In this document: positions 1-64,000 of the stretch, in pieces
Layout: each line of letters opens with the position of its first letter
Position numbering within the stretch: position 1 is the first letter of the stretch
Notes under the pieces: model-generated
What the model was told of the DNA's origin: nothing
Databases searched by the model: none
Seen by the model: the letters and a program-made list of their open reading frames with translations, nothing else
Made by a program: the position numbers and the translations under genes
Assembly: GCA_032027045.1 (NCBI GenBank)
Contig: JAVSMU010000001.1
Span: forward strand, 1,934,039-1,998,038
Reading direction: 5' to 3'
Origin: Truepera sp.
Lineage (GTDB): Bacteria; Deinococcota; Deinococci; Deinococcales; Trueperaceae
Length of the DNA: 64,000 nucleotides

Positions 1-194
1 AGCGGCGAGACGGATGAGCCGCCAACCCGGCTGGGACGCGGCCTACTCGCCAGTCGACTTCGCCAACAGTATCCCTCCGTTTATCGCACGACCCCGGCCC
101 GCGCCTAGCGGGGAAACCCAGACTGATGACGGCGGCGAGGAAGGCCGCTCAAGCCGGCGACGTGCGGGCGGAAGCGTCACCGCTACCATGGGGC

Positions 195-617
195 ATGACG
201 ACGATCGGGCAGTTGGCGCGGCGCACGCGCGAGTCGGTGAAGACCCTCAGGTACTGGACGGACCTGGGCCTGCTGGCGGCCGAGCGCGGCGCCAACGGCT
301 ACCGCTACTACGGCGCCGGGGCCGCCGAGCGCGCGCAGTTCATCCGCGCCGCGCAGGCGCTCGGCCTCACGCTGCGCGAGATCGGGGACGTCCTCGCCGC
401 GCGCGAGCACGCGCACCCGCCCTGCCAGGCGGCGCGCGACGTCCTGGCGCGCCACCTGCGCGACGTGCGCGAGCGCCTGGCGCAGTGGACGCGCCTGGAG
501 GCGGAGCTCGCCGAGCGGCTGGCGTGGGCGGAGGCGCACCCGCGCCCCGCCTGCGAGGGCGAAGGCTGCGTCTACCTCGCCGACACGCCCGCCGCGCGCC
601 CGGGCGCGGCCGCTTGA
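195..617 (+). CDS. merR: MerR-family metal-responsive regulator
   Basis: Predicted 140-residue DNA-binding transcriptional regulator. The N-terminus (TTIGQLARRT...TLRYWTDLGLL) is the classic MerR winged helix-turn-helix, followed by a long dimerisation helix. With this start it has Cys77 at the position where Hg/Zn/Cd sensors (MerR, ZntR) carry a cysteine and Cu(I) sensors carry serine, plus a C-terminal Cys120/Cys125 pair (CEGEGC), so a divalent soft-metal sensor is inferred. Mercury is the likeliest ligand because merA follows directly. An upstream ATG at 126 would add 23 residues unlike the family, so the ATG at 195 was chosen. Its stop overlaps the -35 box of the merA promoter. The spacing of the C-terminal cysteines (4 residues) is shorter than in Tn501 MerR, so the metal remains uncertain. 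Confidence 0.85.
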   Translation: MTTIGQLARRTRESVKTLRYWTDLGLLAAERGANGYRYYGAGAAERAQFIRAAQALGLTLREIGDVLAAREHAHPPCQAARDVLARHLRDVRERLAQWTRLEAELAERLAWAEAHPRPACEGEGCVYLADTPAARPGAAA

Positions 618-645
618 CCCTTCCCCGCACTGGAGGGTCTAGCCT
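614..645 (+). promoter_or_regulatory. MerR-type promoter/operator for merA
   Basis: A -35 TTGACC (614-619) and -10 TAGCCT (640-645) are separated by an overlong 20-nt spacer holding the imperfect dyad ACCCTTCC...GGAGGGT. This is the architecture activated by MerR-family proteins by DNA distortion and closely resembles the E. coli copA/CueR promoter as I recall it. The -10 ends 6 nt before the merA ATG, so the transcript would be leaderless. Confidence 0.8.
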
Positions 646-651
646 GCGCAC

Positions 652-2070
652 ATGGCCAGGGCAGAGAACTCCGATTACGACCTGTTGATCATCGGCACGG
701 GCGGGGCGGGCACCGCCGCCGCCATCCGCGGCGCCGAGCTGGGCGCGCGCGTCGCCATCGCCGAGGGCGCGGTGGTGGGCGGCACCTGCGTCAACGTCGG
801 CTGCATCCCCTCCAAGCTCCTGCTCGAGGCGGCCGCTCAGTTCCACGCCGCCCGCACCAGCTTCCCGAGTCTCGCCGGCGAGGCGCAAGCCGCCTGGCAG
901 CGAGCGCAGGCGCGCAAGCGCGATGTGATCGCGCGCCTCCGGCAGAAGAAGTACCTCGACGTGCTCGCCGGCTACGAGGGCGTGACACTCCTGCGCGGGG
1001 AGGCCGCGCTCCTGGGGGCGGGCCGCGTGCGCGTGGGCGAGGCGGTGGTGGGCGCGCGCAGGGTGGTGCTCGCCACGGGCGCGGCGCCCGCCCTGCCGCC
1101 CGTCCCCGGCCTGGCGGAAGCGGGCGCCCTCACCAGCACCAGCGCCATGGAGCTTAAGGCGCTGCCGGCGTCGCTGATCGTGCTCGGCGCCGGCGCCGTC
1201 GGCCTGGAGCTGGGGCAGGCGTTCGCGCGCTTCGGCGTCAGGGTCAGCGTGCTCGAGGTCGCCCCGCGTATCCTGCCCGGCGAGGACCCCGAACTCTCGA
1301 ACGCACTGGCGGACGCCCTTTCCGCCGAAGGGCTGGAGCTGCGCCCGGGCGCGCGCGTGACGCGCGTGGAGCGCGACGCGGCCGGCTACCGCCTGGAGGT
1401 CGAGCAGGGCGGCGCGGAAGAGACGCTGCACGCCGAGCAGCTCCTGGTGGCCACCGGCCGCCGCCCCAACACCGCCGGCCTCGGCCTGGGGGGCGCGGGG
1501 GTGGAGGTCGACGCGCGCGGCTTCGTGCGCGTCGACGAGTTCATGCGCACCTCGAACCCGCGCGTGTTCGCCGCCGGCGACGTCACCGGCGCGCCGCAGT
1601 TCGTCTACCTCGCCGCCGCGGCGGGCCGGGTGGCGGCGCAGGCCGCCCTCGCCGACCTCACGGGCGCGCCGGCCGCGCCGCTCGACGCGAGCACCGTGCC
1701 GCGCGTCACCTTCACCGACCCGCAGCTCGCCGCCGTGGGCTTGACGGAGGCGCAGGCGCGGGCGGCGGGACACGCCGTGCAAGTGGCGACGCTGCCGGCG
1801 GCGGCCATCCCGCGCGCGGCCGTCACCGGCTCCGACCGTGGCCTCATCAAGCTGGTGGCGGAGGCGCCCGGCGGCCGCCTGCTCGGCGCGCACCTCCTGA
1901 CCGCCAACGCCGGCGACGTCATCGGCGAGGCCACGCTGGCAGTGCGCTTCGGCCTCACCAGCGCCGACCTCGCCACCACCCTCCACCCCTACCTGACGTG
2001 GGCGGAGGGCGTGAAGCTGGCGGCGCAGGCGTTCACCCAGGACGTGACCAAGCTCTCCTGCTGCGCCTGA
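652..2070 (+). CDS. merA: Mercuric reductase
   Basis: Cytosolic FAD/NADPH-dependent reductase converting Hg(II) to volatile Hg(0). The 472-residue protein has an N-terminal FAD-binding motif (IIGTGGAGTAAA, about residues 13-24), the redox-active disulfide GTCVNVGC (Cys46/Cys51), an NAD-binding Rossmann motif (LGAGAVGLELG), the second FAD motif (FAAGDVTG), and the diagnostic C-terminal vicinal cysteine pair in LSCCA, which separates MerA from dihydrolipoamide dehydrogenases. There is no N-terminal HMA (NmerA) domain, as in several short MerA forms. It sits 34 bp after merR and is probably MerR-controlled. No merT/merP transporter is visible in this window. Confidence 0.95.
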   Translation: MARAENSDYDLLIIGTGGAGTAAAIRGAELGARVAIAEGAVVGGTCVNVGCIPSKLLLEAAAQFHAARTSFPSLAGEAQAAWQRAQARKRDVIARLRQKKYLDVLAGYEGVTLLRGEAALLGAGRVRVGEAVVGARRVVLATGAAPALPPVPGLAEAGALTSTSAMELKALPASLIVLGAGAVGLELGQAFARFGVRVSVLEVAPRILPGEDPELSNALADALSAEGLELRPGARVTRVERDAAGYRLEVEQGGAEETLHAEQLLVATGRRPNTAGLGLGGAGVEVDARGFVRVDEFMRTSNPRVFAAGDVTGAPQFVYLAAAAGRVAAQAALADLTGAPAAPLDASTVPRVTFTDPQLAAVGLTEAQARAAGHAVQVATLPAAAIPRAAVTGSDRGLIKLVAEAPGGRLLGAHLLTANAGDVIGEATLAVRFGLTSADLATTLHPYLTWAEGVKLAAQAFTQDVTKLSCCA

Positions 2071-2105
2071 GGAGCGCGCCCCATTGGGCCAGCACGCGGG
2101 CTGGG

Positions 2106-2111
2106 TAGGAT
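2106..2111 (+). promoter_or_regulatory. Possible -10 box for the VOC gene
   Basis: TAGGAT lies 36 nt upstream of the TTG start, leaving a leader that contains the AGGGAGGGG ribosome-binding site. No clear -35 is visible. Confidence 0.3.
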
Positions 2112-2147
2112 GACGAGGTCGACCGGTTCACGAGGGAGGGGCGGGAC

Positions 2148-2561
2148 TTGAGGATGCTGCACGCCATACCGGCCCTGCCGGTGCGCGACCTGGAGCGGAG
2201 CGTGGCGTTCTACCGCGACCAGCTCGGCTTCGCCCTGCTTCACGGCGAGGCGGGCTTCGCCGTCCTGCGGCGCGACGCCGTCGAGCTGCACCTGTGGACG
2301 GCCGGCGACGAGGCCTGGCGCCAGCGCCACGCCACAGCGCCGGTGCTGTCGGGCGCCGAGTCGTTCCTGGCCGGCACGGCGAGCTGCCGCATCGCCGTCA
2401 CGGACGTGGACGCGCTCCACGCGGCGCTGCGGCCGCTGGGCGTGCTGCACCCCAACGCGCCGCTGCGCGACGAGTGGTACGGCGCGCGCGAGTTCGGGGT
2501 GCTCGACCCCGACCGCAACCTCATCACCTTCTACCAGCCGACACAAGACCCTGCCGCCTGA
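2148..2561 (+). CDS. VOC-superfamily (glyoxalase/bleomycin-resistance-like) protein
   Basis: A 137-residue single VOC-fold module, two beta-alpha-beta-beta-beta units (IPALPVRDLERSVAFYRDQLGF... and ...IAVTDVDALHAAL...GVLDPDRNLITFYQP). The ending resembles bleomycin-resistance-type binding proteins, which sequester a ligand rather than perform catalysis, but the substrate cannot be read from sequence. Start: TTG at 2148 is favoured over ATG at 2154 because the purine-rich AGGGAGGGG ends about 8 nt before it. It lies between merA and the convergent SCO gene and has no obvious functional tie to either. Confidence 0.8.
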   Translation: MRMLHAIPALPVRDLERSVAFYRDQLGFALLHGEAGFAVLRRDAVELHLWTAGDEAWRQRHATAPVLSGAESFLAGTASCRIAVTDVDALHAALRPLGVLHPNAPLRDEWYGAREFGVLDPDRNLITFYQPTQDPAA

Positions 2562-2589
2562 GCGGCGGATGCCGTGACGAGGGCGTCTG

Positions 2590-3186
2590 TCACCACGCCC
2601 GGCCTGCAAGCACGGCCCGCAGGTCCCCCTCCAGACCCGCCAGTCGGTCCTGCGGGTAGAGCAGGCGCATGGTGCGGTCGGGCCCGAGGAGCGCGACGGG
2701 ATCGGAGTGCGCCACGAAGCCGTCGCCCAGGGCGTTGACGCCCACGTAGAAGCGCAGGGCGGCCCCGGCGACCTCCTGGTTGCTGCCGCGCAGGCCCAGG
2801 AAGGCGGGGTGGAAGCCCTCCACGTAGGCCTGCAGGCGCTTGGCCGTGTCGGTGGCGGGGTCGACGGTGACCATCACCACCTGCACCTCGTCCGGTTCGC
2901 CCAGGTCGCGGTAGGCGGTCGCCAGGCGCGCCATGGTGAGCGGGCACACGTCGTGGCAGCTCGTGTAGCCGAAGAACACCAGCAAGTAGGGGGCGTCGAG
3001 GTCCGCCAGGGCGACGCGCGCGCCGCCGGTGGTGGCCAGGGTGACGTCGCCCATGGCCGGCGGGTTGTCGAGCAGCACGCCGCGCCACTGCGGCGTGGTT
3101 CCCGGCCGCAGGCCGTAGAGCGCAGCGCCGGCGGCGAGGGCCAGGAGCACCGTCAGCGCGGCCAGCAGGATGGTGCGCTTGGCCAT
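2590..3186 (-). CDS. SCO1/SenC-family copper chaperone
   Basis: A 198-residue membrane-anchored thioredoxin-fold protein. An N-terminal hydrophobic segment (about residues 5-25) is followed by the Cu-binding motif TSCHDVCPLT (CxxxCP) and the downstream histidine in VAHSDP, the three ligands that SCO proteins use to deliver copper to the CuA site of cytochrome c oxidase. Its ATG is 3 nt after the stop of a DsbA-like thiol oxidoreductase, and a FixH-like protein lies upstream on the same strand. The trio looks like an exported copper/thiol maturation operon, although no oxidase subunit genes are present in this window. Confidence 0.88.
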   Translation of the reverse strand: MAKRTILLAALTVLLALAAGAALYGLRPGTTPQWRGVLLDNPPAMGDVTLATTGGARVALADLDAPYLLVFFGYTSCHDVCPLTMARLATAYRDLGEPDEVQVVMVTVDPATDTAKRLQAYVEGFHPAFLGLRGSNQEVAGAALRFYVGVNALGDGFVAHSDPVALLGPDRTMRLLYPQDRLAGLEGDLRAVLAGRAW

Positions 3187-3189
3187 GCG

Positions 3190-3840
3190 TCAGCGCTCGC
3201 CGAGCGCGCGCTCGATGGCGCCGGCGAGGGTCTCGTAGCTGGGCGCCTCGAAGCCTTGCGTGTCCACCACGATGGAGGGGGTGCCGCGCACGCCCACCCG
3301 GTCGCCGAGCTCCAGGTCGCGCTGCACCTCGCTCAGGTAGCGCCCGTCCGCGAGGCAGGCGCGCAGCTCCTCGGCGTCGAGGGCGGGCACGCTCCGCGCG
3401 ATGGCCACGAGGTTGTCGGTGCTCGCCCAGTCGCCGGCTTCGTCGGTCTGCGCGGCGTAGAGGACGCGCTTGTACTCCCAGAACGCGAGCTCGTCCTGTC
3501 GGTAGGCACACTCGCCGGCGAGACCGGCGCTGGTGGCGTTCTCACTGCCCCAGGCGAGGTTGACGTAGTACGCCTGCACCTGGCCCGTGTCGATGTAGTC
3601 GCTCTTGATCCTCGGGAACACGCCCTCCTCGAACGCCTTGCAGTGCTCGCACAGGAAGTTCTCGAACAGGATCAGCTTCACGGGCGCGTTCGCCCGCCCG
3701 AGGGTGGGCTGGCCGGCGTAGCCGCTGGCGGGGGCGCTCACGGTGGCGGCGGGGGCGAAGAACTGGCGGTAGGCGAGGAAGCCGCCGGCGATGAGGGCGA
3801 GGACGGCGATAGTGGCGAGGGTGAGGCGGCGCTGAGTCAC
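3190..3840 (-). CDS. DsbA-like exported thiol oxidoreductase
   Basis: A 216-residue protein with an N-terminal membrane anchor (LATIAVLALIAGGFLAYR) and a DsbA/BdbD-type thioredoxin domain. The active site is FLCEHCKAFE (CxxC), and the cis-proline loop is GVRGTPSIVV. Additional cysteines lie in the helical insertion (GECAY, RACLA). It probably forms or isomerises disulfides outside the membrane, or keeps copper-site cysteines of partner proteins reduced. GTG at 3840 is chosen because GGAG lies about 9 nt upstream; a TTG at 3855 is the alternative. It forms an operon with the SCO gene (3-nt gap). Confidence 0.85.
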   Translation of the reverse strand: MTQRRLTLATIAVLALIAGGFLAYRQFFAPAATVSAPASGYAGQPTLGRANAPVKLILFENFLCEHCKAFEEGVFPRIKSDYIDTGQVQAYYVNLAWGSENATSAGLAGECAYRQDELAFWEYKRVLYAAQTDEAGDWASTDNLVAIARSVPALDAEELRACLADGRYLSEVQRDLELGDRVGVRGTPSIVVDTQGFEAPSYETLAGAIERALGER

Positions 3841-3906
3841 GGGGTAGGGCTCCAATCGTGGCGCGGGTTCAGAAGCGTGAGGCGGCGGGAAGGCTGGCGG
3901 CCCGGG

Positions 3907-4626
3907 TCACGGCGCTTCCGGCGGGTCGGCGTCGGCTTCGCCTGCGCTCGCGGGCTCCCGCGTGGGCGCCTCGTCTGCCCCCTTGCGCAGCGCCGCCACG
4001 GTGATGCCTACCCCGGCCAGCAGCGGGATGCCCACCACGAACACCAGCCAGGTCGCCAGGCTCTCGGGCCCGGTGGCGGTGGGCGGGAACACGAAGTAAA
4101 GCGGCTCGGCCGTCGCGCCCGCGCCCACTACTAGGGTGACGCCGGCGCGCGCCTCCTCCTGGCGGAAGGTCTGGTCGCGGAACACCAGCCGCCACGCGCC
4201 CCCATCCGGCAGCACGAACTCCGTCTGGTACACGCCCGGCGCGACCTCGGTGAAGCGCTCGGTGCTCACCACCGGCTCCGCGATGATCAGGCTCTCCGCG
4301 CTCTCGCCCGGCGCGTCCGCCAGGTCCGTTTGAGGCTCGGCCTCCAGGAACACGATGGCGTCCTCGACCGGCGTGCTCACGGGATCGTGCATCTTGAGGT
4401 TCAGCGTGATGCGCTCGCCGGCGCGCGGAAGCGTGGGCTGCGTGGTGACCGTGCCGAACACCAAGGTGGCGTGCGCCAGGGCGCCGCCGCTCAGCGCCAG
4501 CACCATGGCGGCGAGCAGCGCCCGGAGGCGCGCGCGGGCTGATCGCGCGGTGGGCGCCCGCGGCGCCAGGCATGCGGGTGTTGGCTCTAGCCAGGGCGAG
4601 CGGCCCTGCTGGCGTGGTGGTCTCAC
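3907..4626 (-). CDS. FixH/YtkA-like membrane-anchored protein
   Basis: Predicted exported protein of about 239 residues. It has a signal peptide with arginines followed by LLAAMVLALSGGALAHA, an immunoglobulin-like FixH/YtkA-type domain (HATLVFGTV...GERITLNLKMHDP...VYQTEFVLPDGGAWRLVF), one transmembrane helix near the C-terminus (LATWLVFVVGIPLLAGVGITVAAL) and an acidic tail. FixH-like domains occur with cytochrome oxidase and copper maturation genes, which fits the SCO and DsbA neighbours. GTG at 4626 is chosen because AGGAGG lies 8 nt upstream; further upstream starts give an unlikely proline-rich extension. Family assignment is by pattern, not by close similarity. Confidence 0.65.
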   Translation of the reverse strand: MRPPRQQGRSPWLEPTPACLAPRAPTARSARARLRALLAAMVLALSGGALAHATLVFGTVTTQPTLPRAGERITLNLKMHDPVSTPVEDAIVFLEAEPQTDLADAPGESAESLIIAEPVVSTERFTEVAPGVYQTEFVLPDGGAWRLVFRDQTFRQEEARAGVTLVVGAGATAEPLYFVFPPTATGPESLATWLVFVVGIPLLAGVGITVAALRKGADEAPTREPASAGEADADPPEAP

Positions 4627-4705
4627 GGGCTCTTCCTCCTGCGCGCCGGGGCGGGGCGGCGGCATCGTGCGGGCGCCTGCGCGGACGCCGCCGACCGACA
4701 TACTC

Positions 4706-4723
4706 TATACCTGCTCAGGTATA
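4706..4723. promoter_or_regulatory. ArsR/SmtB-type operator
   Basis: Perfect inverted repeat TATACCTG-CT-CAGGTATA. It matches the ATAnnTGnnCAnnTAT style of ArsR/SmtB-family metal-sensor operators and lies 22 bp before the metal ATPase start, upstream of a TAGGCT -10-like box at 4731-4736. The ArsR/CadC gene at the end of this cluster is the obvious candidate ligand. The site may also affect the divergent FixH-like operon. Confidence 0.75.
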
Positions 4724-4745
4724 CAGATGATAGGCTCCCGGCACC

Positions 4746-6891
<2,146 letters not shown>

Positions 6892-6893
6892 CG

Positions 6894-7547
6894 TTGCTCA
6901 CGACCATAGTCACGGCCCTGCTGGCGTTCGCCGCGACGAACATCGACGACATCGTGCTGCTCACGATGTGGTTCGGCTCGGTCGGCGGGAGCCTACAGGG
7001 CCGACACATAGTCGCCGGCCAGTACCTGGGGTTCGCGGCGCTTGTCGCAGTGAGCCTGCTGGGCGCGCTCGGGGCGCTCCTCCTCCCGCGGGAGTACATC
7101 GGCTTCCTCGGCTTCCTGCCCATCGCGCTTGGCATCCTGGCCTTGCGCCGCGGTGGAGAGGACGAGGAAGAGGAGGGCGTGATGCAGCGCATCAGCGGCG
7201 CAAGCGGCAGTCGCGGTGGTGGTCTGTTCGCGCCTCCCACCTGGACGGTGGCCGCCGTGACGATCGCCAACGGCGCCGACAACCTCAGCGTGTACGTGCC
7301 GTTGTTCGCCGCCACGCCACCCACCCAGTTAGGCGTCATGGTGCTGGTGTTCCTCGCGCTGGTCACGGTCTGGTGCTTCGCAGGTGCGCGCCTAGCGAAG
7401 CTGCCCGCCGTGGCCCGCACCATCAGCCGCTACGGCGACGTGCTGGTGCCGTTCGTACTCATTGGCCTCGGCGCGTTCATCCTCTGGGAGTGCGGCGCGC
7501 TGGGCGTGATGCTTCGCGCGCTCGGCATGGCCCCAGGTGGCCGCTGA
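6894..7547 (+). CDS. cadD: CadD-type cadmium resistance transporter
   Basis: Integral membrane protein of about 217 residues from the CadD family, which exports or sequesters Cd. It has paired hydrophobic segments with the conserved acidic signature ATNIDDIVLLTMWF at the N-terminus and the related IANGADNLSVYVPLF in the second half, plus a cytoplasmic acidic loop (GGEDEEEEG). The TTG at 6894, 2 nt after the ATPase stop, is the most sensible start. The ATPase's first frame reads through into this gene without a stop, so an automated caller would report one artificial 933-residue fusion. Probably co-transcribed with the ATPase and arsR. Confidence 0.85.
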   Translation: MLTTIVTALLAFAATNIDDIVLLTMWFGSVGGSLQGRHIVAGQYLGFAALVAVSLLGALGALLLPREYIGFLGFLPIALGILALRRGGEDEEEEGVMQRISGASGSRGGGLFAPPTWTVAAVTIANGADNLSVYVPLFAATPPTQLGVMVLVFLALVTVWCFAGARLAKLPAVARTISRYGDVLVPFVLIGLGAFILWECGALGVMLRALGMAPGGR

Positions 7548-7616
7548 CGCGGCGCCGGGCGAACAAAAGCGCCAGCGAGCGACACCGCTATAGCGGAGTT
7601 CCGTGAAAGAGACGAG

Positions 7617-7994
7617 ATGACCACAAGCACGCTTCCTAGCCCGTCAATCGACACCACCGGCGAGTGCGAGGTGCGCCTCATGCACCCCGACGCCGTCGCG
7701 CGCGTCGAAGCTGCCCTCCCAAGCGCCGCGGAGGTGGAGGCCGCCACCGAGCGCCTCAAGCTCCTCGCCGACCCGACCCGCTACCGCGTCCTCAGCGCCC
7801 TCGCGCGAGAGGAGCTGTGCGTCTGCGACCTGGCTGCCGTCGCCGGCGTCAACGAGAGCAGCATGAGCCACCAACTGCGGCTCCTGCGCGCCCACGGGCT
7901 CGTCGCCTTCCGCAAGGATGGCCGCATGGCGTACTACCGACTCGCCAACGACGCCGTGAGGCCGCTGCTATCCCCATCGCTCCTAAAGGGATAG
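7617..7994 (+). CDS. ArsR/SmtB-family (CadC-like) metal repressor
   Basis: A 125-residue winged-helix repressor. The recognition-helix region is VNESSMSHQLRLLRAHGLV and the wing is FRKDGRMAYYRLA. ELCVCDL (Cys68, Cys70, Asp71) is the alpha-3 metal motif of CadC/CmtR/ArsR-type sensors, and a further Cys17 in the N-terminal arm (GECEVRLMHPD) matches the CadC-style Cd/Pb site. Metal binding would release the operator at 4706-4723. The ATG has a purine-rich GAAAGAGACGAG upstream. It is the last gene of the ATPase-CadD cluster. Confidence 0.9.
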   Translation: MTTSTLPSPSIDTTGECEVRLMHPDAVARVEAALPSAAEVEAATERLKLLADPTRYRVLSALAREELCVCDLAAVAGVNESSMSHQLRLLRAHGLVAFRKDGRMAYYRLANDAVRPLLSPSLLKG

Positions 7995-8234
7995 GCGACT
8001 CGGGAGCGCCGCAAGGACCAAGTTCTATGACGCACCGGGCCTGAGCCATTTGCTCGACTTCGCACTGCGTGTCCGACTAATGAGCGGCCCATCGCCTCTT
8101 GGCACCCCTTGAACTAGGTTTGCTCGTTGCGTAAGCGCCAGCAATCCTTATCACCCTCGGATGCTCCCCCTGATCACTAGTTGACTCTGAGGCACGAGGT
8201 GTCTTATTCGAGACGGTGAGACGATTTCGGCTCC

Positions 8235-8277
8235 CAGTTGAGGCGCTACATCCAGGCAGTTGAGGCGCTACATCCAG
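8235..8277. repeat. 22-bp direct tandem duplication
   Basis: Two identical 21-nt copies (8235-8255 and 8257-8277, beginning CAGTTGAGGCGCTACATCC) separated by one G. Inside the low-GC spacer. Confidence 0.95.
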
Positions 8278-8463
8278 AAGTAGAAGGGATGTCGAGAACT
8301 AGAGAACTGGCGAATTGTCAGGTGTTAAGCAAACCGGACGACACATAGAGAAGAACCAGCTCCCCTCGGTCGAGCGCCGCAAACCGACAAAGGCTGAAGC
8401 GACCGAGTCCCGCCTTCAGGTACGCCGTTAAGACTTCGCCAGCGGGTATCGGCTTCTATCGGC

Positions 8464-8523
8464 GTTCTCAGGTCAAGTTCCGTCCGTTCTCAGTTTGTTC
8501 TCAACTAGACTTCCGTGTTCTCA
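8464..8523. repeat. Four GTTCTCA direct repeats with near-helical spacing
   Basis: GTTCTCA occurs at 8464, 8486, 8497 and 8517 (steps of 22, 11 and 20 nt, close to whole helical turns). Inverted relatives (GAGAAC) lie at 8294 and 8302. Could be a protein-binding array or an element terminus. Confidence 0.7.
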
Positions 8524-8552
8524 GTTCTAACTACCGCTCTACAACAACATAC

Positions 8553-9782
8553 CTACCCACTCAACTGCCCGATTATCGAGAACATCGGCAGGAACATGCC
8601 GGCCACGATGAAGCCGACGATGACGCCGAGGAACACGATGAGCATGGGCTCGAGGGCGGCGGTGAGGCTGTCGACGGCCTCGTCGACCTCGCGTTCGTAG
8701 AAGTCGGCCACCTTCTCCAGCATGCCGTCCACGGCGCCCGTCTCCTCGCCGATGGCGATCATGGAAGAGACCATGGGCGGGAAGACCTGTGGGTACTTGA
8801 TGAGCGTGGTGCTGATCTGCTCGCCGCGTTGGACGTTGTCCTTCGTCTCGTCGAGGATGTCCTCGATGATGGCGTTGCCGGCGGTGCCCTTGGTGATCTC
8901 GATCGACTCGATGATGTTGACGCCCGAGCGCAGGAGCAGGCCGAACGTGCTCGAGAAGCTCGCGATTGCGCTTTTCTGCACGAGCGTGCCTACGACCGGC
9001 ATGCGCAACACGAACCCGTCGAGCACCCTACGGCCGTTCTTCGTCCGGTAGTAAAGGCCCAGGCCCACCACCACCACCACGATGATGCCGATGAGGATGT
9101 ACCACTGGTAACGCAAGAAGTCGGAGACCGCGATCAGCGCCTTGGTGATGACCGGTAGGTCGCCACCCAACTGGTCGAGGATCTGGGCGAACTGCGGCAC
9201 GATGCCCGTGAGGAGGAACCACGTCACTGCAAGCGCGATGACGAGCACCACCGTCGGGTACGTCAGCGCGGTCTTGATCTTGCCGCGCAAGGCGGCCTGC
9301 TTCTCCATGTACGCCGCGATGCGTTCAAGGATGCCGTCGAGGTTGCCCGACACCTCGCCGGCGCGAACGAGGTAGACGTAGAGCCTGTTGAAGAGCCGCG
9401 GGTGCTTGGCCAGTGCGTCGGAGAGCTGCTGGCCGGTCTCGAGGTCCTCACGTACTCGCTTGAGGGCGTCTTTCAGGCCCTGCTTGGGTGACTGCCGTTG
9501 AAGGATGGCGAGGCTCTGAACCACCGGTAGGCCGGCGTTGATGACGGTCGCGAACTGGCGGGAGAAGATCGTGATGTCGCGAACCGTCGGGATACTGCCG
9601 AAGTCGAGCCACTTGGGTAGCTTGATGTCGGACTGCAGGCCGGCCTTAGGAGCCTTGATCTCGGTGACGAAGTAGCCCTTCTGGCGCAAGGCCGTGGCCA
9701 CGTCTCGCTGCGAGAGCGCCTCGGTAGTACCCGTGATCACCTTGCCGCTACGGTCACGGACCTTGTACTCGAAAACCGGCAT
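8553..9782 (-). CDS. pilC: Type IV pilus inner-membrane platform protein
   Basis: A 409-residue GspF/PilC-family protein, the polytopic platform that couples the pilus motor ATPases to pilin assembly. It starts MPVFEYKVRDRSGK, the usual PilC N-terminus, and has two T2SSF domains: about residues 60-195 (FSRQFATVINAGLPVVQSL...) and about 265-390 (IASFSSTFGLLLRSGVNI...), each followed by long hydrophobic helices (VVLVIALAVTWFLLTGIVP; MLIVFLGVIVGFIVAGMFLP). ATG at 9782 is preceded by GAGGGAGGCAGG. It stands alone, with no pilB, pilT or pilM nearby. In Deinococcota such genes support pili and natural transformation. Confidence 0.93.
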   Translation of the reverse strand: MPVFEYKVRDRSGKVITGTTEALSQRDVATALRQKGYFVTEIKAPKAGLQSDIKLPKWLDFGSIPTVRDITIFSRQFATVINAGLPVVQSLAILQRQSPKQGLKDALKRVREDLETGQQLSDALAKHPRLFNRLYVYLVRAGEVSGNLDGILERIAAYMEKQAALRGKIKTALTYPTVVLVIALAVTWFLLTGIVPQFAQILDQLGGDLPVITKALIAVSDFLRYQWYILIGIIVVVVVGLGLYYRTKNGRRVLDGFVLRMPVVGTLVQKSAIASFSSTFGLLLRSGVNIIESIEITKGTAGNAIIEDILDETKDNVQRGEQISTTLIKYPQVFPPMVSSMIAIGEETGAVDGMLEKVADFYEREVDEAVDSLTAALEPMLIVFLGVIVGFIVAGMFLPMFSIIGQLSG

Positions 9783-9913
9783 CCTGCCTCCCTCGTACCC
9801 GCTTGGGCTCCACATCCGCCAACTCGCGGATAATGCGCGGCCCAGGCGTCCATGAGCGTACCCGACCAGCCGCCATGGAAGCTGGTGGATAGGTCACTTA
9901 TCACGGGCAGGGG

Positions 9914-9919
9914 TAGCAT
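9914..9919 (+). promoter_or_regulatory. Leaderless-type -10 box for nth
   Basis: TAGCAT ends 7 nt before the ATG at 9927, the spacing seen at many starts here. It supports 9927 rather than 9852 as the nth start. Confidence 0.55.
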
Positions 9920-9926
9920 CGGGGCA

Positions 9927-10586
9927 ATGGCCGTTACTCACCGCGAATCCCTCAAGGCGCGGCGGCAGCGCGCGCTGCAGGTCCTTACGGAACTCAAGGC
10001 GCTTTACCCCGACGCGCGCACCGAGCTGGATTTCACAACCCCGTACCAGCTGCTGGTTGCAACCCTGTTGTCGGCTCAGGCAACCGACGTGAGCGTGAAC
10101 CTGGCTACTCCCGCCCTCTTCGCGGCCTACCCCGACGCCGCCGCCCTGTCGGTGGCCACCGCGGAGGAGGTGGAGCCTTACATCAAGACCATCGGCCTCT
10201 TCCGCACCAAGGCGAAGAACTTGGTGGCCACAGCCAAACTCCTGATGACCGAGCACCGTGGTGAGGTTCCGGGCACCCGGGAGGAGCTCATGGCTCTGCC
10301 CGGCGTGGGCCGCAAGACCGCCAACGTGGTGTTGGCCAACGCCTTCGACGTACCCACGATAGCCGTGGACACGCACGTTGGTCGCCTGGCGCGGCGCCTC
10401 GGGTTCTCCACGAGCCGCGACCCCGACAAGGTGGAGGCGGACCTGCGGGCGGTCTTCCCCGAAAGCGAGTGGATATTCCTCCACCACGCCCTGATCCTGC
10501 ATGGCCGCCGCGTCTGCACCGCCCGCAAGCCCGATTGCGAACACTGCACACTGTGCCGCTACTGCCCCTCGTGCGGCAAGGTCTGA
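9927..10586 (+). CDS. nth: Endonuclease III
   Basis: A 219-residue base-excision-repair DNA glycosylase/AP lyase that removes oxidised pyrimidines. It shows the helix-hairpin-helix LPGVGRKTANVVL with the catalytic lysine, the catalytic aspartate in VDTHV, and the C-terminal iron-sulfur loop C-x6-C-x2-C-x5-C (CTARKPDCEHCTLCRYC) with one additional cysteine inside the last gap and another just after. The start at 9927 is favoured by the TAGCAT box and the conserved length; an ATG at 9852 would add 25 non-conserved residues. Transcribed divergently from pilC. Confidence 0.94.
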   Translation: MAVTHRESLKARRQRALQVLTELKALYPDARTELDFTTPYQLLVATLLSAQATDVSVNLATPALFAAYPDAAALSVATAEEVEPYIKTIGLFRTKAKNLVATAKLLMTEHRGEVPGTREELMALPGVGRKTANVVLANAFDVPTIAVDTHVGRLARRLGFSTSRDPDKVEADLRAVFPESEWIFLHHALILHGRRVCTARKPDCEHCTLCRYCPSCGKV

Positions 10587-10713
10587 ACCCGTCATCGCCG
10601 GGCTCGCCTTCAGTTTGCATTGCCGCCGCGTACCAGGAAGCCGGCGATCGATTCTTGCCTAGGAACCCTAGGCGCGAGTACCGACCATCCAGACCCAGCC
10701 AAGGCTCCCCTGG

Positions 10714-10719
10714 TACCTT
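10714..10719 (+). promoter_or_regulatory. Leaderless-type -10 box for ypdA
   Basis: TACCTT ends 6 nt before the ATG at 10726. Consensus TANNNT. Confidence 0.45.
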
Positions 10720-10725
10720 GACAGC

Positions 10726-11796
10726 ATGATCGACCTCGCGATAATCGGCGCCGGCCCCATCGGGATCGAGGCCGCCATCCTGGCCAAGCGCGCAGGGCTG
10801 ACCTACCGGGTCTTCGAGAAAGGCGCGGTCGTCGATGCCATCCGCCGCTACCCCATCTCCATGCTCTTCTTCACGTCCTCGGAACGGCTCGAAGTCGGTG
10901 GCCACCCCCTCGTCACCACCACCGACAAGGCTACCCGCAAGGAGGCCCTGGACTACTACCGCAAGGTGGTCGCGAACGAGAACCTGGAGGTGATGGCGTA
11001 CACGCGGGTGGTCGGCCTGGCACCCACCCTGTGCCCGGGCGGCTCACGCGGTTTCGAGGTCCATACCAGGCCGGCGGAGGGCTGGCGGCTGCAACCTCAC
11101 GTACCGGACGACGTCGTACTGGCGCGGTACGTGGTGGTCGCCACGGGCTACTTCGACAACCCCAAGCTCCTGGGAGTTCCGGGCGAGGACCTGCCCCACG
11201 TCTCCCACTACTACGACGAGGGCCATGCTCATTACGGCCGCAACGTCGTGATCGTGGGGGGCGGCTCCAGCGCCGCCGACGCGGCCCTGGACCTGTTCCG
11301 GGCCGGTGCAAAGGTGTCGATGGTCCATCGGGGCGACGACTTCCGGCGCAGCCTCAAGTACTGGGTGAGGCCGAACCTGGAGAACCGCATCAAGGAAGGC
11401 TCCATCGACGCTTACTTCGGAGCCACGGTGAAGAGGGTCGAGCCGGCGGAGGTGGTGATAGACCAGGGCGGCGCCGAACTGCGCCTACCGGCAGACCGGG
11501 TGTTCCTGCTGACCGGCTACTACGCCCCACCCGAGCTGCTCGAGAGCGCCGGCGTGAGGATCGACCCCGGCACCCTGGCCGCGGAGCTGACCGCCGGAAC
11601 CTTCGAGAGCAACGTGGAAGGGCTGTTCGTCATAGGTTCCGCGGGCTCGGGTTCGCGCACCGCCGACGTCTTCATCGAGAACGGCCTAGTGCACGCCAAG
11701 GTCGCGCTGACCACCATCGCCAACCGCATCGCAAAGCAGAGCGGTGAGCGCGCCTCCGCGGTCGGGGAGCCCGGCCTGAGCGCCATCCGAGGCTGA
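10726..11796 (+). CDS. ypdA: YpdA-family bacillithiol disulfide reductase
   Basis: A 356-residue flavoprotein with two dinucleotide-binding folds: FAD motif IGAGPIGIEAAI at residues 6-17 and NADPH motif IVGGGSSAADAAL near residue 175, plus the terminal FAD-contact segment (VEGLFVIGSAGSGSRTADVFIENG). It lacks the CxxC redox pair of thioredoxin reductase, which fits YpdA/Bdr, the NADPH-dependent reductase of oxidised bacillithiol. Bacillithiol is known in Deinococcus and Bacillus, so this suggests the organism makes it. Biosynthesis genes bshA-C are not in this window. Single-gene unit with its own TANNNT box. Confidence 0.85.
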   Translation: MIDLAIIGAGPIGIEAAILAKRAGLTYRVFEKGAVVDAIRRYPISMLFFTSSERLEVGGHPLVTTTDKATRKEALDYYRKVVANENLEVMAYTRVVGLAPTLCPGGSRGFEVHTRPAEGWRLQPHVPDDVVLARYVVVATGYFDNPKLLGVPGEDLPHVSHYYDEGHAHYGRNVVIVGGGSSAADAALDLFRAGAKVSMVHRGDDFRRSLKYWVRPNLENRIKEGSIDAYFGATVKRVEPAEVVIDQGGAELRLPADRVFLLTGYYAPPELLESAGVRIDPGTLAAELTAGTFESNVEGLFVIGSAGSGSRTADVFIENGLVHAKVALTTIANRIAKQSGERASAVGEPGLSAIRG

Positions 11797-11856
11797 GCCG
11801 AGGAGCGGCTACACCACTTTCGCCACGCCGAACGGACGTCCACGCCCCTGGAACCC

Positions 11857-11879
11857 GTCCGGGGCGCTAGAATCCGGAC
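11857..11879 (+). promoter_or_regulatory. -10 box flanked by an inverted repeat
   Basis: TAGAAT (11868-11873) is embraced by GTCCGG and CCGGAC, a possible operator for the downstream membrane-protein gene. The leader then carries an AGGAGG-like site before ATG 11894. Confidence 0.4.
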
Positions 11880-11893
11880 AGGAGGTCGAAGCT

Positions 11894-12499
11894 ATGAAGC
11901 AACGCGACCTGTTGATCGGCATCGGGCTCATCCTGCTCGGCGCCCTGTTCCTGGCTGGCCCGGCTCTCGACCTCGCCCAGGTCGGTTGGCCGTTCTTCGT
12001 GATAGTCCCCGGAGTTGCGCTCCTGTTCGTGGCGTTCACCTCTTCCGTGAGCAACGGTGCCCTTGCCATCCCCGGCGCCGTCCTCACGGCCATAGGCATC
12101 ATCCTCCTCGTCTTCTCGCTCAGCGGCCACTGGCAGGGCTGGGCCTACGCCTGGGCCCTCATCCTGGCGGCATCCGGCGTCGGCACATACCTGCAAGGCA
12201 TGATCACCGACAACCCGAAGCTGCGGAAGGCCGGCGTCCGCACGGCCACGTACGGCGTCTTGGTGGCCATCGGCCTCGGCCTGTTCTTCGAGCTCCTCAT
12301 CTTCGGCAGCCGCAGCGCCTTCATCCGCTGGTACCTGCCGATCGCACTCATCGTCATAGGCGCCGTCATGCTCTACCTGAACTCGCGCAGGCGCCCGGCG
12401 CCCGTACGGGCCGCGCAAGTACCACCTGGCGTTGCCCCCACGCCGCCGACGCCCACAACTCCGGCGCCCACGAAGGCCGACCCCCAGGAGCACGGCTGA
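11894..12499 (+). CDS. Small polytopic membrane protein of unknown function
   Basis: A 201-residue protein with about six hydrophobic helices (for example LLIGIGLILLGALFLAG, FFVIVPGVALLFVAF, WYLPIALIVIGAVMLYL) and a Pro/Thr/Ala-rich cytoplasmic tail (TPPTPTTPAPTKADPQ). The organisation, with repeated short helical pairs starting with a charged residue and a GIGLILLG motif, resembles DUF5668/LiaF-N-type membrane modules often linked to envelope-stress sensing, but this is only a resemblance. Start ATG has GACAGGAGG about 9 nt upstream. No partner kinase or regulator is adjacent. Confidence 0.75.
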   Translation: MKQRDLLIGIGLILLGALFLAGPALDLAQVGWPFFVIVPGVALLFVAFTSSVSNGALAIPGAVLTAIGIILLVFSLSGHWQGWAYAWALILAASGVGTYLQGMITDNPKLRKAGVRTATYGVLVAIGLGLFFELLIFGSRSAFIRWYLPIALIVIGAVMLYLNSRRRPAPVRAAQVPPGVAPTPPTPTTPAPTKADPQEHG

Positions 12500-12570
12500 A
12501 ACGTGCGTCCGGGTCACTCAGCCGCGCCGAGTAACCGGGAGGCGCGTGGCTGCACGGCGCGAGGCGCGGC

Positions 12571-15120
12571 TTGCGGCTGATAGTCACGCACGAGCAGCCC
12601 GACTTCGACGCCCTGGCCAGCCTGGCGCTCGCCAGGCTGCTCTTCCCCGGCTCCACCGCCACCATCCAGGGCGGTCTCAGCCGGCAGCTCAATGCCTTCC
12701 TGCGCCTCTACCGCGACGAACTCGACCTCACGCCGGTCGAACGCATCGACCTGCAAGACGTCGACGAGCTGGTGGTGGTCGACACCAACGACCCGAGCCG
12801 CATCAGACCGTTCGACTCGCTCCTCGGCCACGTGCCGGTCACGCTCTACGACCACCATCCTCAGATGGCCGGGAGCATAGCGGCGGCGCGCGGCATCAGT
12901 GAACGGCTGGGGTCCACCGCCACCCTGCTTACTCGCGAGCTGATGGCCACGGCGGTGACCATCCCCCCGCCCGTCGCCACGCTTGCGCTCCTGGGCATAC
13001 ACGAAGACACCGGCAACCTCACCTTCGACCAGACGAGCGCTGACGATTACCGCGCCGCCGCACACCTGCTGGCCAGCGGGGCGAACCTCCAGGTCGTCAG
13101 GCGCTTCGCGCACACGGCCCTCGATGCCGCCCAGTCGGCCTTCCGCGACGCGCTCCTAGCCCACACCGAGGTCCGCTTCGTGGCGCACAGGCCCGTTGCC
13201 GCGGCCGCTTTCGAGCACCCGACCTACGTGGCGGGCGTGAGCGGCACCGTCAACGACCTCCTCGACCTCTTCGCCGCCGACGCCGCCATCGTGGCCGTGA
13301 AGATGGGCGGCCGTACCCTGGTGTTCGCCCGCAGTAACGAGCGCTTCGACTGCGCCGCGGCGCTCGCAAGCAGCATCGGAGGCGCGGGCCACCCCGGCGC
13401 CGCCTACGGCAAGTCCAACGACCCCCCTCCGGTGGTCCTGGAGCGGGTATTGGATGCGCTCGCGCTGCACGCGGCCCCCACGCTGGTAGCCGAAGACCTC
13501 ATGAGCACGCCCGTGCGAACGGTACGGCACGACACCTCCGTGGCGGAGGCGACCGACAAGCTCCTCCTCTTCGGGCACAACGGCATGCCCGTCCTCGACG
13601 ACTCCGGACAGGTCATCGGCGTCGTCTCGCGCCGCGACCTCGACCGCGCCAACCGCCACGGCCTGGCCAACTCGCGCGTGAGCGGCTTCATGACCCGCGA
13701 CGTGATCAGCGCCCCAAAGACGGCCACCCTCCCCGAACTCGAGGCGCTGGTGCTGGATCACAACATCGGCCGCATACCCATCGTCGACCACGGGCGGTTG
13801 GTGGGAATCGTCACGCGCACCGACCTGATCGGCGCCCGCCACCGCGAGACGACCGGAGCGGACGTTGCGGGCGGCCTCCTCGCGCGCCTGCCCAGCCGCG
13901 TGAAGCGCATCCTCGACGAGGCCGCGGCCGTGGCCAGCGGCAGGGCCCTCTACCTGGTGGGGGGCACGGTGCGCGACCTGATGCTCGGCGCCGGCGTCAA
14001 GGACGTCGACCTCGTGATCGAGGGCGAAAGCGCCGAGAGCTTCGGTACGCGCCTCCAGGCGCGCCTTGGCGGCACACTGTCGTGCCACGTGGACTTCGGC
14101 ACCTGCACGCTGGCGCTCGAAGGCGGCGCCATGCTCGACCTGGCGACGGCGCGCGAGGAGACGTACGCCCGCCCCGGGGTGCTGCCCGCCGTCACGCCCA
14201 GCTCGTTGCGCAAGGACCTCGGCCGCCGCGACTTCAGCGTCAACGCCCTCGCCCTCAGGCTGCGGCCCCAGCCGCACCAGCTAATCGACCCGTTCGGTGG
14301 AGCGGCGGACTTGGCGGCGCGGCAACTCAGGGTGCTGCACCCGCTCTCATTCGTGGAGGACCCCACGCGGATCCTGCGCGGCGCTCGGCTGGCCGGCCGG
14401 CTCGGATTCCACTTCGAGCGCGGCACGCTGTCGCAGGCACGCGCCGCCCTCGACCCGCGGTTCCTGGGCAACGTCAGCCGCTCGCGCCTTCGCGCCGAGC
14501 TGGAGATCACGCTGGACGAGCCGCGAGTGGCACCCGCGCTAAGCGTTCTTTGCGAGCTGCACGGCCTCGAGGCCATGTTCGGCCTACCCCGCGCCGAGGG
14601 TAGGTTGGACCCCCTGAAGCTGACAGCCGCCCTCGACGCCCTGCGCGAGGCCGGGCCGGTGCCCACCGAGGCCTACCTCCTCGCCCTTTTCGTGGGCGTA
14701 CCCGTCGCCGACCTGGAGAAGCACGTCGAGGAGTTCAACTGGCCCCGGCGGCACCTCGCCACCCTGGCGCGGCTACACAAGGCCCTCGATCCGGGCCTCA
14801 GGCCCACCCACGAGGGGCGGCCGGAGCCACTGCGCGACGAGGACTTAGAGGCGCTGGAACCGGCCGCGCGGCTGCTACTGCGCGTCATCGACCCGGAACT
14901 GGGCCTCAGGGTCGAGAGGATAGAGTCCGGCACGCCCCGCAGGAGGCTCCGCGGGAGCGATGTGGTAGGTTTGGGGGTGCTGCCCGGACCCCGTGTAGGG
15001 CGTGTTTTGGACGAGGTAGCCCGCGCCAGGGCCGAACACGAGGTAGCGACTTTCGAGGAAGAACTCGACCTGGCCCGGCGGCTGGTCAAGGCGCAGGGTA
15101 ACGCCGGCGGTCTGGAGTGA
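12571..15120 (+). CDS. DHH phosphoesterase-CBS-tRNA nucleotidyltransferase fusion
   Basis: An 849-residue multidomain enzyme. Residues about 1-310 form a DHH/DHHA1 phosphoesterase with all motifs (HEQPDFDA, VVDTND, DHHP, HEDTG, GGAGHPG). Two CBS domains follow (about 315-430: LMSTPVRTVRHDTSVAEA..., FMTRDVISAPKTATLPE...). The C-terminal half is a class II polymerase-beta nucleotidyltransferase (YLVGGTVRDLMLG, DVDLVIEG, RRDFSVNALA, DPTRILRGARLAGRLGF) of the CCA- or A-adding type. Such fusions are known in Aquificota and Deinococcota, where they typically act as A-adding or CCA-adding enzymes. The TTG start is the first plausible one. Its stop is 4 nt before the next gene, so the two are probably coupled. 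Confidence 0.9.
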   Translation: MRLIVTHEQPDFDALASLALARLLFPGSTATIQGGLSRQLNAFLRLYRDELDLTPVERIDLQDVDELVVVDTNDPSRIRPFDSLLGHVPVTLYDHHPQMAGSIAAARGISERLGSTATLLTRELMATAVTIPPPVATLALLGIHEDTGNLTFDQTSADDYRAAAHLLASGANLQVVRRFAHTALDAAQSAFRDALLAHTEVRFVAHRPVAAAAFEHPTYVAGVSGTVNDLLDLFAADAAIVAVKMGGRTLVFARSNERFDCAAALASSIGGAGHPGAAYGKSNDPPPVVLERVLDALALHAAPTLVAEDLMSTPVRTVRHDTSVAEATDKLLLFGHNGMPVLDDSGQVIGVVSRRDLDRANRHGLANSRVSGFMTRDVISAPKTATLPELEALVLDHNIGRIPIVDHGRLVGIVTRTDLIGARHRETTGADVAGGLLARLPSRVKRILDEAAAVASGRALYLVGGTVRDLMLGAGVKDVDLVIEGESAESFGTRLQARLGGTLSCHVDFGTCTLALEGGAMLDLATAREETYARPGVLPAVTPSSLRKDLGRRDFSVNALALRLRPQPHQLIDPFGGAADLAARQLRVLHPLSFVEDPTRILRGARLAGRLGFHFERGTLSQARAALDPRFLGNVSRSRLRAELEITLDEPRVAPALSVLCELHGLEAMFGLPRAEGRLDPLKLTAALDALREAGPVPTEAYLLALFVGVPVADLEKHVEEFNWPRRHLATLARLHKALDPGLRPTHEGRPEPLRDEDLEALEPAARLLLRVIDPELGLRVERIESGTPRRRLRGSDVVGLGVLPGPRVGRVLDEVARARAEHEVATFEEELDLARRLVKAQGNAGGLE

Positions 15121-15124
15121 ACCG

Positions 15125-15751
15125 ATGTTCCTGAGGCTCATCAGCCAACCCACCGTCCTGGTCATCTCGGCCATCGTCATGGTCATGGCGCTCATCTTTC
15201 ACAACATCGTTCAGGCGTTCGTGGCCGAGAGGCTGGGAGACCGCAGCCCGCGCCTGGCCGGCTTCGGCGCTTTCGAACCGCAGCGCCAGCTCGACCCCTT
15301 CGGCGTCCTGTTCCTGTTACTGCTCGGCTTCGGCTGGCCCCGCGCCGTGCCCGTCAACTCGCGCAACTACCGGCGCCGCACCGAGGCGTGGGTCTGGTTG
15401 GCCGGCATCGGCTCCTACCTCGTAGTGGCGTTCGTCAGCCTGCTGATCGCGGCCGTCTTCCGCTCCCTCGAGAGCCCCGTGCTGTACCTCTCGTTCGAGG
15501 TGGCCGCCAGTTACGCCGTGTTGCACGCCGTCGTCAACCTGTTCCCGCTGCTCCCGCTCGACATGGGCCGCGCCGCGCTCGCCTGGGGCAACCCCGACGT
15601 AAGGCGCGTGATCATGCAGATCGCGCAGTTCGGCGTGCTCGGTTTCATGGTCTTCTTCTTCGTACTCAGCGCCACCGGCGTCATAGGACGCATCATGTTC
15701 CTGGTCGAACGGCTGTTCTCTAACATCATCGGCCTCATCCCGGGACTCTGA
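15125..15751 (+). CDS. Site-2 protease homologue lacking HExxH
   Basis: A 208-residue polytopic membrane protein clearly related to the short S2P/M50 family. It keeps the family segments ERLGD near residue 36, LDPFGVLFLLLLGFGWPRAVPVN near residue 57, and NLFPLLPLDMGRA near residue 138 (the third zinc ligand Asp146 is retained). However, the catalytic HExxH in the first helix is replaced by H26-N-I-V-Q30: the general base glutamate and the second zinc histidine are both missing. It is therefore predicted not to be a protease; a scaffold or regulatory role is inferred. ATG 4 nt after the CCA-enzyme stop. Confidence 0.85.
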   Translation: MFLRLISQPTVLVISAIVMVMALIFHNIVQAFVAERLGDRSPRLAGFGAFEPQRQLDPFGVLFLLLLGFGWPRAVPVNSRNYRRRTEAWVWLAGIGSYLVVAFVSLLIAAVFRSLESPVLYLSFEVAASYAVLHAVVNLFPLLPLDMGRAALAWGNPDVRRVIMQIAQFGVLGFMVFFFVLSATGVIGRIMFLVERLFSNIIGLIPGL

Positions 15752-15818
15752 CCTAGCGGACGGGCCGATCCTCGGAACACCTCGAAGACCGCCTAAAGGC
15801 CATACGCCCTACCCGGCC

Positions 15819-15890
15819 TCAGACCACGCCACCGTCAGAACGCGCCACCCTCAGAGCACCCCCATGCTCTGAAGCACCCCTATGCTCAGG
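15819..15890. repeat. Degenerate 16-18-bp tandem array at the kinase stop codon
   Basis: Successive units TCAGACCACGCCACCG, TCAGAACGCGCCACCC, TCAGAGCACCCCCATGC and TCTGAAGCACCCCTATGC run straight into the kinase stop codon (TCA at 15886 on this strand). On the coding strand most units end in TGA. Confidence 0.8.
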
Positions 15891-17937
15891 CCTCCGCCTC
15901 GGCCGCCTCACTACTCCGCTCCCGCACGTCCACCACCATCTGCACGAGGGGCGCGTACGTCTCGAACGTCTCCATCAGCCGGCCGGCGGGGTCGAACTTG
16001 CGGATCAGGTGACCCCCGCGCCGCGCCACGTACAGGTAACCCGAGTCGTCGACGCCCAGGTCGACGAGCGTGTCCGTGCCTTCTCCCTGGCGAGCGTCCA
16101 AGTTGAACGACACGCCTACCTTGCCGTCGGCCGTCACCTTCCGCACCTTGCCGGCGCTGGCGTCGGAGATGTAGACGTTGCAATCGGCGTCCACGGTCAT
16201 GCCGTCCAGCAGCCGCAGGCCGGGCTGCTCGGCCGACACCTTGAACGCCCAGCGCGTCTGGTAGTCGCCGTCGGCGCTGAGGCGCTGGACCTGGCGGTTG
16301 CCGTAATCGAGGACGTAGACGCTGCCGCGCCAGTCGACCGCCACGGCCCGCGGATCGTCGAAGGTCCCGTGGCCCTTGCCGCGCCCACCGAAACGCGCGA
16401 TGAACCGACCGTCGTTACTGAAGCGTGACACCATGAACGTCTCGCTGTCGAGCACGTAGACCGTGTCGTCGGGCGCAACGGCCAGCCCCAGCGGGTAGAG
16501 GAACTCGCCCGGTTGCATGCCGTAGGGGCCGAACGACGTCTTGACCGTGCCGTCCGGCGCCAGCTTGTGGATCATCTTGTGGCTCTGCTGGCCCACGCGG
16601 TACTCGAAGATGGCTGCGAACACGTCCCCGCCGGAGTCGACGCTGACGGCGAGGGGCGCGGCGGAGAAGTTGCCGCTGCCGACACCGATGTCGCCGATCG
16701 ACGTGTGCAGGTTGCCGTCGGGGTCGAGGATGCGCAGCACGCCCTGGCGCGCCGAGACCGTCAGGAGGAGACGCGTGGGCAGGTTGCCGGCATCGTCGGC
16801 CTCGAAGTCCACGTCCTCGAGCGTGTCGTAGACCTCGTCGAGCGTCGGCCGCTCGTCGGCGTCCTTGGCGATCATACGCATGACGAGCTGATCGAGCGCC
16901 TTGGGAACCCGCAGGTCCACCTGCCTGGGCGGCGGAGGCGTCTGGAAGATCTGTTGGTGAACGATGGCCTCGTAGCCACCCTTGAACGCCGTCTGGCCCG
17001 TCAGCATCTCGTAGAACACCAGGCCCAGCGAGTAGATGTCGGAGCGGTGGTCGATCTTCAGACCGCGCGCCTGCTCGGGCGACATGTAGACGGGCGTACC
17101 GACCCTGGCCCCCGTCATGGTGAGCCTCGACAGCACCTTGCCACCGGCGATACCGAAGTCCATGAGCTTCACCGCGTCGGGCCTCAGCCGGGCAGCTTTG
17201 CTACCGTCGCCCGGCTCGATGCCGCCGCGCGTGATCATGACGTTGGCCGGCTTGATGTCGCGGTGGATGATGCCTGCCGAATGGATGTGCTGCAAGGCCC
17301 GCACGACGAGCCGCATGATCTCGACCGACAACGGGATGTCGAGCTCGTGCCCCTCGATGTAGCCCTCGAGGGAGCGCCCGTCCACGAACTCCATGACCAT
17401 GTAGTGCTGCACGCCGACGGCGCCGTGCTCGAAGGTGCGGACGATGTTCCTATGGTTGAGGCGTTGCGCCACCTCGGCCTCGCGGTGGAAGCGGCGGATG
17501 AACTTGGCGTCGGCCACGTACTGTTCCATCGGGATCTTGAGGGCGACCACCTGATCGTCGCTCAGCCTCCGTGCACGGTAGACGCTCGCCATGCCGCCCG
17601 AACCGACCTTCTCGAGCAGGCTGTAGCCGGGCACGTCGGCCGCCTCGAACTGCTGGGACCCCGTTCCGTCGGCCGTGCGCCCGTCGGCGGGGCGCCGCGG
17701 CCGCCTCCTAGCGGGCGCCACTCGGCTGCTCCTGGCGCTCTGCACCGTTGCCGGGACGAGCAGGCCGAGCGCGATGACCGCGAGGACGATCGGCGTGATG
17801 GCGCGCTCCACCCCACCGAGCCACAGCACGCCGACCGTGAGCAGCACGGCCAGCGACAGCAGTGCGCCCAGCACCCAGACGGGTGCCCGCAAGAGCAGGG
17901 CGACCAGAATGGCTCCGGCGACCCATAGGACGATCAT
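15886..17937 (-). CDS. Membrane Ser/Thr protein kinase with C-terminal NHL propeller
   Basis: A 683-residue Hanks-type kinase. Two to three hydrophobic helices at residues 1-65 anchor it; after a basic linker the kinase domain spans about 104-370 with GSGGMASVY, Lys134, HRDIKPAN (Asp227), DFG (260-262), GTPVYMSPEQ and DIYSLG, all intact. From about 390 to 670 there is a six-bladed NHL-type propeller (repeated units such as GEFLYPLGLAVAPDDTVYVLDS, FDDPRAVAVDWRGSVYVLD). Unlike mycobacterial PknD, where the propeller is extracellular beyond a central helix, here kinase and propeller are on the same side. Its ATG overlaps the PP2C stop (ATGA), giving a kinase/phosphatase pair. Confidence 0.93.
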   Translation of the reverse strand: MIVLWVAGAILVALLLRAPVWVLGALLSLAVLLTVGVLWLGGVERAITPIVLAVIALGLLVPATVQSARSSRVAPARRRPRRPADGRTADGTGSQQFEAADVPGYSLLEKVGSGGMASVYRARRLSDDQVVALKIPMEQYVADAKFIRRFHREAEVAQRLNHRNIVRTFEHGAVGVQHYMVMEFVDGRSLEGYIEGHELDIPLSVEIMRLVVRALQHIHSAGIIHRDIKPANVMITRGGIEPGDGSKAARLRPDAVKLMDFGIAGGKVLSRLTMTGARVGTPVYMSPEQARGLKIDHRSDIYSLGLVFYEMLTGQTAFKGGYEAIVHQQIFQTPPPPRQVDLRVPKALDQLVMRMIAKDADERPTLDEVYDTLEDVDFEADDAGNLPTRLLLTVSARQGVLRILDPDGNLHTSIGDIGVGSGNFSAAPLAVSVDSGGDVFAAIFEYRVGQQSHKMIHKLAPDGTVKTSFGPYGMQPGEFLYPLGLAVAPDDTVYVLDSETFMVSRFSNDGRFIARFGGRGKGHGTFDDPRAVAVDWRGSVYVLDYGNRQVQRLSADGDYQTRWAFKVSAEQPGLRLLDGMTVDADCNVYISDASAGKVRKVTADGKVGVSFNLDARQGEGTDTLVDLGVDDSGYLYVARRGGHLIRKFDPAGRLMETFETYAPLVQMVVDVRERSSEAAEAEA

Positions 17938-18701
17938 GGCTCCACACCGAAGATGACGAGCGTGATGTTGTCGGGTCCGCCGCGCTCGTTGGCCAGCGCG
18001 ATCAGCACCTCGACGTTCATCTGGCGATCGGAGTTGCTCTGGATCTCGGCGAGGATCTCCTCGGGCTTCACCTGACCGTGCAAGCCGTCGGTCGAGAGCA
18101 CGAGCACGTCACCAGGCTGGACCTCCAGCTCGATCACGTCGGGTGCCACCTGCGGACGGGTGCCGAGCACGCGCGTGATGAGGTTGCGCCACTCGTGCTC
18201 CTCGGCCTCGGCCTCGTCCAGGAGGCCCTTCTCGACCTGCTCTTCCACCCAGGAATGGTCCTTCGTGAGCTGGTAGATCTTGCTTCCACGAACGAGGAAC
18301 GCTCGCGAATCACCCACGTGACCCAGGTAGGCCTTGCGGCCCACGATGGCCACGCAGGTGAGGGTGCTACCCATGCCACGGCGGTTGAGGGTCTTGGTGG
18401 CCGCGGCGTACACGCGCCGGTTGGCGAGCCGCATGGCCTTGTCTATCAGGCTGCCGATGCCCACCACGGGGCGGTGCGCGCGGATCTCCTCGGAGTACCG
18501 GGAGAACGATTCGTCGAGCACCTCGGTCGCGAGCTTGCTGGCGACCTCGCCGGCGGCCGCGCCACCCATGCCGTCGGCGACGGCAAGAAGCGTCAGTTCC
18601 CCAACGTCCAGGGGGAACTTCCAGACGCGGTGGAAGTCCTCGTTGAAGGGCCTGACCCGCCCCACATCGGAGCCGTGGCCCACGTTATGTCCGAGACGCA
18701 C
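17934..18701 (-). CDS. PP2C-family Ser/Thr phosphatase
   Basis: A 255-residue PPM/PP2C phosphatase that would reverse phosphorylation by the adjacent kinase. Metal-binding motifs are complete: VRPFNEDF (first Asp), VADGMGGAAAGEVAS, GSTLTCVAIVG, HVGDSRAFL, LSTDGLHGQV and RGGPDNITLVIF. No regulatory domain is attached. Starts with GTG, preceded by TAGACT 6 nt upstream, so the mRNA is probably leaderless, and ends in a 4-nt overlap with the kinase gene, so translation of the two is likely coupled. Confidence 0.94.
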   Translation of the reverse strand: MRLGHNVGHGSDVGRVRPFNEDFHRVWKFPLDVGELTLLAVADGMGGAAAGEVASKLATEVLDESFSRYSEEIRAHRPVVGIGSLIDKAMRLANRRVYAAATKTLNRRGMGSTLTCVAIVGRKAYLGHVGDSRAFLVRGSKIYQLTKDHSWVEEQVEKGLLDEAEAEEHEWRNLITRVLGTRPQVAPDVIELEVQPGDVLVLSTDGLHGQVKPEEILAEIQSNSDRQMNVEVLIALANERGGPDNITLVIFGVEP

Positions 18702-18707
18702 GACACG

Positions 18708-18713
18708 AGTCTA
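18708..18713 (-). promoter_or_regulatory. Leaderless-type -10 box for the PP2C-kinase operon
   Basis: TAGACT on the minus strand ends 6 nt before the GTG at 18701. A second box, TAGAAT, lies just upstream (18715-18720). Confidence 0.5.
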
Positions 18714-18734
18714 CATTCTATGGGCCGTCAGGGT

Positions 18735-19367
18735 TCAGTTTCCCTTGGTGCGCGGTCGGCGCACCGTCTGCAGGTACGGGTAACGCTCGAGCATCCGTCG
18801 CACGTCCTGGAACAGCGCCACCCCCTCGTCCACGCTGCGCGGCACCTCCTGGATGCGGAGGTAGGCCGTGTGGCCGCTCGGGAACACCACGGTCGGGGTG
18901 CCGAAGATGTCCCTGGCCGCCGCACGCATGTGCTCTTGAGCCAGCACCGTGCGGCATTCCGGGTTGGCGAGCTCGTGCTCGAACAACGCCAAGTCGAGGC
19001 CCACTTCGTTGGCAACGCCCGCCACCGTGGCCCCGTTGAAAGGCTGGTAACGCATGTGGTTGGCGCGTTGCAGCGCGAGGCGGAACGCGTCGTGCGCCTG
19101 GGCGCCCTGCTTGCGAGCGGCCAGCGAGGCCAGGAACGGTAGCAGGCCCTTGCACCCTCCCCCATCTCCCCTGTCCAGCGGCTCGTTCCAGAGCTGCCAC
19201 GCGTTCACCGCCCCCGGGGCCCTACGAGCGTGTTCGCTCTGGTAGAGCGAGAAGTGTTCCCAACGGACGTCCAAGCCAAGCGGCTCGCTGATGAGCGCGA
19301 AGAGTTCCGCCGCGCGCCAGGAGAATGGGCAGATGTAATCGAAATACACGGTGACGCGCTCTGGCAT
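18735..19367 (-). CDS. DsbA-family (FrnE/HCCA-isomerase-like) protein
   Basis: A 210-residue cytosolic thioredoxin-fold protein with a large helical insertion. The N-terminal motif is VYFDYICPFSWRA: only the first cysteine of the CxxC is present (CPFS), and the cis-Pro loop is IFGTPTVVF. This pattern is shared by FrnE-like and 2-hydroxychromene-2-carboxylate-isomerase-like members of the DSBA clan, so the reaction may be isomerase-like or glutathione/bacillithiol-linked rather than disulfide exchange. There is no signal peptide. Same strand as the PP2C-kinase genes, 33 bp upstream of them. Confidence 0.75.
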   Translation of the reverse strand: MPERVTVYFDYICPFSWRAAELFALISEPLGLDVRWEHFSLYQSEHARRAPGAVNAWQLWNEPLDRGDGGGCKGLLPFLASLAARKQGAQAHDAFRLALQRANHMRYQPFNGATVAGVANEVGLDLALFEHELANPECRTVLAQEHMRAAARDIFGTPTVVFPSGHTAYLRIQEVPRSVDEGVALFQDVRRMLERYPYLQTVRRPRTKGN

Positions 19368-19445
19368 GCCGTCATTGCATCATCGGGCTCGGCGCCCTTG
19401 GGTAGTGGCCGACACAGGAGCACCGAAGGTCGAGCAGCCGAGTCG

Positions 19446-19751
19446 TCAGTTGGGATCCTCGCTACCGTCGTCAGGCAGGGCCTGAAGGCCCGTCCCGTCG
19501 TCCCGGGCCGGCGGCTCGGGGATGACGCCGAAGCGGCCCTCGTAGCGGCGGATGTTGTCCTCCAGGCTCCTAAGAAGCGCCTTGGCGTGCCGCGGGCTGG
19601 TGACCAACCGCGCGGTCACGACGGGCTGCTGACCGGGCATCACCAGCACGAAGTCGAGGAGAAACTCATCCGGCGTGTGGGCTATCACGGCCCCGTTCGT
19701 CGGGCGACCGCGGGCCGTCTCCTTGTCGATCTCGAGCTTGAGCGGGTTCAT
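19446..19751 (-). CDS. DUF3467 protein
   Basis: A 101-residue protein matching the small DUF3467 family, whose function is unknown to me. Characteristic segments are NGAVIAHTPDEFLLDFVLVMPG, then VTARLVTSPRHAKALLRSLEDNIRRYEGRFG, followed by an acidic, disordered tail. In other phyla the family is often found beside gliding, motility or nucleotide genes. Here it sits between a DsbA-like gene and two roadblock genes on the same strand. The ATG has TAGCCT 5 nt upstream. Confidence 0.8.
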   Translation of the reverse strand: MNPLKLEIDKETARGRPTNGAVIAHTPDEFLLDFVLVMPGQQPVVTARLVTSPRHAKALLRSLEDNIRRYEGRFGVIPEPPARDDGTGLQALPDDGSEDPN

Positions 19752-19756
19752 GCCAC

Positions 19757-19762
19757 AGGCTA
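19757..19762 (-). promoter_or_regulatory. Leaderless-type -10 box for DUF3467 gene
   Basis: TAGCCT on the minus strand ends 5 nt before the ATG at 19751. Confidence 0.45.
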
Positions 19763-19784
19763 ACCGCGGAGCGGCCGGCGGGTC

Positions 19785-20183
19785 TCAGCCTTCGACCGCC
19801 AGCTCCTCCAACCTGGTCAAGCGGTTCCTGACCGCGAAGCGGGCTCGACCCAGGTCCGCGTCCGATTCCAAGGCCATCACGACCACCCGGTCGCTTTTCG
19901 TGAGCGGCACGAACAGGAGGGGTCCCGTGTCGAGGTCGAGCATCATTTGCTTGGGGCGTGAGGCGCCCGAATCGCCGTCGCCGCTACCGGGGAGTAGCTC
20001 GCCGAGGGCCGTGGCGGCGGCCAGGGTGGTCGTCATGACGCCGGCCGCACGCGCCATGACCGCATCGTCGTGGCTGCGGCCAGCCAGCATGTCGCCGGCG
20101 CCGTCGACCAGTGCTGCTACGGTCGCGCCGCGAACGGCCAGGAGCTCGTCCAGCACGGCTTCCAACGCCGGTATACCGCTCAT
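19785..20183 (-). CDS. Roadblock/LC7-domain protein (second of pair)
   Basis: A 132-residue roadblock/LC7 fold: helix ALEAVLDELLAVRGATVAALVDGAGDMLAG, a central helix (AAGVMTTTLAAATALGELL) and strands around LLFVPLTKSDRVVVMAL. Bacterial roadblock proteins such as MglB dimerise and act as GTPase-activating partners of small Ras-like GTPases, or as polarity scaffolds. Its ATG overlaps the stop of the upstream roadblock gene (ATGA), so a heterodimer is likely. No MglA-like GTPase is present in this window. Confidence 0.78.
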   Translation of the reverse strand: MSGIPALEAVLDELLAVRGATVAALVDGAGDMLAGRSHDDAVMARAAGVMTTTLAAATALGELLPGSGDGDSGASRPKQMMLDLDTGPLLFVPLTKSDRVVVMALESDADLGRARFAVRNRLTRLEELAVEG

Positions 20184-20572
20184 GCGAACGCCCCGGCCAG
20201 TTCGCTAGCCACTTCGGCGGCGAGGCGTCTTACGGAGCCCAGGTCGGCGCTGGCGCCCACGACCACGAACAGGAAGAGCTCGCCGTTCACGCGCCGAGCG
20301 AGGTAGCCGCCGCTCTCCGAGAGCGCCACGAGTTCGTCGATCCGTGCGCCCAACTGCTGGCTCATCTCACCCGCCACGATCGTGAGCACGGACGTGAGGT
20401 CGGCGGCCACGCGCTCCAGCTCGTCGGCGCCCGGCGCCGAGCGGAGCTTGCTCGCCTGAGCGTCGTTGGGGTGGCGCTCGACGAGGAGCCCGTCCATGCC
20501 CACGACGGCCACGACCCGGCACCCGGGCAGCCGGGACCAGAGTCCAGCGAGGACGTCCTCGAGGTTCATCAT
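20180..20572 (-). CDS. Roadblock/LC7-domain protein (first of pair)
   Basis: About 130 residues with the same fold as its downstream neighbour: NLEDVLAGLWSRLPGCRVVAVVGMDGLLVERH, a helix ERVAADLTSVLTIVAGEMSQQL, and GGYLARRVNGELFLFVVVG. Two ATG codons (20572, 20569) follow a non-conserved TTG-initiated extension; 20572 is chosen. Four-nucleotide overlap with the next gene implies translational coupling. It is divergent from the nucleoside phosphorylase gene. Confidence 0.78.
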   Translation of the reverse strand: MMNLEDVLAGLWSRLPGCRVVAVVGMDGLLVERHPNDAQASKLRSAPGADELERVAADLTSVLTIVAGEMSQQLGARIDELVALSESGGYLARRVNGELFLFVVVGASADLGSVRRLAAEVASELAGAFA

Positions 20573-20635
20573 CGGCGGCACTCTAGCACTCGCCAAACGC
20601 CTTCGGCGTGGGGCTGTTCATACGTCCCTGCCTGC

Positions 20636-20641
20636 TATCAT
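20636..20641 (+). promoter_or_regulatory. Leaderless-type -10 box for nucleoside phosphorylase
   Basis: TATCAT ends 8 nt before the ATG at 20650. Confidence 0.45.
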
Positions 20642-20649
20642 GAGAACCG

Positions 20650-21357
20650 ATGACGCAACTTCACGTTCGCGCACCCGAGGGCGCCGTAGCACCCATCGTC
20701 CTGCTACCCGGCGACCCGGACCGAGCCACTCTGGTGGCGGAACGCTTCCTGACGAACCCGGAGCCTTACAACACCTACCGGCACCTGTACGGCTACACGG
20801 GCACCTACCAGGGCGTCCGCGTGAGCGTCCAGGCCACCGGCATGGGCTGCCCGAGCCTCGCGATCGTGGTCGAGGAGCTCGTGCGCGAGGGCGCGAAGAC
20901 GCTCGTGCGCATCGGCACCGCCGGCGTCGTCGGCGCGGGTATCACTCCAGGCGACCTGATCGTCGCCACCGGCAGCGTCGCCAACGACGGCACCACCCGT
21001 CAGTACCTAGGCCCAGCCAGCTACACGGCCGTCCCGGACTTCGAGCTGACCCAGACTCTGGTCGCCGCCGCCAAGCGCCGGAAACCGGCCACGCACGTCG
21101 GTCTCATCCAGACCGACGACGCCTTCTACGCCGTTACCCAGGCGGCCACGGTCGAGCTCGCTGCCAAAGGCGTGCTGGCGCTGGAGATGGAGGCCTCGGC
21201 CCTCTTCATGCTGGGCAAACTCAGAAGCGTCAGAACCGGCTGCATGCTCGTGGCCAGCAACCGCATCGGCGACGCCTCGTTCGTCGCACCGGAGATCTTG
21301 GACGAGGCGATCCTCGAGATGATCGAGGCGACCCTGAACGCCTGCGTGGCCCCCTGA
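20650..21357 (+). CDS. PNP/UDP-family nucleoside phosphorylase
   Basis: A 235-residue trimeric/hexameric-type nucleoside phosphorylase, splitting purine or uracil nucleosides with phosphate for base salvage. Conserved features are LLPGDPDRA (phosphate loop) at residues 18-26, the VSVQATGMGCPS segment, RIGTAGVVG, and the ribose-binding ALEMEASALFML (family MEA/ME motif). The GDPDRA loop and hexameric-type length point to DeoD- or Udp-like enzymes; base preference cannot be settled from sequence. Located upstream of beta-oxidation-type genes without an obvious link. Confidence 0.88.
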   Translation: MTQLHVRAPEGAVAPIVLLPGDPDRATLVAERFLTNPEPYNTYRHLYGYTGTYQGVRVSVQATGMGCPSLAIVVEELVREGAKTLVRIGTAGVVGAGITPGDLIVATGSVANDGTTRQYLGPASYTAVPDFELTQTLVAAAKRRKPATHVGLIQTDDAFYAVTQAATVELAAKGVLALEMEASALFMLGKLRSVRTGCMLVASNRIGDASFVAPEILDEAILEMIEATLNACVAP

Positions 21358-21389
21358 GGCAGCGCGCGTTCGGCGAGAGGAGTAAACGG

Positions 21390-22229
21390 ATGAAAGTAGC
21401 GGTCATCGGAGCGGGCGCCATGGGCTCGGGCATCGCACAGACCTGTGCGCTGGCCGGGCACGAGGTAACCCTCCTGGACACCGATCACGGGGCCCTGGAG
21501 CGCGCGGAGAAGACCATGCGCGGCAGCTTGGCGCGCATGGTGAAGAAGGAGACGATCGACAAGGCGGCAGCCGACGAGGCGATGACGCGAGTGACGGCCA
21601 GGCACGGGATCAGCGGGCTCGAGGACGCCGGCGTGATCATCGAGGCCGTCTTCGAGTCGCTCGAGGTCAAGCGCGAGGTCTGGGGTCAGCTGGCGGCGAT
21701 CACGTCGAAGGGCGCGCTCCTCGCCACCAACACCTCCAGCCTCTCGGTCACGGCCATCGCCGAGTTCAGCGGGCGCCCCGAACGCTTCTGCGGCATGCAC
21801 TTCTTCAACCCCGTGCCGATGATGGCGCTGGTAGAGGTCGTCCGCGGGCTCCGCTCCAGCGAGGAAGCCGTCGAGCAGGCCAGGGCGTTCGCCGAGGGCA
21901 TCGGCAAGACGCCCATCGTGTGCGAGGACAAGCCGGGTTTCATCGTCAACCGCCTGCTGGTGCCTTACATCAACGACGCCATCCACGCCCTCTCGGAAGG
22001 GGTGGCCAGCGCCGAGGACATCGACCGGGCCATGAAGCTGGGCGCCAACATGCCCATCGGGCCGCTGGCCCTCGCCGACCTGGTGGGGCTCGACGTGAGC
22101 CTCGCGGCGGCCGAGTCCTTGCTGACCGAGTTCGGCGATCCGAAGTTCAGGGTGGCGCCGCTCCTTCGTCAGATGGTCCGCGCCGGCAAGCTCGGCCGCA
22201 AGTCGGGCGAGGGCTTCTACAACTACTGA
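21390..22229 (+). CDS. 3-hydroxyacyl-CoA (3-hydroxybutyryl-CoA) dehydrogenase
   Basis: A 279-residue NAD(P)-dependent dehydrogenase interconverting acetoacetyl-CoA and 3-hydroxybutyryl-CoA. The Rossmann motif VIGAGAMGSGIAQ starts at residue 5. The catalytic segment FCGMHFFNPVPMMALVEVV carries the conserved His and Asn, and the C-terminal domain ends GRKSGEGFYNY, typical of the short HBD/PaaH form. ATG 21390 follows a strong GAGAGGAG site. It is followed by an enoyl-CoA hydratase on the same strand, so the pair carries out two consecutive beta-oxidation-type steps; a thiolase lies about 4 kb further on the opposite strand. Confidence 0.93.
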   Translation: MKVAVIGAGAMGSGIAQTCALAGHEVTLLDTDHGALERAEKTMRGSLARMVKKETIDKAAADEAMTRVTARHGISGLEDAGVIIEAVFESLEVKREVWGQLAAITSKGALLATNTSSLSVTAIAEFSGRPERFCGMHFFNPVPMMALVEVVRGLRSSEEAVEQARAFAEGIGKTPIVCEDKPGFIVNRLLVPYINDAIHALSEGVASAEDIDRAMKLGANMPIGPLALADLVGLDVSLAAAESLLTEFGDPKFRVAPLLRQMVRAGKLGRKSGEGFYNY

Positions 22230-22308
22230 CCGAACCGATCACCCACCTTTAGGGGCCCCATGGCCCGACCCGTGGCGCCCCGTGGCCCACCCGACAGGGA
22301 GCTGGAAC

Positions 22309-23136
22309 ATGAGCGACGAGCACGACCCGAACACCGACGGCCTGGAAGACCTGGGCGAGGTCTCCTTCGAGCACCTGCGCTACGAGCTCGACGGCGAGGT
22401 AGCCATCATCACCGTCGACCGCCAGCAAGCCCTCAACGCCCTCAACCAGGACGTGCTGTACGAGTTGGGGTTGGCCTTCGACCTGGCGGCCTCCGACACG
22501 GAAGTACACGCCCTCGTCATCACCGGCGCCGGCCGCGCCTTCGTGGCAGGCGCCGACATCGCCGACCTGCGAGACCTTGGCGACTCCTTCGCGGGCCGCG
22601 ACACCTCCCTTGGCGGCCAGGACGTGGCCAATACCCTCGCCTCCCTGCCCTTCCCCACCGTCGCCGCCATCAACGGCTTCGCGCTCGGCGGCGGCCTCGA
22701 ACTGGCGCTAGCGGCCGACCTGCGGGTGGCGGCGCCAGGTGCCCGCATGGGCCTGCCGGAGGTGGGGTTGGGGCTCATCCCGGGCTTCGGCGGCACGCAG
22801 CGCCTGCCCCGCCTGATCGGTCAGAGCCGGGCCCTAGACCTGATACTCACGGCGCGCCACGTCGCGGCCGACGAGGCGCTGCAGTTGGGCCTCGTCAACC
22901 GCGTTGCCGAGGACGCGCTCGAGGCGGCCGTGGCGCTCGCGCGCCAGGCTGCGAAGAACGCGCCGATCGCGCTGGGCCTGGCGAAGGAGGCCGTCGTTCG
23001 CGGCCTCGAGGTGACGCTGCAGCAGGGACTCGAGATCGAGGCCGACCTCTTCGGCATGGTGGTCACCACCGCCGACATGCGTGAGGGCACGAGCGCCTTC
23101 TTGGAGAAGCGCTCAGCGAAGTGGTCAGACAGCTGA
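22309..23136 (+). CDS. Enoyl-CoA hydratase/isomerase
   Basis: A 275-residue crotonase-fold enzyme hydrating trans-2-enoyl-CoA to 3-hydroxyacyl-CoA. It has the oxyanion-hole segments AFVAGADIADL and FALGGGLELALAADLR, with both catalytic glutamates (GGGLE and PEVGLGLIPGFGG). An acidic N-terminal tail of about 20 residues precedes the domain. ATG 22309 has GGGAGCTGG upstream. Pairs with the upstream 3-hydroxyacyl-CoA dehydrogenase. The 79-bp gap between the two genes contains short CCGTGGC-type imperfect repeats. Confidence 0.92.
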   Translation: MSDEHDPNTDGLEDLGEVSFEHLRYELDGEVAIITVDRQQALNALNQDVLYELGLAFDLAASDTEVHALVITGAGRAFVAGADIADLRDLGDSFAGRDTSLGGQDVANTLASLPFPTVAAINGFALGGGLELALAADLRVAAPGARMGLPEVGLGLIPGFGGTQRLPRLIGQSRALDLILTARHVAADEALQLGLVNRVAEDALEAAVALARQAAKNAPIALGLAKEAVVRGLEVTLQQGLEIEADLFGMVVTTADMREGTSAFLEKRSAKWSDS

Positions 23137-23191
23137 GCTGAAGCTGGGGCCAAGACGCCAAGCGAGCGGCGTGCCGCGCTTAACATGCGGC

Positions 23192-24208
23192 ATGCCGTTT
23201 CGCATCAAGGTATCGCTGGCGATAATCGCCCTGCTCGTGCTCCTGGTCGTCTTCCTGCCCCTCGTCGTCAGGATCCCGCCGCCCGCGAACACCCTCTCAC
23301 TCGAGGCCGCGGTGGCTGCCGTCGACCGCCCGGACGGGCGGCTGCTGGACGTGGACGGCGTGCAGCTCTACACCACCTTCACCCCGTACTCCGGCACGGG
23401 CGAGGCGCCGCTGGCGTTCGTGCTGCTGCACGGCTACGCCTCCAACGCCTTCTCTTTCGACGCCATCAGGGAGGGCCTCGCAGCCTTCGGTGACGTGGTG
23501 GCCTTCGATCGGCCCGGTTTCGGCCTCTCCTCGCGGCCGCAGCCGGACGATTTCCGCGGCAGCGAGAACCCTTACGGCCCGGAGGCGCAAGTGAGGCAGA
23601 CGGTCGACCTCATCGACCGCCTCGGGCTCGAGCGCGTGGTGCTGGTAGGCGACAACTCGGGTGGCGTCCTGGCGCTCGAGGTGGCCCTCCAGCATCCCGA
23701 ACTGGTGGCGGGCCTCGTGCTGGTGGCGACACCCGCCTATCTCCTCAGCCAGGGCGGGGGGGCGCCGAAGTGGCTGCTCGCCACCCCTCAGCTGCGGCGG
23801 GTCGGGCCCATGCTCATGCGCCAGGTCGCAGGACCTCCGGGGGAGCAGATGTACACGGGCGCCTGGTTCGACGGCACCAAGGCCACGGACGCTCAGCGCG
23901 AGGCGCGGATGATCGGCACCACCGTCGCCGGCTGGGACCAGGGGCTGTGGCAGGTCACCCTCGCGGGCCCCCCGGTCAGCCTCGAGGGACGCGTGCAGCA
24001 GGTGCGTGCCCCCGCCCTCGTGGTGGCCGGTGCCGCCGCCGGGAGCGTGCCGCTGTCCGAGTCGGAACGACTGGCTGAGGAGCTGCAGGATCCCACGCTG
24101 GTGAAGCTCGAGGCCTGCGGCGACCTACCGCAGGAGGAGTGCCCGGGCCAACTCCTCGGCCTCGTTGCCGACTGGCTAACGGGCGCCGGCGGTCTCATAG
24201 CGCGGTAG
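23192..24208 (+). CDS. Membrane-anchored alpha/beta hydrolase fold, catalytic triad lost
   Basis: A 338-residue protein with an N-terminal signal anchor (SLAIIALLVLLVVFLPLVV) and a clear alpha/beta hydrolase domain: FVLLHGYASNAFSFD, FDRPGFGLSS, LGLERVVLVGDNSGGVLAL. In the nucleophile elbow the expected G-H-S-x-G-G reads G153-D-N155-S-G-G, so Asn replaces the nucleophile unless Ser156 acts one position late. The acid position (VVAGAAAGSVP) has no Asp, and the His in the final loop (usually GCGHxP) is Asp311 in EACGDLP. No histidine lies nearby. It is therefore predicted to be non-hydrolytic. Located between the enoyl-CoA hydratase and an M42 peptidase. Confidence 0.8.
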   Translation: MPFRIKVSLAIIALLVLLVVFLPLVVRIPPPANTLSLEAAVAAVDRPDGRLLDVDGVQLYTTFTPYSGTGEAPLAFVLLHGYASNAFSFDAIREGLAAFGDVVAFDRPGFGLSSRPQPDDFRGSENPYGPEAQVRQTVDLIDRLGLERVVLVGDNSGGVLALEVALQHPELVAGLVLVATPAYLLSQGGGAPKWLLATPQLRRVGPMLMRQVAGPPGEQMYTGAWFDGTKATDAQREARMIGTTVAGWDQGLWQVTLAGPPVSLEGRVQQVRAPALVVAGAAAGSVPLSESERLAEELQDPTLVKLEACGDLPQEECPGQLLGLVADWLTGAGGLIAR

Positions 24209-24211
24209 ACT
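24206..24211 (+). promoter_or_regulatory. Leaderless-type -10 box for M42 peptidase
   Basis: TAGACT ends 7 nt before the ATG at 24219 and overlaps the stop of the preceding gene. Confidence 0.5.
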
Positions 24212-24218
24212 CGCGACC

Positions 24219-25274
24219 ATGGAGTTATTGAAGCGTCTGTCGGAGGCGCCCGGCGTGCCGGGGCGCGAGGAGGAGGTCCGCGCCATCGTGCGCGCCGAGA
24301 TAGAGGGCCTGGTCGACGAGGTCTCGGTCGACGCCATGGGCAACCTCATGGCGCTCAAGCGCGCCGGTAAGGAAGGCGCGCCCAAGGTGATGGTGGCCGC
24401 GCACATGGACGAGATCGGCTTCCTCGTGCGCTTCTTAGACGACAAGGGCTTCCTGAGGGTGCAGCAACTAGGCGGCTTCGACCCGCGCAACCTCTTCGCG
24501 CGGCAGGTTCACGTGCACGCCTCCATCTCCGGCGAGACGCTGGTGGGCGTCATGAACCCCGCCGGCAAGCCGATCCACATCAGCACCACCGAGGAGCGCG
24601 CTAAGGTGCCCACGCTCGATGCGTTCTACGTGGACCTCGGCCTCCCCGCCGACCAGGTCAAGGCCAAGGTGCGCTTGGGCGACATGATCACGTTGCGCCA
24701 ACAGTTCGAGGACCTGGGCGAGGTCGTGACGGGCAAGGCGCTCGACGACCGGACGGGCTGCTGGATCCTCATCCAGGCCATCAAGCGCCTGAGTGGCGTG
24801 AGCATGAACGCCGACCTCTACGCGGTCTTCACGACGCAGGAGGAGATCGGCCTGCGCGGTGCTCAGGCGGGCGCGTTCTCGGTGGCGCCGGACGTGGGCG
24901 TGGCGCTGGATACCACGCTGGCGGTCGACACTCCCGAGATCGGCGACCACCTCAGGGTCACGCAACTCGGCCACGGCACGGCCCTCAAGGTGATGGACTC
25001 GAGCATCGTGAGCACGCGCTGGCTGCTCGACCATTTCATCGCCCTGGCGGAGAAACACGGCATCAAGTACCAGTTGGAGGTGCTGCCGCTCGGCGGCAAC
25101 GACGCCGCGGCCCTGCAGAAGGGCCGGGGCGGTGCGGCCGCGTTCACGATCTCCACGCCGTCGCGCTACGTTCACACCGTCACCGAGATGGTCTCCAAGT
25201 CAGACCTGGAGGGGGCCGTGCAACTCCTCACCGCTTTCATGCGAGAGGGCGTCGAGCTGGGTGAACGCGTCTGA
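24219..25274 (+). CDS. M42-family metallo-aminopeptidase
   Basis: A 351-residue dinuclear zinc/cobalt exopeptidase of the M42 (glutamyl aminopeptidase/TET-like) family that trims small peptides in the cytoplasm. All ligands are visible: AAHMDEIGF (His), ALDDRTGC (bridging Asp), TTQEEIGLRGA (catalytic Glu and ligand Glu), ALDTTLAVDTP (Asp) and SRYVHTVTEM (His). Full length for the family; TET-like dodecamers are possible. Initiated at ATG with a TANNNT box inside the end of the preceding gene, so it probably has its own promoter. Downstream is a degenerate phosphoesterase. Confidence 0.93.
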   Translation: MELLKRLSEAPGVPGREEEVRAIVRAEIEGLVDEVSVDAMGNLMALKRAGKEGAPKVMVAAHMDEIGFLVRFLDDKGFLRVQQLGGFDPRNLFARQVHVHASISGETLVGVMNPAGKPIHISTTEERAKVPTLDAFYVDLGLPADQVKAKVRLGDMITLRQQFEDLGEVVTGKALDDRTGCWILIQAIKRLSGVSMNADLYAVFTTQEEIGLRGAQAGAFSVAPDVGVALDTTLAVDTPEIGDHLRVTQLGHGTALKVMDSSIVSTRWLLDHFIALAEKHGIKYQLEVLPLGGNDAAALQKGRGGAAAFTISTPSRYVHTVTEMVSKSDLEGAVQLLTAFMREGVELGERV

Positions 25275-25340
25275 TCACCTCCACCAAGCATGAGCGCCGC
25301 TGACGGGGTGGGGGCCGGCGCCGAACGCCGCGGCGGACCC

Positions 25341-26087
25341 ATGACCATCGGCCTCATCAGCGACGTTCATGCGAACGTCATCGCGCTGGAGGCGGCGCTC
25401 GAGGCGCTCAAGCGGCGCCGCGTCGACACCATCCTCTGCCTTGGCGACCTGGTGGGCTACGGCCCGGCGCCTAATGAGGCCATCGACCTGATCCGCTCCG
25501 AGGGCATCGAGTGCACGTTGGGGGCGTCCGACGAACGCCTCGCCTTCGGCTTCATCTCCGCGTCCAAGAAGCGCCACGGGGTGGCCGACGAGATCCTCTC
25601 TTGGACCCGGGGCGTCCTCGAACCCTCGCACCTGGCCTTCTTGCAGGGCCTGCCCGTTCAGAAACGGATACAGACCCCGGCCGGTTGGCTGCGGTTCTTC
25701 CACGGCACCGTCGACAACACGAACGAACGCCTCAACCTCAACCAGGACCCGCACTCGCTGACGCGCATGCTGGAACGGCACCGGTGCTCGATACTCGCCT
25801 CGGGCGCCACGCACGTGCCGTTCTTCCGCCGCGTGGGCCCCAACGGCCTGGTCGTGAATCCCGGCTCGGTCGGCCTGTCGCTGAACGGCGAGCCCGGCGC
25901 CGACTACGCGCTGCTGACGGTCAGCGAAGACAGCGTCGAGATCGAGATGGACAAGGTCGAATACGACTTCGCCGCCGTGGCATTCGAGATCGTCGCGTGG
26001 GGTATCTCGCCCATGGTGGCCGAGGCGGTGCAGATGGGCCGCCTGCCCGAGAAGCTGGCGGGCGGCATGGGTGACGGCCCCGCCTGA
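25341..26087 (+). CDS. Degenerate calcineurin-like metallophosphoesterase
   Basis: A 248-residue YfcE/MPP-fold protein. It starts MTIGLISDVHAN (Asp8, His10) and keeps LGDLVGYG (Asp36) and FFHGTVDN (His121), the usual first-metal ligands. The GNHD box reads GASD (Asn to Ala62, catalytic His to Ser63), and the GHTH box reads GATH (first His to Ala156, His158 retained). Loss of Asn, a metal His and the catalytic His implies weak or no phosphatase activity; a mononuclear site or binding role is possible. ATG 25341 is chosen over 25290 because homology begins there. Confidence 0.8.
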   Translation: MTIGLISDVHANVIALEAALEALKRRRVDTILCLGDLVGYGPAPNEAIDLIRSEGIECTLGASDERLAFGFISASKKRHGVADEILSWTRGVLEPSHLAFLQGLPVQKRIQTPAGWLRFFHGTVDNTNERLNLNQDPHSLTRMLERHRCSILASGATHVPFFRRVGPNGLVVNPGSVGLSLNGEPGADYALLTVSEDSVEIEMDKVEYDFAAVAFEIVAWGISPMVAEAVQMGRLPEKLAGGMGDGPA

Positions 26088-26095
26088 AGTCCGGC

Positions 26096-27268
26096 TCAGA
26101 CCAGTTCCAGCCCCAGCGCCTGGCCCTCGCCGCCGCCGATGCAGATGCTGGCCACGCCGCGCTTCTTGCCCTTGAGCTTCAGGGCGTTGAGCAGCGTCAC
26201 CAGGATCCGGGCGCCCGAGGCCCCTATCGGGTGGCCGAGAGCCACGGCACCGCCATGGACGTTCATCACGTCGGGGCCGATCCCGAACTCGCGCATGACC
26301 GCCATGGGCACCACGCTGAACGCCTCGTTGACCTCGAAGAGGTCGACGCTGTCGGCACCCCAGCCCGTCCTCTCGAACAGCTTGTGCATGGCCCCCAGTG
26401 GCGCCAACGTGAACCATTCGGGCTCCGTGGCGAAACCGGCCCAGCCTTCGATGGTCGCCAGCACCGGCATGCCGCGGGCGGCCGCGACCTCCTCGGAGGT
26501 GATGACCAGCGCCGCGGCACCGTCGTTGAGGGTGCTGGCGTTGGCGGCCGTGATCGTGCCCTCCTTCTCGAAGGCGGGGCGCAGGCGCGCCATCTTCTCG
26601 AAGTCGGCCTGGGCCGGGCCCTCGTCGCGCTCTACCACCACCGTGCCGCGCCGGCCGGGCACCTCGACGGGGACGATCTCGGCCGCGAACGTGCCGTCCT
26701 CACCGGCGTTCTGCGCCCGGGTGTAGGAGCGCTTGGCGAACTCGTCCTGCTCTTCGCGCGTGAAGTCGTACTTGGTGGCACACAGTTCGGCGCAGGAGCC
26801 CATGTGCTTGTCGCCGTACACGTCCCAAAGGCCGTCGTGGATCATCGAGTCGATCAGCTTGGCGTCGCCGAGTCGCAATCCCGCTCGCGCGCCGGGCACC
26901 AGGTAGGGCGCGTTAGTCATGGATTCCATGCCGCCCGCCACCACCACTTGCGCGTCGCCGACCGCGATGGCGCGGCCCGCCTGTATGACCGCCTCGAGAG
27001 CCGAGCCGCACATCTTGTTGATGGTCACTGCGGGCGTAGACCTGGTCAGGCCCGCGTAGATGGCCGCCTGGCGTGCCGGCGCCTGCCCCTGGCCGGCCTG
27101 CAGCACGTTGCCCATGAGGACGAGGTCCACCGCGTCGTTCGCCACGCCGGCGCGTTCGACGGCCCCGGCCACCGCGGCCGCTCCGAGGCGCGCGGCAGGC
27201 AGCGAGGCGAAGGCGCCCTGAAAGGCGCCGAGAGGAGTGCGCACGGCACTCGAGATGACCAGCTTCAT
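26096..27268 (-). CDS. Acetyl-CoA C-acetyltransferase (thiolase)
   Basis: A 390-residue thiolase forming or cleaving acetoacetyl-CoA. Active-site residues are all present: Cys in NKMCGSALEAV, His in GGAVALGHPIGASGAR, and the second Cys in CIGGGEGQALGLE; NEAF (EVNEAFSV) is also conserved. ATG 27268 is preceded by CGGAGGT. It lies convergent to the dehydrogenase/hydratase group and completes a set for acetoacetyl-CoA/3-hydroxybutyryl-CoA metabolism (beta-oxidation or polyhydroxybutyrate precursor supply). Confidence 0.94.
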   Translation of the reverse strand: MKLVISSAVRTPLGAFQGAFASLPAARLGAAAVAGAVERAGVANDAVDLVLMGNVLQAGQGQAPARQAAIYAGLTRSTPAVTINKMCGSALEAVIQAGRAIAVGDAQVVVAGGMESMTNAPYLVPGARAGLRLGDAKLIDSMIHDGLWDVYGDKHMGSCAELCATKYDFTREEQDEFAKRSYTRAQNAGEDGTFAAEIVPVEVPGRRGTVVVERDEGPAQADFEKMARLRPAFEKEGTITAANASTLNDGAAALVITSEEVAAARGMPVLATIEGWAGFATEPEWFTLAPLGAMHKLFERTGWGADSVDLFEVNEAFSVVPMAVMREFGIGPDVMNVHGGAVALGHPIGASGARILVTLLNALKLKGKKRGVASICIGGGEGQALGLELV

Positions 27269-27342
27269 CCAGTTACCTCCGTAGTACCGGGGACCCGCCA
27301 TGGGCCCCCAACGCCTCCAAGCGTACAGGTCGGCGGGCGCCC

Positions 27343-28251
27343 TCAGCGTCGGAAGGAGACCTCGGCGGATACTCCGGCCCACTCGACTCTCAGGGGGCGG
27401 TACAGGTCGAAGCCCGCCGGCAGCAGCACCACACCCGACACGGGGGCGTCAGGCGCTACCGTCTCGGCGGAGCCGACTTGAAGCAGCAGCCGGTACGGGT
27501 AGCGCACCTCTAGCTCCCGGCTGCCTTGAGCGAAGCGCAGAGTGTTGTCCCACGCCGACTCCTCGACGGCGGTCACCTGCAGCAGGAGCAGGTTGTCGCG
27601 GGCGCCGTCCTGCCTCCAGGCGTCGTCGAGCGCGGCGTCCACCTGGGCGGTCAGCTCGGGACGCGCCAGGGGCAGCAGTGCCAGGTCCACGAGGGTGAGC
27701 CCCACGCCGTCGTGGAAGAAGCGCAGCACCGGCACGCCGGCGGCCAGCTCCCCCACTTCCCACGCAGCGTCATCGCCCTCCAGTTGGACCGCGGCGTCGT
27801 TCGGGCTACTTCCGGGCAAGGCCTCGAGCGCGAGGGCTACCCTCACCCCGGTCGCCAGATCGACCGCGACCCCGGTAGGGTCGGGCGCCACCCCCAACAG
27901 CTCGAGGGCGTCCAACGGCGCCCACCACTCCTCACCCGTGCGGATGACGGGCGCGGAGAACGAGACCTCCGTCGGACCGCCGTCGCCCGGCCGCTGCTGG
28001 AGGCCCGCGGAGGAACCGGCGAAGAAGGTCACCACGCCCAAGGGTCCCCGGTAGGTGAAGACGTCGCCACTCCCGGTTGCCACCACCCCAGCCGCGCGGG
28101 CGAGGTCGGTAAGCTCCACGAACACGGTTCCCGAGCGGCTCGAAGCCCTGACGGCGCCGCCCGACTGGGCCAGCACCGGGCCGGTGAGGCTCACGAGCAA
28201 GACCGTCAGGAAAGCGATCAGCGCGCCACGGACGGTTGTTGGGGCCGGCAT
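27343..28251 (-). CDS. Secreted protein with stalk-type (copper amine oxidase N-like) domains
   Basis: A 302-residue exported protein of unknown function. Residues 1-29 form a signal peptide ending GPVLAQ. The next region alternates short beta/alpha units (VFVELTDLARAAGVVATGSGDVFTYRG... and EEWWAPLDALELLGVAPDP) that look like the stalk or copper-amine-oxidase N-terminal repeats common in envelope proteins. The C-terminal half (VDLALLPLARPELTAQVDAALDDAW...) is unrecognised. ATG 28251 is 7 nt after a TAGGCT box, divergent from hflX. Confidence 0.65.
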   Translation of the reverse strand: MPAPTTVRGALIAFLTVLLVSLTGPVLAQSGGAVRASSRSGTVFVELTDLARAAGVVATGSGDVFTYRGPLGVVTFFAGSSAGLQQRPGDGGPTEVSFSAPVIRTGEEWWAPLDALELLGVAPDPTGVAVDLATGVRVALALEALPGSSPNDAAVQLEGDDAAWEVGELAAGVPVLRFFHDGVGLTLVDLALLPLARPELTAQVDAALDDAWRQDGARDNLLLLQVTAVEESAWDNTLRFAQGSRELEVRYPYRLLLQVGSAETVAPDAPVSGVVLLPAGFDLYRPLRVEWAGVSAEVSFRR

Positions 28252-28258
28252 CGTCGCG

Positions 28259-28264
28259 AGCCTA
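28259..28264 (-). promoter_or_regulatory. Leaderless-type -10 box for secreted stalk protein
   Basis: TAGGCT on the minus strand ends 7 nt before the ATG at 28251. Confidence 0.45.
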
Positions 28265-28283
28265 GCATGCGGCCCCCGAGGGC

Positions 28284-28289
28284 TAGAAT
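28284..28289 (+). promoter_or_regulatory. -10 box for hflX
   Basis: TAGAAT, giving a leader of about 55 nt that ends with the GAGAGGAG ribosome-binding site of hflX. Confidence 0.45.
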
Positions 28290-28331
28290 GCCCTTGTTCA
28301 CGCGGGCATGCGCCAAGCAGATGCCCCTCGG

Positions 28332-28351
28332 CGAGAGGAGCCGCGACCATA
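28332..28351 (+). promoter_or_regulatory. Strong ribosome-binding site in front of an ATA codon
   Basis: GAGAGGAG at 28332-28339 stands 9 nt before ATA (28349-28351). No ATG, GTG or TTG exists in the hflX frame between this site and GTG 28445, and none is close upstream. The site therefore argues that ATA is the initiation codon. Confidence 0.65.
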
Positions 28352-30073
28352 GAGAAGGTCCACGGCCGCACTACCGGCCTGAAGAGCAACCAACTGAAGC
28401 GCCTCAGCAACTTGTACCGGCGGCGCGTGCCGCCCGAAGCGGCCGTGACGGTCGACCTGGCCCGTGCGATGGGCCGGCTGACCGTCGAGTTGAAACGTGG
28501 CGTCAGCCTGCTGATCGACCGCCGCGGTCGCGTGCTCACCGTGGCGGTGGGCGACGCCTCCGACACCCCCTTGCCACCGGTGCACGGCGAGGCCGAATCG
28601 CGCCTTTACGGACTGCGTCTCGCTCACACGCACCTCAAGCCAGGGGGCCTCTCCGGCGCGGACCTCACCACCTTGTTCATGAACCGCCTCGACGCCATGG
28701 TGGCGCTGGACGTGACACCCGCCGCCGGTTCCGCCGACGCGGTCGTCGTTGGTCCCGCCCACCTCGCCTTCGTTGCGCCCGCAGGGAGCGACCAGGAGGA
28801 CTGGCTGGTGGAGGCGCCGATGACGGTACGCCAGCTCGAGGAACTGAACTTCCTGGAGCGCGTGCACGCGCTGGAGGAGGAGCTGGCGCGCGACTCCGCC
28901 GCGCGGGAGGTGCACCGGACGAGCGCGGAGCGCGCCGTGCTGGTGGGCCTCGCCGGTAGGGAGGGCGCCTTCGAGACCGAGTCGCGCATGACGGAACTCG
29001 CGGAACTCGTGCGCAGCGCCGGCGCCGACGTCGCGGCGTCCACTTTGCAGCACCGCGACAAACCGGACCCGCGCACGTTGGTGGGCGAAGGCAAACTGCA
29101 AGAGGTCGTCGCTCTGGCGTTCCACGAGGACGCCGACCTGTTGGTCTTCGACCGCGAACTGTCGCCCGCTCAGGCGCGCGAGGTGGAGGCGTTCACCAAG
29201 CTGAAGGTGCTCGACCGCACTCAGGTCATCCTCGACATCTTCGCGCAGAACGCGCGCGGCCGCGAGGCGCAAGTGCAGGTGGAGCTGGCGCAACTCCACT
29301 ACCAGCTCCCGCGGCTGGCGGGCCGCGGCGTCGCCATGAGCCGCCTCGGCGGGGGCATAGGCACTCGCGGTCCCGGCGAAACCAAGCTCGAGGTCGACCG
29401 CCGCAAGATCCGTGACGGCATAGCGAGCTTGGAGGCCGCGGTGGACGCCATCAGCCGCCGCCGCAGCGAGAGCCGCAAGCAGCGCCTGCGGAGCGCCACG
29501 CCCACGGTAGCGCTCGTCGGTTACACGAACGCCGGCAAGTCGACGCTCTTCAACGCACTCGCCAAGTCCGACATGCTGGCGCGCGACAAGCTCTTCGCCA
29601 CCCTGCGCCCCACCAGCCGCGAGGGTTGGCTGCCCGGCCTCGGGCCGTTCGGCGGCAAGGTCGTCTACACCGACACGGTGGGGTTCATCCGCGAACTGCC
29701 CGAGGAGCTGGTGAACGCCTTCCGCGCCACCCTCGAGGAGTTGCACGACGCCGACCTGCTGCTCCACGTGGTCGACGCCGCGAACCCTGGCGCACCCGAC
29801 AGGGTCGACGCCGTGAGGCGGGTCCTCGACGACCTAGGGCTAGAGGTGCCCCGCCAGGTGGTGCTCAACAAGGCCGACGCGGCCGACCCCCAGGTGGTGG
29901 CCGAGCTCGCCAGGCGTTACGACGCTCGAATCGTCTCCGCGGTGACGGGGGCGGGTATGGACGAGCTCAAGGCCGCTCTGGCCCGCGCCCTCCTGGACGC
30001 CGGCGTAGAGGCTCCCGCCCCCGAGTGGGCGGCGTTGACGGCCCAGCGGGAGGGCGGCGCCCACGGTGGCTAG
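28349..30073 (+). CDS. hflX: GTPase HflX (ribosome-splitting/rescue)
   Basis: About 574 residues. HflX binds the 50S subunit and splits stalled ribosomes. The glycine-rich HflX N-domain (PRTLVGEGKLQEVV, DLLVFDRELSPAQAREVE, RGREAQVQVELAQLHYQLPRL, GGGIGTRGPGETKLE) is followed by a G domain with GYTNAGKST (G1), DTVGF (G3) and NKAD (G4), and a short C-terminal domain. An extra N-terminal segment of about 150 residues is of the Deinococcota type. Conserved sequence EKVHGRTTGLKSNQLKRL starts immediately after ATA 28349, which has an ideal Shine-Dalgarno; the first standard start, GTG 28445, would delete 32 conserved residues. Confidence 0.92.
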   Translation: MEKVHGRTTGLKSNQLKRLSNLYRRRVPPEAAVTVDLARAMGRLTVELKRGVSLLIDRRGRVLTVAVGDASDTPLPPVHGEAESRLYGLRLAHTHLKPGGLSGADLTTLFMNRLDAMVALDVTPAAGSADAVVVGPAHLAFVAPAGSDQEDWLVEAPMTVRQLEELNFLERVHALEEELARDSAAREVHRTSAERAVLVGLAGREGAFETESRMTELAELVRSAGADVAASTLQHRDKPDPRTLVGEGKLQEVVALAFHEDADLLVFDRELSPAQAREVEAFTKLKVLDRTQVILDIFAQNARGREAQVQVELAQLHYQLPRLAGRGVAMSRLGGGIGTRGPGETKLEVDRRKIRDGIASLEAAVDAISRRRSESRKQRLRSATPTVALVGYTNAGKSTLFNALAKSDMLARDKLFATLRPTSREGWLPGLGPFGGKVVYTDTVGFIRELPEELVNAFRATLEELHDADLLLHVVDAANPGAPDRVDAVRRVLDDLGLEVPRQVVLNKADAADPQVVAELARRYDARIVSAVTGAGMDELKAALARALLDAGVEAPAPEWAALTAQREGGAHGG

Positions 30074-30076
30074 CAT
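30071..30076 (+). promoter_or_regulatory. Leaderless-type -10 box for ubiD-family gene
   Basis: TAGCAT ends 6 nt before the ATG at 30083, overlapping the stop of hflX. Confidence 0.5.
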
Positions 30077-30082
30077 GTGGGC

Positions 30083-31906
30083 ATGAGTTCCGACCTGAAA
30101 GGCTTCGTAGCCAGGCTCGAGGAGCGCGGCCAGCTGACGCGCGTCGCCGTGCCCGTGTCCACTTACCTCGAGATGGCCGAGATCGCCGACCGCCTCGTCA
30201 AGTCGGGCGGCCCGGCCGTGCTGTTCGAGAGGCCCGTCGACCGCGACGGTCGAGCGCTGGACACGCCCGTGGTGATGAACCTCTTCGGCACCCGCGAGCG
30301 CATGGCGCTGGCCCTCGGGGTCGAGAACCTGGACGAGGTGGGCGAGCGCATCCGCTCGCTGCTCGACGTGAAACTGGGCGGCGGGCTGCTGGGCCTGGTG
30401 TCCAACCTGCCCAAACTGCGCGAGGTGGCGGCGCTGCCGCCCCGGCGCGTGCGCACGGCGCCCGCGCAGCGGGTGGTGCTGCGCGGCGACGAGGTCGACC
30501 TCGGCCGCCTCCCCGTCCTCACGACCTGGCCGCAGGACGGTGGGCCGTTCATCACGCTGCCGCTCGTGATCACGCGCGATCCCGAGCGGGGCGACCTGAA
30601 CATCGGCATGTACAGGATGCAGGTGCTCGACCGGAACAGTACTGCTATGCACTGGCAGCGCCACAAGACCGGGGCGCGTCACATGGCCGCGGCCGCGCGC
30701 CTGGGCCAAAGGTTGGAGGTCGCAGTGGCCATCGGCGGGGACCCCGCCCTCACCTACGCCGCCACGGCGCCACTCCCGCCCGTGCCGGGCCTCAACGAGT
30801 ACTCGCTGACCGGTTTCTTGCGCGGCAGGCAGGTCGAGGTGGTCAAGGGCGTCACCGTCGACCTGGAGGTACCCGCTCACGCAGAGATCGTGTTGGAGGG
30901 CTACGTCGATCCGAACGAGGACCTCGTGATGGAGGGTCCGTTCGGCGACCACACGGGCTTCTACACGCTGCCCGACGAGTACCCGCGTTTCCACGTGACG
31001 GCCGTGACCACGAGCGAGGACCCCCTCTACCCCGCCACCGTCGTGGGCCGACCGCCGATGGAGGACGCCTACCTCATCGAGGCGAGCGAGAGGATCTTCC
31101 TCGAGCCGGCGCGCTTCATACTGCCCGAGATCGTCGACTACCACCTGCCGCCGGCCGGCATCGCGCATAACCTCGTCAACGTGGTGATCGAGAAGAGCTA
31201 CCCGGGCCAGGCCTTCAAGGTGGCCAACGGTCTCCTGGGGCTGGGCCAGATGATGCTGGCGAAGGTCTTGCTCGTGAGCGACGACCCCGAGGCCGACCCG
31301 AAGGATCACTTGGGCTTCTGGCGCAAGGTCCTGGCCGGCACCGTTCCGGGCCGCGACAGTCAGTTCGCGAAGGGTCCGATGGACGTGCTCGACCACTCGA
31401 GCCGCGCCTTCAGTTACGGCAGCAAGCTCGTTCTCGACGGCACGCGGAAGACGCCCGAGGAGGGAGGCGACGTGAGTTTCGCGCCGAACCCCGAGCGTGC
31501 CGCCGGCGAGCTGCCCGTGCACGCCGAGATCGAGGACCAGCACCAGGTGGCGGGCGGCTTCTGGTTCATTACCACGAAGAAGAAGCGCCCCGGGCAAGGG
31601 CGGCACCTGGCCGAGTGGGCGGCACGCCAGGGCGTGGCCAAGGGGGTACGCCTGATAGCCGTGGTGGACGAACTTTGCAACCCGCGGGACTTCGACGACT
31701 GCATCTGGACCATGCTCAACAACATCGACCCCGAGCGCGACGTGCAGATCGTCGACGACACCTTCGCGGCCGCGCCGATCTTCGCGGTCGACGCCACTCC
31801 GAAGCTGAGGTCGGAGGGGTTCGCACGGGACTGGCCCGAGAAGCTCGTGATGCCCACCGCCGTGAAGCGGAAGGTGGACGAGCTGTGGCCCGAGATCTTC
31901 GAGTAG
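30083..31906 (+). CDS. UbiD-family prenylated-FMN decarboxylase
   Basis: A 607-residue UbiD-family (de)carboxylase that would need prenylated FMN supplied by a UbiX partner. Signature segments are NIGMYRMQVLDRNSTAMHWQRHKTGARH (prFMN/Mn contacts), VVKGVTVDLEVPAHAEIVLEG, and the catalytic-region MEGPFGDHTGFYTLPDEYP, followed by RPPMEDAYL and NVVIEKSYPGQAFKVANGLLG. Long UbiD forms like this occur in menaquinone synthesis (the futalosine route) and in aromatic acid metabolism; the substrate cannot be assigned. No ubiX is adjacent. Single gene with its own TANNNT box. Confidence 0.9.
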   Translation: MSSDLKGFVARLEERGQLTRVAVPVSTYLEMAEIADRLVKSGGPAVLFERPVDRDGRALDTPVVMNLFGTRERMALALGVENLDEVGERIRSLLDVKLGGGLLGLVSNLPKLREVAALPPRRVRTAPAQRVVLRGDEVDLGRLPVLTTWPQDGGPFITLPLVITRDPERGDLNIGMYRMQVLDRNSTAMHWQRHKTGARHMAAAARLGQRLEVAVAIGGDPALTYAATAPLPPVPGLNEYSLTGFLRGRQVEVVKGVTVDLEVPAHAEIVLEGYVDPNEDLVMEGPFGDHTGFYTLPDEYPRFHVTAVTTSEDPLYPATVVGRPPMEDAYLIEASERIFLEPARFILPEIVDYHLPPAGIAHNLVNVVIEKSYPGQAFKVANGLLGLGQMMLAKVLLVSDDPEADPKDHLGFWRKVLAGTVPGRDSQFAKGPMDVLDHSSRAFSYGSKLVLDGTRKTPEEGGDVSFAPNPERAAGELPVHAEIEDQHQVAGGFWFITTKKKRPGQGRHLAEWAARQGVAKGVRLIAVVDELCNPRDFDDCIWTMLNNIDPERDVQIVDDTFAAAPIFAVDATPKLRSEGFARDWPEKLVMPTAVKRKVDELWPEIFE

Positions 31907-31989
31907 CGGGCCGCGAGTTCGTCGCCGTGGCGACCTTCCGAGTCGTCCAAGGTCCCGCCTCCGGCGTCCTCGCGGTCCGGCCCCCGAGG

Positions 31990-32844
31990 TCAGCGCCGGT
32001 GCCCGAAGACCGCAGCGGGCACGAACAGGGCCGCTTGCGTGAGCACGATGGTGGCGCCGCTCGGCACGTCCCAGTAGAAGGACAGCCCCAACCCCACCAC
32101 GGTGCTGACCACGCCCAACAGCACGCTCAGGAGCGTCATCTGTGCGAGGGTCCGCGCCAGCAGCCTAGCGGCGGCCGCGGGTATCACCAGATAGGCGGCC
32201 ATGAGCACGATGCCGACCACGCTGGCGCTTACGGCGATGACGAGGGCGGCCAGCAGGAACAGCACCAGCTCCAGCCGGTCGGTGTGCAGGCCGTCGCTAC
32301 GCGCCAGCTCGTCGTCGAAGGTGGCGTAGCCGAGCCTTCCCCATAGCCCCATCAGCGCGCCGACGGCCAGCACGGCCACGACCACGATGACGATCAGGTC
32401 TCCCCGGCGCACGCCCAGGATCGAACCGAACAGCAGGTCCATGACCGAGACGCCCAGGTTGACGTCGGGCGGGATGAGAGAGAAGAACATGACGCCGAGG
32501 GCCACGCTGACGGCGAAGGCCACGCCGATAGCGGTGTCGGAGCTGAGGCGCGTGCGCTTGCGCAGCGCGGCGATGACGAGCGCCGCCAGCAGACTGAACG
32601 GCATGGCTATCCAGAGCGGGTGCTCGAGCAGCGCTACCCCCGAACCGATCAGGCCGCTGGTGACGATCACGTACGCCCCGATGCCCATGCCGCCGAAGGC
32701 CGCGTGTGCAAGGCCGTCGCCCAAGAAGGAGAGCCGCCGCTGCACGACGAACACGCCGAGCACGCCAGCCATGACGGCTATCGCGAGCCCGGCGATGACG
32801 GCGCGCTGGAAGAACGGCAGCGCCAGCGCCTCGAGGATGGTCAC
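31990..32844 (-). CDS. znuB: ABC-3-type zinc/manganese transporter permease
   Basis: A 284-residue polytopic permease with 7-9 hydrophobic helices, matching the ZnuB/MntB family: FLGDGLAHAAFGGMGIGAYV, RKRTRLSSDTAIGVAFAVSVALG, SVMDLLFGSILGV and LVIPAAAARLLARTLAQM are characteristic. It pairs with the ATPase encoded upstream. GTG 32844 lies 64 bp after the ATPase stop; the gap is filled by two imperfect copies of the ATPase gene's last codons. No solute-binding protein (ZnuA) gene is found in the window. Zinc is inferred from the family and linkage to rpmB; Mn is possible. Confidence 0.87.
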   Translation of the reverse strand: MTILEALALPFFQRAVIAGLAIAVMAGVLGVFVVQRRLSFLGDGLAHAAFGGMGIGAYVIVTSGLIGSGVALLEHPLWIAMPFSLLAALVIAALRKRTRLSSDTAIGVAFAVSVALGVMFFSLIPPDVNLGVSVMDLLFGSILGVRRGDLIVIVVVAVLAVGALMGLWGRLGYATFDDELARSDGLHTDRLELVLFLLAALVIAVSASVVGIVLMAAYLVIPAAAARLLARTLAQMTLLSVLLGVVSTVVGLGLSFYWDVPSGATIVLTQAALFVPAAVFGHRR

Positions 32845-32857
32845 GAACGTGACCTCA

Positions 32858-32938
32858 CAGCGTCAACCCGTGGGCGTAGTCCCAGAGAGTGAACCCGTGG
32901 TCGTGACCTCACAGCGTGAACCCGTGGTCGTGGCGCTT
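32858..32938. repeat. Three 27-bp units carrying the znuC stop codon
   Basis: Units start at 32858, 32885 and 32912. On the minus strand each encodes (H/A)xHG(F/L)TL in the same frame. The first copy is the true C-terminus of ZnuC (HDHGFTL-stop), and the next two continue in frame after the TGA. The period is exactly nine codons. Confidence 0.85.
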
Positions 32939-33670
32939 GTGTCCGAAGGCCGCCTGCAGGCATTCCTCGCGCATCACGTCCTCCGGCGGGCCGTACCCGT
33001 GCACCGTGCGGTTCAGGACCAACACGTCGTCGGAGTGGTAACGGGCGGCCGTCAGGTCGTGCGTCACCATGACGACGGTGGCGCCCGAATCGGCCTGGTA
33101 CTCCTCGAGCAGGTCGTAGATGTCGCGCTCGGCCAAGTAGTCGACGCCCGTTGCCGGTTCGTCCAAGAGCACGAGCTGCGGCCCCCTTACGAAGGCGCGC
33201 GCGAGATACGCGCGTTGCAGTTCGCCGCCCGAGAGCCGCGCCAGCGGCCGGCCCGCGAGCTCCGCGGCGCCAACGCGGTGCAGGGCCGCGAAGGCCCGCT
33301 CGCGCTCGCCTGCTACCACCCGTCCGGGCCACGCGCCCCGTAACCCCGTCACCACCAGTTCCAAGGCGGTGGCAGGGAACGTGCGGTCGAACGTCTTGAG
33401 CTGCGGGACGTAGCCGATGCGCTCGGGGTTCGCGCCGGGCCGTTCACCGAACACCGTGGCGTGTCCCGACAGCGGCGCAGTCAGCCCCAGGATGACCTTC
33501 ACTAGCGTCGACTTGCCGGCACCGTTGGGTCCGACTATGGCGAGCAGCGCGCCGGCCTTCAGGTCGAACGTCACGTCCTTGAGCGCGACGAAGTCGCCGA
33601 ACCGAACTGTCACCTGGTGCACGTGCAAGACGACGGCGCCGCTCGCAGGGAGCGGCGCCGTGCCCTTCAT
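32909..33670 (-). CDS. znuC: Zinc/manganese ABC transporter ATPase
   Basis: A 253-residue ABC ATPase: Walker A VGPNGAGKST, signature LSGGELQRAYLARA, Walker B LVLLDEPATGVD and the switch histidine MVTHDL. The ZnuC-type extra segment IGYVPQLKTFDRTFPATALELV is present. The C-terminus (FGHKRHDHGFTL) is histidine-bearing and is repeated beyond the stop codon. ATG 33670 is 11 bp after the rpmB stop; a longer start at 33751 would overlap rpmB and is rejected. Energises the ZnuB permease. Confidence 0.9.
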   Translation of the reverse strand: MKGTAPLPASGAVVLHVHQVTVRFGDFVALKDVTFDLKAGALLAIVGPNGAGKSTLVKVILGLTAPLSGHATVFGERPGANPERIGYVPQLKTFDRTFPATALELVVTGLRGAWPGRVVAGERERAFAALHRVGAAELAGRPLARLSGGELQRAYLARAFVRGPQLVLLDEPATGVDYLAERDIYDLLEEYQADSGATVVMVTHDLTAARYHSDDVLVLNRTVHGYGPPEDVMREECLQAAFGHKRHDHGFTL

Positions 33671-33681
33671 GCGCGGCTCGT

Positions 33682-33930
33682 TCAGCCGAGCTTGTTCGGG
33701 TTGACGAACATGGTCGGGTCGAGCTGGCGCATGGCCTTGGTGCTCAACCATACGCGCATGGGGCGGCCGTCGACCCAGACCGTGCGCTTCTGTAGGTTCG
33801 GCTTGACGGTGCGCTTATGCACGCCCACCTGCTTGAGACCGACGCCGCCCTTGCGCTTGGCGGAGCCCTTGCGGATGCTGGTGGTGGTGCTGCGGGTGCG
33901 CTTCCCGGTGATGGCACATACGCGCGGCAT
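33682..33930 (-). CDS. rpmB: Ribosomal protein bL28
   Basis: An 82-residue large-subunit protein. MPRVCAITGKRT... and KRKGGVGLKQVGVHKRTVKPNLQKRTVWVDGRPMRVWLSTKAMR are typical of bL28. Only one cysteine is present, so it lacks the paired CxxC zinc ribbon (C-minus form). This is normal in Thermus/Deinococcus but notable because znuC and znuB follow in the same direction only 11 bp on. ATG is preceded by CGGAGGAAG. An extended -10 (TGCTAGACT) lies about 95 bp upstream. Confidence 0.96.
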   Translation of the reverse strand: MPRVCAITGKRTRSTTTSIRKGSAKRKGGVGLKQVGVHKRTVKPNLQKRTVWVDGRPMRVWLSTKAMRQLDPTMFVNPNKLG

Positions 33931-34023
33931 GACTTCCTCCGTTGCTACGGGGCCGCTGGACGTGCCCCTCTCGTGAGTGGAGTTCGGCGGGGAACCCCAA
34001 GGCGCCCCGCTGCTAAGCGCTTG

Positions 34024-34029
34024 AGTCTA
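34024..34029 (-). promoter_or_regulatory. Extended -10 box for rpmB-znuCB
   Basis: TGCTAGACT on the minus strand (TGn plus TAGACT), about 93 bp upstream of the rpmB ATG, in the 208-bp divergent gap with pyrE. No convincing Zur box was recognised by eye. Confidence 0.4.
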
Positions 34030-34126
34030 GCACAGGTTCCGGCCTTGGGGGCGCCCTAGCCGCAGATACGAAGCGCACCCGGGTGGCGTCCTGCCGCCGA
34101 ACGCCCGGGCGCGGGGCGGCCGGCGG

Positions 34127-34132
34127 TAACAT
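34127..34132 (+). promoter_or_regulatory. Leaderless-type -10 box for pyrE
   Basis: TAACAT ends 6 nt before the ATG at 34139. Confidence 0.5.
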
Positions 34133-34138
34133 CTGGGC

Positions 34139-34660
34139 ATGCAGCGCACCGAACTAGCCCGCGCCATCGCCAGTCGCTCCCTGCTCCATGGCGAGTTCCT
34201 GCTGCGCTCGGGGGCGACTAGTAGCGAGTACTTCGACAAGTACATGTTCGAGTCGGACCCCAAGCTCTTGCGGGCCATCGCCGAGGCCATGGCCCCGCTC
34301 GTGCCCGCCGGCATCGATTCCCTCGCCGGGCTCGAGTTGGGCGGCGTCCCCCTGGCCGTCATGCTCTCCCAGGTGACGGGCCTGCCCACGCTGTTCGTGC
34401 GCAAGAAGGCCAAGGAGTACGGCACGCGGCGCTTCGCCGAGGGCGGCGAGCCGGCGGGCCGGCGCCTGCTCGTCATCGAGGACGTGGTCACCTCGGGTGG
34501 GCAGGTGGTCCTCTCTACTCGAGACCTGCGCGAGGCCGGCGCTAGGGTCGGCCATGCCTTGTGCGTCATCGACCGCCAGGCCGGCGGCGTGGAGTCGTTG
34601 GCTGCCGAGGGCGTGGAACTCACTGCGCTATTCACCATGAGCGAACTCAAGTCGGCCTGA
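34139..34660 (+). CDS. pyrE: Orotate phosphoribosyltransferase
   Basis: A 173-residue enzyme transferring ribose-5-phosphate from PRPP to orotate in de novo pyrimidine synthesis. The PRPP loop is LLVIEDVVTSGGQVVLS; FLLRSGATSSEYFDKYMFESDP (orotate-side segment), LAGLELGGVPLAVMLS and LFVRKKAKEYGTRRFAEG (flexible loop with catalytic Lys) are all typical. Slightly short but complete. Divergent from rpmB and followed 45 bp later by a HIT gene with its own TANNNT box. Other pyr genes are absent here. Confidence 0.95.
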   Translation: MQRTELARAIASRSLLHGEFLLRSGATSSEYFDKYMFESDPKLLRAIAEAMAPLVPAGIDSLAGLELGGVPLAVMLSQVTGLPTLFVRKKAKEYGTRRFAEGGEPAGRRLLVIEDVVTSGGQVVLSTRDLREAGARVGHALCVIDRQAGGVESLAAEGVELTALFTMSELKSA

Positions 34661-34667
34661 AAGAGTC

Positions 34668-34695
34668 CCTGCCGCGCAATTCCTGCCGCGCAATT
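34668..34695. repeat. 14-bp tandem duplication
   Basis: CCTGCCGCGCAATT occurs twice back to back in the pyrE-HIT spacer. The second copy runs directly into the TAGACT box of the HIT gene. Confidence 0.85.
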
Positions 34696-34700
34696 AGACT
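34695..34700 (+). promoter_or_regulatory. Leaderless-type -10 box for HIT gene
   Basis: TAGACT ends 5 nt before the ATG at 34706. Confidence 0.5.
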
Positions 34701-34705
34701 GGGGC

Positions 34706-35068
34706 ATGACCCAAGACACGCTCTTCGCCAAGATCGTGCGCCGCGAGATCCCCGCGGACATCGTCTACCAAGACGACCTCGTAACGGCGTTCCGCGATAT
34801 CGATCCCAAGGCGCCCGTTCACGTCCTGATCGTTCCCAACGCCATCATCCCCACGGCCGACGACGTCCTGCCGGAGCACGAGGCCGCGCTGGGGCGGATG
34901 TTCACCGTGGCGCGCAAGGTGGCCGAGCAGGAGGGCCTCACCAAGGGCTACCGCCTGATCGTCAACTGCAAGGACCACGCGCATCAGGAGGTCTTCCACC
35001 TGCACATGCACCTCCTGGGCGGCAGACCCCTGGGGCCCCTACTGGTCCGCTCGCTCGCCAGCGGTTGA
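34706..35068 (+). CDS. HIT-family (HINT-like) nucleotide hydrolase
   Basis: A 120-residue histidine-triad protein, hydrolysing nucleoside phosphoramidates or related adducts. The HxHxH signature is [14 protein letters not shown]. The N-terminus [28 protein letters not shown] and [10 protein letters not shown] match HINT/HIT branch-1 proteins. Complete length. The physiological substrate in bacteria is generally unclear. Convergent with the mutase gene, 8 bp apart. Confidence 0.93.
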
Positions 35069-35076
35069 GCCCGCGC

Positions 35077-36624
35077 TCAGCCGTGGTACTCGCCCCAGGC
35101 CTCGCGCAGCACGCCGCAGACCTCGCCCAGGGTCGCGTGGCGCGCCAACGCGTCCTTGACGAGGGGGAATAGCGAAACCCTAGCGTCCGACCCGCCGGCT
35201 TCGGCCGCGCGCCGCAAGGCCAGGAGCGCCGCGGATACGGCCACGCCGTCACGCGCTGCCCGGAACGCCGCCAGGGTGTCGACGCGGCGACGTTCCAGCT
35301 CGGGATCGATGACCTGGAGGGGCACGTCGGCGTGGCCGCCCTCGCTGAAACGGTTCACGCCCACCACCACGCGCTCGCCCGACTCGATCTCCTGCTGGAA
35401 CCGGTACGCCGAATCATCGATCTCCTGCTGAAGGAAGCCGGCCTCGATGGCGCGAACGGAGCCGCCGAGCGCTTCGACCTGGTCCATGAGCTTCGTGGCG
35501 GCCGCCTCCAGCTCGTCGCACAGGTTCTCGAGGTAGTAGCTGCCCGCCAACGGGTCGATGGCTTCCGGGACTCCCGTCTCGTAGGCGAGGATCTGCTGCG
35601 TGCGCAGCGCGAGGCGCGCGCTTTCTGGCGTCGGCAGACCCAGCGCCTCGTCGAGGGCGTTGGTGTGCAGGCTCTGCGTGCCGCCCAGCACGGCCGCCAA
35701 CGCCTGGTACGCGGTGCGCACCACGTTGTTCTCGGGCTGCTGCGCGGTGAGCGTGCTTCCCCCCGTTTGGGTGTGGAAGCGCAGCATCTGCGACCGCGGC
35801 TCCTTGGCACCGAACTCGTCACGCATGATCCGGGCCCACATGCGCCGCGCCACCCGGAACTTCGCGACCTCCTCGAGCAGCCGACTGTGGCACGCGAAGA
35901 AGAAGGACAAGCGCGGCGCGAAGTCGTCGACCTTCAGGCCTGCCCCTACCGCCGCCCTTACGTAGGCGCGCGCGTTGGAGAGCGTGAAGGCCAGCTCCTG
36001 CGCGGCGGTCGCCCCGGCCTCGCGGATGTGATAGCCGGAGATGCTGATGGTGTTGAAGTTGGGCAGCTCACGGGCGCAGTGAGCGAAGAGGTCGGTCACC
36101 AGGCGCATGGAGGGACCGGGCGGGTAGATGTAGGTGCCGCGCGCCACGTACTCCTTGAGGATGTCGTTCTGCACGGTGCCGCCCAGTTGCGAGTGCGCAA
36201 CGCCCTGTTCCTCGCCCACCAGCACGTAGAGCGCCAGCAGCATCATGGCGGGCGCGTTGATCGTCATCGAGGTCGTCACCTTGTCGAGCGGAATGTTGTC
36301 GAACAGCTCCCGCATGTCGTCGATGGTGGCCACGCTTACGCCCACGCGGCCCACCTCGCCCGCGGCGAGGGGGTCGTCCGGGTCGAGCCCCAGTTGGGTG
36401 GGGAGGTCGAAGGCGACGGAGAGGCCGGTGACTCCCTCCCCGAGAAGGTACCGGTAGCGCTCGTTCGACTCCCGCGCGGATCCGAAGCCGGCGTATTGCC
36501 GCATGGTCCAGAGCCTGCCCTCCGAGTACATGGCAGGGTAAACGCCGCGGGTGAACGGGAACTCGCCCGGTCGCCCGAGCCGCTCGGTGAGGCGCGGAGG
36601 GGGAGCGTCGTAGATGGGCTCCAT
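35077..36624 (-). CDS. Methylmalonyl-CoA mutase, catalytic (large) subunit
   Basis: A 515-residue mutase domain that isomerises methylmalonyl-CoA and succinyl-CoA using adenosylcobalamin. Conserved segments are [91 protein letters not shown] and [17 protein letters not shown]. The C-terminal B12-binding domain is missing, so a separate small subunit must exist elsewhere, as in archaeal-type two-chain mutases. Propionate/odd-chain or branched amino acid breakdown, or succinate-to-propionyl flux, is implied. ATG is 6 nt from a TATGAT box. Confidence 0.94.
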
Positions 36625-36630
36625 GCCTCA

Positions 36631-36636
36631 ATCATA
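36631..36636 (-). promoter_or_regulatory. Leaderless-type -10 box for mutase gene
   Basis: TATGAT on the minus strand ends 6 nt before the ATG at 36624. Confidence 0.5.
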
Positions 36637-36657
36637 CGGGCGGGCAGCGTGTGGTCC

Positions 36658-36685
36658 TTGTCGGGGGGTGCCCAGAGGGTAGCCT
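36658..36685 (+). promoter_or_regulatory. Promoter of the aldo/keto reductase gene
   Basis: TTGTCG (36658-36663), 16-nt spacer, TAGCCT (36680-36685), then 5 nt to the ATG at 36691. Leaderless-type. Confidence 0.55.
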
Positions 36686-36690
36686 AGGGC

Positions 36691-37656
36691 ATGTCTAGTG
36701 ACCAGATGACTTATCGCAGGTTGGGCAACAGCGGCCTCAAGGTCAGCAGCGTCAGCCTCGGCGGCTGGACCACGTACGGCCAGACGATCGAGGAGCAGAA
36801 CACGGTCAGGCGCATAATCGATCGGGCCGTGGAGCTGGGCGTCAACTTCTTCGACGCGGCCGACGTTTACGCCAAGGGCAAGTGCGAGGAGATGATGGGC
36901 GAGGCCCTCGCCGAGGTAGGGCCGCGGCATCACCTGGTGGTGAGCAGCAAGCTGTACTGGCCGATGTCCGAGAACGTCAACGACCGCGGCCTGAGCCGCA
37001 AACACATCATGGAGTCGATCGACCTGACCCTGGACCGCATGGGGCTCGACTACCTCGACATCTACTTCGCCCACCGCTTCGATGACGAGACGCCGCTCGA
37101 GGAGACGGTGGAGGCGTTCTCCGACGTAGTGCGTTCGGGCCGCACCCACTACTGGGGGACGAGCATGTGGAGCGCCGCACAGATTGCGGAGGCCGTCACA
37201 TTCGCCAAGTCGAACGGCCTGGTGGCGCCGGTGGTCGAACAACCCGAGTACTCCATGCTGCGCCGCGAACGGGTCGAGGGCGAGATCATGCCCACCACGT
37301 CGGCCAAGGGGGTTGGTCTGGTCGTGTTCAGCCCGCTGGCGCAGGGCCTGCTCACCGGCAAGTACGACTCGGGAGTCCCCGAGGGCTCGCGCTTCGCCAA
37401 CTTCGAGGGCTTCCGGAAGCGCCACCTGACCGAGGACGCCGTGGCCCGTGTCCGCGCACTCAAGGGCGTTGCCGACGACCTGGGGGTCACGCGCAGCCAA
37501 CTGGCGCTCGCCTGGGTGCTGAGGAACCCCAACGTCTCCTCCGTGATCACGGGCGCCACGCGCGTGGAGCAGCTCGAGGAGAACGTGGTCGCCGCAGGGT
37601 TGACCCTGAACGAAGACACGCTGAGCAGGATCGACGAGGCGCTGGCCGGCGACTGA
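36691..37656 (+). CDS. Aldo/keto reductase (Kv-beta/YghZ-like)
   Basis: A 321-residue (alpha/beta)8 NADPH oxidoreductase. The catalytic tetrad is readable: Asp and Tyr in FDAADVYAKG, Lys in VVSSKLYW and His in DIYFAHRFDD. The NADPH-binding end includes VVFSPLAQGLLTGKYDSGVPEG and SSVITGATRVEQLEENV, typical of the potassium-channel beta-subunit-like AKR subgroup, which reduces varied aldehydes and ketones. The physiological substrate is unknown. Its last codons (DEALAGD) form the first unit of a degenerate 19-bp tandem array that continues after the stop. Confidence 0.91.
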   Translation: MSSDQMTYRRLGNSGLKVSSVSLGGWTTYGQTIEEQNTVRRIIDRAVELGVNFFDAADVYAKGKCEEMMGEALAEVGPRHHLVVSSKLYWPMSENVNDRGLSRKHIMESIDLTLDRMGLDYLDIYFAHRFDDETPLEETVEAFSDVVRSGRTHYWGTSMWSAAQIAEAVTFAKSNGLVAPVVEQPEYSMLRRERVEGEIMPTTSAKGVGLVVFSPLAQGLLTGKYDSGVPEGSRFANFEGFRKRHLTEDAVARVRALKGVADDLGVTRSQLALAWVLRNPNVSSVITGATRVEQLEENVVAAGLTLNEDTLSRIDEALAGD

Positions 37657-37765
37657 GGCCTGGGTCTTCGGCCGAGGCCCTGGCCGGCCGCCGAAGCAGG
37701 GTACGGCGGACGAGGCCCTATACGACAGCCGAGACGCTGCCCGGCAGCCGACGCCCTAGCAAGGG
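37633..37765. repeat. Seven degenerate 19-bp tandem units across the reductase stop codon
   Basis: Units beginning GACGAGGCGCTGGCCGGCG (coding), then for example GCCGAGGCCCTGGCCGGCC, GACGAGGCCCTATACGACA and GCCGAGACGCTGCCCGGCA repeat in register every 19 nt up to the nnrD ribosome-binding site. The first two units contain the gene's 3' end and stop codon. Confidence 0.75.
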
Positions 37766-37771
37766 AGCAAC

Positions 37772-39286
37772 ATGAAGCTCTACCGAGCCGCGGACATGCG
37801 CGAGGCCGACCGCTTGGCCGCGGCCGCCGGGGTGAGCACTTGGCGGCTCATGGAGGCGGCCGGCAAGGCCGTGGCGCAGGAGGTGCAGAGTCGTTACCCG
37901 GCACGCCGCACGGCCATCGTGCTCTGCGGCAAGGGGAACAACGGTGGTGACGGTTACGTCTGCGCCAGGGACCTCGCCGCGCAGGGCATGACGGTGCGCG
38001 TGCTGGAGCTGAGCGCCGAGCCGGGGCGGCCGGACGCGCGGCGCGCGCGCGAGGAACTGTTGGCCGGCGGCGTCACGCCCGAGCCCCTGGACTCCTGGGA
38101 GTCGCTGGCCCCGGGTGCCTCCGCGGTGATCGTAGATGCCATCTTCGGCAGCGGCCTGAGCAGGCCGGTCGAGGGTCGGCTGGGCGAACTCCTGTCACGC
38201 CTGAGCGGGTTCGGCGTCCCCGTGGTGGCCGTCGACGTGCCGAGCGGACTGCCCACCGACGCGCCGCAGCCGATGGGTCCCCACGTGACCGCCGACGTGA
38301 CCGTGGAGCTGGCCGGGCACAAGCTGGCCGGCGCCTTCTACCCTACGCGCGGCGCGTACGGGGAACGCGTTCTGGCGGCCATCGGCATGCCGCCGGCCAT
38401 CATGGACGCGTGCGGCCACGTGCTGCTGCTGGACGCGCAAACCGTGTGCCCCTGGCTGCCCGAGAGGCCCCCCGACGCCCACAAGTACACGGCGGGCACG
38501 GTTACCGTCGTCGGCGGCTCGAAACGGTACTCGGGCGCGGGCGAACTGGCCTGCCGCGGTGCGTGGCGCGCCGGCGCCGGGCTGGTGACGCTTCTCGGAC
38601 CCGTGCGCCACCCGGCTGCGTGGCCGGAGACGATCTTCGAGGAGTTCCCGTTCCCCGAGGACGCCCCGGCCGACCTGCGCGCCCTACTTCGCTACGCTTT
38701 CGCGCCGAAGAGGGCCGCCACGACACTGATCGGGCCGGGGCTGGCGGATGGCGCCCTGGGGCTACTCCCCACCCTGCTTCGGCTCGCTCCCGGCCCGGTC
38801 GTGCTGGACGCAACCGCCCTGAGCCCGGCGGCGTGGCCGGCCACGGCCCGCGCCGAACTCGGCGCACGAGGCGGCGTCGTCATGACCCCACACGCGGGCG
38901 AGGCCGCCGCGCTGCTCGGTGCAGAACCGCAGGAAGTGGTTCATGACCCGCTCGATGCCGCCGCGATGCTGGCCGCCGGCTTCGGCGCCACCGTCGTGCT
39001 GAAGGGCGCCACCACCGTCATCAGCTCGCCGGACGGCCGGGTGGCCGTGTCGGAGCGCGGCCACCCCGGCATGGCCACGGGCGGCACCGGGGACGTGCTG
39101 GCGGGCGTCATCGCCGCACTACTCGCGCCCACGGGTGGCCGTGAGCGGACGTTCGAACGGACCTGCGCGGCGGTGTGGCTCCACGGCGTGGCCGGGGAGC
39201 TGGCCGCGGAGCAGGCGGGGCTCGGCCTCGTGGCGTCGGACCTGGCGGACGCCCTCCCCGCGGCGGCAGCACTCGCTAGAGGGTGA
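37772..39286 (+). CDS. nnrD: Bifunctional NAD(P)H-hydrate epimerase/ADP-dependent dehydratase
   Basis: A 504-residue nicotinamide-cofactor repair enzyme. The N-terminal YjeF epimerase domain (about 1-215) has CGKGNNGGDGYVCARDLA, IVDAIFGSGLSRPVEG and VDVPSGLPTD. The C-terminal ribokinase-like dehydratase domain has VTVVGGSKRYSGAGELA, TLIGPGLADG, MTPHAGEAAALL and ATGGTGDVLAGVIAALLA. Together they restore damaged (hydrated) NADH/NADPH. ATG follows CAAGGGAGCAAC. The thrB gene starts at or just after its stop. Confidence 0.95.
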   Translation: MKLYRAADMREADRLAAAAGVSTWRLMEAAGKAVAQEVQSRYPARRTAIVLCGKGNNGGDGYVCARDLAAQGMTVRVLELSAEPGRPDARRAREELLAGGVTPEPLDSWESLAPGASAVIVDAIFGSGLSRPVEGRLGELLSRLSGFGVPVVAVDVPSGLPTDAPQPMGPHVTADVTVELAGHKLAGAFYPTRGAYGERVLAAIGMPPAIMDACGHVLLLDAQTVCPWLPERPPDAHKYTAGTVTVVGGSKRYSGAGELACRGAWRAGAGLVTLLGPVRHPAAWPETIFEEFPFPEDAPADLRALLRYAFAPKRAATTLIGPGLADGALGLLPTLLRLAPGPVVLDATALSPAAWPATARAELGARGGVVMTPHAGEAAALLGAEPQEVVHDPLDAAAMLAAGFGATVVLKGATTVISSPDGRVAVSERGHPGMATGGTGDVLAGVIAALLAPTGGRERTFERTCAAVWLHGVAGELAAEQAGLGLVASDLADALPAAAALARG

Positions 39287-39323
39287 GCGGCCCTGACTCC
39301 ACTCCTGGCGTGGCGCCCGGTGG

Positions 39324-39329
39324 TAGCGT
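39324..39329 (+). promoter_or_regulatory. Leaderless-type -10 box for thrB
   Basis: TAGCGT ends 7 nt before the ATG at 39337, supporting that start over the overlapping GTG at 39283. Confidence 0.45.
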
Positions 39330-39336
39330 GCCCTCC

Positions 39337-40218
39337 ATGTTGCGTGTCCGCGTGCCGGCCAGCAGCGCGAACCTGGGGCCGGGCTTCGATGCGCTCGGCC
39401 TCGCACTCGACCTGCAACTCGAGGTGACACTCGCCCCCGCCGCTGCCGATTCGTTCGACTATCGCGGGCGTGGCGAAGTGCCCGACACGCCCGACAACCT
39501 CGTCCATTCCGGCTTCAGAGCGGTCTTCGGTAGCCTCGGCCTCCCGACACCCACCGTGGCCCTCACCGTGCGCAACCCGATCCCCTTGGCTCGCGGCCTC
39601 GGTTCGTCGTCGGCGGCGCTGGTGGCCGGTGCCGCGCTCGCGGACGCGTTGACCGGGAACCAGCTTGGACGCCGTGGCGTGTTCGCGCTCACCGCCGGTT
39701 TGGAGGGTCACCCCGACAACGTCGGTCCATGCGTCTTCGGCGGTTTCACGGTGGCGGCCGTAGACCAGGCGGGCGCCTTCTTGCAGGCCACCCTGGAGCC
39801 CCCGGCGAGTTGGCGCTTCCTCTTCGGCGTGCCCGCCTTCGAACTCGCGACCCACGAGGCCCGCGCGGCCCTACCAGCCTCCTACCCGCGCCAGGACGTA
39901 GTGATAACCGCAGCGCGTTCGGCGCTGTGGGTCGCGGCCGTGGCCCTCGACCGCCCGGAGCTCCTGAGGGCCGCGGCACTAGACGTCGTGCATCAGCCCT
40001 ACCGCGCGCACCTGGTGCCCGGCTTCGAGAGCGCCATCGCCGACCTCCGCGAGGCCGGCGCTTACGCGGCCTTCTTATCCGGCGCCGGCCCGACCGTCGG
40101 GGCCGTGACCAGCGAGGAGGCCCTGCCCGCTTGCAGAGCAGCCCTCGAGCGCTTCGTGGCGGGGGGCGAGGTGCTCGAACTGCGGGCGGCACGGGGCTAC
40201 TCGGTGGAGCCGTGCTAG
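39337..40218 (+). CDS. thrB: Homoserine kinase
   Basis: A 293-residue GHMP-family kinase phosphorylating homoserine in threonine synthesis. It has the N-terminal MLRVRVPASSANLGPGFDALGLAL, the ATP loop PLARGLGSSSAALVAGAALA and the C-terminal AFLSGAGPTVGAV. ATG 39337 matches the family start. Other thr genes are not adjacent. Its stop overlaps the GTG used for tsaD. Confidence 0.94.
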   Translation: MLRVRVPASSANLGPGFDALGLALDLQLEVTLAPAAADSFDYRGRGEVPDTPDNLVHSGFRAVFGSLGLPTPTVALTVRNPIPLARGLGSSSAALVAGAALADALTGNQLGRRGVFALTAGLEGHPDNVGPCVFGGFTVAAVDQAGAFLQATLEPPASWRFLFGVPAFELATHEARAALPASYPRQDVVITAARSALWVAAVALDRPELLRAAALDVVHQPYRAHLVPGFESAIADLREAGAYAAFLSGAGPTVGAVTSEEALPACRAALERFVAGGEVLELRAARGYSVEPC

Positions 40219-41276
40219 GTCGGGAAGCCGGGCGCGGCCCCGACGGGGCGGGCGGCCACCAGTCGCGCCCCGCAACCGAGCCGCCCCTGGTGCTCGGCAT
40301 CGACACCTCGTGCGACGACACCGGTGTCGGACTGGCACGCGCCGGCCAGGTGGTGGCCAACGTCGTGGAGTCGCAGACCGCCCTTCATGCCCGCTTCGGC
40401 GGCGTCATGCCCGAACTCGCCAGCCGGGAGCACCTGGAGGTCATCGACGAGGTGGTGCAGCGCGCGCTGGCGGCGGCCGGGGTCGGCCTCGGTGAAATCG
40501 GGGCCGTGGCCGCCACCAGGGGTCCGGGCCTGGTCGGCGCGCTCCTAGTGGGGCTCAACTACGGCAAGGCGCTGGCCTGGGGGCTCCAGGTGCCGTTCGT
40601 GCCCGTCCATCACCTGGAGGGCCACATCGCGGCGGCGGGCGACGCGCAGCCGCCGTTCGTGGCGCTGCTCGCGTCCGGAGGCCATACCGCACTGTTCGCC
40701 GTGCACGCTTGGGACCGGGTGGAGGAGCTTGGTCGCAGCCGCGACGACGCCGCCGGCGAGGCGTTCGACAAGGTCGCGCGCCTTCTGGGGCTCGGTTACC
40801 CCGGCGGGGCCGCGCTTGCGAAGCTGGCCGAGGCGGGCGACGACCGCGCCGTCTCGCTGCCGGTGCCCATGCAGGGCGACAAGGGCCTCGAGTTCTCCTT
40901 CAGTGGCCTCAAGACGGCGGTGGCTCTGCTGGTCGAGAGGAACCAGACACTCGATCCGGCCGACGTGGCGGCGTCTTTCGAGCGCGTGGTCGTCGGCTCA
41001 TTGCTCAGCGTCTCCCTCAGGGCCCTCGAGCGGACGGGCATGACGAAGCTCGTGGTGGCGGGTGGCGTGGCCGCCAACGCGAGGCTCCGGCGCGAGTTCG
41101 CGGCGGCCGGCATCGACGTGGCCTTCCCGCCACCCGCCCTCACGACCGACAACGGCGCAATGATCGCGCTGGCCGGCGGCCTGAGGCTTGCTGCGGGGCG
41201 CCTCCCCGAGTCTCCCTTCAGTGCCGACGCCGAGCCGTACCTGCCGTTAGCGGACGCTGCCCCACAGGCCGGCTAA
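40212..41276 (+). CDS. tsaD: tRNA threonylcarbamoyltransferase TsaD
   Basis: About 354 residues. Catalytic subunit for t6A modification at tRNA position 37. It has the N-terminal VLGIDTSCDDTGVGLA, the metal-binding HHLEGH (two histidines), LLASGGHTALF, FSFSGLKTAVALL and VVAGGVAANARLR, with the third metal ligand in LTTDNGAMIALAG. GTG 40212 overlaps the thrB stop and gives a 26-residue arm; GTG 40290 gives 328 residues beginning at the conserved strand and is an equally serious alternative. The 3' end overlaps the convergent CBS gene by 30 bp. Confidence 0.94.
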   Translation: MLGREAGRGPDGAGGHQSRPATEPPLVLGIDTSCDDTGVGLARAGQVVANVVESQTALHARFGGVMPELASREHLEVIDEVVQRALAAAGVGLGEIGAVAATRGPGLVGALLVGLNYGKALAWGLQVPFVPVHHLEGHIAAAGDAQPPFVALLASGGHTALFAVHAWDRVEELGRSRDDAAGEAFDKVARLLGLGYPGGAALAKLAEAGDDRAVSLPVPMQGDKGLEFSFSGLKTAVALLVERNQTLDPADVAASFERVVVGSLLSVSLRALERTGMTKLVVAGGVAANARLRREFAAAGIDVAFPPPALTTDNGAMIALAGGLRLAAGRLPESPFSADAEPYLPLADAAPQAG

Positions 41277-41807
41277 GTACATCTCCTGAGTGATGACGCC
41301 CTTGACCTCGTTGGCGTCGAGCACCACCACGAGCTGCTCGTGTGCCAGCAGCCGCCTCAGGTCTGTAACGGCCGTGTCGGCCTCGACCTTGACGAGTTCC
41401 TCCCAGGAGGTGATCCGGTCGTGGTTTAGCCCCGTGACCCCGACGGGCACCCCCGAGTCCTGCACTATGACGATGCGGTTCGCCATCATGGTCTGGGCCA
41501 CCTGCGCGGCGTCCACGACGGGCACCTTGCTGGCCGAGCGGCCGGTGGTCGGCGGCGCCAAGAGCCCGAAGCTCAGGAGGGTGGGGCTGGGCAGCCGCAG
41601 GGCGGTGCGCACGTAGATGAGGGCGCCGGAGTAGGCGAGCACGAAACAGAGGCCCTCGAGGATCCCAGCGGCGTTGAAGTCACTGAACCCCAGTTGACCA
41701 CGGCGGCCCAACGCCCAGAACACGAGCAGGGCGACGAGCAGCGCGAAGGCGACGGATGCGGAGGCCCCTAGCAAGGCGGCTACGCGAAGTTGGCCTGGTC
41801 GTCTCAA
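41247..41807 (-). CDS. Membrane-anchored CBS-domain protein
   Basis: A 186-residue protein with two N-terminal hydrophobic segments (VAALLGASASVAFALLVALLVFW and GILEGLCFVLAYSGALIYV) followed by a CBS-like pair (VVDAAQVAQTMMANRIVIVQDSGVPVGVTGL and DTAVTDLRRLLAHEQLVVVLDANEVKGVITQE). It probably binds an adenosine nucleotide and regulates something at the membrane, but no transporter or enzyme domain is attached. TTG 41807 follows GAGGAGGGATCC and overlaps the preceding stop (TTGA). Converges on and overlaps tsaD. Confidence 0.75.
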   Translation of the reverse strand: MRRPGQLRVAALLGASASVAFALLVALLVFWALGRRGQLGFSDFNAAGILEGLCFVLAYSGALIYVRTALRLPSPTLLSFGLLAPPTTGRSASKVPVVDAAQVAQTMMANRIVIVQDSGVPVGVTGLNHDRITSWEELVKVEADTAVTDLRRLLAHEQLVVVLDANEVKGVITQEMYLAGLWGSVR

Positions 41808-42616
41808 GGATCCCTCCTCAGGGCTAGCGTGGGGAAGTCGGGCAGTGTGGTCCCGGGCAGGTGGGCGGGCTTGTCGACGTCGGCCGCCACGCAGGCGTCG
41901 TCGGTGGGAAGCGCCCGAGCGGCGACCCCGAGTAAAGCGCTCACGCGCCGCTCGAGCCCTGATACCCGGGCGCGGCCAAGGACGAAACGGACGAGCGTCC
42001 CGAAGCCCACGGTCCTCGCGAGCGCCAGGGGGTTCTTGCGGTTGCGGAACACGCGGTCGATCAGCGCGAGAAGCGCGGGCACCGCGCTGCGGCGCAGCAG
42101 CACCAGGTTCCCGCCGGTGAAGCGCCCGTCGGCCAGGCTTGCGTAGGTACGGCTCTGGTCCGGGAACGCTGCGAGCGCGTCCGCCTCGCTCACGATCGGG
42201 TAGACCAGTTGGGCCGGACGGCCGTCCGGGCCCGTAAGGTCGCTCGCCGCGCGCAAGAAGCGAGCCACGGCCGCGCCCGTCAACCAGGGCACGTCGGCAG
42301 TGACCACCAGCAGGCGGTCGCCGGCGTCGGGCTGGGACATGGCCGCGCCGAGGCCGAGGGCTAGTGAGTCCACGAGGCGTAGGCCGGCGGGCACGGTCAC
42401 GTCGTAAAGGCCCTCGAAGTGACCCTGCGGGTCACCCACCAGCACGACCCTGTCGACCACCCCCGAGGCGCGCAGCGCGGCGAGGACGTACTCTCCCAGC
42501 GGCCTGTCACCCAGTGGGACCAGCGCCTTGGAGGGCGCCCCGACCTCGCGCGCCAGGCGGTCGCCTGGGCCGCCGCCGGCGAGCACTATCGCGATCAGGG
42601 CTCCATTCTCACGCAC
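41804..42616 (-). CDS. MobA-like NTP transferase
   Basis: A 270-residue nucleotidyltransferase-fold protein. IAIVLAGGGPGDRLAREVGAPSKALVPLGDRPLGEYVLAALRASG is the NTP-binding start of the MobA/GlmU-N/IspD superfamily, and RLLVVTADVPWLTGAAV carries the metal-binding Asp. The C-terminal half is shorter and less conserved. It may activate a sugar phosphate, polyol or cofactor precursor; the acceptor is not recognisable. GTG start, 6 nt after a TAGAAT box. Coupled by overlap to the CBS membrane gene. Confidence 0.78.
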   Translation of the reverse strand: MRENGALIAIVLAGGGPGDRLAREVGAPSKALVPLGDRPLGEYVLAALRASGVVDRVVLVGDPQGHFEGLYDVTVPAGLRLVDSLALGLGAAMSQPDAGDRLLVVTADVPWLTGAAVARFLRAASDLTGPDGRPAQLVYPIVSEADALAAFPDQSRTYASLADGRFTGGNLVLLRRSAVPALLALIDRVFRNRKNPLALARTVGFGTLVRFVLGRARVSGLERRVSALLGVAARALPTDDACVAADVDKPAHLPGTTLPDFPTLALRRDP

Positions 42617-42622
42617 GCACCG

Positions 42623-42628
42623 ATTCTA
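42623..42628 (-). promoter_or_regulatory. Leaderless-type -10 box for the MobA-like gene
   Basis: TAGAAT on the minus strand ends 6 nt before the GTG at 42616. Confidence 0.5.
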
Positions 42629-42676
42629 TCGCGCCACTCGTTAGCGGCCGCACGGGCGCCCGCGGCGCAAGAAGAT

Positions 42677-42703
42677 GCCCACCGCTGCGAAAACGCGGTG
42701 GGC
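42677..42703 (-). terminator. Hairpin downstream of the PEGA gene
   Basis: A perfect 9-bp stem GCCCACCGC/GCGGTGGGC with a 9-nt loop, located 38 bp after the PEGA gene stop on the minus strand. It lacks a U-tract, so intrinsic termination is only probable. Confidence 0.55.
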
Positions 42704-42741
42704 TGCCTACTCGTTGGCGGCCTAGGGCCGTCAGGCGGACC

Positions 42742-43971
42742 TCAGAAGCGCGACTGGCGCACGTTCAGGGTGACCGTCCTGCCGGCGCTGACGTTGAAGC
42801 TCGTCACGTACGTCGCGTAACCGGGAGCGATGACCACCAGCTCGTGGGTGCCCGGGAAGACGTCGTTGACCTGCAGGCGGCCGCTACCACTGGGGAGTGT
42901 GCCGACCTGGCGACCGTCGATGAACACGAGGGCGCCGCCGATGTTGCCCTGCACGACCGCGGTGCCGCTCTGCGCCACCAACTGCACGCTGACGCTGCGG
43001 TTCTCGCCGTCGCGGGCCCTGAAGGTGACGCTCATCGAGTCGTAGCCCGGCAGATCGAAGCGGGCCGTGTAGCTGCCGGCGTCGAACTGAACCTGCCCGG
43101 TGGGCGTGGTGCCCACGTAGCGGCCGTCGACGTAGACGTCTGCGCCGCTCGGCGAACTCGTGAACTCGACCATGCCCGCCCGGCGCTGTTGATTGAGGCG
43201 CGCGGTTACCGACTGCGTCCGACCGGCGCGCACGTCGACCGTGGTCGTGTACGGATCGTAGCCGTCGAGCTCGATCCTGACGTCGTGCCTGCCCTTAGCG
43301 GCGCCGAAGCTCAGCGGCGTGTAACCGATGAACTGGCCGTCGAGGTAGACGGAGGCGCGGCTGGGCGTGGACGCGAAGTCGATCGTGCCGAACTGGGGCG
43401 TCGCGGGCTCGCTACCGACGCTGTAAAGCGCCGTGTCGGTTACCCAGTCTCGTTGCGGGATGGGCCTCACGACGATGGCGAAGCTCTGGATGAAGCCCTG
43501 TTCGCCGATGGTGCTCTGCGCGAAGATGTCGCTCTCGCGCTGGAAGCGCGCGAGCGTCGAGGTGTCCAGTTGCGACTTGCTGGCGATGGCGATGACCTTC
43601 GACAGGCCCAGCGGGGGTTCGATGCTGAACACGTAGCGAGCGCCACTCGGCGGGAACGTGCGGGTTTCGCCGGCACTCAGGCGGTTATCGCTGCTGTAGC
43701 GGTTGGGGAAGATCTGCGTGATCTCGCCGCTGGGGCGCACATCGAAGATGTAGACCCACGAGGAGTCGTCGACGCGGACGCTGATCTTGACGTCTTCGCC
43801 GACCTGGTACGTAGGGATGGCGTCGCCCGAGGGGTCGCGATCCAACCAGACCTGAACACCGAAGCTGGGTGCGGGGTTGACGACGATGGCTTGAGGGCTC
43901 ACCACGAACCCTTGAGCGGCTACCATTGGAGCGAGGACGAGCAGCAGGATTGCTCCGAAGAGTCTCTTCAT
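42742..43971 (-). CDS. Secreted DUF4384 protein with three PEGA domains
   Basis: A 409-residue exported protein: signal peptide (LFGAILLLVLAPMVAAQ), DUF4384 domain about 45-165 (YQVGEDVKISVRVDDSSWVYIFDVRPSGEITQIFPN), then three tandem PEGA repeats (TIDFASTPSRASVYLDGQFIGYTPL; MVEFTSSPSGADVYVDGRYVGTTPT; AVVQGNIGGALVFIDGRQVGTLPSG). PEGA modules resemble S-layer and surface-protein beta domains, so a cell-surface or periplasmic structural/regulatory role is inferred. Such DUF4384-PEGA proteins are common in Deinococcota. A hairpin follows the gene. Confidence 0.85.
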   Translation of the reverse strand: MKRLFGAILLLVLAPMVAAQGFVVSPQAIVVNPAPSFGVQVWLDRDPSGDAIPTYQVGEDVKISVRVDDSSWVYIFDVRPSGEITQIFPNRYSSDNRLSAGETRTFPPSGARYVFSIEPPLGLSKVIAIASKSQLDTSTLARFQRESDIFAQSTIGEQGFIQSFAIVVRPIPQRDWVTDTALYSVGSEPATPQFGTIDFASTPSRASVYLDGQFIGYTPLSFGAAKGRHDVRIELDGYDPYTTTVDVRAGRTQSVTARLNQQRRAGMVEFTSSPSGADVYVDGRYVGTTPTGQVQFDAGSYTARFDLPGYDSMSVTFRARDGENRSVSVQLVAQSGTAVVQGNIGGALVFIDGRQVGTLPSGSGRLQVNDVFPGTHELVVIAPGYATYVTSFNVSAGRTVTLNVRQSRF

Positions 43972-44068
43972 GACCTGCCCCCTTTCTGGCCGAAGCGTAG
44001 CACCGACTTCCTGACTGGCATGATGACGCCCTTAAAGCGTTCTTCATGCTCCGGTGGGCCCAGGCGGA

Positions 44069-44074
44069 TAACAT
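44069..44074 (+). promoter_or_regulatory. Leaderless-type -10 box for LolA-like gene
   Basis: TAACAT ends 6 nt before the ATG at 44081. Confidence 0.45.
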
Positions 44075-44080
44075 CACGGC

Positions 44081-44815
44081 ATGGATAAGACGATGCCACA
44101 GCACCGCGGCCGCTCGGCCTTGGCCCGTACCTGGGCCACCCTGGGCGCCCTCGCGCTGCTCGCCGCGCCCGCGCTCGCCCAGCCGCTCGACGTCGATACG
44201 GTGCTGGACAAGGTCGCTAGCGCGGCCCGCGGGCTGCAGGACGCGGCCTTCACCTTGACCGGCAAGCTCATCGACACCGACGGAACCACGATCGCGCTCG
44301 AGATCGAGATCCAAGTGGTGCCGCCTCAGAGCCTCGCCAAGGCGTACATCATCCAGCCCGACGCGTTGGCCGACAACGAGATCGTGTTGGACGGCGACGC
44401 GGTCTACAACTACACCTTCCTAACCAACCAGGTGATGATCTTCGACGCCGATGACCCCGACGCGCTGGGAGGCCTGCTGCCCAAGGGCGAAGACGGCGCC
44501 AGCGCCGAGATCTCGTTCGACCTCGGCACCATCTTCGCCGGGTTCGACGCCACCCTCGAGTCGGTCGAGCAGGGTCCGAACGGCGACGTCTACGTGATCG
44601 ACTTCGTCAACAAGGACCCGACCGCGCAGATCCTCAACGTCACGGCGCGCGTCGACTCGTCGGACTGGCTCCCGCGGCAGCTCGTCTTCACGCAGTCGGA
44701 CGGCCACGTACTCGCCGAGTTGAACGCCGAGGACCTCGTGACAAATCAGGGGCTCGACCCCGCCGAGGTGCGCCACCTGCCCGACGACGCCGAGGTCATC
44801 GACAACCGGCGCTGA
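44081..44815 (+). CDS. LolA-like outer-membrane lipoprotein-sorting protein
   Basis: A 244-residue exported protein with a signal peptide (WATLGALALLAAPALAQP) and an unclosed-beta-barrel LolA/LppX-like domain: LDKVASAARGLQDAAFTLTGKL, IEIQVVPPQSLAKAYIIQPD, NEIVLDGDAVYNYTFLTNQVMIFD, SSDWLPRQLVFTQSDGHVLAEL. It probably carries lipids or lipoproteins across the envelope. A diderm cell plan would fit this. Divergent from the PEGA gene; convergent with fumC. Confidence 0.82.
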   Translation: MDKTMPQHRGRSALARTWATLGALALLAAPALAQPLDVDTVLDKVASAARGLQDAAFTLTGKLIDTDGTTIALEIEIQVVPPQSLAKAYIIQPDALADNEIVLDGDAVYNYTFLTNQVMIFDADDPDALGGLLPKGEDGASAEISFDLGTIFAGFDATLESVEQGPNGDVYVIDFVNKDPTAQILNVTARVDSSDWLPRQLVFTQSDGHVLAELNAEDLVTNQGLDPAEVRHLPDDAEVIDNRR

Positions 44816-44874
44816 GACGGCGTCGGCGACCTGCGCCTAGCCGGGGTCGGCGGCGGCGGCCGCCCGACCGCGCC

Positions 44875-46257
<1,383 letters not shown>

Positions 46258-46357
46258 GTCGTCTCGCCTCCGTCTGTGCGCCGTCGCCGACGACGCCCTG
46301 TTGCCGCCATGGTACCCACTCGGAACGCGCGGCCCGAGGTCAACTCACCGTCGCGGC

Positions 46358-47338
46358 TCAGGGCCTGAGCACGAACCTGAGCGCCGACGCCATGCCGTTG
46401 CGCCAGTTTGTCCAGTTGTGCCCGGCGTGGCGCTCGGTGAGGGCCACGTCGACTCCGCGGCCGTCGAGCGCGGCCGCCACGCGCCGATTGACGTCGTTGA
46501 GCCACTCGATGGTGCCCACCTCGAGGTACCAGCGCGGCGGCGGTGCGGCTTGCGGATCTGCGAGGCGCTCCAGGAGCCAGGAGTCTCGCGACGAGTAGAA
46601 GTCCATGCTCTCCGGATCGCCCACGAACGCCCCCGAGAACGTGACCACGCTCGTCGCCAGGTCCGGCCGCGCCAGGGCGGCCGCGGCCGCCGCCAGCCCG
46701 CCCAAGCTCGCGCCCAGCCACACGCGCTCGCCGGTCCCGGGGTTCTCGGCCTCGACCTTGGGAAGAAGTTCCTCGAACAGGAAGTCCAGATACTCGGTGG
46801 AGTACGCGTACTCACTGTTCCGGTCCACGGGTTCGACGAACAAGAAGCGTGCCGGCCTGGACTCGCCACGCGCCGCCAGTTGCTCGCCCACCAGGTGGAG
46901 CCCGGCCAGGCGGTTGAAGGCCACGCCGTCTTGCGCGACGACGAGGGGCAACTCGGCGCCCTCGTGACCGAGCGGCGTGTACACCGTCGCTCGCCTGAGC
47001 TGACCGTTCAACGCGGTGCTCGTCAGCCTCAGCCTCGAGGTGTGACCGCGCTCCAGGGACCGGTCGAGGGCGGCGTACGGGTCGGCGGCGTAGCGGGGCC
47101 CAGTGAGCGCGCTCACCTCCGGGTACCAGGGGTTGTTCGCCCTGAGCGCGTTCCCCGGGTCGGCGTGCAACCGGCCCCGCTCATCCATGAAGCCGTACTC
47201 GTAGTAGCCGTCATCGGGAAAGTCGAACTCGACCTGGGGAGTCGTGGCCGGGTTAAGCGGCCTTGCCGCGCGTGTCATGTCGGTGTCGTCGGAGACGAGT
47301 CGCCGCGCCCAGTCGGGCACCTCCACGTTCGCTCGCAT
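46358..47338 (-). CDS. Enterochelin-esterase-like (Fes/esterase D family) hydrolase
   Basis: A 326-residue alpha/beta hydrolase. An N-terminal carbohydrate-binding-like sandwich (about 35-100, FDFPDDGYYEYGFMDERGRLHADPGN) precedes an esterase D-type catalytic domain with nucleophile WLGASLGGLAAA and the C-terminal His in HAGHNWTNWRNGMASAL. This two-part layout is that of Fes, which hydrolyses ferric enterobactin, but siderophore genes are absent here, so a general carboxylesterase or trehalose/acyl esterase role is as likely. No signal peptide. ATG is 6 nt from a TAAACT box. Confidence 0.82.
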   Translation of the reverse strand: MRANVEVPDWARRLVSDDTDMTRAARPLNPATTPQVEFDFPDDGYYEYGFMDERGRLHADPGNALRANNPWYPEVSALTGPRYAADPYAALDRSLERGHTSRLRLTSTALNGQLRRATVYTPLGHEGAELPLVVAQDGVAFNRLAGLHLVGEQLAARGESRPARFLFVEPVDRNSEYAYSTEYLDFLFEELLPKVEAENPGTGERVWLGASLGGLAAAAAALARPDLATSVVTFSGAFVGDPESMDFYSSRDSWLLERLADPQAAPPPRWYLEVGTIEWLNDVNRRVAAALDGRGVDVALTERHAGHNWTNWRNGMASALRFVLRP

Positions 47339-47344
47339 AGGGAG

Positions 47345-47350
47345 AGTTTA
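47345..47350 (-). promoter_or_regulatory. Leaderless-type -10 box for the esterase gene
   Basis: TAAACT on the minus strand ends 6 nt before the ATG at 47338. Confidence 0.5.
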
Positions 47351-47376
47351 GCCCCCGAGCGAAAACGGACCGGGGT

Positions 47377-47382
47377 TAGACT
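47377..47382 (+). promoter_or_regulatory. Leaderless-type -10 box for patB
   Basis: TAGACT ends 7 nt before the ATG at 47390. Confidence 0.5.
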
Positions 47383-47389
47383 CGAACCC

Positions 47390-48556
47390 ATGACGCATCA
47401 CCCCTACGACGACGTCTCCCTCGAGTCGCTCCGGGCCCGGCCAGGCGCGAAGTGGCAGGTGTTCCCAGGCGACGTGCTGCCGCTTTGGGTAGCGGAGATG
47501 GACTTCCCCATCGCAGACTCCATCAAGCAGGCGATCGGGGCGAACCTGAGCGCCAACGACCTGGGCTACACCGTCGGAGTCGGCGTGCCCGGCCTGCGTG
47601 ACGCGGTCGCCGAGCGCTTGACCGTCAAGCACGGCCTGCCCCTGGAGCCCGACCAGGTCGCCCTGTTACCCACGACCGGCGTCGGCCTCGGCCTGGCCGC
47701 CCGGGCGTTCGCCGGCCCGGGTGACGAAGTGCTGCTGCTCACCCCCCTCTACCCGCCCTTCAAGCACGCGGTGGAGAACGCCGGCAGGGTGCCGGTCGAG
47801 GTGGAGTTGGTAAACGGCGACGACGGTTACTCCATCGATTTCGGCGCCCTCGAGGCGGCCGTCTCTCCCGCGAGCAGGCTGCTCATGCTGTGCAGCCCGC
47901 ACAACCCCGTGGGCAAGGTCTTCACGCGTGAGGAGCTCGGACGGCTCGCCGACTTCGCGCTCCGCCACAACCTTTGGGTCGTCAGCGACGAACTGCACGC
48001 CGACCTGCTCTTCGACGGTAAGCACGTTCCTATCGCGAGTATCTCGCCCGAGATCGGCGCGCGCACCGTGACTCTCTACGGGCCCACCAAGGCGTTCAAC
48101 ATCCCCGGCCTCAAGATCTCCTTCGCCGTCTCCAGCAACCCCGGTCTGCTCGAGCGCCTGAGCGCCGCAGGCAAGGGCCTCGTGCCCGCACCCAACGTCC
48201 TCGCTCAGGTCGCGACCGTGGGCGCCTACCGCGGTGGGAGCGAGTGGCTCGCCTACACGCTCGATTACCTGCGCGGCAACCGCGAGCTGGTCGTGAGCTT
48301 CGTCAACGAGAACCTTACCGGCGTGGGCCTCCACGTTCCGGCCGCCACCTACCTGGCTTGGCTCGACCTGCGCTCCAAGGGATTGGGCGACAAGCCCGCC
48401 GCCGTGCTGGCCGAACGCGCCAAGGTGGGCCTGAACGAGGGCGCCGACTTCGGCCTTGGTGGAGCCGGCTTCGTGCGCCTCAACTTCGCCACCTCACGCC
48501 CCATCCTGCGCCTGGCGCTGGAGCGCCTGGCGAGCGTCCTGGGCGAGCAGGCCTGA
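47390..48556 (+). CDS. patB: PatB/MalY-family C-S beta-lyase (PLP)
   Basis: A 388-residue fold-type I PLP enzyme cleaving cystathionine or cysteine conjugates to pyruvate, ammonia and thiol. PatB/MalY hallmarks are PLWVAEMDFPIADSIKQAI, LGYTVGVGVPGLRDAV, LCSPHNPVGKVFTREEL, VVSDELHADLLFDGKHVP and the Schiff-base lysine in YGPTKAFNIPGLK. ATG 47390 is supported by the TAGACT box. It could serve methionine synthesis or detoxify cysteine S-conjugates, including bacillithiol-derived ones (speculative). Confidence 0.92.
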   Translation: MTHHPYDDVSLESLRARPGAKWQVFPGDVLPLWVAEMDFPIADSIKQAIGANLSANDLGYTVGVGVPGLRDAVAERLTVKHGLPLEPDQVALLPTTGVGLGLAARAFAGPGDEVLLLTPLYPPFKHAVENAGRVPVEVELVNGDDGYSIDFGALEAAVSPASRLLMLCSPHNPVGKVFTREELGRLADFALRHNLWVVSDELHADLLFDGKHVPIASISPEIGARTVTLYGPTKAFNIPGLKISFAVSSNPGLLERLSAAGKGLVPAPNVLAQVATVGAYRGGSEWLAYTLDYLRGNRELVVSFVNENLTGVGLHVPAATYLAWLDLRSKGLGDKPAAVLAERAKVGLNEGADFGLGGAGFVRLNFATSRPILRLALERLASVLGEQA

Positions 48557-48587
48557 GCGCCTCTCGCACCAGCCGGAGCCGACGGTC

Positions 48588-49799
48588 GTGCAGCGAGTGA
48601 AACGGAGCGGCGACCAACCCACGCTGCGCGTTGCGCCGGGGCTCGAGGCTGCTTTGCGCTCCGGCCACCCGTGGCTTTATCGCAATCACCTGCCCGAGCA
48701 CCGCCTCAAGGGTGGCGAATGGGTGCGGGTCGAGGCCGGACGGGCGGCGGCTTACGGCCTCTACGACGCCAACGGCGCCATCGGCGTGCGCCTCTTCGGC
48801 CCGGAGCGCTTGACGCCGGCGGCGCTCGCCCGCCGGGTGGAGGTGGCGCTCGAGCTGCGCGCGGAACTCCCCGCCGCCGGCAACGACGCCTACAGGCTGC
48901 TGCATGGCGAGGGCGACTTCCTGCCGGGCATCGTGTGCGACCGCTACGGGCGCTACGCGGTCATGAAGAGTTACGCGGCGTCGCTCGACGCCCTGCTGCC
49001 TGACGTGGCCAAGGAGATAGGAACCCGCCTGCGGCTCAAGGGCGTGGTGCTGAGGAGTGACCGCGATGATCCTGATCGGGAGGAGGTCGAGGACGGCGGC
49101 CGACCCGCTCACGACCTGACGGCCTTGTGGGGCGAGGCGCCGCCGCCCGAGCTGACCGTCAGCGAGAACCACCTACGCTTCGTGGCCGACCCGTGGCGCG
49201 GGCAGAAGACGGGGATGTTCCTCGATCAGCGCGACAACCGGCAGTTGGTGCGGAGCCTGTCTTCAGGCCGGCGGGTTCTGAACCTGTTCGCGTATCAGGG
49301 CGGTTTCAGCGTCTACGCTCTCGCGGGCGGGGCCAGGTCGGTCGTCAGCGTCGACGTCTCGCGGGCGGCACTCGAGGCCGCCGAGGAGAACGTGCGGCTA
49401 AACGGCCCGTTCGAGGGGGAACACAGCGCCCTCGCCGCCGACGTGTTCGCTTCGTTGCCCGTGTGGGCCGAGGCCGAGCCGCGCTACGACCTGGTCATCC
49501 TCGACCCGCCGTCTCTCGCGAACGCGGTCACGCAGAGGCGCCGGGCGTGGCGTGCCTACCTCAAGCTGAACCGCGACGCCTTCCGCTTGGTGGCGCCGGG
49601 CGGCTTCCTGGTGACGTCGTCGTGCACCGCGCAGGTCGGGCCGGAGGCCTTCAAGGAAGTGGTGGCCGAGGCGGCGCTCGCGGCCGGGGTGCGCGCTCAG
49701 GTGGTAGCGGAGAACGGGCACGCCACCGATCATCCCGTGCCGCTGTCGTTCCCCGAGGGGCGCTACCTCAAGTTCTTGGCGCTGCGAGTGTTGGCCTGA
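48588..49799 (+). CDS. rlmI: Class I rRNA (cytosine-C5) methyltransferase, RlmI-like
   Basis: About 403 residues. SAM-dependent 23S rRNA m5C methyltransferase family. An N-terminal PUA-like domain (VAPGLEAALRSGHPWLYRNHL...GGEWVRVEAG) and a central EEHEE part (LPGIVCDRYGRYAVMKSY) precede a Rossmann methyltransferase with NLFAYQGGFSVYALAGGA (SAM loop), VSVDVSRAALEAAEENVRLNG, LVILDPPSLAN and the cysteine loop TSSCTAQV. GTG 48588 is the chosen start; GTG 48597 is possible. Its 3' end overlaps the convergent lipase gene by 37 bp. Confidence 0.91.
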   Translation: MQRVKRSGDQPTLRVAPGLEAALRSGHPWLYRNHLPEHRLKGGEWVRVEAGRAAAYGLYDANGAIGVRLFGPERLTPAALARRVEVALELRAELPAAGNDAYRLLHGEGDFLPGIVCDRYGRYAVMKSYAASLDALLPDVAKEIGTRLRLKGVVLRSDRDDPDREEVEDGGRPAHDLTALWGEAPPPELTVSENHLRFVADPWRGQKTGMFLDQRDNRQLVRSLSSGRRVLNLFAYQGGFSVYALAGGARSVVSVDVSRAALEAAEENVRLNGPFEGEHSALAADVFASLPVWAEAEPRYDLVILDPPSLANAVTQRRRAWRAYLKLNRDAFRLVAPGGFLVTSSCTAQVGPEAFKEVVAEAALAAGVRAQVVAENGHATDHPVPLSFPEGRYLKFLALRVLA

Positions 49800-50629
49800 A
49801 GCCACTCGACCAGGAGCCTGCGGTACTTCTGCGGCACGCCGGTGGCGGCGTCGTCGTGGTGCAGCTCGTGGTAGCCCCCCGCGATCTCCTCCAGCCTCAC
49901 CGTGTCGCTCGCGGCGGCGAGCTCGCGGCTGCCTTCGGGGTCGGCGATGCTGTCCGACGTTCCGACGATCACCAGCGTGGGAACCACGAGCTCGTGGGCG
50001 CGGGCCCTTAGTGCCTCGCCCTGCTCGATCATGGCGTGGCCGGCGTTGGCGCGCACCCCGCCGTGGTACACGAGCGGGTCGGAGCGGTAGCGCTCCACTT
50101 GCTCGGGGTCGCGAGAGATGAACGCCGGGTCGAGGCTGGCGACCGGCAGGTTCGGCAACAGCCGCGCGATCACGCCCGCCAGCCGGTTCAGCCAGGCCGG
50201 GCGGGTGGCGGCGTCCTTGAGGAAGGGGGACGACAGAGCCAGCGCCGTGACCTCCGTGGGGTGGTCGAGCGCGTAGCGCAGGGCGATGGCGCCTCCCATC
50301 GAGTGGCCGAAAAGGAGCACCGGCAGTTCCGGGTCGGTTGCGCGCGTCAGGCGGAAGAGCTCGTGCAGGTCGGCCAGGGACGGTCCGAAGCCCGGCACGC
50401 TGCCGCGCACCCCGGGGCTCTCGCCGTGTCCCCTCAGGTCGGGCGCGAACACGTCGTAGCCCACCTCCTGCGCGCTGCGCGCGAGGTCGATGTGGCGCGT
50501 GGCGTGTTCGGCGTAACCGTGGACGATGATGAGGGCGCCCTCGGGCCGGCCCGCCGGCCTCAGGCGATAGAGCGCCAGCTCGACGCCGTCGCGCCCCACG
50601 AGCCTCTCCTTGGCCGGGCCGGGCGTCAT
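49763..50629 (-). CDS. Monoacylglycerol-lipase-like alpha/beta hydrolase
   Basis: A 288-residue serine hydrolase of the Hydrolase_4/monoglyceride lipase type. All catalytic elements are present: IIVHGYAEHATRH (oxyanion loop), DLRGHGESPGVRG, nucleophile LFGHSMGGAIALRYA, acid loop IVGTSDSIADPEGS and catalytic His in GGYHELHHD. No signal peptide, so it is cytoplasmic or membrane-associated. ATG lies 3 nt after the purC-purS stop, so it is co-transcribed with the purine genes without an obvious functional reason. Convergent overlap with rlmI. Confidence 0.9.
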   Translation of the reverse strand: MTPGPAKERLVGRDGVELALYRLRPAGRPEGALIIVHGYAEHATRHIDLARSAQEVGYDVFAPDLRGHGESPGVRGSVPGFGPSLADLHELFRLTRATDPELPVLLFGHSMGGAIALRYALDHPTEVTALALSSPFLKDAATRPAWLNRLAGVIARLLPNLPVASLDPAFISRDPEQVERYRSDPLVYHGGVRANAGHAMIEQGEALRARAHELVVPTLVIVGTSDSIADPEGSRELAAASDTVRLEEIAGGYHELHHDDAATGVPQKYRRLLVEWLQANTRSAKNLR

Positions 50630-50632
50630 GAC

Positions 50633-51790
50633 TCAGCCCTCCCCGCCCTCGACCATGACCGTCACGTCCTCCATCACCGGGTTCGAGAGCAGGTCCTTGG
50701 CGAGCTGCTCGACCTGGGCGAGGACCGCCCCGCGGTCGCCACTAGCATCAAGCGAGATGCGCTTGCCGATCCGCACGTTGCTCACGTTGCCGTGCCCCAG
50801 GCGGTGCAGCGTGGCCTCCACCGCCCGCCCTTGCGGGTCGAGGATAGACGGCCTGAGCATGACGTCGACCTCCGCCCGGAGCGTTCGGCCGGCCGAAAGG
50901 CCCCTGACGTGCTCGCCATGGGCTTGCTCGTAATGAGCGTGCTCGCCGTGCCCGTGGTCATCATGGGCATGCTCACCATGAGCGTGGCCATCCCCGTCGT
51001 GCTCGCCGTGACCGTGCCCGAGCTCGTGGTCGCGCCCCGCCACGTGTCGCGCGACGATCTCGTCGTCCCCCTCCACGCTCTGCGATACGCGCCTGAGGAC
51101 CTCCTGGTAGGCCTCCTCGACCCCGCCGAGGTCACGCCGGAAGCGGTCCTTGTCGAGCTTCTCGCCCGTGGAAGCGTCCCACAGGCGGCACGTGTCGGGG
51201 CTGATCTCGTCGGCCAGCACAACGTTGCCGTCGTCGTCGAGCCCGAACTCGAGCTTGAAGTCCACCAGGTCGAGCCCACGCGCCGCGAAGTACGGTTTCA
51301 GGAGTTCGTTGACCTCAACGGTCAGCTCGAACATCTCCTCCAAGTCCTCGGGCGAAACGATGCCGAGCGCCACCGCGGCGGCGTCGTTGATGGGCGGGTC
51401 GCCCAAGGCGTCGTTCTTGAGGCACCACTCCACCACGACGGGGAACAGCTCGCCCCCCTCGGGCACCCCGTACCGCTGCGCGAAGGAGCCGGCGGCGCGG
51501 TTGCGCACGACGACCTCGAGGGGCACGATGGTGACGGCCCTCACGAGTTGCTCGCGTGGCGAGAGCAGCTCCTCGAAGTGAGTCGGGACCCCTGCCCGCG
51601 CGAGGAACTCGAAGATGTGCGCCGACACGGCGGCGTTGACCACGCCCTTGTCCTTTACCGTGCCGCGCTTCTGCGCGTTGAACGCCGTGGCGTCGTCCTT
51701 GTACTCGACGATGTAGCGCGCCGGGTCGGTGGTTCCGAAGACCTTCTTGGCCTTCCCCTCGTAACGAAGTGCCGTTCGCGTAGGGCTCAC
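50633..51790 (-). CDS. purC: PurC-PurS fusion joined by a His-rich linker
   Basis: A 385-residue two-enzyme purine-synthesis protein. Residues 1-240 are SAICAR synthetase ([69 protein letters not shown]). Residues 303-385 are a complete PurS, the small FGAM-synthase subunit ([43 protein letters not shown]). Between them, residues 255-294 contain 14 histidines in 40 residues, in HGH, HAH and HGEH blocks with Asp/Glu, a likely Zn/Ni/Cu-binding segment. purC and purS are often neighbours, so a fusion is plausible, but the linker is extraordinary. GTG start after a TATCAT box; purB lies upstream. Confidence 0.95.
50909..51028. repeat. Histidine-codon minisatellite inside purC-purS
   Basis: The 40-codon linker is internally repetitive (CAC/CAT-GGC-GAG-CAC motifs on the minus strand, e.g. 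several GTGCTCGCC-GTG blocks as read on the plus strand), suggesting growth by slippage. It encodes residues 255-294. Confidence 0.8.
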
Positions 51791-51796
51791 GCCTAA

Positions 51797-51802
51797 ATGA
51801 TA
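51797..51802 (-). promoter_or_regulatory. Leaderless-type -10 box for purC-purS
   Basis: TATCAT on the minus strand ends 6 nt before the GTG at 51790, in the 20-bp gap after purB. Confidence 0.5.
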
Positions 51803-51810
51803 GCAGGCGC

Positions 51811-53115
51811 TCAGAGGCCGTTACGAGCGAAGATGTCGTCCACGAAGCGGAGGTACCAGCCGGGGTCGAACGCCGCGGCCAGCTGCTCGGCGCTGAGGGG
51901 CAGGCCGGGTGCGGCCGCCAGCAGGTCACGCAAGTGTTCGCCCGTCTCCCAGCACCGTAGGCTGGCGTCTTGCACCAAGGAGTAGGCGGCCTCGCGGCTC
52001 ATGCCTGCCTCGATCAGCAGGTGCAGCACCCTCTGCGAGTAGACGAGCCCATGCAGGGCGTCCAGGTTCTCCGTCACGCGCCGCTCGTGCACCACGAGAC
52101 CCTCGAGCACGGCGTCAAGGCGCCTGAGGGCGTAGACGGCGAGCATGGTCGTGTCCGGGAGGATCACGCGCTCGGCGGAGGAGTGGCTGATGTCGCGTTC
52201 GTGCCACAGAGCGACGTTCTCCAGGGCGGCCTGAAGGTTGGAGCGCATGATCCGGGCGACGCCCATGAGGTTCTCGCTGGCGATGGGGTTCTTCTTGTGC
52301 GGCATCGAGGAGGAGCCCGTTTGGCCCTTGCCGAACCCCTCCTGCGCTTCCGCCACCTCGGTGCGTTGCAGGTGCCTGATCTCGAGGGCCACGCGCTCGA
52401 CGCTGGTGCCGAGGATTGCGAGGGCCGCCATCACCTCCGCGTGACGGTCACGCGCCACCGTCTGGTTGGTGATGGGGTCGGGCGCCAGGCCCAGTGAGCG
52501 CGCGACCGCCTCCTCAACTTGCGGCGGCACGTGCGCGAAGGTGCCCACTGAACCCGAGAGCATGGCCACCTCGATGCCCAGCTTCGCGCTCGCCAACCGC
52601 CGCTCGTCGCGCTCGAAGGCGGCGGCGAAGTTGAGGAACTTGAGCCCGAACGTCATCGGCTCGGCGTGGACGCCATGCGTGCGACCGATGGCCGGCAGGT
52701 GGCGATGGCGCTGGGCGAGGTCGAGGAGCCGCCGATGGACCGCCCGCACCGCCTCCAGGACGGTGTCGAGGGCCCGGCTCAGGATGAGGTTCTGGGCCGT
52801 ATCGACCACGTCGGTGCTGGTGAGGCCGAAGTGCACGAAACGCGCCCCCTCGCCCAGACGTTCGCTGAGCGCGCGGGTGAACGCGACGATGTCGTGCCGC
52901 GTCTCCTCCTCGATCTGGGTCACGCGCGCGGCGAAGGCCTCGTCGAGAGGGTTGGCCAGGGCCGCGCGGCGCAACCCGCCGGCCGTGCCACGGGGCACCT
53001 CGCCGAGTTCCTCCCACGCCTCCATGGCCGCCAGCTCGACCTCGAGCCACGTGCGGTAGCGTTCCGCCTCGCTCCACAGGCGGCGCATGTCGGGAGTGGA
53101 GTAGCGCTCTAGCAT
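51811..53115 (-). CDS. purB: Adenylosuccinate lyase
   Basis: A 434-residue fumarase/aspartase-superfamily enzyme acting twice in purine synthesis (SAICAR to AICAR and adenylosuccinate to AMP). Signature loop [16 protein letters not shown], catalytic His in [14 protein letters not shown] and [16 protein letters not shown] are present. ATG 53115 is supported by a TAGTTT box and the family N-terminus [16 protein letters not shown]. Directly upstream of purC-purS, whose SAICAR product it consumes. Confidence 0.96.
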
Positions 53116-53123
53116 GTGACGGC

Positions 53124-53129
53124 AAACTA
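53124..53129 (-). promoter_or_regulatory. Leaderless-type -10 box for purB
   Basis: TAGTTT on the minus strand ends 8 nt before the ATG at 53115. Confidence 0.45.
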
Positions 53130-53210
53130 CCACGCCCTTTCAGCGTCGGGCACGCGCCTGGCCCCACTAGGCACGGGTCCTGGCCCGCCGAGTCGGCCGG
53201 CTACAAGTGG

Positions 53211-53377
53211 TAGAATCGTGCGTCAGGCCGCTTGCCGGCGCGCGGCACCCAGCAACCACCCTCCGAACCCCGCTTCCGGGGCCCGGGTAGGCCTCCAGCA
53301 GGCTCGTGAGGCACCCGTCAGGGGATACCCCCACGGGGCGCTGGTGGGGCGCCGGCCGGCAGGCAACGGAGGTCACG
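53211..53377 (+). promoter_or_regulatory. gyrA promoter and long leader
   Basis: TAGAAT (53211-53216) would give a leader of about 155 nt, the longest clear case besides argG. It contains a CCCCG-CTTC-CGGGG hairpin (around 53269-53282) and ends with GGAGGT 5 nt before the TTG start. No known riboswitch was recognised. Confidence 0.5.
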
Positions 53378-55819
53378 TTGAACGAGGGTCAAGTCGTCGC
53401 GGTCCAGATCACGGACGAGATCAAGACGAGCTTCATCAATTACGCCATGTCCGTCATCGTGGAGCGCGCGCTCCCCGACGTTCGCGACGGGCTCAAGCCG
53501 GTTCAGCGCCGCATCTTGTTCGCCATGCGGCAGATGGGCCTGGCGTCCAACCGCAAGCACTCGAAGAGCGCCGGCGTGGTCGGCGAGGTCATCGGCAAGT
53601 ACCACCCGCACGGCGACAGCGCCATCTACGACGCCATGGTGCGGTTGGCGCAGGACTGGAACCTGCGTTACCGGCTGGTGGACGGGCAGGGGAACTTCGG
53701 CTCGATAGACGGTGACCCGGCCGCGGCCTACCGCTACACCGAGGCCCGCCTCACCGCCTTCTCCGAAGCCATGCTGGCGGACATCGAGAAGGAAACGGTC
53801 TCGTTCCGCGACAACTTCGACGGCCAGCTCCAGGAGCCCACCGTCCTGCCCTCGGCCGTACCGAACCTGCTCGTCAACGGCGCCGCGGGCATTGCCGTGG
53901 GCATGGCCACCAACATGGCCCCTCACAACCTGGGCGAGATAGTCGATGCGCTCGTCGCCATGATCCAGAACCCGGCCATCGATACGGCCGAGCTCATGGA
54001 GCACGTGCAGGGCCCCGACTTCCCCACGGGTGGCATCATCGGCCGCGACGGCATCAGGCAGGCGTTCGAGACGGGCCGCGGCAGCATCAGGGTGCGTGGC
54101 CGGGCGCGGATCGAGGACCACACGCAGAAGGCCGCCATCGTGGTCACCGAGATCCCCTACCAGGTCAACAAGACCTCGCTCATCCAGACGGTGGCGCAGC
54201 TCGTTCGCGCCAAGAAGATCGAGGACATCAGCAACATCCGTGACGAGTCGGACCGCCACGGCATGCGCATCGTGTTCGAGGTGAAGCGCGGCGCCATCCC
54301 GCAGCTCGTCCTCAACCAGCTCTACAAGTTCACGCAGTTGCAGACGACGTTCGCCGTGAACAACGTGGTCATCGTCGAGAACGCGCCGCGCATCCTCTCC
54401 CTCAAGGAGATGCTGCGCTACTACCTCGACCACCGCGTAGTGGTCGTGCGGCGCCGGTCCGACTTCGAGCTGAGGAAAGCGCGCGAGCGCGCCCATATCC
54501 TCGAGGGCTACCTCATCGCGCTCGACAACCTCGACGCGGTCATCGCCCTCATCCGCGCGTCCAAGGACGGGCCCGAGGCCAAGATCGGCCTCATGCGCGA
54601 GTTCGAGCTGTCGGACCCGCAGGCGCAGGCCGTGCTCGACATGCGCCTGCAGCGCCTCACCGGGCTCGAGCGCGAGAAGATCAACGACGAGTACCGCGAC
54701 CTGCAAGAAGAGATAGCCCGCCTCGAGCTCATCCTCACCGACGAGGTCGAGCTCTGGCGCGTCATCCGCCAGGAGCTGCTCGACGTCAGGAAGCAGTTCG
54801 CCGATCCGCGCCGCACGGCCATAACGGACCTGACGGACGACATCGGCAAGGAAGACCTGATCGCCGAGGAGACGGTGACGGTCACGCTCACGCGCGGGGG
54901 TTACATCAAGCGCACGGCCATCACGGCCTACCGGCAGCAGGCGCGCGGTGGCCGCGGCGCAACCGCCGCCAAGGTCAAGGAGGACGACGTCAACTCCATC
55001 CTCCTCGTAGGCAGCACCCACGACTTCCTCCTCTTCTTCACCGACCGGGGCCGCGTCTACCGCGAGAAGATCTACGACATCCCCGAGTTCGAGCGCGCCG
55101 CCCGCGGCAGTCACATCCGCAACCTGCTCCCCCTCACCGAGGGCGAGAACGTGCAGACGGTGCTGTCTCTCAAGAGCCTCGACCGCGACGGCTACTTCGT
55201 GTTCGCCACCAAGGGCGGCCTCGTCAAGCGCACGCTCATCCGCGAGTACGGCAACATCAACGTTTCCGGGCTGGTGGCCATCAACCTGCTGGACGGTGAC
55301 GAGCTGGTCGCCGTGCGCATCACCGACGGCCAGGCCGACATAGTGCTGGGAACACACAAGGGTCAGGCGATCCGCTTCCCGGAGAGCGACGCGCGCGATA
55401 CCGGGCGCGCCACCCAGGGGGTCATCGGGATCAGGCTGCGCAAGGGAGACGCGGTGGTCAGCCTCGAGGCGATAGCCGAGGGCCAGAAGGAGAACGCCGA
55501 GCTGCTGAGCGTCACGGAGCAGGGATTAGGCAAGCGCACCGCGCTCGCCGAGTTCCCCATCCAGGGGCGCGGTGGCCAGGGCGTCATCGGGCACCGCCTC
55601 TCGGACCGGACGGGCGCCATGGTCACCCTCGCTCGCGTCACCGGCACCGAGGAACTGTTCGTACTCTCGGAGAACGGCATCCTGATTCGCACCGCGGTCA
55701 GCGAGATCAGCTCGTACGGGCGCGCCACCCAGGGCGTCAACATCATGCGCGTGGGCGAGGGCGACGGCGTCGTTGGCGCCATGGTCCTGCCAGGCGAGGA
55801 CGAGCTCGACAAGATCTGA
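53378..55819 (+). CDS. gyrA: DNA gyrase subunit A
   Basis: An 813-residue type IIA topoisomerase subunit. It has the N-terminal [31 protein letters not shown], the quinolone-region [21 protein letters not shown], and the catalytic Tyr in [10 protein letters not shown]. The C-terminal domain has six beta-pinwheel blades, and the GyrA box near QQARGGRG (residues about 525-533) identifies gyrase over ParC. In the QRDR the second key position reads S-A-I-Y-D (Asp present). The TTG at 53378 is chosen for the adjacent GGAGGT and family start. gyrB is not adjacent. Confidence 0.96.
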
Positions 55820-55891
55820 CCCGAACCTCGGGCGCCGCGGTCGGCTGACGGCTTGCCGCGGCGCCGTCTGCGGGGCCCATCACTCCTGGGT

Positions 55892-55975
55892 TTGCGGGCG
55901 GCTCGCGGCCAGACCTGCGGGCGTCTCGCGGCCAGACTTGCGGGCGTCTCGCGGCCAGGCTTATGGGCGTCTTGG
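55892..55975. repeat. Tandem 23-bp repeats, three and a half copies
   Basis: Units at 55892-55914, 55915-55937, 55938-55960 and a partial one at 55961-55975 (core GCGGGCGTCTCGCGGCCAG). They abut the TAACAT promoter box of the nucleoside hydrolase gene. Confidence 0.95.
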
Positions 55976-55981
55976 TAACAT
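55976..55981 (+). promoter_or_regulatory. Leaderless-type -10 box for nucleoside hydrolase
   Basis: TAACAT ends 6 nt before the ATG at 55988. The preceding 23-bp repeats occupy the -35 region. Confidence 0.5.
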
Positions 55982-55987
55982 GTCGCG

Positions 55988-56914
55988 ATGCCCATACCCA
56001 TATGGCTGGACTGCGATCCCGGCCACGACGACGTCATCGCCATCTTCCTGGCCGCGCAGCGTTCCGAGCTCGTCGGCATCAGCGTCGTAAGCGGGAACGC
56101 GCCGCTCGCTTTCACCGAGCGCAACGGTCTGATCGCCTGCGAGGTGGCGGGCGTCGCGGCGCCGCTTCACGTCGGCGCCGCCAAGCCGCTCGTCAGACCC
56201 GCCGAGCACGCCGAATACATCCACGGGGAGACGGGCCTGGACGGCCCGACTATCCCGTCCATCACTCTCGAGGCCGCCAGGATGCCGGCCGTCAGGGCAC
56301 TGCTCGACGCGGCGGAGAAGCGCGACGACCTGTGGCTCGTAGCGATAGGCCCGCTCACGAACGTGGCACTGGCGCTGATGCTCGAGCCCGCCCTGGCAAC
56401 ACGCCTCGAGGGCATCAGCATCATGGGTGGCGCTTACGGCCCGGGCAACGTCACCGCGGCGGCGGAGTTCAACATCTGGGCCGACCCGGAGGCGGCGCAG
56501 ATCGTGTTCGAATCGGGCGCCAACCTCGTGCTGGCCGGGCTCGACGTCACCCACCAGTTCATGATGGGGCGCGGCCGCATAGCCCAAATAAGGGCGTTGG
56601 GCACGCGGACCGCGGAGTTCTCGGCCGATCTCCTCGACTACTTCGCGGCTGCTTACGGCCGCTCCTACGGCGGGACCCCACAGGGCCCGCTGCACGACCC
56701 CTGCTCCGTCCTGGCCGTCACCGACCCGGAACTGTTCGAGTCCGAGGCCCGCCATGTGGTGGTGGAGTGCGCGGGCGAGCACACCCGGGGCATGACGGTC
56801 ATCGACAGGCGCACCGGCCCCCGCGTGCAGGAGCCGAACACCAAGCTGCTTACGAAGGTCGACGACGAGGCCGCCTTCCAGGTCCTCATGGAAGCGCTGG
56901 GGGCCTCCAGATGA
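55988..56914 (+). CDS. Inosine-uridine-type nucleoside hydrolase
   Basis: A 308-residue calcium-dependent ribonucleoside hydrolase releasing free base and ribose. The N-terminal DCDPGHDD (IWLDCDPGHDDVIAI) calcium cluster, VSVVSGNAP, LVAIGPLTNVALAL, ISIMGGAYGPGNVTAAAEFNIWADPEAA and LHDPCSVL (Asp for Ca) are all canonical. Substrate preference (purine, pyrimidine or mixed) is open. The stop overlaps an in-frame ATG of the ftsE region. With the phosphorylase at 20.6 kb it gives two nucleoside-salvage routes in the window. Confidence 0.94.
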   Translation: MPIPIWLDCDPGHDDVIAIFLAAQRSELVGISVVSGNAPLAFTERNGLIACEVAGVAAPLHVGAAKPLVRPAEHAEYIHGETGLDGPTIPSITLEAARMPAVRALLDAAEKRDDLWLVAIGPLTNVALALMLEPALATRLEGISIMGGAYGPGNVTAAAEFNIWADPEAAQIVFESGANLVLAGLDVTHQFMMGRGRIAQIRALGTRTAEFSADLLDYFAAAYGRSYGGTPQGPLHDPCSVLAVTDPELFESEARHVVVECAGEHTRGMTVIDRRTGPRVQEPNTKLLTKVDDEAAFQVLMEALGASR

Positions 56915-56961
56915 GACCCCGCACCGGTGGCGCCCGTGGCCCGCAGGCGGTCAGTAAAAGC

Positions 56962-57642
56962 ATGGTCGAATTCCGCCACGTAACCAAGACCTACCCGCGC
57001 ACGCACACGCACGCGCTGAAGGACGTCGACTTTCACATCGCCAAGGGCGAGTTCGTTTACGTTACCGGCCACTCGGGGGCCGGGAAGTCGACGCTGCTCG
57101 CGCTGATGCTCAGACGCATCGTGCCCACCGAGGGCACGGTCGCGGTGGCGGGCAACGACGTCTCGCGGCTGCCGGAATCGCGCTTGCCATACCTGCGGCG
57201 CAGCATCGGCATGATCTTCCAGGACCACCGCCTGTTGGGGCACCTCTCTGCACTCGAGAACCTCACGTTCGCGCTGCGCGCCGTCGGGGCGCGCGGGAAC
57301 CACGAGCAGCGCGCCATGACCGCCCTACGGCAAGTGGGCCTGGCGCATAAGCGCAAGGCGTTCCCGATCGAACTCAGCCTGGGCGAACAGCAACGCGTGG
57401 CCGCCGCCCGCGCGCTGGTGACAGACGCGCCGTTGCTCCTCGCGGACGAACCCACGGGCAACTTAGACCCCGACACCGCCCTCGAGATCATGGAACTCCT
57501 CGACGACATCAACCTGCGCGGCACGACCATCCTGCTCGCCACCCACGCCAGAGACCTGGTCGACAGCTACAAGCGCCGCACCCTGGTGCTGCGCAACGGC
57601 GAACTGGTTCGCGACGACGCGCGTGGCGGGTACTCGCTGTAG
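56962..57642 (+). CDS. ftsE: FtsE-like cell-division ABC ATPase
   Basis: About 226 residues, ABC ATPase that with FtsX activates septal peptidoglycan hydrolases. It starts MVEFRHVTKTYPR, has Walker A GHSGAGKST, the FtsE-like LRRSIGMIFQDHRLLGHLSALENL and Walker B LLLADEPTGNLDPDTA; the signature reads LSLGEQQRVAAARAL, with Leu in place of the usual Gly. ATG 56962 fits the family; ATG 56911 overlapping the previous stop adds 17 residues. ftsX does not follow: the next gene is a convergent phosphoesterase, so the FtsX partner must be encoded elsewhere, or this is another transporter's ATPase. Confidence 0.82.
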   Translation: MVEFRHVTKTYPRTHTHALKDVDFHIAKGEFVYVTGHSGAGKSTLLALMLRRIVPTEGTVAVAGNDVSRLPESRLPYLRRSIGMIFQDHRLLGHLSALENLTFALRAVGARGNHEQRAMTALRQVGLAHKRKAFPIELSLGEQQRVAAARALVTDAPLLLADEPTGNLDPDTALEIMELLDDINLRGTTILLATHARDLVDSYKRRTLVLRNGELVRDDARGGYSL

Positions 57643-57649
57643 GGCTTGC

Positions 57650-58399
57650 TCAGAGCTGCATGACGCTGAAATCGAGCCGGTCGTCGTCCAGCAACAGCTC
57701 CATGAACTGCAGCTTCCCCAAGGCGTCGATCATGGCGAAGCCGTTCTCGCGGTCGACGTAGACCCCCTCTTTCATCACGGTGTGGCCGTAGACCCCGAAG
57801 CGGTGGCCCGCCTGCTTGACCAGCTCCGGCTTGTTGAACCACCACGACTTGGTGTCGGGGTCGTGATAGAAGAAGTCGTCGAACACCTGCATGCCCGGCA
57901 GTGGCCCCGCGTGGGCGAACTGGACGCCATGGAAGACGACCTCCCTGGGCATGGCGCCGAACCACTCCTTGAGGTCGGCGGGTAGCTCCAGGCCACCCTT
58001 GGACGGGTCGAACTCGACGTGGTTCATGCCGCCCCGCGTGGAGAGCTGGTAGCGGTGGTCGCGCGCGGCCTCGTCGTGGTTGCCGAGGATGACCGAGACG
58101 TTGCCACCCGCCTGATCGACGTAGCGCTTGAAGCGGTACAGCTCACGGATCTGCGCCTTGGCCGCCCGCCTCAGGTGATCGGAGTCGGTCGGGTCGTAGG
58201 GCTCCTCACCCACCGCGTTGGCGTAATCACGGGCCTCCTTGTAGTGGACCAGGTCGCCGACGCAGACCACCTTGTAGCGCCCCTCTATCACGGCTTGGGT
58301 GGGTTCAAGCGTGGGGGTGGCGGCCGCGGCGGCCTTGAGGACGCGCCACAACTCCGGCCACTGCCCGTGCACGTCGCCGATGGCGATCACCTTGATCAC
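57650..58399 (-). CDS. Metallophosphoesterase (PPP-like, intact)
   Basis: A 249-residue calcineurin-like phosphoesterase with every motif intact: IGDVHGQW, VGDLVHYK, GNHDEAARD, a FAHAGP histidine and VYGHTVMKEGVYVD. It resembles PrpA-type Ser/Thr phosphatases or Ap4A hydrolases (ApaH branch). It contrasts with the degenerate relative at 25.3 kb. GTG start at 58399. Same strand as, and 34 bp after, the Rad52/DdrA-like gene; the two may be co-transcribed. Confidence 0.88.
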   Translation of the reverse strand: MIKVIAIGDVHGQWPELWRVLKAAAAATPTLEPTQAVIEGRYKVVCVGDLVHYKEARDYANAVGEEPYDPTDSDHLRRAAKAQIRELYRFKRYVDQAGGNVSVILGNHDEAARDHRYQLSTRGGMNHVEFDPSKGGLELPADLKEWFGAMPREVVFHGVQFAHAGPLPGMQVFDDFFYHDPDTKSWWFNKPELVKQAGHRFGVYGHTVMKEGVYVDRENGFAMIDALGKLQFMELLLDDDRLDFSVMQL

Positions 58400-58433
58400 G
58401 CCCCGCTCCCGCCGGCTAGCCGACTGGCGCGCG

Positions 58434-59201
58434 TCACGTCGCCTCCGCCCCGCTCTTCAGCAGCGCACGCAGGCGGCCGTACAGTTCGCGAGACTCCTCC
58501 GCCGTGCTGCCGTAGCCGTTGTAACGAACGACCAGTCGCGCGGCTTCCCTGCCCTGCCCGGCGGCCTTGAGGCGCTCGACCAGCCGTTCGATGACCTCAT
58601 GTCCGGAGTTCTGGACCACAGCAACGCCGGCGAGCCGTTGGGTAGCGTCCGCCGACAAGGTCTCATCGTCGGGCGGTGCCGTGGCGGCGCCGACGCCGAT
58701 GCCTCCTTGCGCCGAGCCGGAGGTGGCTGCTTGCGCAGTCTGCCCCGTGGCGGGACGGCCGGCCGAGGGAAGGCCCTCGGGAAGGTGCGCGACGCCAACC
58801 GGTTCGGGCTCGTACAGCGGCACCTGGGCCTCGGGGTCGTAGTCGACCCAGTAGCTCGGGTCATGTGTAGCGAACGGAAGGCGAAGGCCGAAGAGCTCGG
58901 CGCAACGCGCCAGCACGACCGCGGCGGCGCTTTCGGGGTTCACGCCGGCCGCGTTCACCACCTCGGCCCTGGTGACACCCGAGAGTGTGAGGTTGCCGAC
59001 CAGGGCGGCGGCACCCAGGGGTGCGAGGGTGAACGACCAACCCCCCGCTCCATGGGCCTGGTCGAGGCGTCTGACCACGGCCTCGCGGTCTGCGTACGCT
59101 TCGAGCCTGGCTCTGCCGGCGGAGTCCAACTCGGCGACATGCCACCGCAGGGCTTCTGGGGCCATCGGCATGGTCGGGCTGGCACCGGCTTCGGGCTGCA
59201 C
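58434..59201 (-). CDS. Divergent Rad52/DdrA-like protein
   Basis: A 255-residue protein. Residues about 20-130 resemble the Rad52-fold single-strand annealing domain of Deinococcus DdrA: a helix ending VVRRLDQAHGAGGWSF, strands around LVGNLTLSGVTRAEVV, a helix SAAAVVLARCAELFGL (the usual KAAxSDAxKRxAxxFG position) and YWVDYDPEAQ. A low-complexity linker (about 140-185) joins a helical C-terminus (VIERLVERLKAAGQ...SRELYGRLRALLKSG). DdrA binds 3' ssDNA ends in radiation-resistant Deinococcus. Basic residues of the helix are poorly kept, so annealing activity is uncertain. GTG start after a TATAGT box. Confidence 0.65.
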   Translation of the reverse strand: MQPEAGASPTMPMAPEALRWHVAELDSAGRARLEAYADREAVVRRLDQAHGAGGWSFTLAPLGAAALVGNLTLSGVTRAEVVNAAGVNPESAAAVVLARCAELFGLRLPFATHDPSYWVDYDPEAQVPLYEPEPVGVAHLPEGLPSAGRPATGQTAQAATSGSAQGGIGVGAATAPPDDETLSADATQRLAGVAVVQNSGHEVIERLVERLKAAGQGREAARLVVRYNGYGSTAEESRELYGRLRALLKSGAEAT

Positions 59202-59207
59202 GACAGC

Positions 59208-59213
59208 ACTATA
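59208..59213 (-). promoter_or_regulatory. Leaderless-type -10 box for the DdrA-like gene
   Basis: TATAGT on the minus strand ends 6 nt before the GTG at 59201. One of the best -10 matches in the window. No Deinococcus RDRM palindrome was recognised. Confidence 0.6.
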
Positions 59214-59288
59214 TCAACGCCCCCAGCGGCCACGACGGGAAGGAAACCACGCTTGGCAAGCGCGTGAGGGGCCGAGCCCACGTTGCGG

Positions 59289-59294
59289 TAATGT
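59289..59294 (+). promoter_or_regulatory. Leaderless-type -10 box for the 889-residue protein
   Basis: TAATGT ends 6 nt before the ATG at 59301. Confidence 0.45.
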
Positions 59295-59300
59295 GATGCC

Positions 59301-61970
59301 ATGTTCTCCTTCCGCGCCGCCAAGAAACGTGCAGGCGTGCCGCAAGCGCTGCACTCCACCACCCTTTCGAGGCTGCTGCCGGCACTCCTCTCGTCGCTGG
59401 CGATCGCCTTGAGCGTCGCGCTGGCCCAGTCCGTACCCATGGTCGGGCTCGACGCCTTCGATTACGAGGTAGGGGACGTACTGCACCTGACCGGTGACAA
59501 CCTGGGTCCCGGCGACGCCTACCGCGTGTCGGTCGGCCCGGTTGGCAGCGCCCCGCTCGTGAGCGTGGAGCGAGCCGACGCCTCGGGCTCGATCAGCTAC
59601 AGCACCAGCCTCGAGGCACCGGGCGATCACATCGTCCACGTGGAAGGGCCCGGGCTGAACGCGAGCTTCACGGTCTCCGTTGCGCCCAAGGCCGGCCAGT
59701 CCGGCACACCGCCGCCAGTCCGCACGCCGGAACAGTCGCAGGAGCCGAGCAGCACGGAACCGTCGCAGCAGCCGGGCAGCCCGGGAACGTCACAGCCGCC
59801 CGCAGTCACGGGCGAGCCAGGAACGCCCGAACAACCGGGAGCCGCGCCGCAGGGGCCGGTTCCCACACCTCCGGCCTCCGCCGAGCCGAACTCACAGGAA
59901 CCCGGCGACCAAGGGGCTCAGGGCACCCCTGGCAGCGTGCCCGGGAGCGCCGCGAGCGGGGCTTACCCTACGGCGCAGCTCGTCGACGGCTCCGTGGAGG
60001 GGGTACGGGGCGGTGAGACCGTGTGGTCGCTCAGCTTCCCGCCCCGCAGCGGCGAGACGGCGGGACTGCTTCAGAAGGGCCTCGACGTATACGTCGGCCA
60101 CGGGAACGCCGTGCTGCTCATCGACGCGCGCACCGGGGTAGTCCAGAAGCGCCACCGCCTCCCCGCTCAGGTGTCCGCCATCTCCTTGTCGGGCGGAGTA
60201 CCGCTGGTCACCCTCAGCTATTCCAACGGCGCCGAGGGCCGCGCGGCCATCCTGTCCACTGGTCCGGAGGACGCCGAGCCGTTCGATGTCGACCCGGACC
60301 TCTACGGCTGGCTTCGCAACGAGGCCGCCGTGGCAGATCCGGCCTCGCGCCTCCAGCAGGATCCCACCAACCCCTGGCTATACCTCGAGGCCATGCGCTC
60401 CGCGGCGCCGGGCAGTTCCGAGGAGTCCAAGGCGCTCGAAGGGGCCCAATCCAACGCCGTCACGTTCTACGAGCGGGCGCAGCTCGCCCGCGAGTTGATG
60501 CGCTTCTCACCACCTCACCGCGAGGCGGCCGCTACGGCCATGTATGGCGCCTTCGACGACTTCGTCGCCCGCGGCTACCGCCCGGAACTCCTCTTCGATC
60601 GAGATCTGGCACAAGCCTACGGTTTCCCCCTGGACGCCCTCGAGTCGGCCCTTGGCAAGGGCGACATGCAGGCTGCCGCGTTCTGGGCCGAGAGGGTGTA
60701 CCTGCTCGCCACCCCGGCCGTTCCCGAGACGCAGGCAGCGCTAAGGGAGTATTCCTCCTACCTGAGAGTGGACGGCCAGCGCGAGGCCGCCGACCAATGG
60801 CTCGAGCGCTCACGCGAAGGCGCCGGCTTCGGCCTGGCGTCCGCCATCCGGAAGGTAGCGCTAGACGTGGGCCGCACGGGCTGGTACGGCGTCGCGGCGC
60901 TGTTGGTGGCGCTCCTGGCGCTCTACGTGGCCCTCGCCGCCAAGTACTGGCGCCCACAGTCCCTCAACCTTCGCCGCCAGTCGAGCAAGGGGGGTGGAGC
61001 GCGCTTCTTCTTCCTCCGCTACGCCACCTTCACCGAGAGGCTGGTGGCCGTGCTCCTGCTCATCGCAGCCGCGTGCCTCGCGTCGCTTCAGGGGTGGGCT
61101 CGAGATGGCGACACGCTGCCGGCGGCCTGGGGCTCAGGCTCCCTGGAGTCGGTGCCGGCACTCGACGCGCTGGCCCGCATGCCGGAAGACGGCGCCGACA
61201 TGGCGTTCGTTCGGGGCTACGCCGAGCAGACCTCCGGCGCCGAAGACCCTGCCGCCGAGGCCTACCGCAGCGTGCCTAACGTGGCAGCGGCGGTCAACAA
61301 CCTGGGCGTGTTGTTGGACGACCCCTCGCTCTTCCGCCGTGCACTGGACTTAGAGCCAGGGTTGCCGGCGGCGGCCTTCAACCTCGGCCAGGGCAGCAAT
61401 CCGTCGCGTCTGATGGCGACCTTCGCCCCCGACATGAAAGCGTTGGTGGTGCCCGACGAATCGCGGCTCCGTAGCGCGGTGGCCGGTTCGTTCCAGACCG
61501 CGCTGGCCTCGGTGTTCACCAACCCCTGGCAGACCCTCACCGGGGTGGCCGGCGTGGGACTGGCGCAGTGGTTATGGCTCGTCGTCGTCGTGGCGTTCCT
61601 ACTGTTGACGCTCGTCAACGTGGTCATGCTCGTGCTGCCGCGCCCCCGAGTCGCGCGCAACGCCCCCCGCACGCCGCTCTATCACCTGCTGGCCATCCTG
61701 CTGCCGGGCACGGGGCAGGCGGACGAGTTGTGGGGAGTGCTGCTGTCGGTGCCGTGGGCGATCTTCGGTGTCGACCTGCTGCTGCATTACATGCCCCTGG
61801 GCGTGGGTCCGGCGATGGGCCTGATGACGGACCTGATCGCGCTTGGCGTCATCTACCTCGTGAACCTGGTCGCGTTCCTCGTCGAGTTCGGCTCGTACCA
61901 GCGGAGGATGCGGGCGTTGCGGGCCAACGACCCCGAAACGGCCCGCGCTTACGGCATGAAAGCGGGCTGA
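59301..61970 (+). CDS. Large multidomain envelope protein of unknown function
   Basis: An 889-residue protein I do not recognise. Residues 1-43 look like a signal peptide (LLSSLAIALSVALAQ), followed by an immunoglobulin-like IPT-type domain (FDYEVGDVLHLTGDNLGPGDAYRVSVG), a Pro/Ser/Gln/Glu-rich stretch of about 90 residues, a beta-propeller-like segment (GLDVYVGHGNAVLLIDARTGVVQKRH), helical TPR-like parts, and at least five transmembrane helices after about residue 525 (YGVAALLVALLALYVALAA; LVAVLLLIAAACLASLQ; LWLVVVVAFLLLTLVNVVMLVL). A second TPR-like tract lies between helices (NLGVLLDDPSLFRRALDLEPGLPAAAFNLG). It may sense or assemble envelope components. A DMT transporter gene follows by 10 bp. 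Confidence 0.8.
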   Translation: MFSFRAAKKRAGVPQALHSTTLSRLLPALLSSLAIALSVALAQSVPMVGLDAFDYEVGDVLHLTGDNLGPGDAYRVSVGPVGSAPLVSVERADASGSISYSTSLEAPGDHIVHVEGPGLNASFTVSVAPKAGQSGTPPPVRTPEQSQEPSSTEPSQQPGSPGTSQPPAVTGEPGTPEQPGAAPQGPVPTPPASAEPNSQEPGDQGAQGTPGSVPGSAASGAYPTAQLVDGSVEGVRGGETVWSLSFPPRSGETAGLLQKGLDVYVGHGNAVLLIDARTGVVQKRHRLPAQVSAISLSGGVPLVTLSYSNGAEGRAAILSTGPEDAEPFDVDPDLYGWLRNEAAVADPASRLQQDPTNPWLYLEAMRSAAPGSSEESKALEGAQSNAVTFYERAQLARELMRFSPPHREAAATAMYGAFDDFVARGYRPELLFDRDLAQAYGFPLDALESALGKGDMQAAAFWAERVYLLATPAVPETQAALREYSSYLRVDGQREAADQWLERSREGAGFGLASAIRKVALDVGRTGWYGVAALLVALLALYVALAAKYWRPQSLNLRRQSSKGGGARFFFLRYATFTERLVAVLLLIAAACLASLQGWARDGDTLPAAWGSGSLESVPALDALARMPEDGADMAFVRGYAEQTSGAEDPAAEAYRSVPNVAAAVNNLGVLLDDPSLFRRALDLEPGLPAAAFNLGQGSNPSRLMATFAPDMKALVVPDESRLRSAVAGSFQTALASVFTNPWQTLTGVAGVGLAQWLWLVVVVAFLLLTLVNVVMLVLPRPRVARNAPRTPLYHLLAILLPGTGQADELWGVLLSVPWAIFGVDLLLHYMPLGVGPAMGLMTDLIALGVIYLVNLVAFLVEFGSYQRRMRALRANDPETARAYGMKAG

Positions 61971-61980
61971 CCGGGTCCGC

Positions 61981-62907
61981 GTGCCGGCCGAGCAACGCCC
62001 GGCGCTGACGGGGTATGCCCTCGTCGCGCTCGCAGCACTCTTGTGGGCGCTCCTCGGGGTGTTCTCCAAGAACCTGCTGGCGGCGGGAATCGGCGCCATC
62101 GAGATCGCCTTCTGGCGCGCCGCCCTGGGTGGCGCGCTGTTCGCCGTACACGCTTCCATCGAGGGACGCCTGCGCCTCCTGAGACGCTCCGACGCCTTGG
62201 CGTTCGTGGCGTTCGCGCTGGTGGGCGTCACGCTCTTCTATACGGCCCTCAACCTGGCCATCGACGCCGGGGGAGTGAGCCTCGCGTTCATCCTGCTCTA
62301 CTCGGCGCCCGCCTTCGTGGCGGTTCTCGCCGCGATCTTCCTCGCCGAGAGGCTCACGCCGCTCAAGGCCGCGCTCGTGGGCATGTCGATCTTGGGCGTG
62401 GTCCTCGTCGCTCAAGGCGGGGAGTCGGGCATGATCGTCAGCGTCCGCAGCGTGACGTGGGGCCTCGTCGCCGGGGCCTCTTACGCCAGTTATTACCTGT
62501 TCGGGAAGTGGGTGTTGCGGCGTTACAGACCCGCCACGATCTACGCCCTCGTGCTGCCACTCGGCGCCCTGGGCCTGGCTCCTTTCACCCCGTTCGCCGC
62601 CATCAAGGGCGCGACTCTCGAGACCTGGGCCTACCTGCTGCTCATGGCCGGGCTGTCCACCTACGTCGCGTACTTCGTTTACTACACGGGTCTGAAGCGC
62701 GTCGAGGCGTCACGCGCGGTGCTCGTGGCCACCATCGAGCCGGTGGTGGCAGCGGGGCTGGCGGCTTGGCTCTTCGGCGAGCGCCTTGGTGTTCTCGGCA
62801 TCATCGGGGGCGCACTCGTCGTCGGCGCCGCCATGCTGTCGGCACTGCCCCCGCGCCCTGGACGACCAGGAACGAGGAGCGCCGCGACCCGCCCGCCCGG
62901 GCGTTGA
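61981..62907 (+). CDS. EamA/DMT-family transporter
   Basis: A 308-residue drug/metabolite transporter with ten predicted helices in two EamA repeats (TGYALVALAALLWALLGVFSKNLL... and VTWGLVAGASYASYYLFGKWVL...). Typical markers are the ERLTPLKAALVGMSILGVVLVA and FGERLGVLGIIGGALVVGAAML segments at the end of each repeat. It probably exports amino acids or related metabolites; the substrate is not predictable. GTG start 10 bp after the large envelope protein gene, so the two may be co-transcribed. Its 3' end contains the argG -35 box. Confidence 0.88.
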   Translation: MPAEQRPALTGYALVALAALLWALLGVFSKNLLAAGIGAIEIAFWRAALGGALFAVHASIEGRLRLLRRSDALAFVAFALVGVTLFYTALNLAIDAGGVSLAFILLYSAPAFVAVLAAIFLAERLTPLKAALVGMSILGVVLVAQGGESGMIVSVRSVTWGLVAGASYASYYLFGKWVLRRYRPATIYALVLPLGALGLAPFTPFAAIKGATLETWAYLLLMAGLSTYVAYFVYYTGLKRVEASRAVLVATIEPVVAAGLAAWLFGERLGVLGIIGGALVVGAAMLSALPPRPGRPGTRSAATRPPGR

Positions 62908-62932
62908 CGACACCCGAAACCGGTGCTATGGT
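62904..62932 (+). promoter_or_regulatory. Consensus-like promoter of argG
   Basis: TTGACG (62904-62909), 17-nt spacer, TATGGT (62927-62932). The -35 lies within the last codons of the preceding gene. Predicted start about 62939, leaving a leader near 245 nt. Confidence 0.75.
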
Positions 62933-62951
62933 TGCATCGTTATCAACGCGC

Positions 62952-63188
62952 ATGCATAAGCATCCGTTCGGTAACTCACCCCGACGAGAATGCCGAGCAC
63001 TCCGCTTCCCCACCACTCGAGTAACCCGAACAACCGACGAGCCAGACGCGGCTGAGAGCGTTGGCACCTACCTGGGACGGCCGTTCCATGGTGGCTGCCG
63101 GCCTGCTCGGCCGCCACGTTGCATGGCGGAAGTGCATGCGAACATTACGAAGGCAAGGACGAGGAACCACGTTAGGAGAGCACCGTGA
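62952..63188 (+). other. Arg-rich upstream ORF and leader of argG
   Basis: A 78-codon open frame (MHKHPFGNSPRRECRALRF...) with about 19% Arg starts just after the predicted transcription start and ends in TGA overlapping the argG GTG. ATGC-ATAA-GCAT (62952-62963) is an ArgR-box-like dyad, and a strong hairpin GTGGCTGCCG...CGGCCGCCAC lies at 63091-63117. In this GC-rich genome any frame may be Arg-rich, so translation is unproven. Confidence 0.35.
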
Positions 63189-64000
63189 GCAAGGGCAAGC
63201 CGAAAGCAGTCGATAAGGTCGTACTGGCCTATTCGGGGGGTCTCGACACCTCCGTGATCCTTCACTGGATCAAGGCCACGTACGGCGCCGAGGTAGTGGC
63301 GTTCACCGCCGACATCGGCCAAGGTGACGAGGTGGCCGAAGCCAAGGCCAAAGCGCTGCGCACGGGCGCGGTGGCGGCATACGCCGTCGACCTGCAGGAG
63401 GAGTTCGCGGCGGAGTTCGTCTTCCCGGTCCTGCGGGCCGCAGCGATCTACGAGGGCTACTACTTGCTCGGAACGTCGTTCGCCAGGCCGCTGATCGCCA
63501 GGAAGATGATCGAGATAGCGGAGTCGGAGGGCGCAGACGCCGTCGCCCACGGCGCGACGGGCAAGGGCAACGACCAGGTCCGCTTCGAACTCTCGGCCTA
63601 CGCCCTCAAGCCCGATGTCCGCGTGATAGCCCCCTGGCGTGAGTGGAACCTCCGCGGCCGCGAGGACTGCATAGCGTACGCCAAGGAACACGGCATCGAC
63701 GTGCCCGTCACCAAGGAGAAGCCCTACTCCACCGACGCCAACTCGTTCCACATCTCCTACGAGGGCGGCGTCCTCGAGGACCCGTGGGTCGAGCCGCCAC
63801 GCGGCATGTGGAAGCTGACCGTCGACCCGGAGGAGGCGCCCAACGAAGCTCAGGTCGTCACCGTGTCATTCGAGAACGGTAACCCCGTCGCCATCGACGG
63901 CGAGCGCCTCTCGCCGGCGCGGCTCCTCGCCAAAGCGAACGCCATCGCCGGAAGGCACGGCGTGGGCCGGGCCGACATAGTGGAGAACCGCTTCGTGGGC
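63185..64000 (+). CDS. argG: Argininosuccinate synthase (5' part, runs off the window)
   Basis: The first 272 codons of ArgG, which joins citrulline and aspartate with ATP in arginine synthesis. The P-loop-like [19 protein letters not shown] near residue 11, [75 protein letters not shown] and [10 protein letters not shown] are all canonical. GTG 63185 follows TTAGGAGAGCACC. The 3' end is outside the window. Probably regulated through its unusually long leader. Confidence 0.97.

Follow-up and report, generated by a model that had tools for sequence, protein, structure and literature searches.

A divergent DdrA/Rad52-superfamily protein of Truepera with a central helix of zero net charge and a metallophosphoesterase neighbour

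Introduction

Does a DdrA/Rad52-like protein that has lost most of its DNA-binding charges still act on DNA ends, or does it serve another purpose? The question is raised by a gene for a 255-aa protein found in a 64,000-nucleotide stretch of DNA from Truepera sp. (contig JAVSMU010000001.1, positions 1,934,039 to 1,998,038; in the following, the window). The source genome comprises 2.92 Mb in a single contig. DdrA (DR0423) of Deinococcus radiodurans binds ssDNA 3' ends and protects them, and behaves as an 8-10-mer in solution (PMC515370). In 2007, a study described DR0041/Dgeo_0188 of Deinococcus as a Rad52-family paralog of DdrA and named TTC1923 of Thermus thermophilus, a radiation-sensitive species, as a DdrA homolog (PMC1978522).

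A first-pass annotation, made from the sequence of the window alone, described the product of the gene as a divergent Rad52/DdrA-like protein and suggested that it could be the DNA-end-protection factor of this lineage. The goal of this study was to examine both statements by comparison with orthologs, related families, and predicted structures. The features discussed are compiled in Table 1.

Table 1. Location of the features at the DdrA/Rad52-like locus and of a second Rad52-type gene in the same genome
Feature	Position	Strand	Basis
DdrA/Rad52-superfamily gene, 255 aa	58434..59201	(-)	ORF, orthologs, conserved -10 box by the start codon
-10 box TATAGT with extended TG, putative leaderless promoter	59208..59213	(-)	immediately 5' of GTG
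N-terminal domain, Rad52 fold beta-beta-alpha-beta-beta-beta-alpha, acidic, without lysine	residues 1-135, 58797..59201	(-)	AlphaFold model, hhalign, charge count
Central helix NPESAAAVVLARCAELFG, counterpart of the ssDNA-binding helix DALKRAAVKFG	residues 88-105, 58887..58940	(-)	alignment
Low-complexity linker, predicted disordered	residues 136-197, 58611..58796	(-)	pLDDT, identity
C-terminal three-helix domain	residues 199-252, 58446..58607	(-)	identity, sharing with Thermaceae and others
Metallophosphoesterase, 249 aa, second gene of the predicted operon	57650..58399	(-)	PF00149 E 3e-13, adjacency, fold
Rad52-type gene with intact basic helix AEAQAFKRACTKFGLGRYLY	G000:C1:422486-423145	(-)	Rad52_Rad22 6.4e-5

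Results

The gene and its promoter

The window protein finds a match in 40 of 41 relatives, and its orthologs within the genus are 50-59% identical; the reading frame is therefore a genuine gene and not a chance ORF. A profile search with the Trueperaceae orthologs matched 85/85 good-quality genomes of the phylum, with DdrA-type members included in this figure. The GTG at 59201 was taken as the start codon because 16 of the 19 Trueperaceae orthologs have a TANNNT box precisely at -12 to -7 relative to their start codon. Leaderless promoters of this pattern are common in the phylum (PMC12340547). Unlike ddrA, which carries a radiation-response motif (RDRM; PMC1978522), the window gene showed no RDRM-like palindrome in 300 upstream bases by a simple consensus count, the best site agreeing at 6/10 fixed positions.

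The N-domain diverges fast, with a mean identity of 37% across Trueperaceae, as would be expected of a decaying relic under relaxed selection. A relic is nevertheless very improbable: every good-quality Trueperaceae genome searched holds an ortholog with an open frame, the residues W20, R45, L46, W55, and D122 as well as the C-terminal core are invariant across the orthologs, and the promoter is conserved.

Homology to Rad52 and DdrA

Homology of the protein to Rad52/DdrA is secure. The motifs on which the first-pass annotation had based its assignment (RLD...GWSF, LTLSGVT, ARCAELFG, and YWVDYD) are present in the translated ORF, and the assignment was backed by profile, profile-profile, and fold comparison. 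The window protein alone gave no significant Pfam, NCBIfam, or PDB match in hmmscan and phmmer searches, and matched the Erf-like ssDNA annealing profile phrog_1097 weakly (0.0052). As the single protein is too divergent for such sequence searches, the profile matches were obtained via its orthologs: phrog_1097 matched all 19 of the Trueperaceae sequences (best 5.8e-10) and Rad52_Rad22 matched 4/19, weakly. The Thermaceae orthologs share the C-terminal domain and also have the phosphoesterase gene next to them; their matches to PF04098 reach 4e-19. In hhalign comparisons, the Trueperaceae N-domain profile (C-terminal domain removed) aligned to a Rad52-positive set with an E-value of 1.4e-27 and to L034, a DdrA-like protein of the Deinococcaceae family, with 4e-15.

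The predicted structure points to the same family. In the AlphaFold model, which is of the monomer, the N-domain core is confidently modelled (pLDDT ~90) and appears to adopt the fold of Rad52. Human RAD52 (Z 9.2, 4.4 Å over 120), yeast Mgm101 (Z 8.9), and phage 80a Sak (Z 8.7, 2.6 Å over 96) outranked all other folds, with Z-scores of 8.0-9.2 vs 6.5 for the next. The first-pass annotation would have fallen had no profile matched or had the predicted fold been unrelated to Rad52, and neither proved to be the case. The window protein shares the N-domain fold with these three proteins, but identities are 12-18%, the DNA-binding residues are not kept, and the C-termini differ.

Charge loss in the central helix

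The central helix reads SDALKRAAVKFG in Thermus vs AVVLARCAELFG in the window protein. Its net charge is 0, compared to +2 to +4 in canonical members, which agrees with the earlier remark that most basic residues of this helix have been lost. In human RAD52, the ssDNA-binding helix contains K152, R153, and R156; an alignment with RAD52 assigns A98, R99, and E102 to these positions. The basic ssDNA-binding helix of the Rad52 superfamily is not found in the window protein. A similar charge loss was observed in the f2 copies L030 and L058, whereas the Thermaceae copies examined retain the basic helix and contain 7-12 lysines in the N-domain.

These exchanges bear on the reading that the protein is a working DdrA-like ssDNA-annealing or 3'-end-protecting protein, which would bind via its remaining arginines and a basic C-terminal domain. 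The Rad52 fold and the net charge of +2 in the C-terminal domain are in line with this, as is the binding and protection of ssDNA 3' ends by DdrA itself. Some ssDNA binding may persist, since R99, the equivalent of R153, remains. Moreover, a separate canonical copy was not found in 18/25 Trueperaceae, where the window-type protein may therefore be the sole Rad52-type protein. The N-domain, however, has no lysine and a net charge of -7, the equivalents of K152 and R156 are Ala and Glu, and a similar charge loss runs throughout the Trueperaceae copies. On balance, we regard annealing or 3'-end protection as unlikely, although it is the chief rival of the reading preferred below.

For the same reason, that of degraded ssDNA-contacting residues, and with no RDRM-like palindrome found upstream by the consensus count, the role of DNA-end-protection factor of the lineage is possible but unsupported. 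It is weakened further by the Thermaceae, which share the operon described below though the 2007 study has T. thermophilus as radiation-sensitive (PMC1978522), and by a second Rad52 gene elsewhere in the Truepera genome, whose basic helix is intact.

This second copy (Table 1) is surrounded by genes that, on reading their sequences, are ArdC-like, DUF3987-like, SEFIR-like, and type III restriction-like; it likely sits on a mobile element. Close relatives of it were found in 7 of 25 Trueperaceae, with two equal-scoring copies in G021. If the genome has a conventional annealing protein, this copy is a better candidate than the window protein. The idea that the helix degenerates only alongside a canonical second copy was rejected, given the 18 Trueperaceae in which none was found. 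The same description, a canonical Rad52-type paralog with an intact basic helix in such surroundings, applies to L039:7484-8146.

Linker and C-terminal domain

The linker has a mean identity of 18% in the genus, and its pLDDT is below 50 over residues 144-175 and 177-197. It is followed by helices at 200-213, 217-226, and 234-254, which AlphaFold modelled with high confidence. The C-terminal domain is the most conserved part of the protein, with 74% mean identity in the genus vs 54% for the N-domain, and it aligned to the Thermaceae domain with an E-value of 6e-24 (hhalign). The first-pass description of a helical C-terminal domain after a low-complexity linker was thus correct, but not that this domain is the protein's own, since four families of the order have conserved it. 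In another family, the DdrA-type proteins terminate in a weaker relative (hhalign probability 76%; none of 30 column shuffles exceeded 4%).

Comparison of the domain with solved structures returned chance-level matches only. No copy was found in viral contigs, and among plasmids the domain occurred only in pOCEPR01 of Oceanithermus profundus. On this plasmid, typed as conjugative, the domain belongs to a Rad52-type protein whose N-domain is basic (NC_014753.1:120903-121652).

The neighbouring metallophosphoesterase

A metallophosphoesterase gene lies 34 bases 3' of the DdrA/Rad52-like gene on the same strand, and in several relatives its start overlaps the stop codon of the gene before. From this arrangement, a two-gene operon with the DdrA/Rad52-like gene first is predicted. 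The metallophosphoesterase is present in 40/41 relatives, and the two genes lie side by side in 34 of 40 genomes, which come from four families (Trueperaceae 23/25, f2 3/3, f3 4/4, f4 4/4; f5 0/4). We defined an operon group by the C-terminal three-helix domain together with an adjacent metallophosphoesterase, and the window locus has both. The pairing is not obligatory, as two Trueperaceae (G007 and G008) keep the DdrA-like gene without an adjacent phosphoesterase and in f5 both genes exist but lie apart, with only a DdrA-type protein.

The fold of the phosphoesterase is nearest to Shewanella PPase I (Z 17.5), and a Z-score of 16.1 was obtained with the PnkP phosphatase domain of C. thermocellum; the next matches were an Ap4A phosphatase and PPP phosphatases. 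An assignment as PdeM was rejected, the match being weak (0.013) and far under the cut-off. These results allow for a phosphatase subunit without any DNA role, in which the Rad52 fold would be a leftover oligomer platform for an enzyme acting on nucleotides or phosphoproteins. The PPP-like fold, near Ap4A phosphatases too, would suit such an enzyme, and within the genus the phosphoesterase is far better conserved than its partner (83-90% vs 50-59% identity). We consider this quite improbable, however, because the partners in the same operon of Thermaceae keep the canonical ssDNA helix, which points to DNA, and because PnkP phosphatase, too, ranks among the closest structural matches.

Some further observations were made around the two genes. 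A second metallophosphoesterase paralog, 35% identical to that of the operon and widespread in Trueperaceae, is located at G000:C1:1808354-1809064 (+). In G007, the stop codon of the DdrA-like gene (L107:7250-7918 (-)) is followed by a short sequence similar to the beginning of the phosphoesterase. A divergent secreted or membrane protein of 889 aa is encoded at 59301-61970 (+) of the window; G007 has a homolog at the corresponding position (L107:7973-10438), and L015 has part of one.

Discussion

In the best reading, the 255-aa protein is the form that a DdrA paralog, ancestral in Deinococcota and vertically inherited, has taken in Trueperaceae. Most likely, it is orthologous to the DR0041 group, which is likewise a DdrA-related second Rad52-type protein of the phylum; the Deinococcaceae-family loci L030, L051, L054, and L058 served as stand-ins for DR0041. 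With DdrA, the window protein shares a homologous N-domain (as seen via L034) and, weakly, the last C-terminal helix; in the DdrA-like L034, however, the central helix is still basic and most of the C-terminal domain is missing. The Rad52_Rad22 protein of Thermus and Meiothermus, of which TTC1923 is an example, has the same domain order, C-terminal domain, and phosphoesterase neighbour, but retains the canonical basic helix. A tree of the N-domains did not resolve the phosphoesterase-linked copies as one clade (AU p 0.20), so that the tree speaks neither for nor against a single origin.

As to function, we lean towards a DdrA paralog that has turned into a scaffold or adaptor working with the phosphoesterase, and rate this somewhat better than an even chance. 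It is favoured because the fold and, even better, the C-terminal domain are kept while the DNA-binding charges are gone, and because of the linkage to the phosphoesterase. At every step of this mechanism, from assembly through recruitment, we infer what the protein might do: the Rad52 domain would still self-assemble but would no longer grip ssDNA in the usual groove; the conserved C-terminal domain may recruit a partner, either the phosphoesterase or a protein bound to ssDNA, for example SSB; and the scaffold could thereby bring the phosphoesterase to damaged DNA or DNA ends. A more far-reaching version is put forward tentatively and is rather doubtful: an annealing protein of Rad52 type that, in Trueperaceae and the sampled members of the Deinococcaceae family, has been turned into a scaffold which no longer anneals but serves a phosphoesterase dedicated to DNA ends, the pair being an ancestral two-component DNA-end module of Deinococcota.

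While the DdrA paralogy has been known since 2007, the papers searched gave no description of the operon and its spread through the phylum, of the C-terminal domain that the family shares, or of the charge loss, and no mention of a metallophosphoesterase together with Rad52 and Deinococcus was found in the open-access literature searched. Trueperaceae, including the radiation-resistant Truepera, gain a chromosomal DdrA-family gene that is missed by Pfam's Rad52 model. A family of DdrA paralogs is tied to a phosphoesterase kept as a neighbour across four families of the order, and a testable proposal for the role of these uncharacterised paralogs is at hand. The basic form in Thermaceae and the acidic form in Trueperaceae offer a natural comparison within one protein.

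Among the DdrA-type proteins of f5, the members L055, L056, and L057 carry a Cys-rich N-terminal extension, CPHLSPxGxWCRLxxNFxCPA, which was not seen in the other members read.
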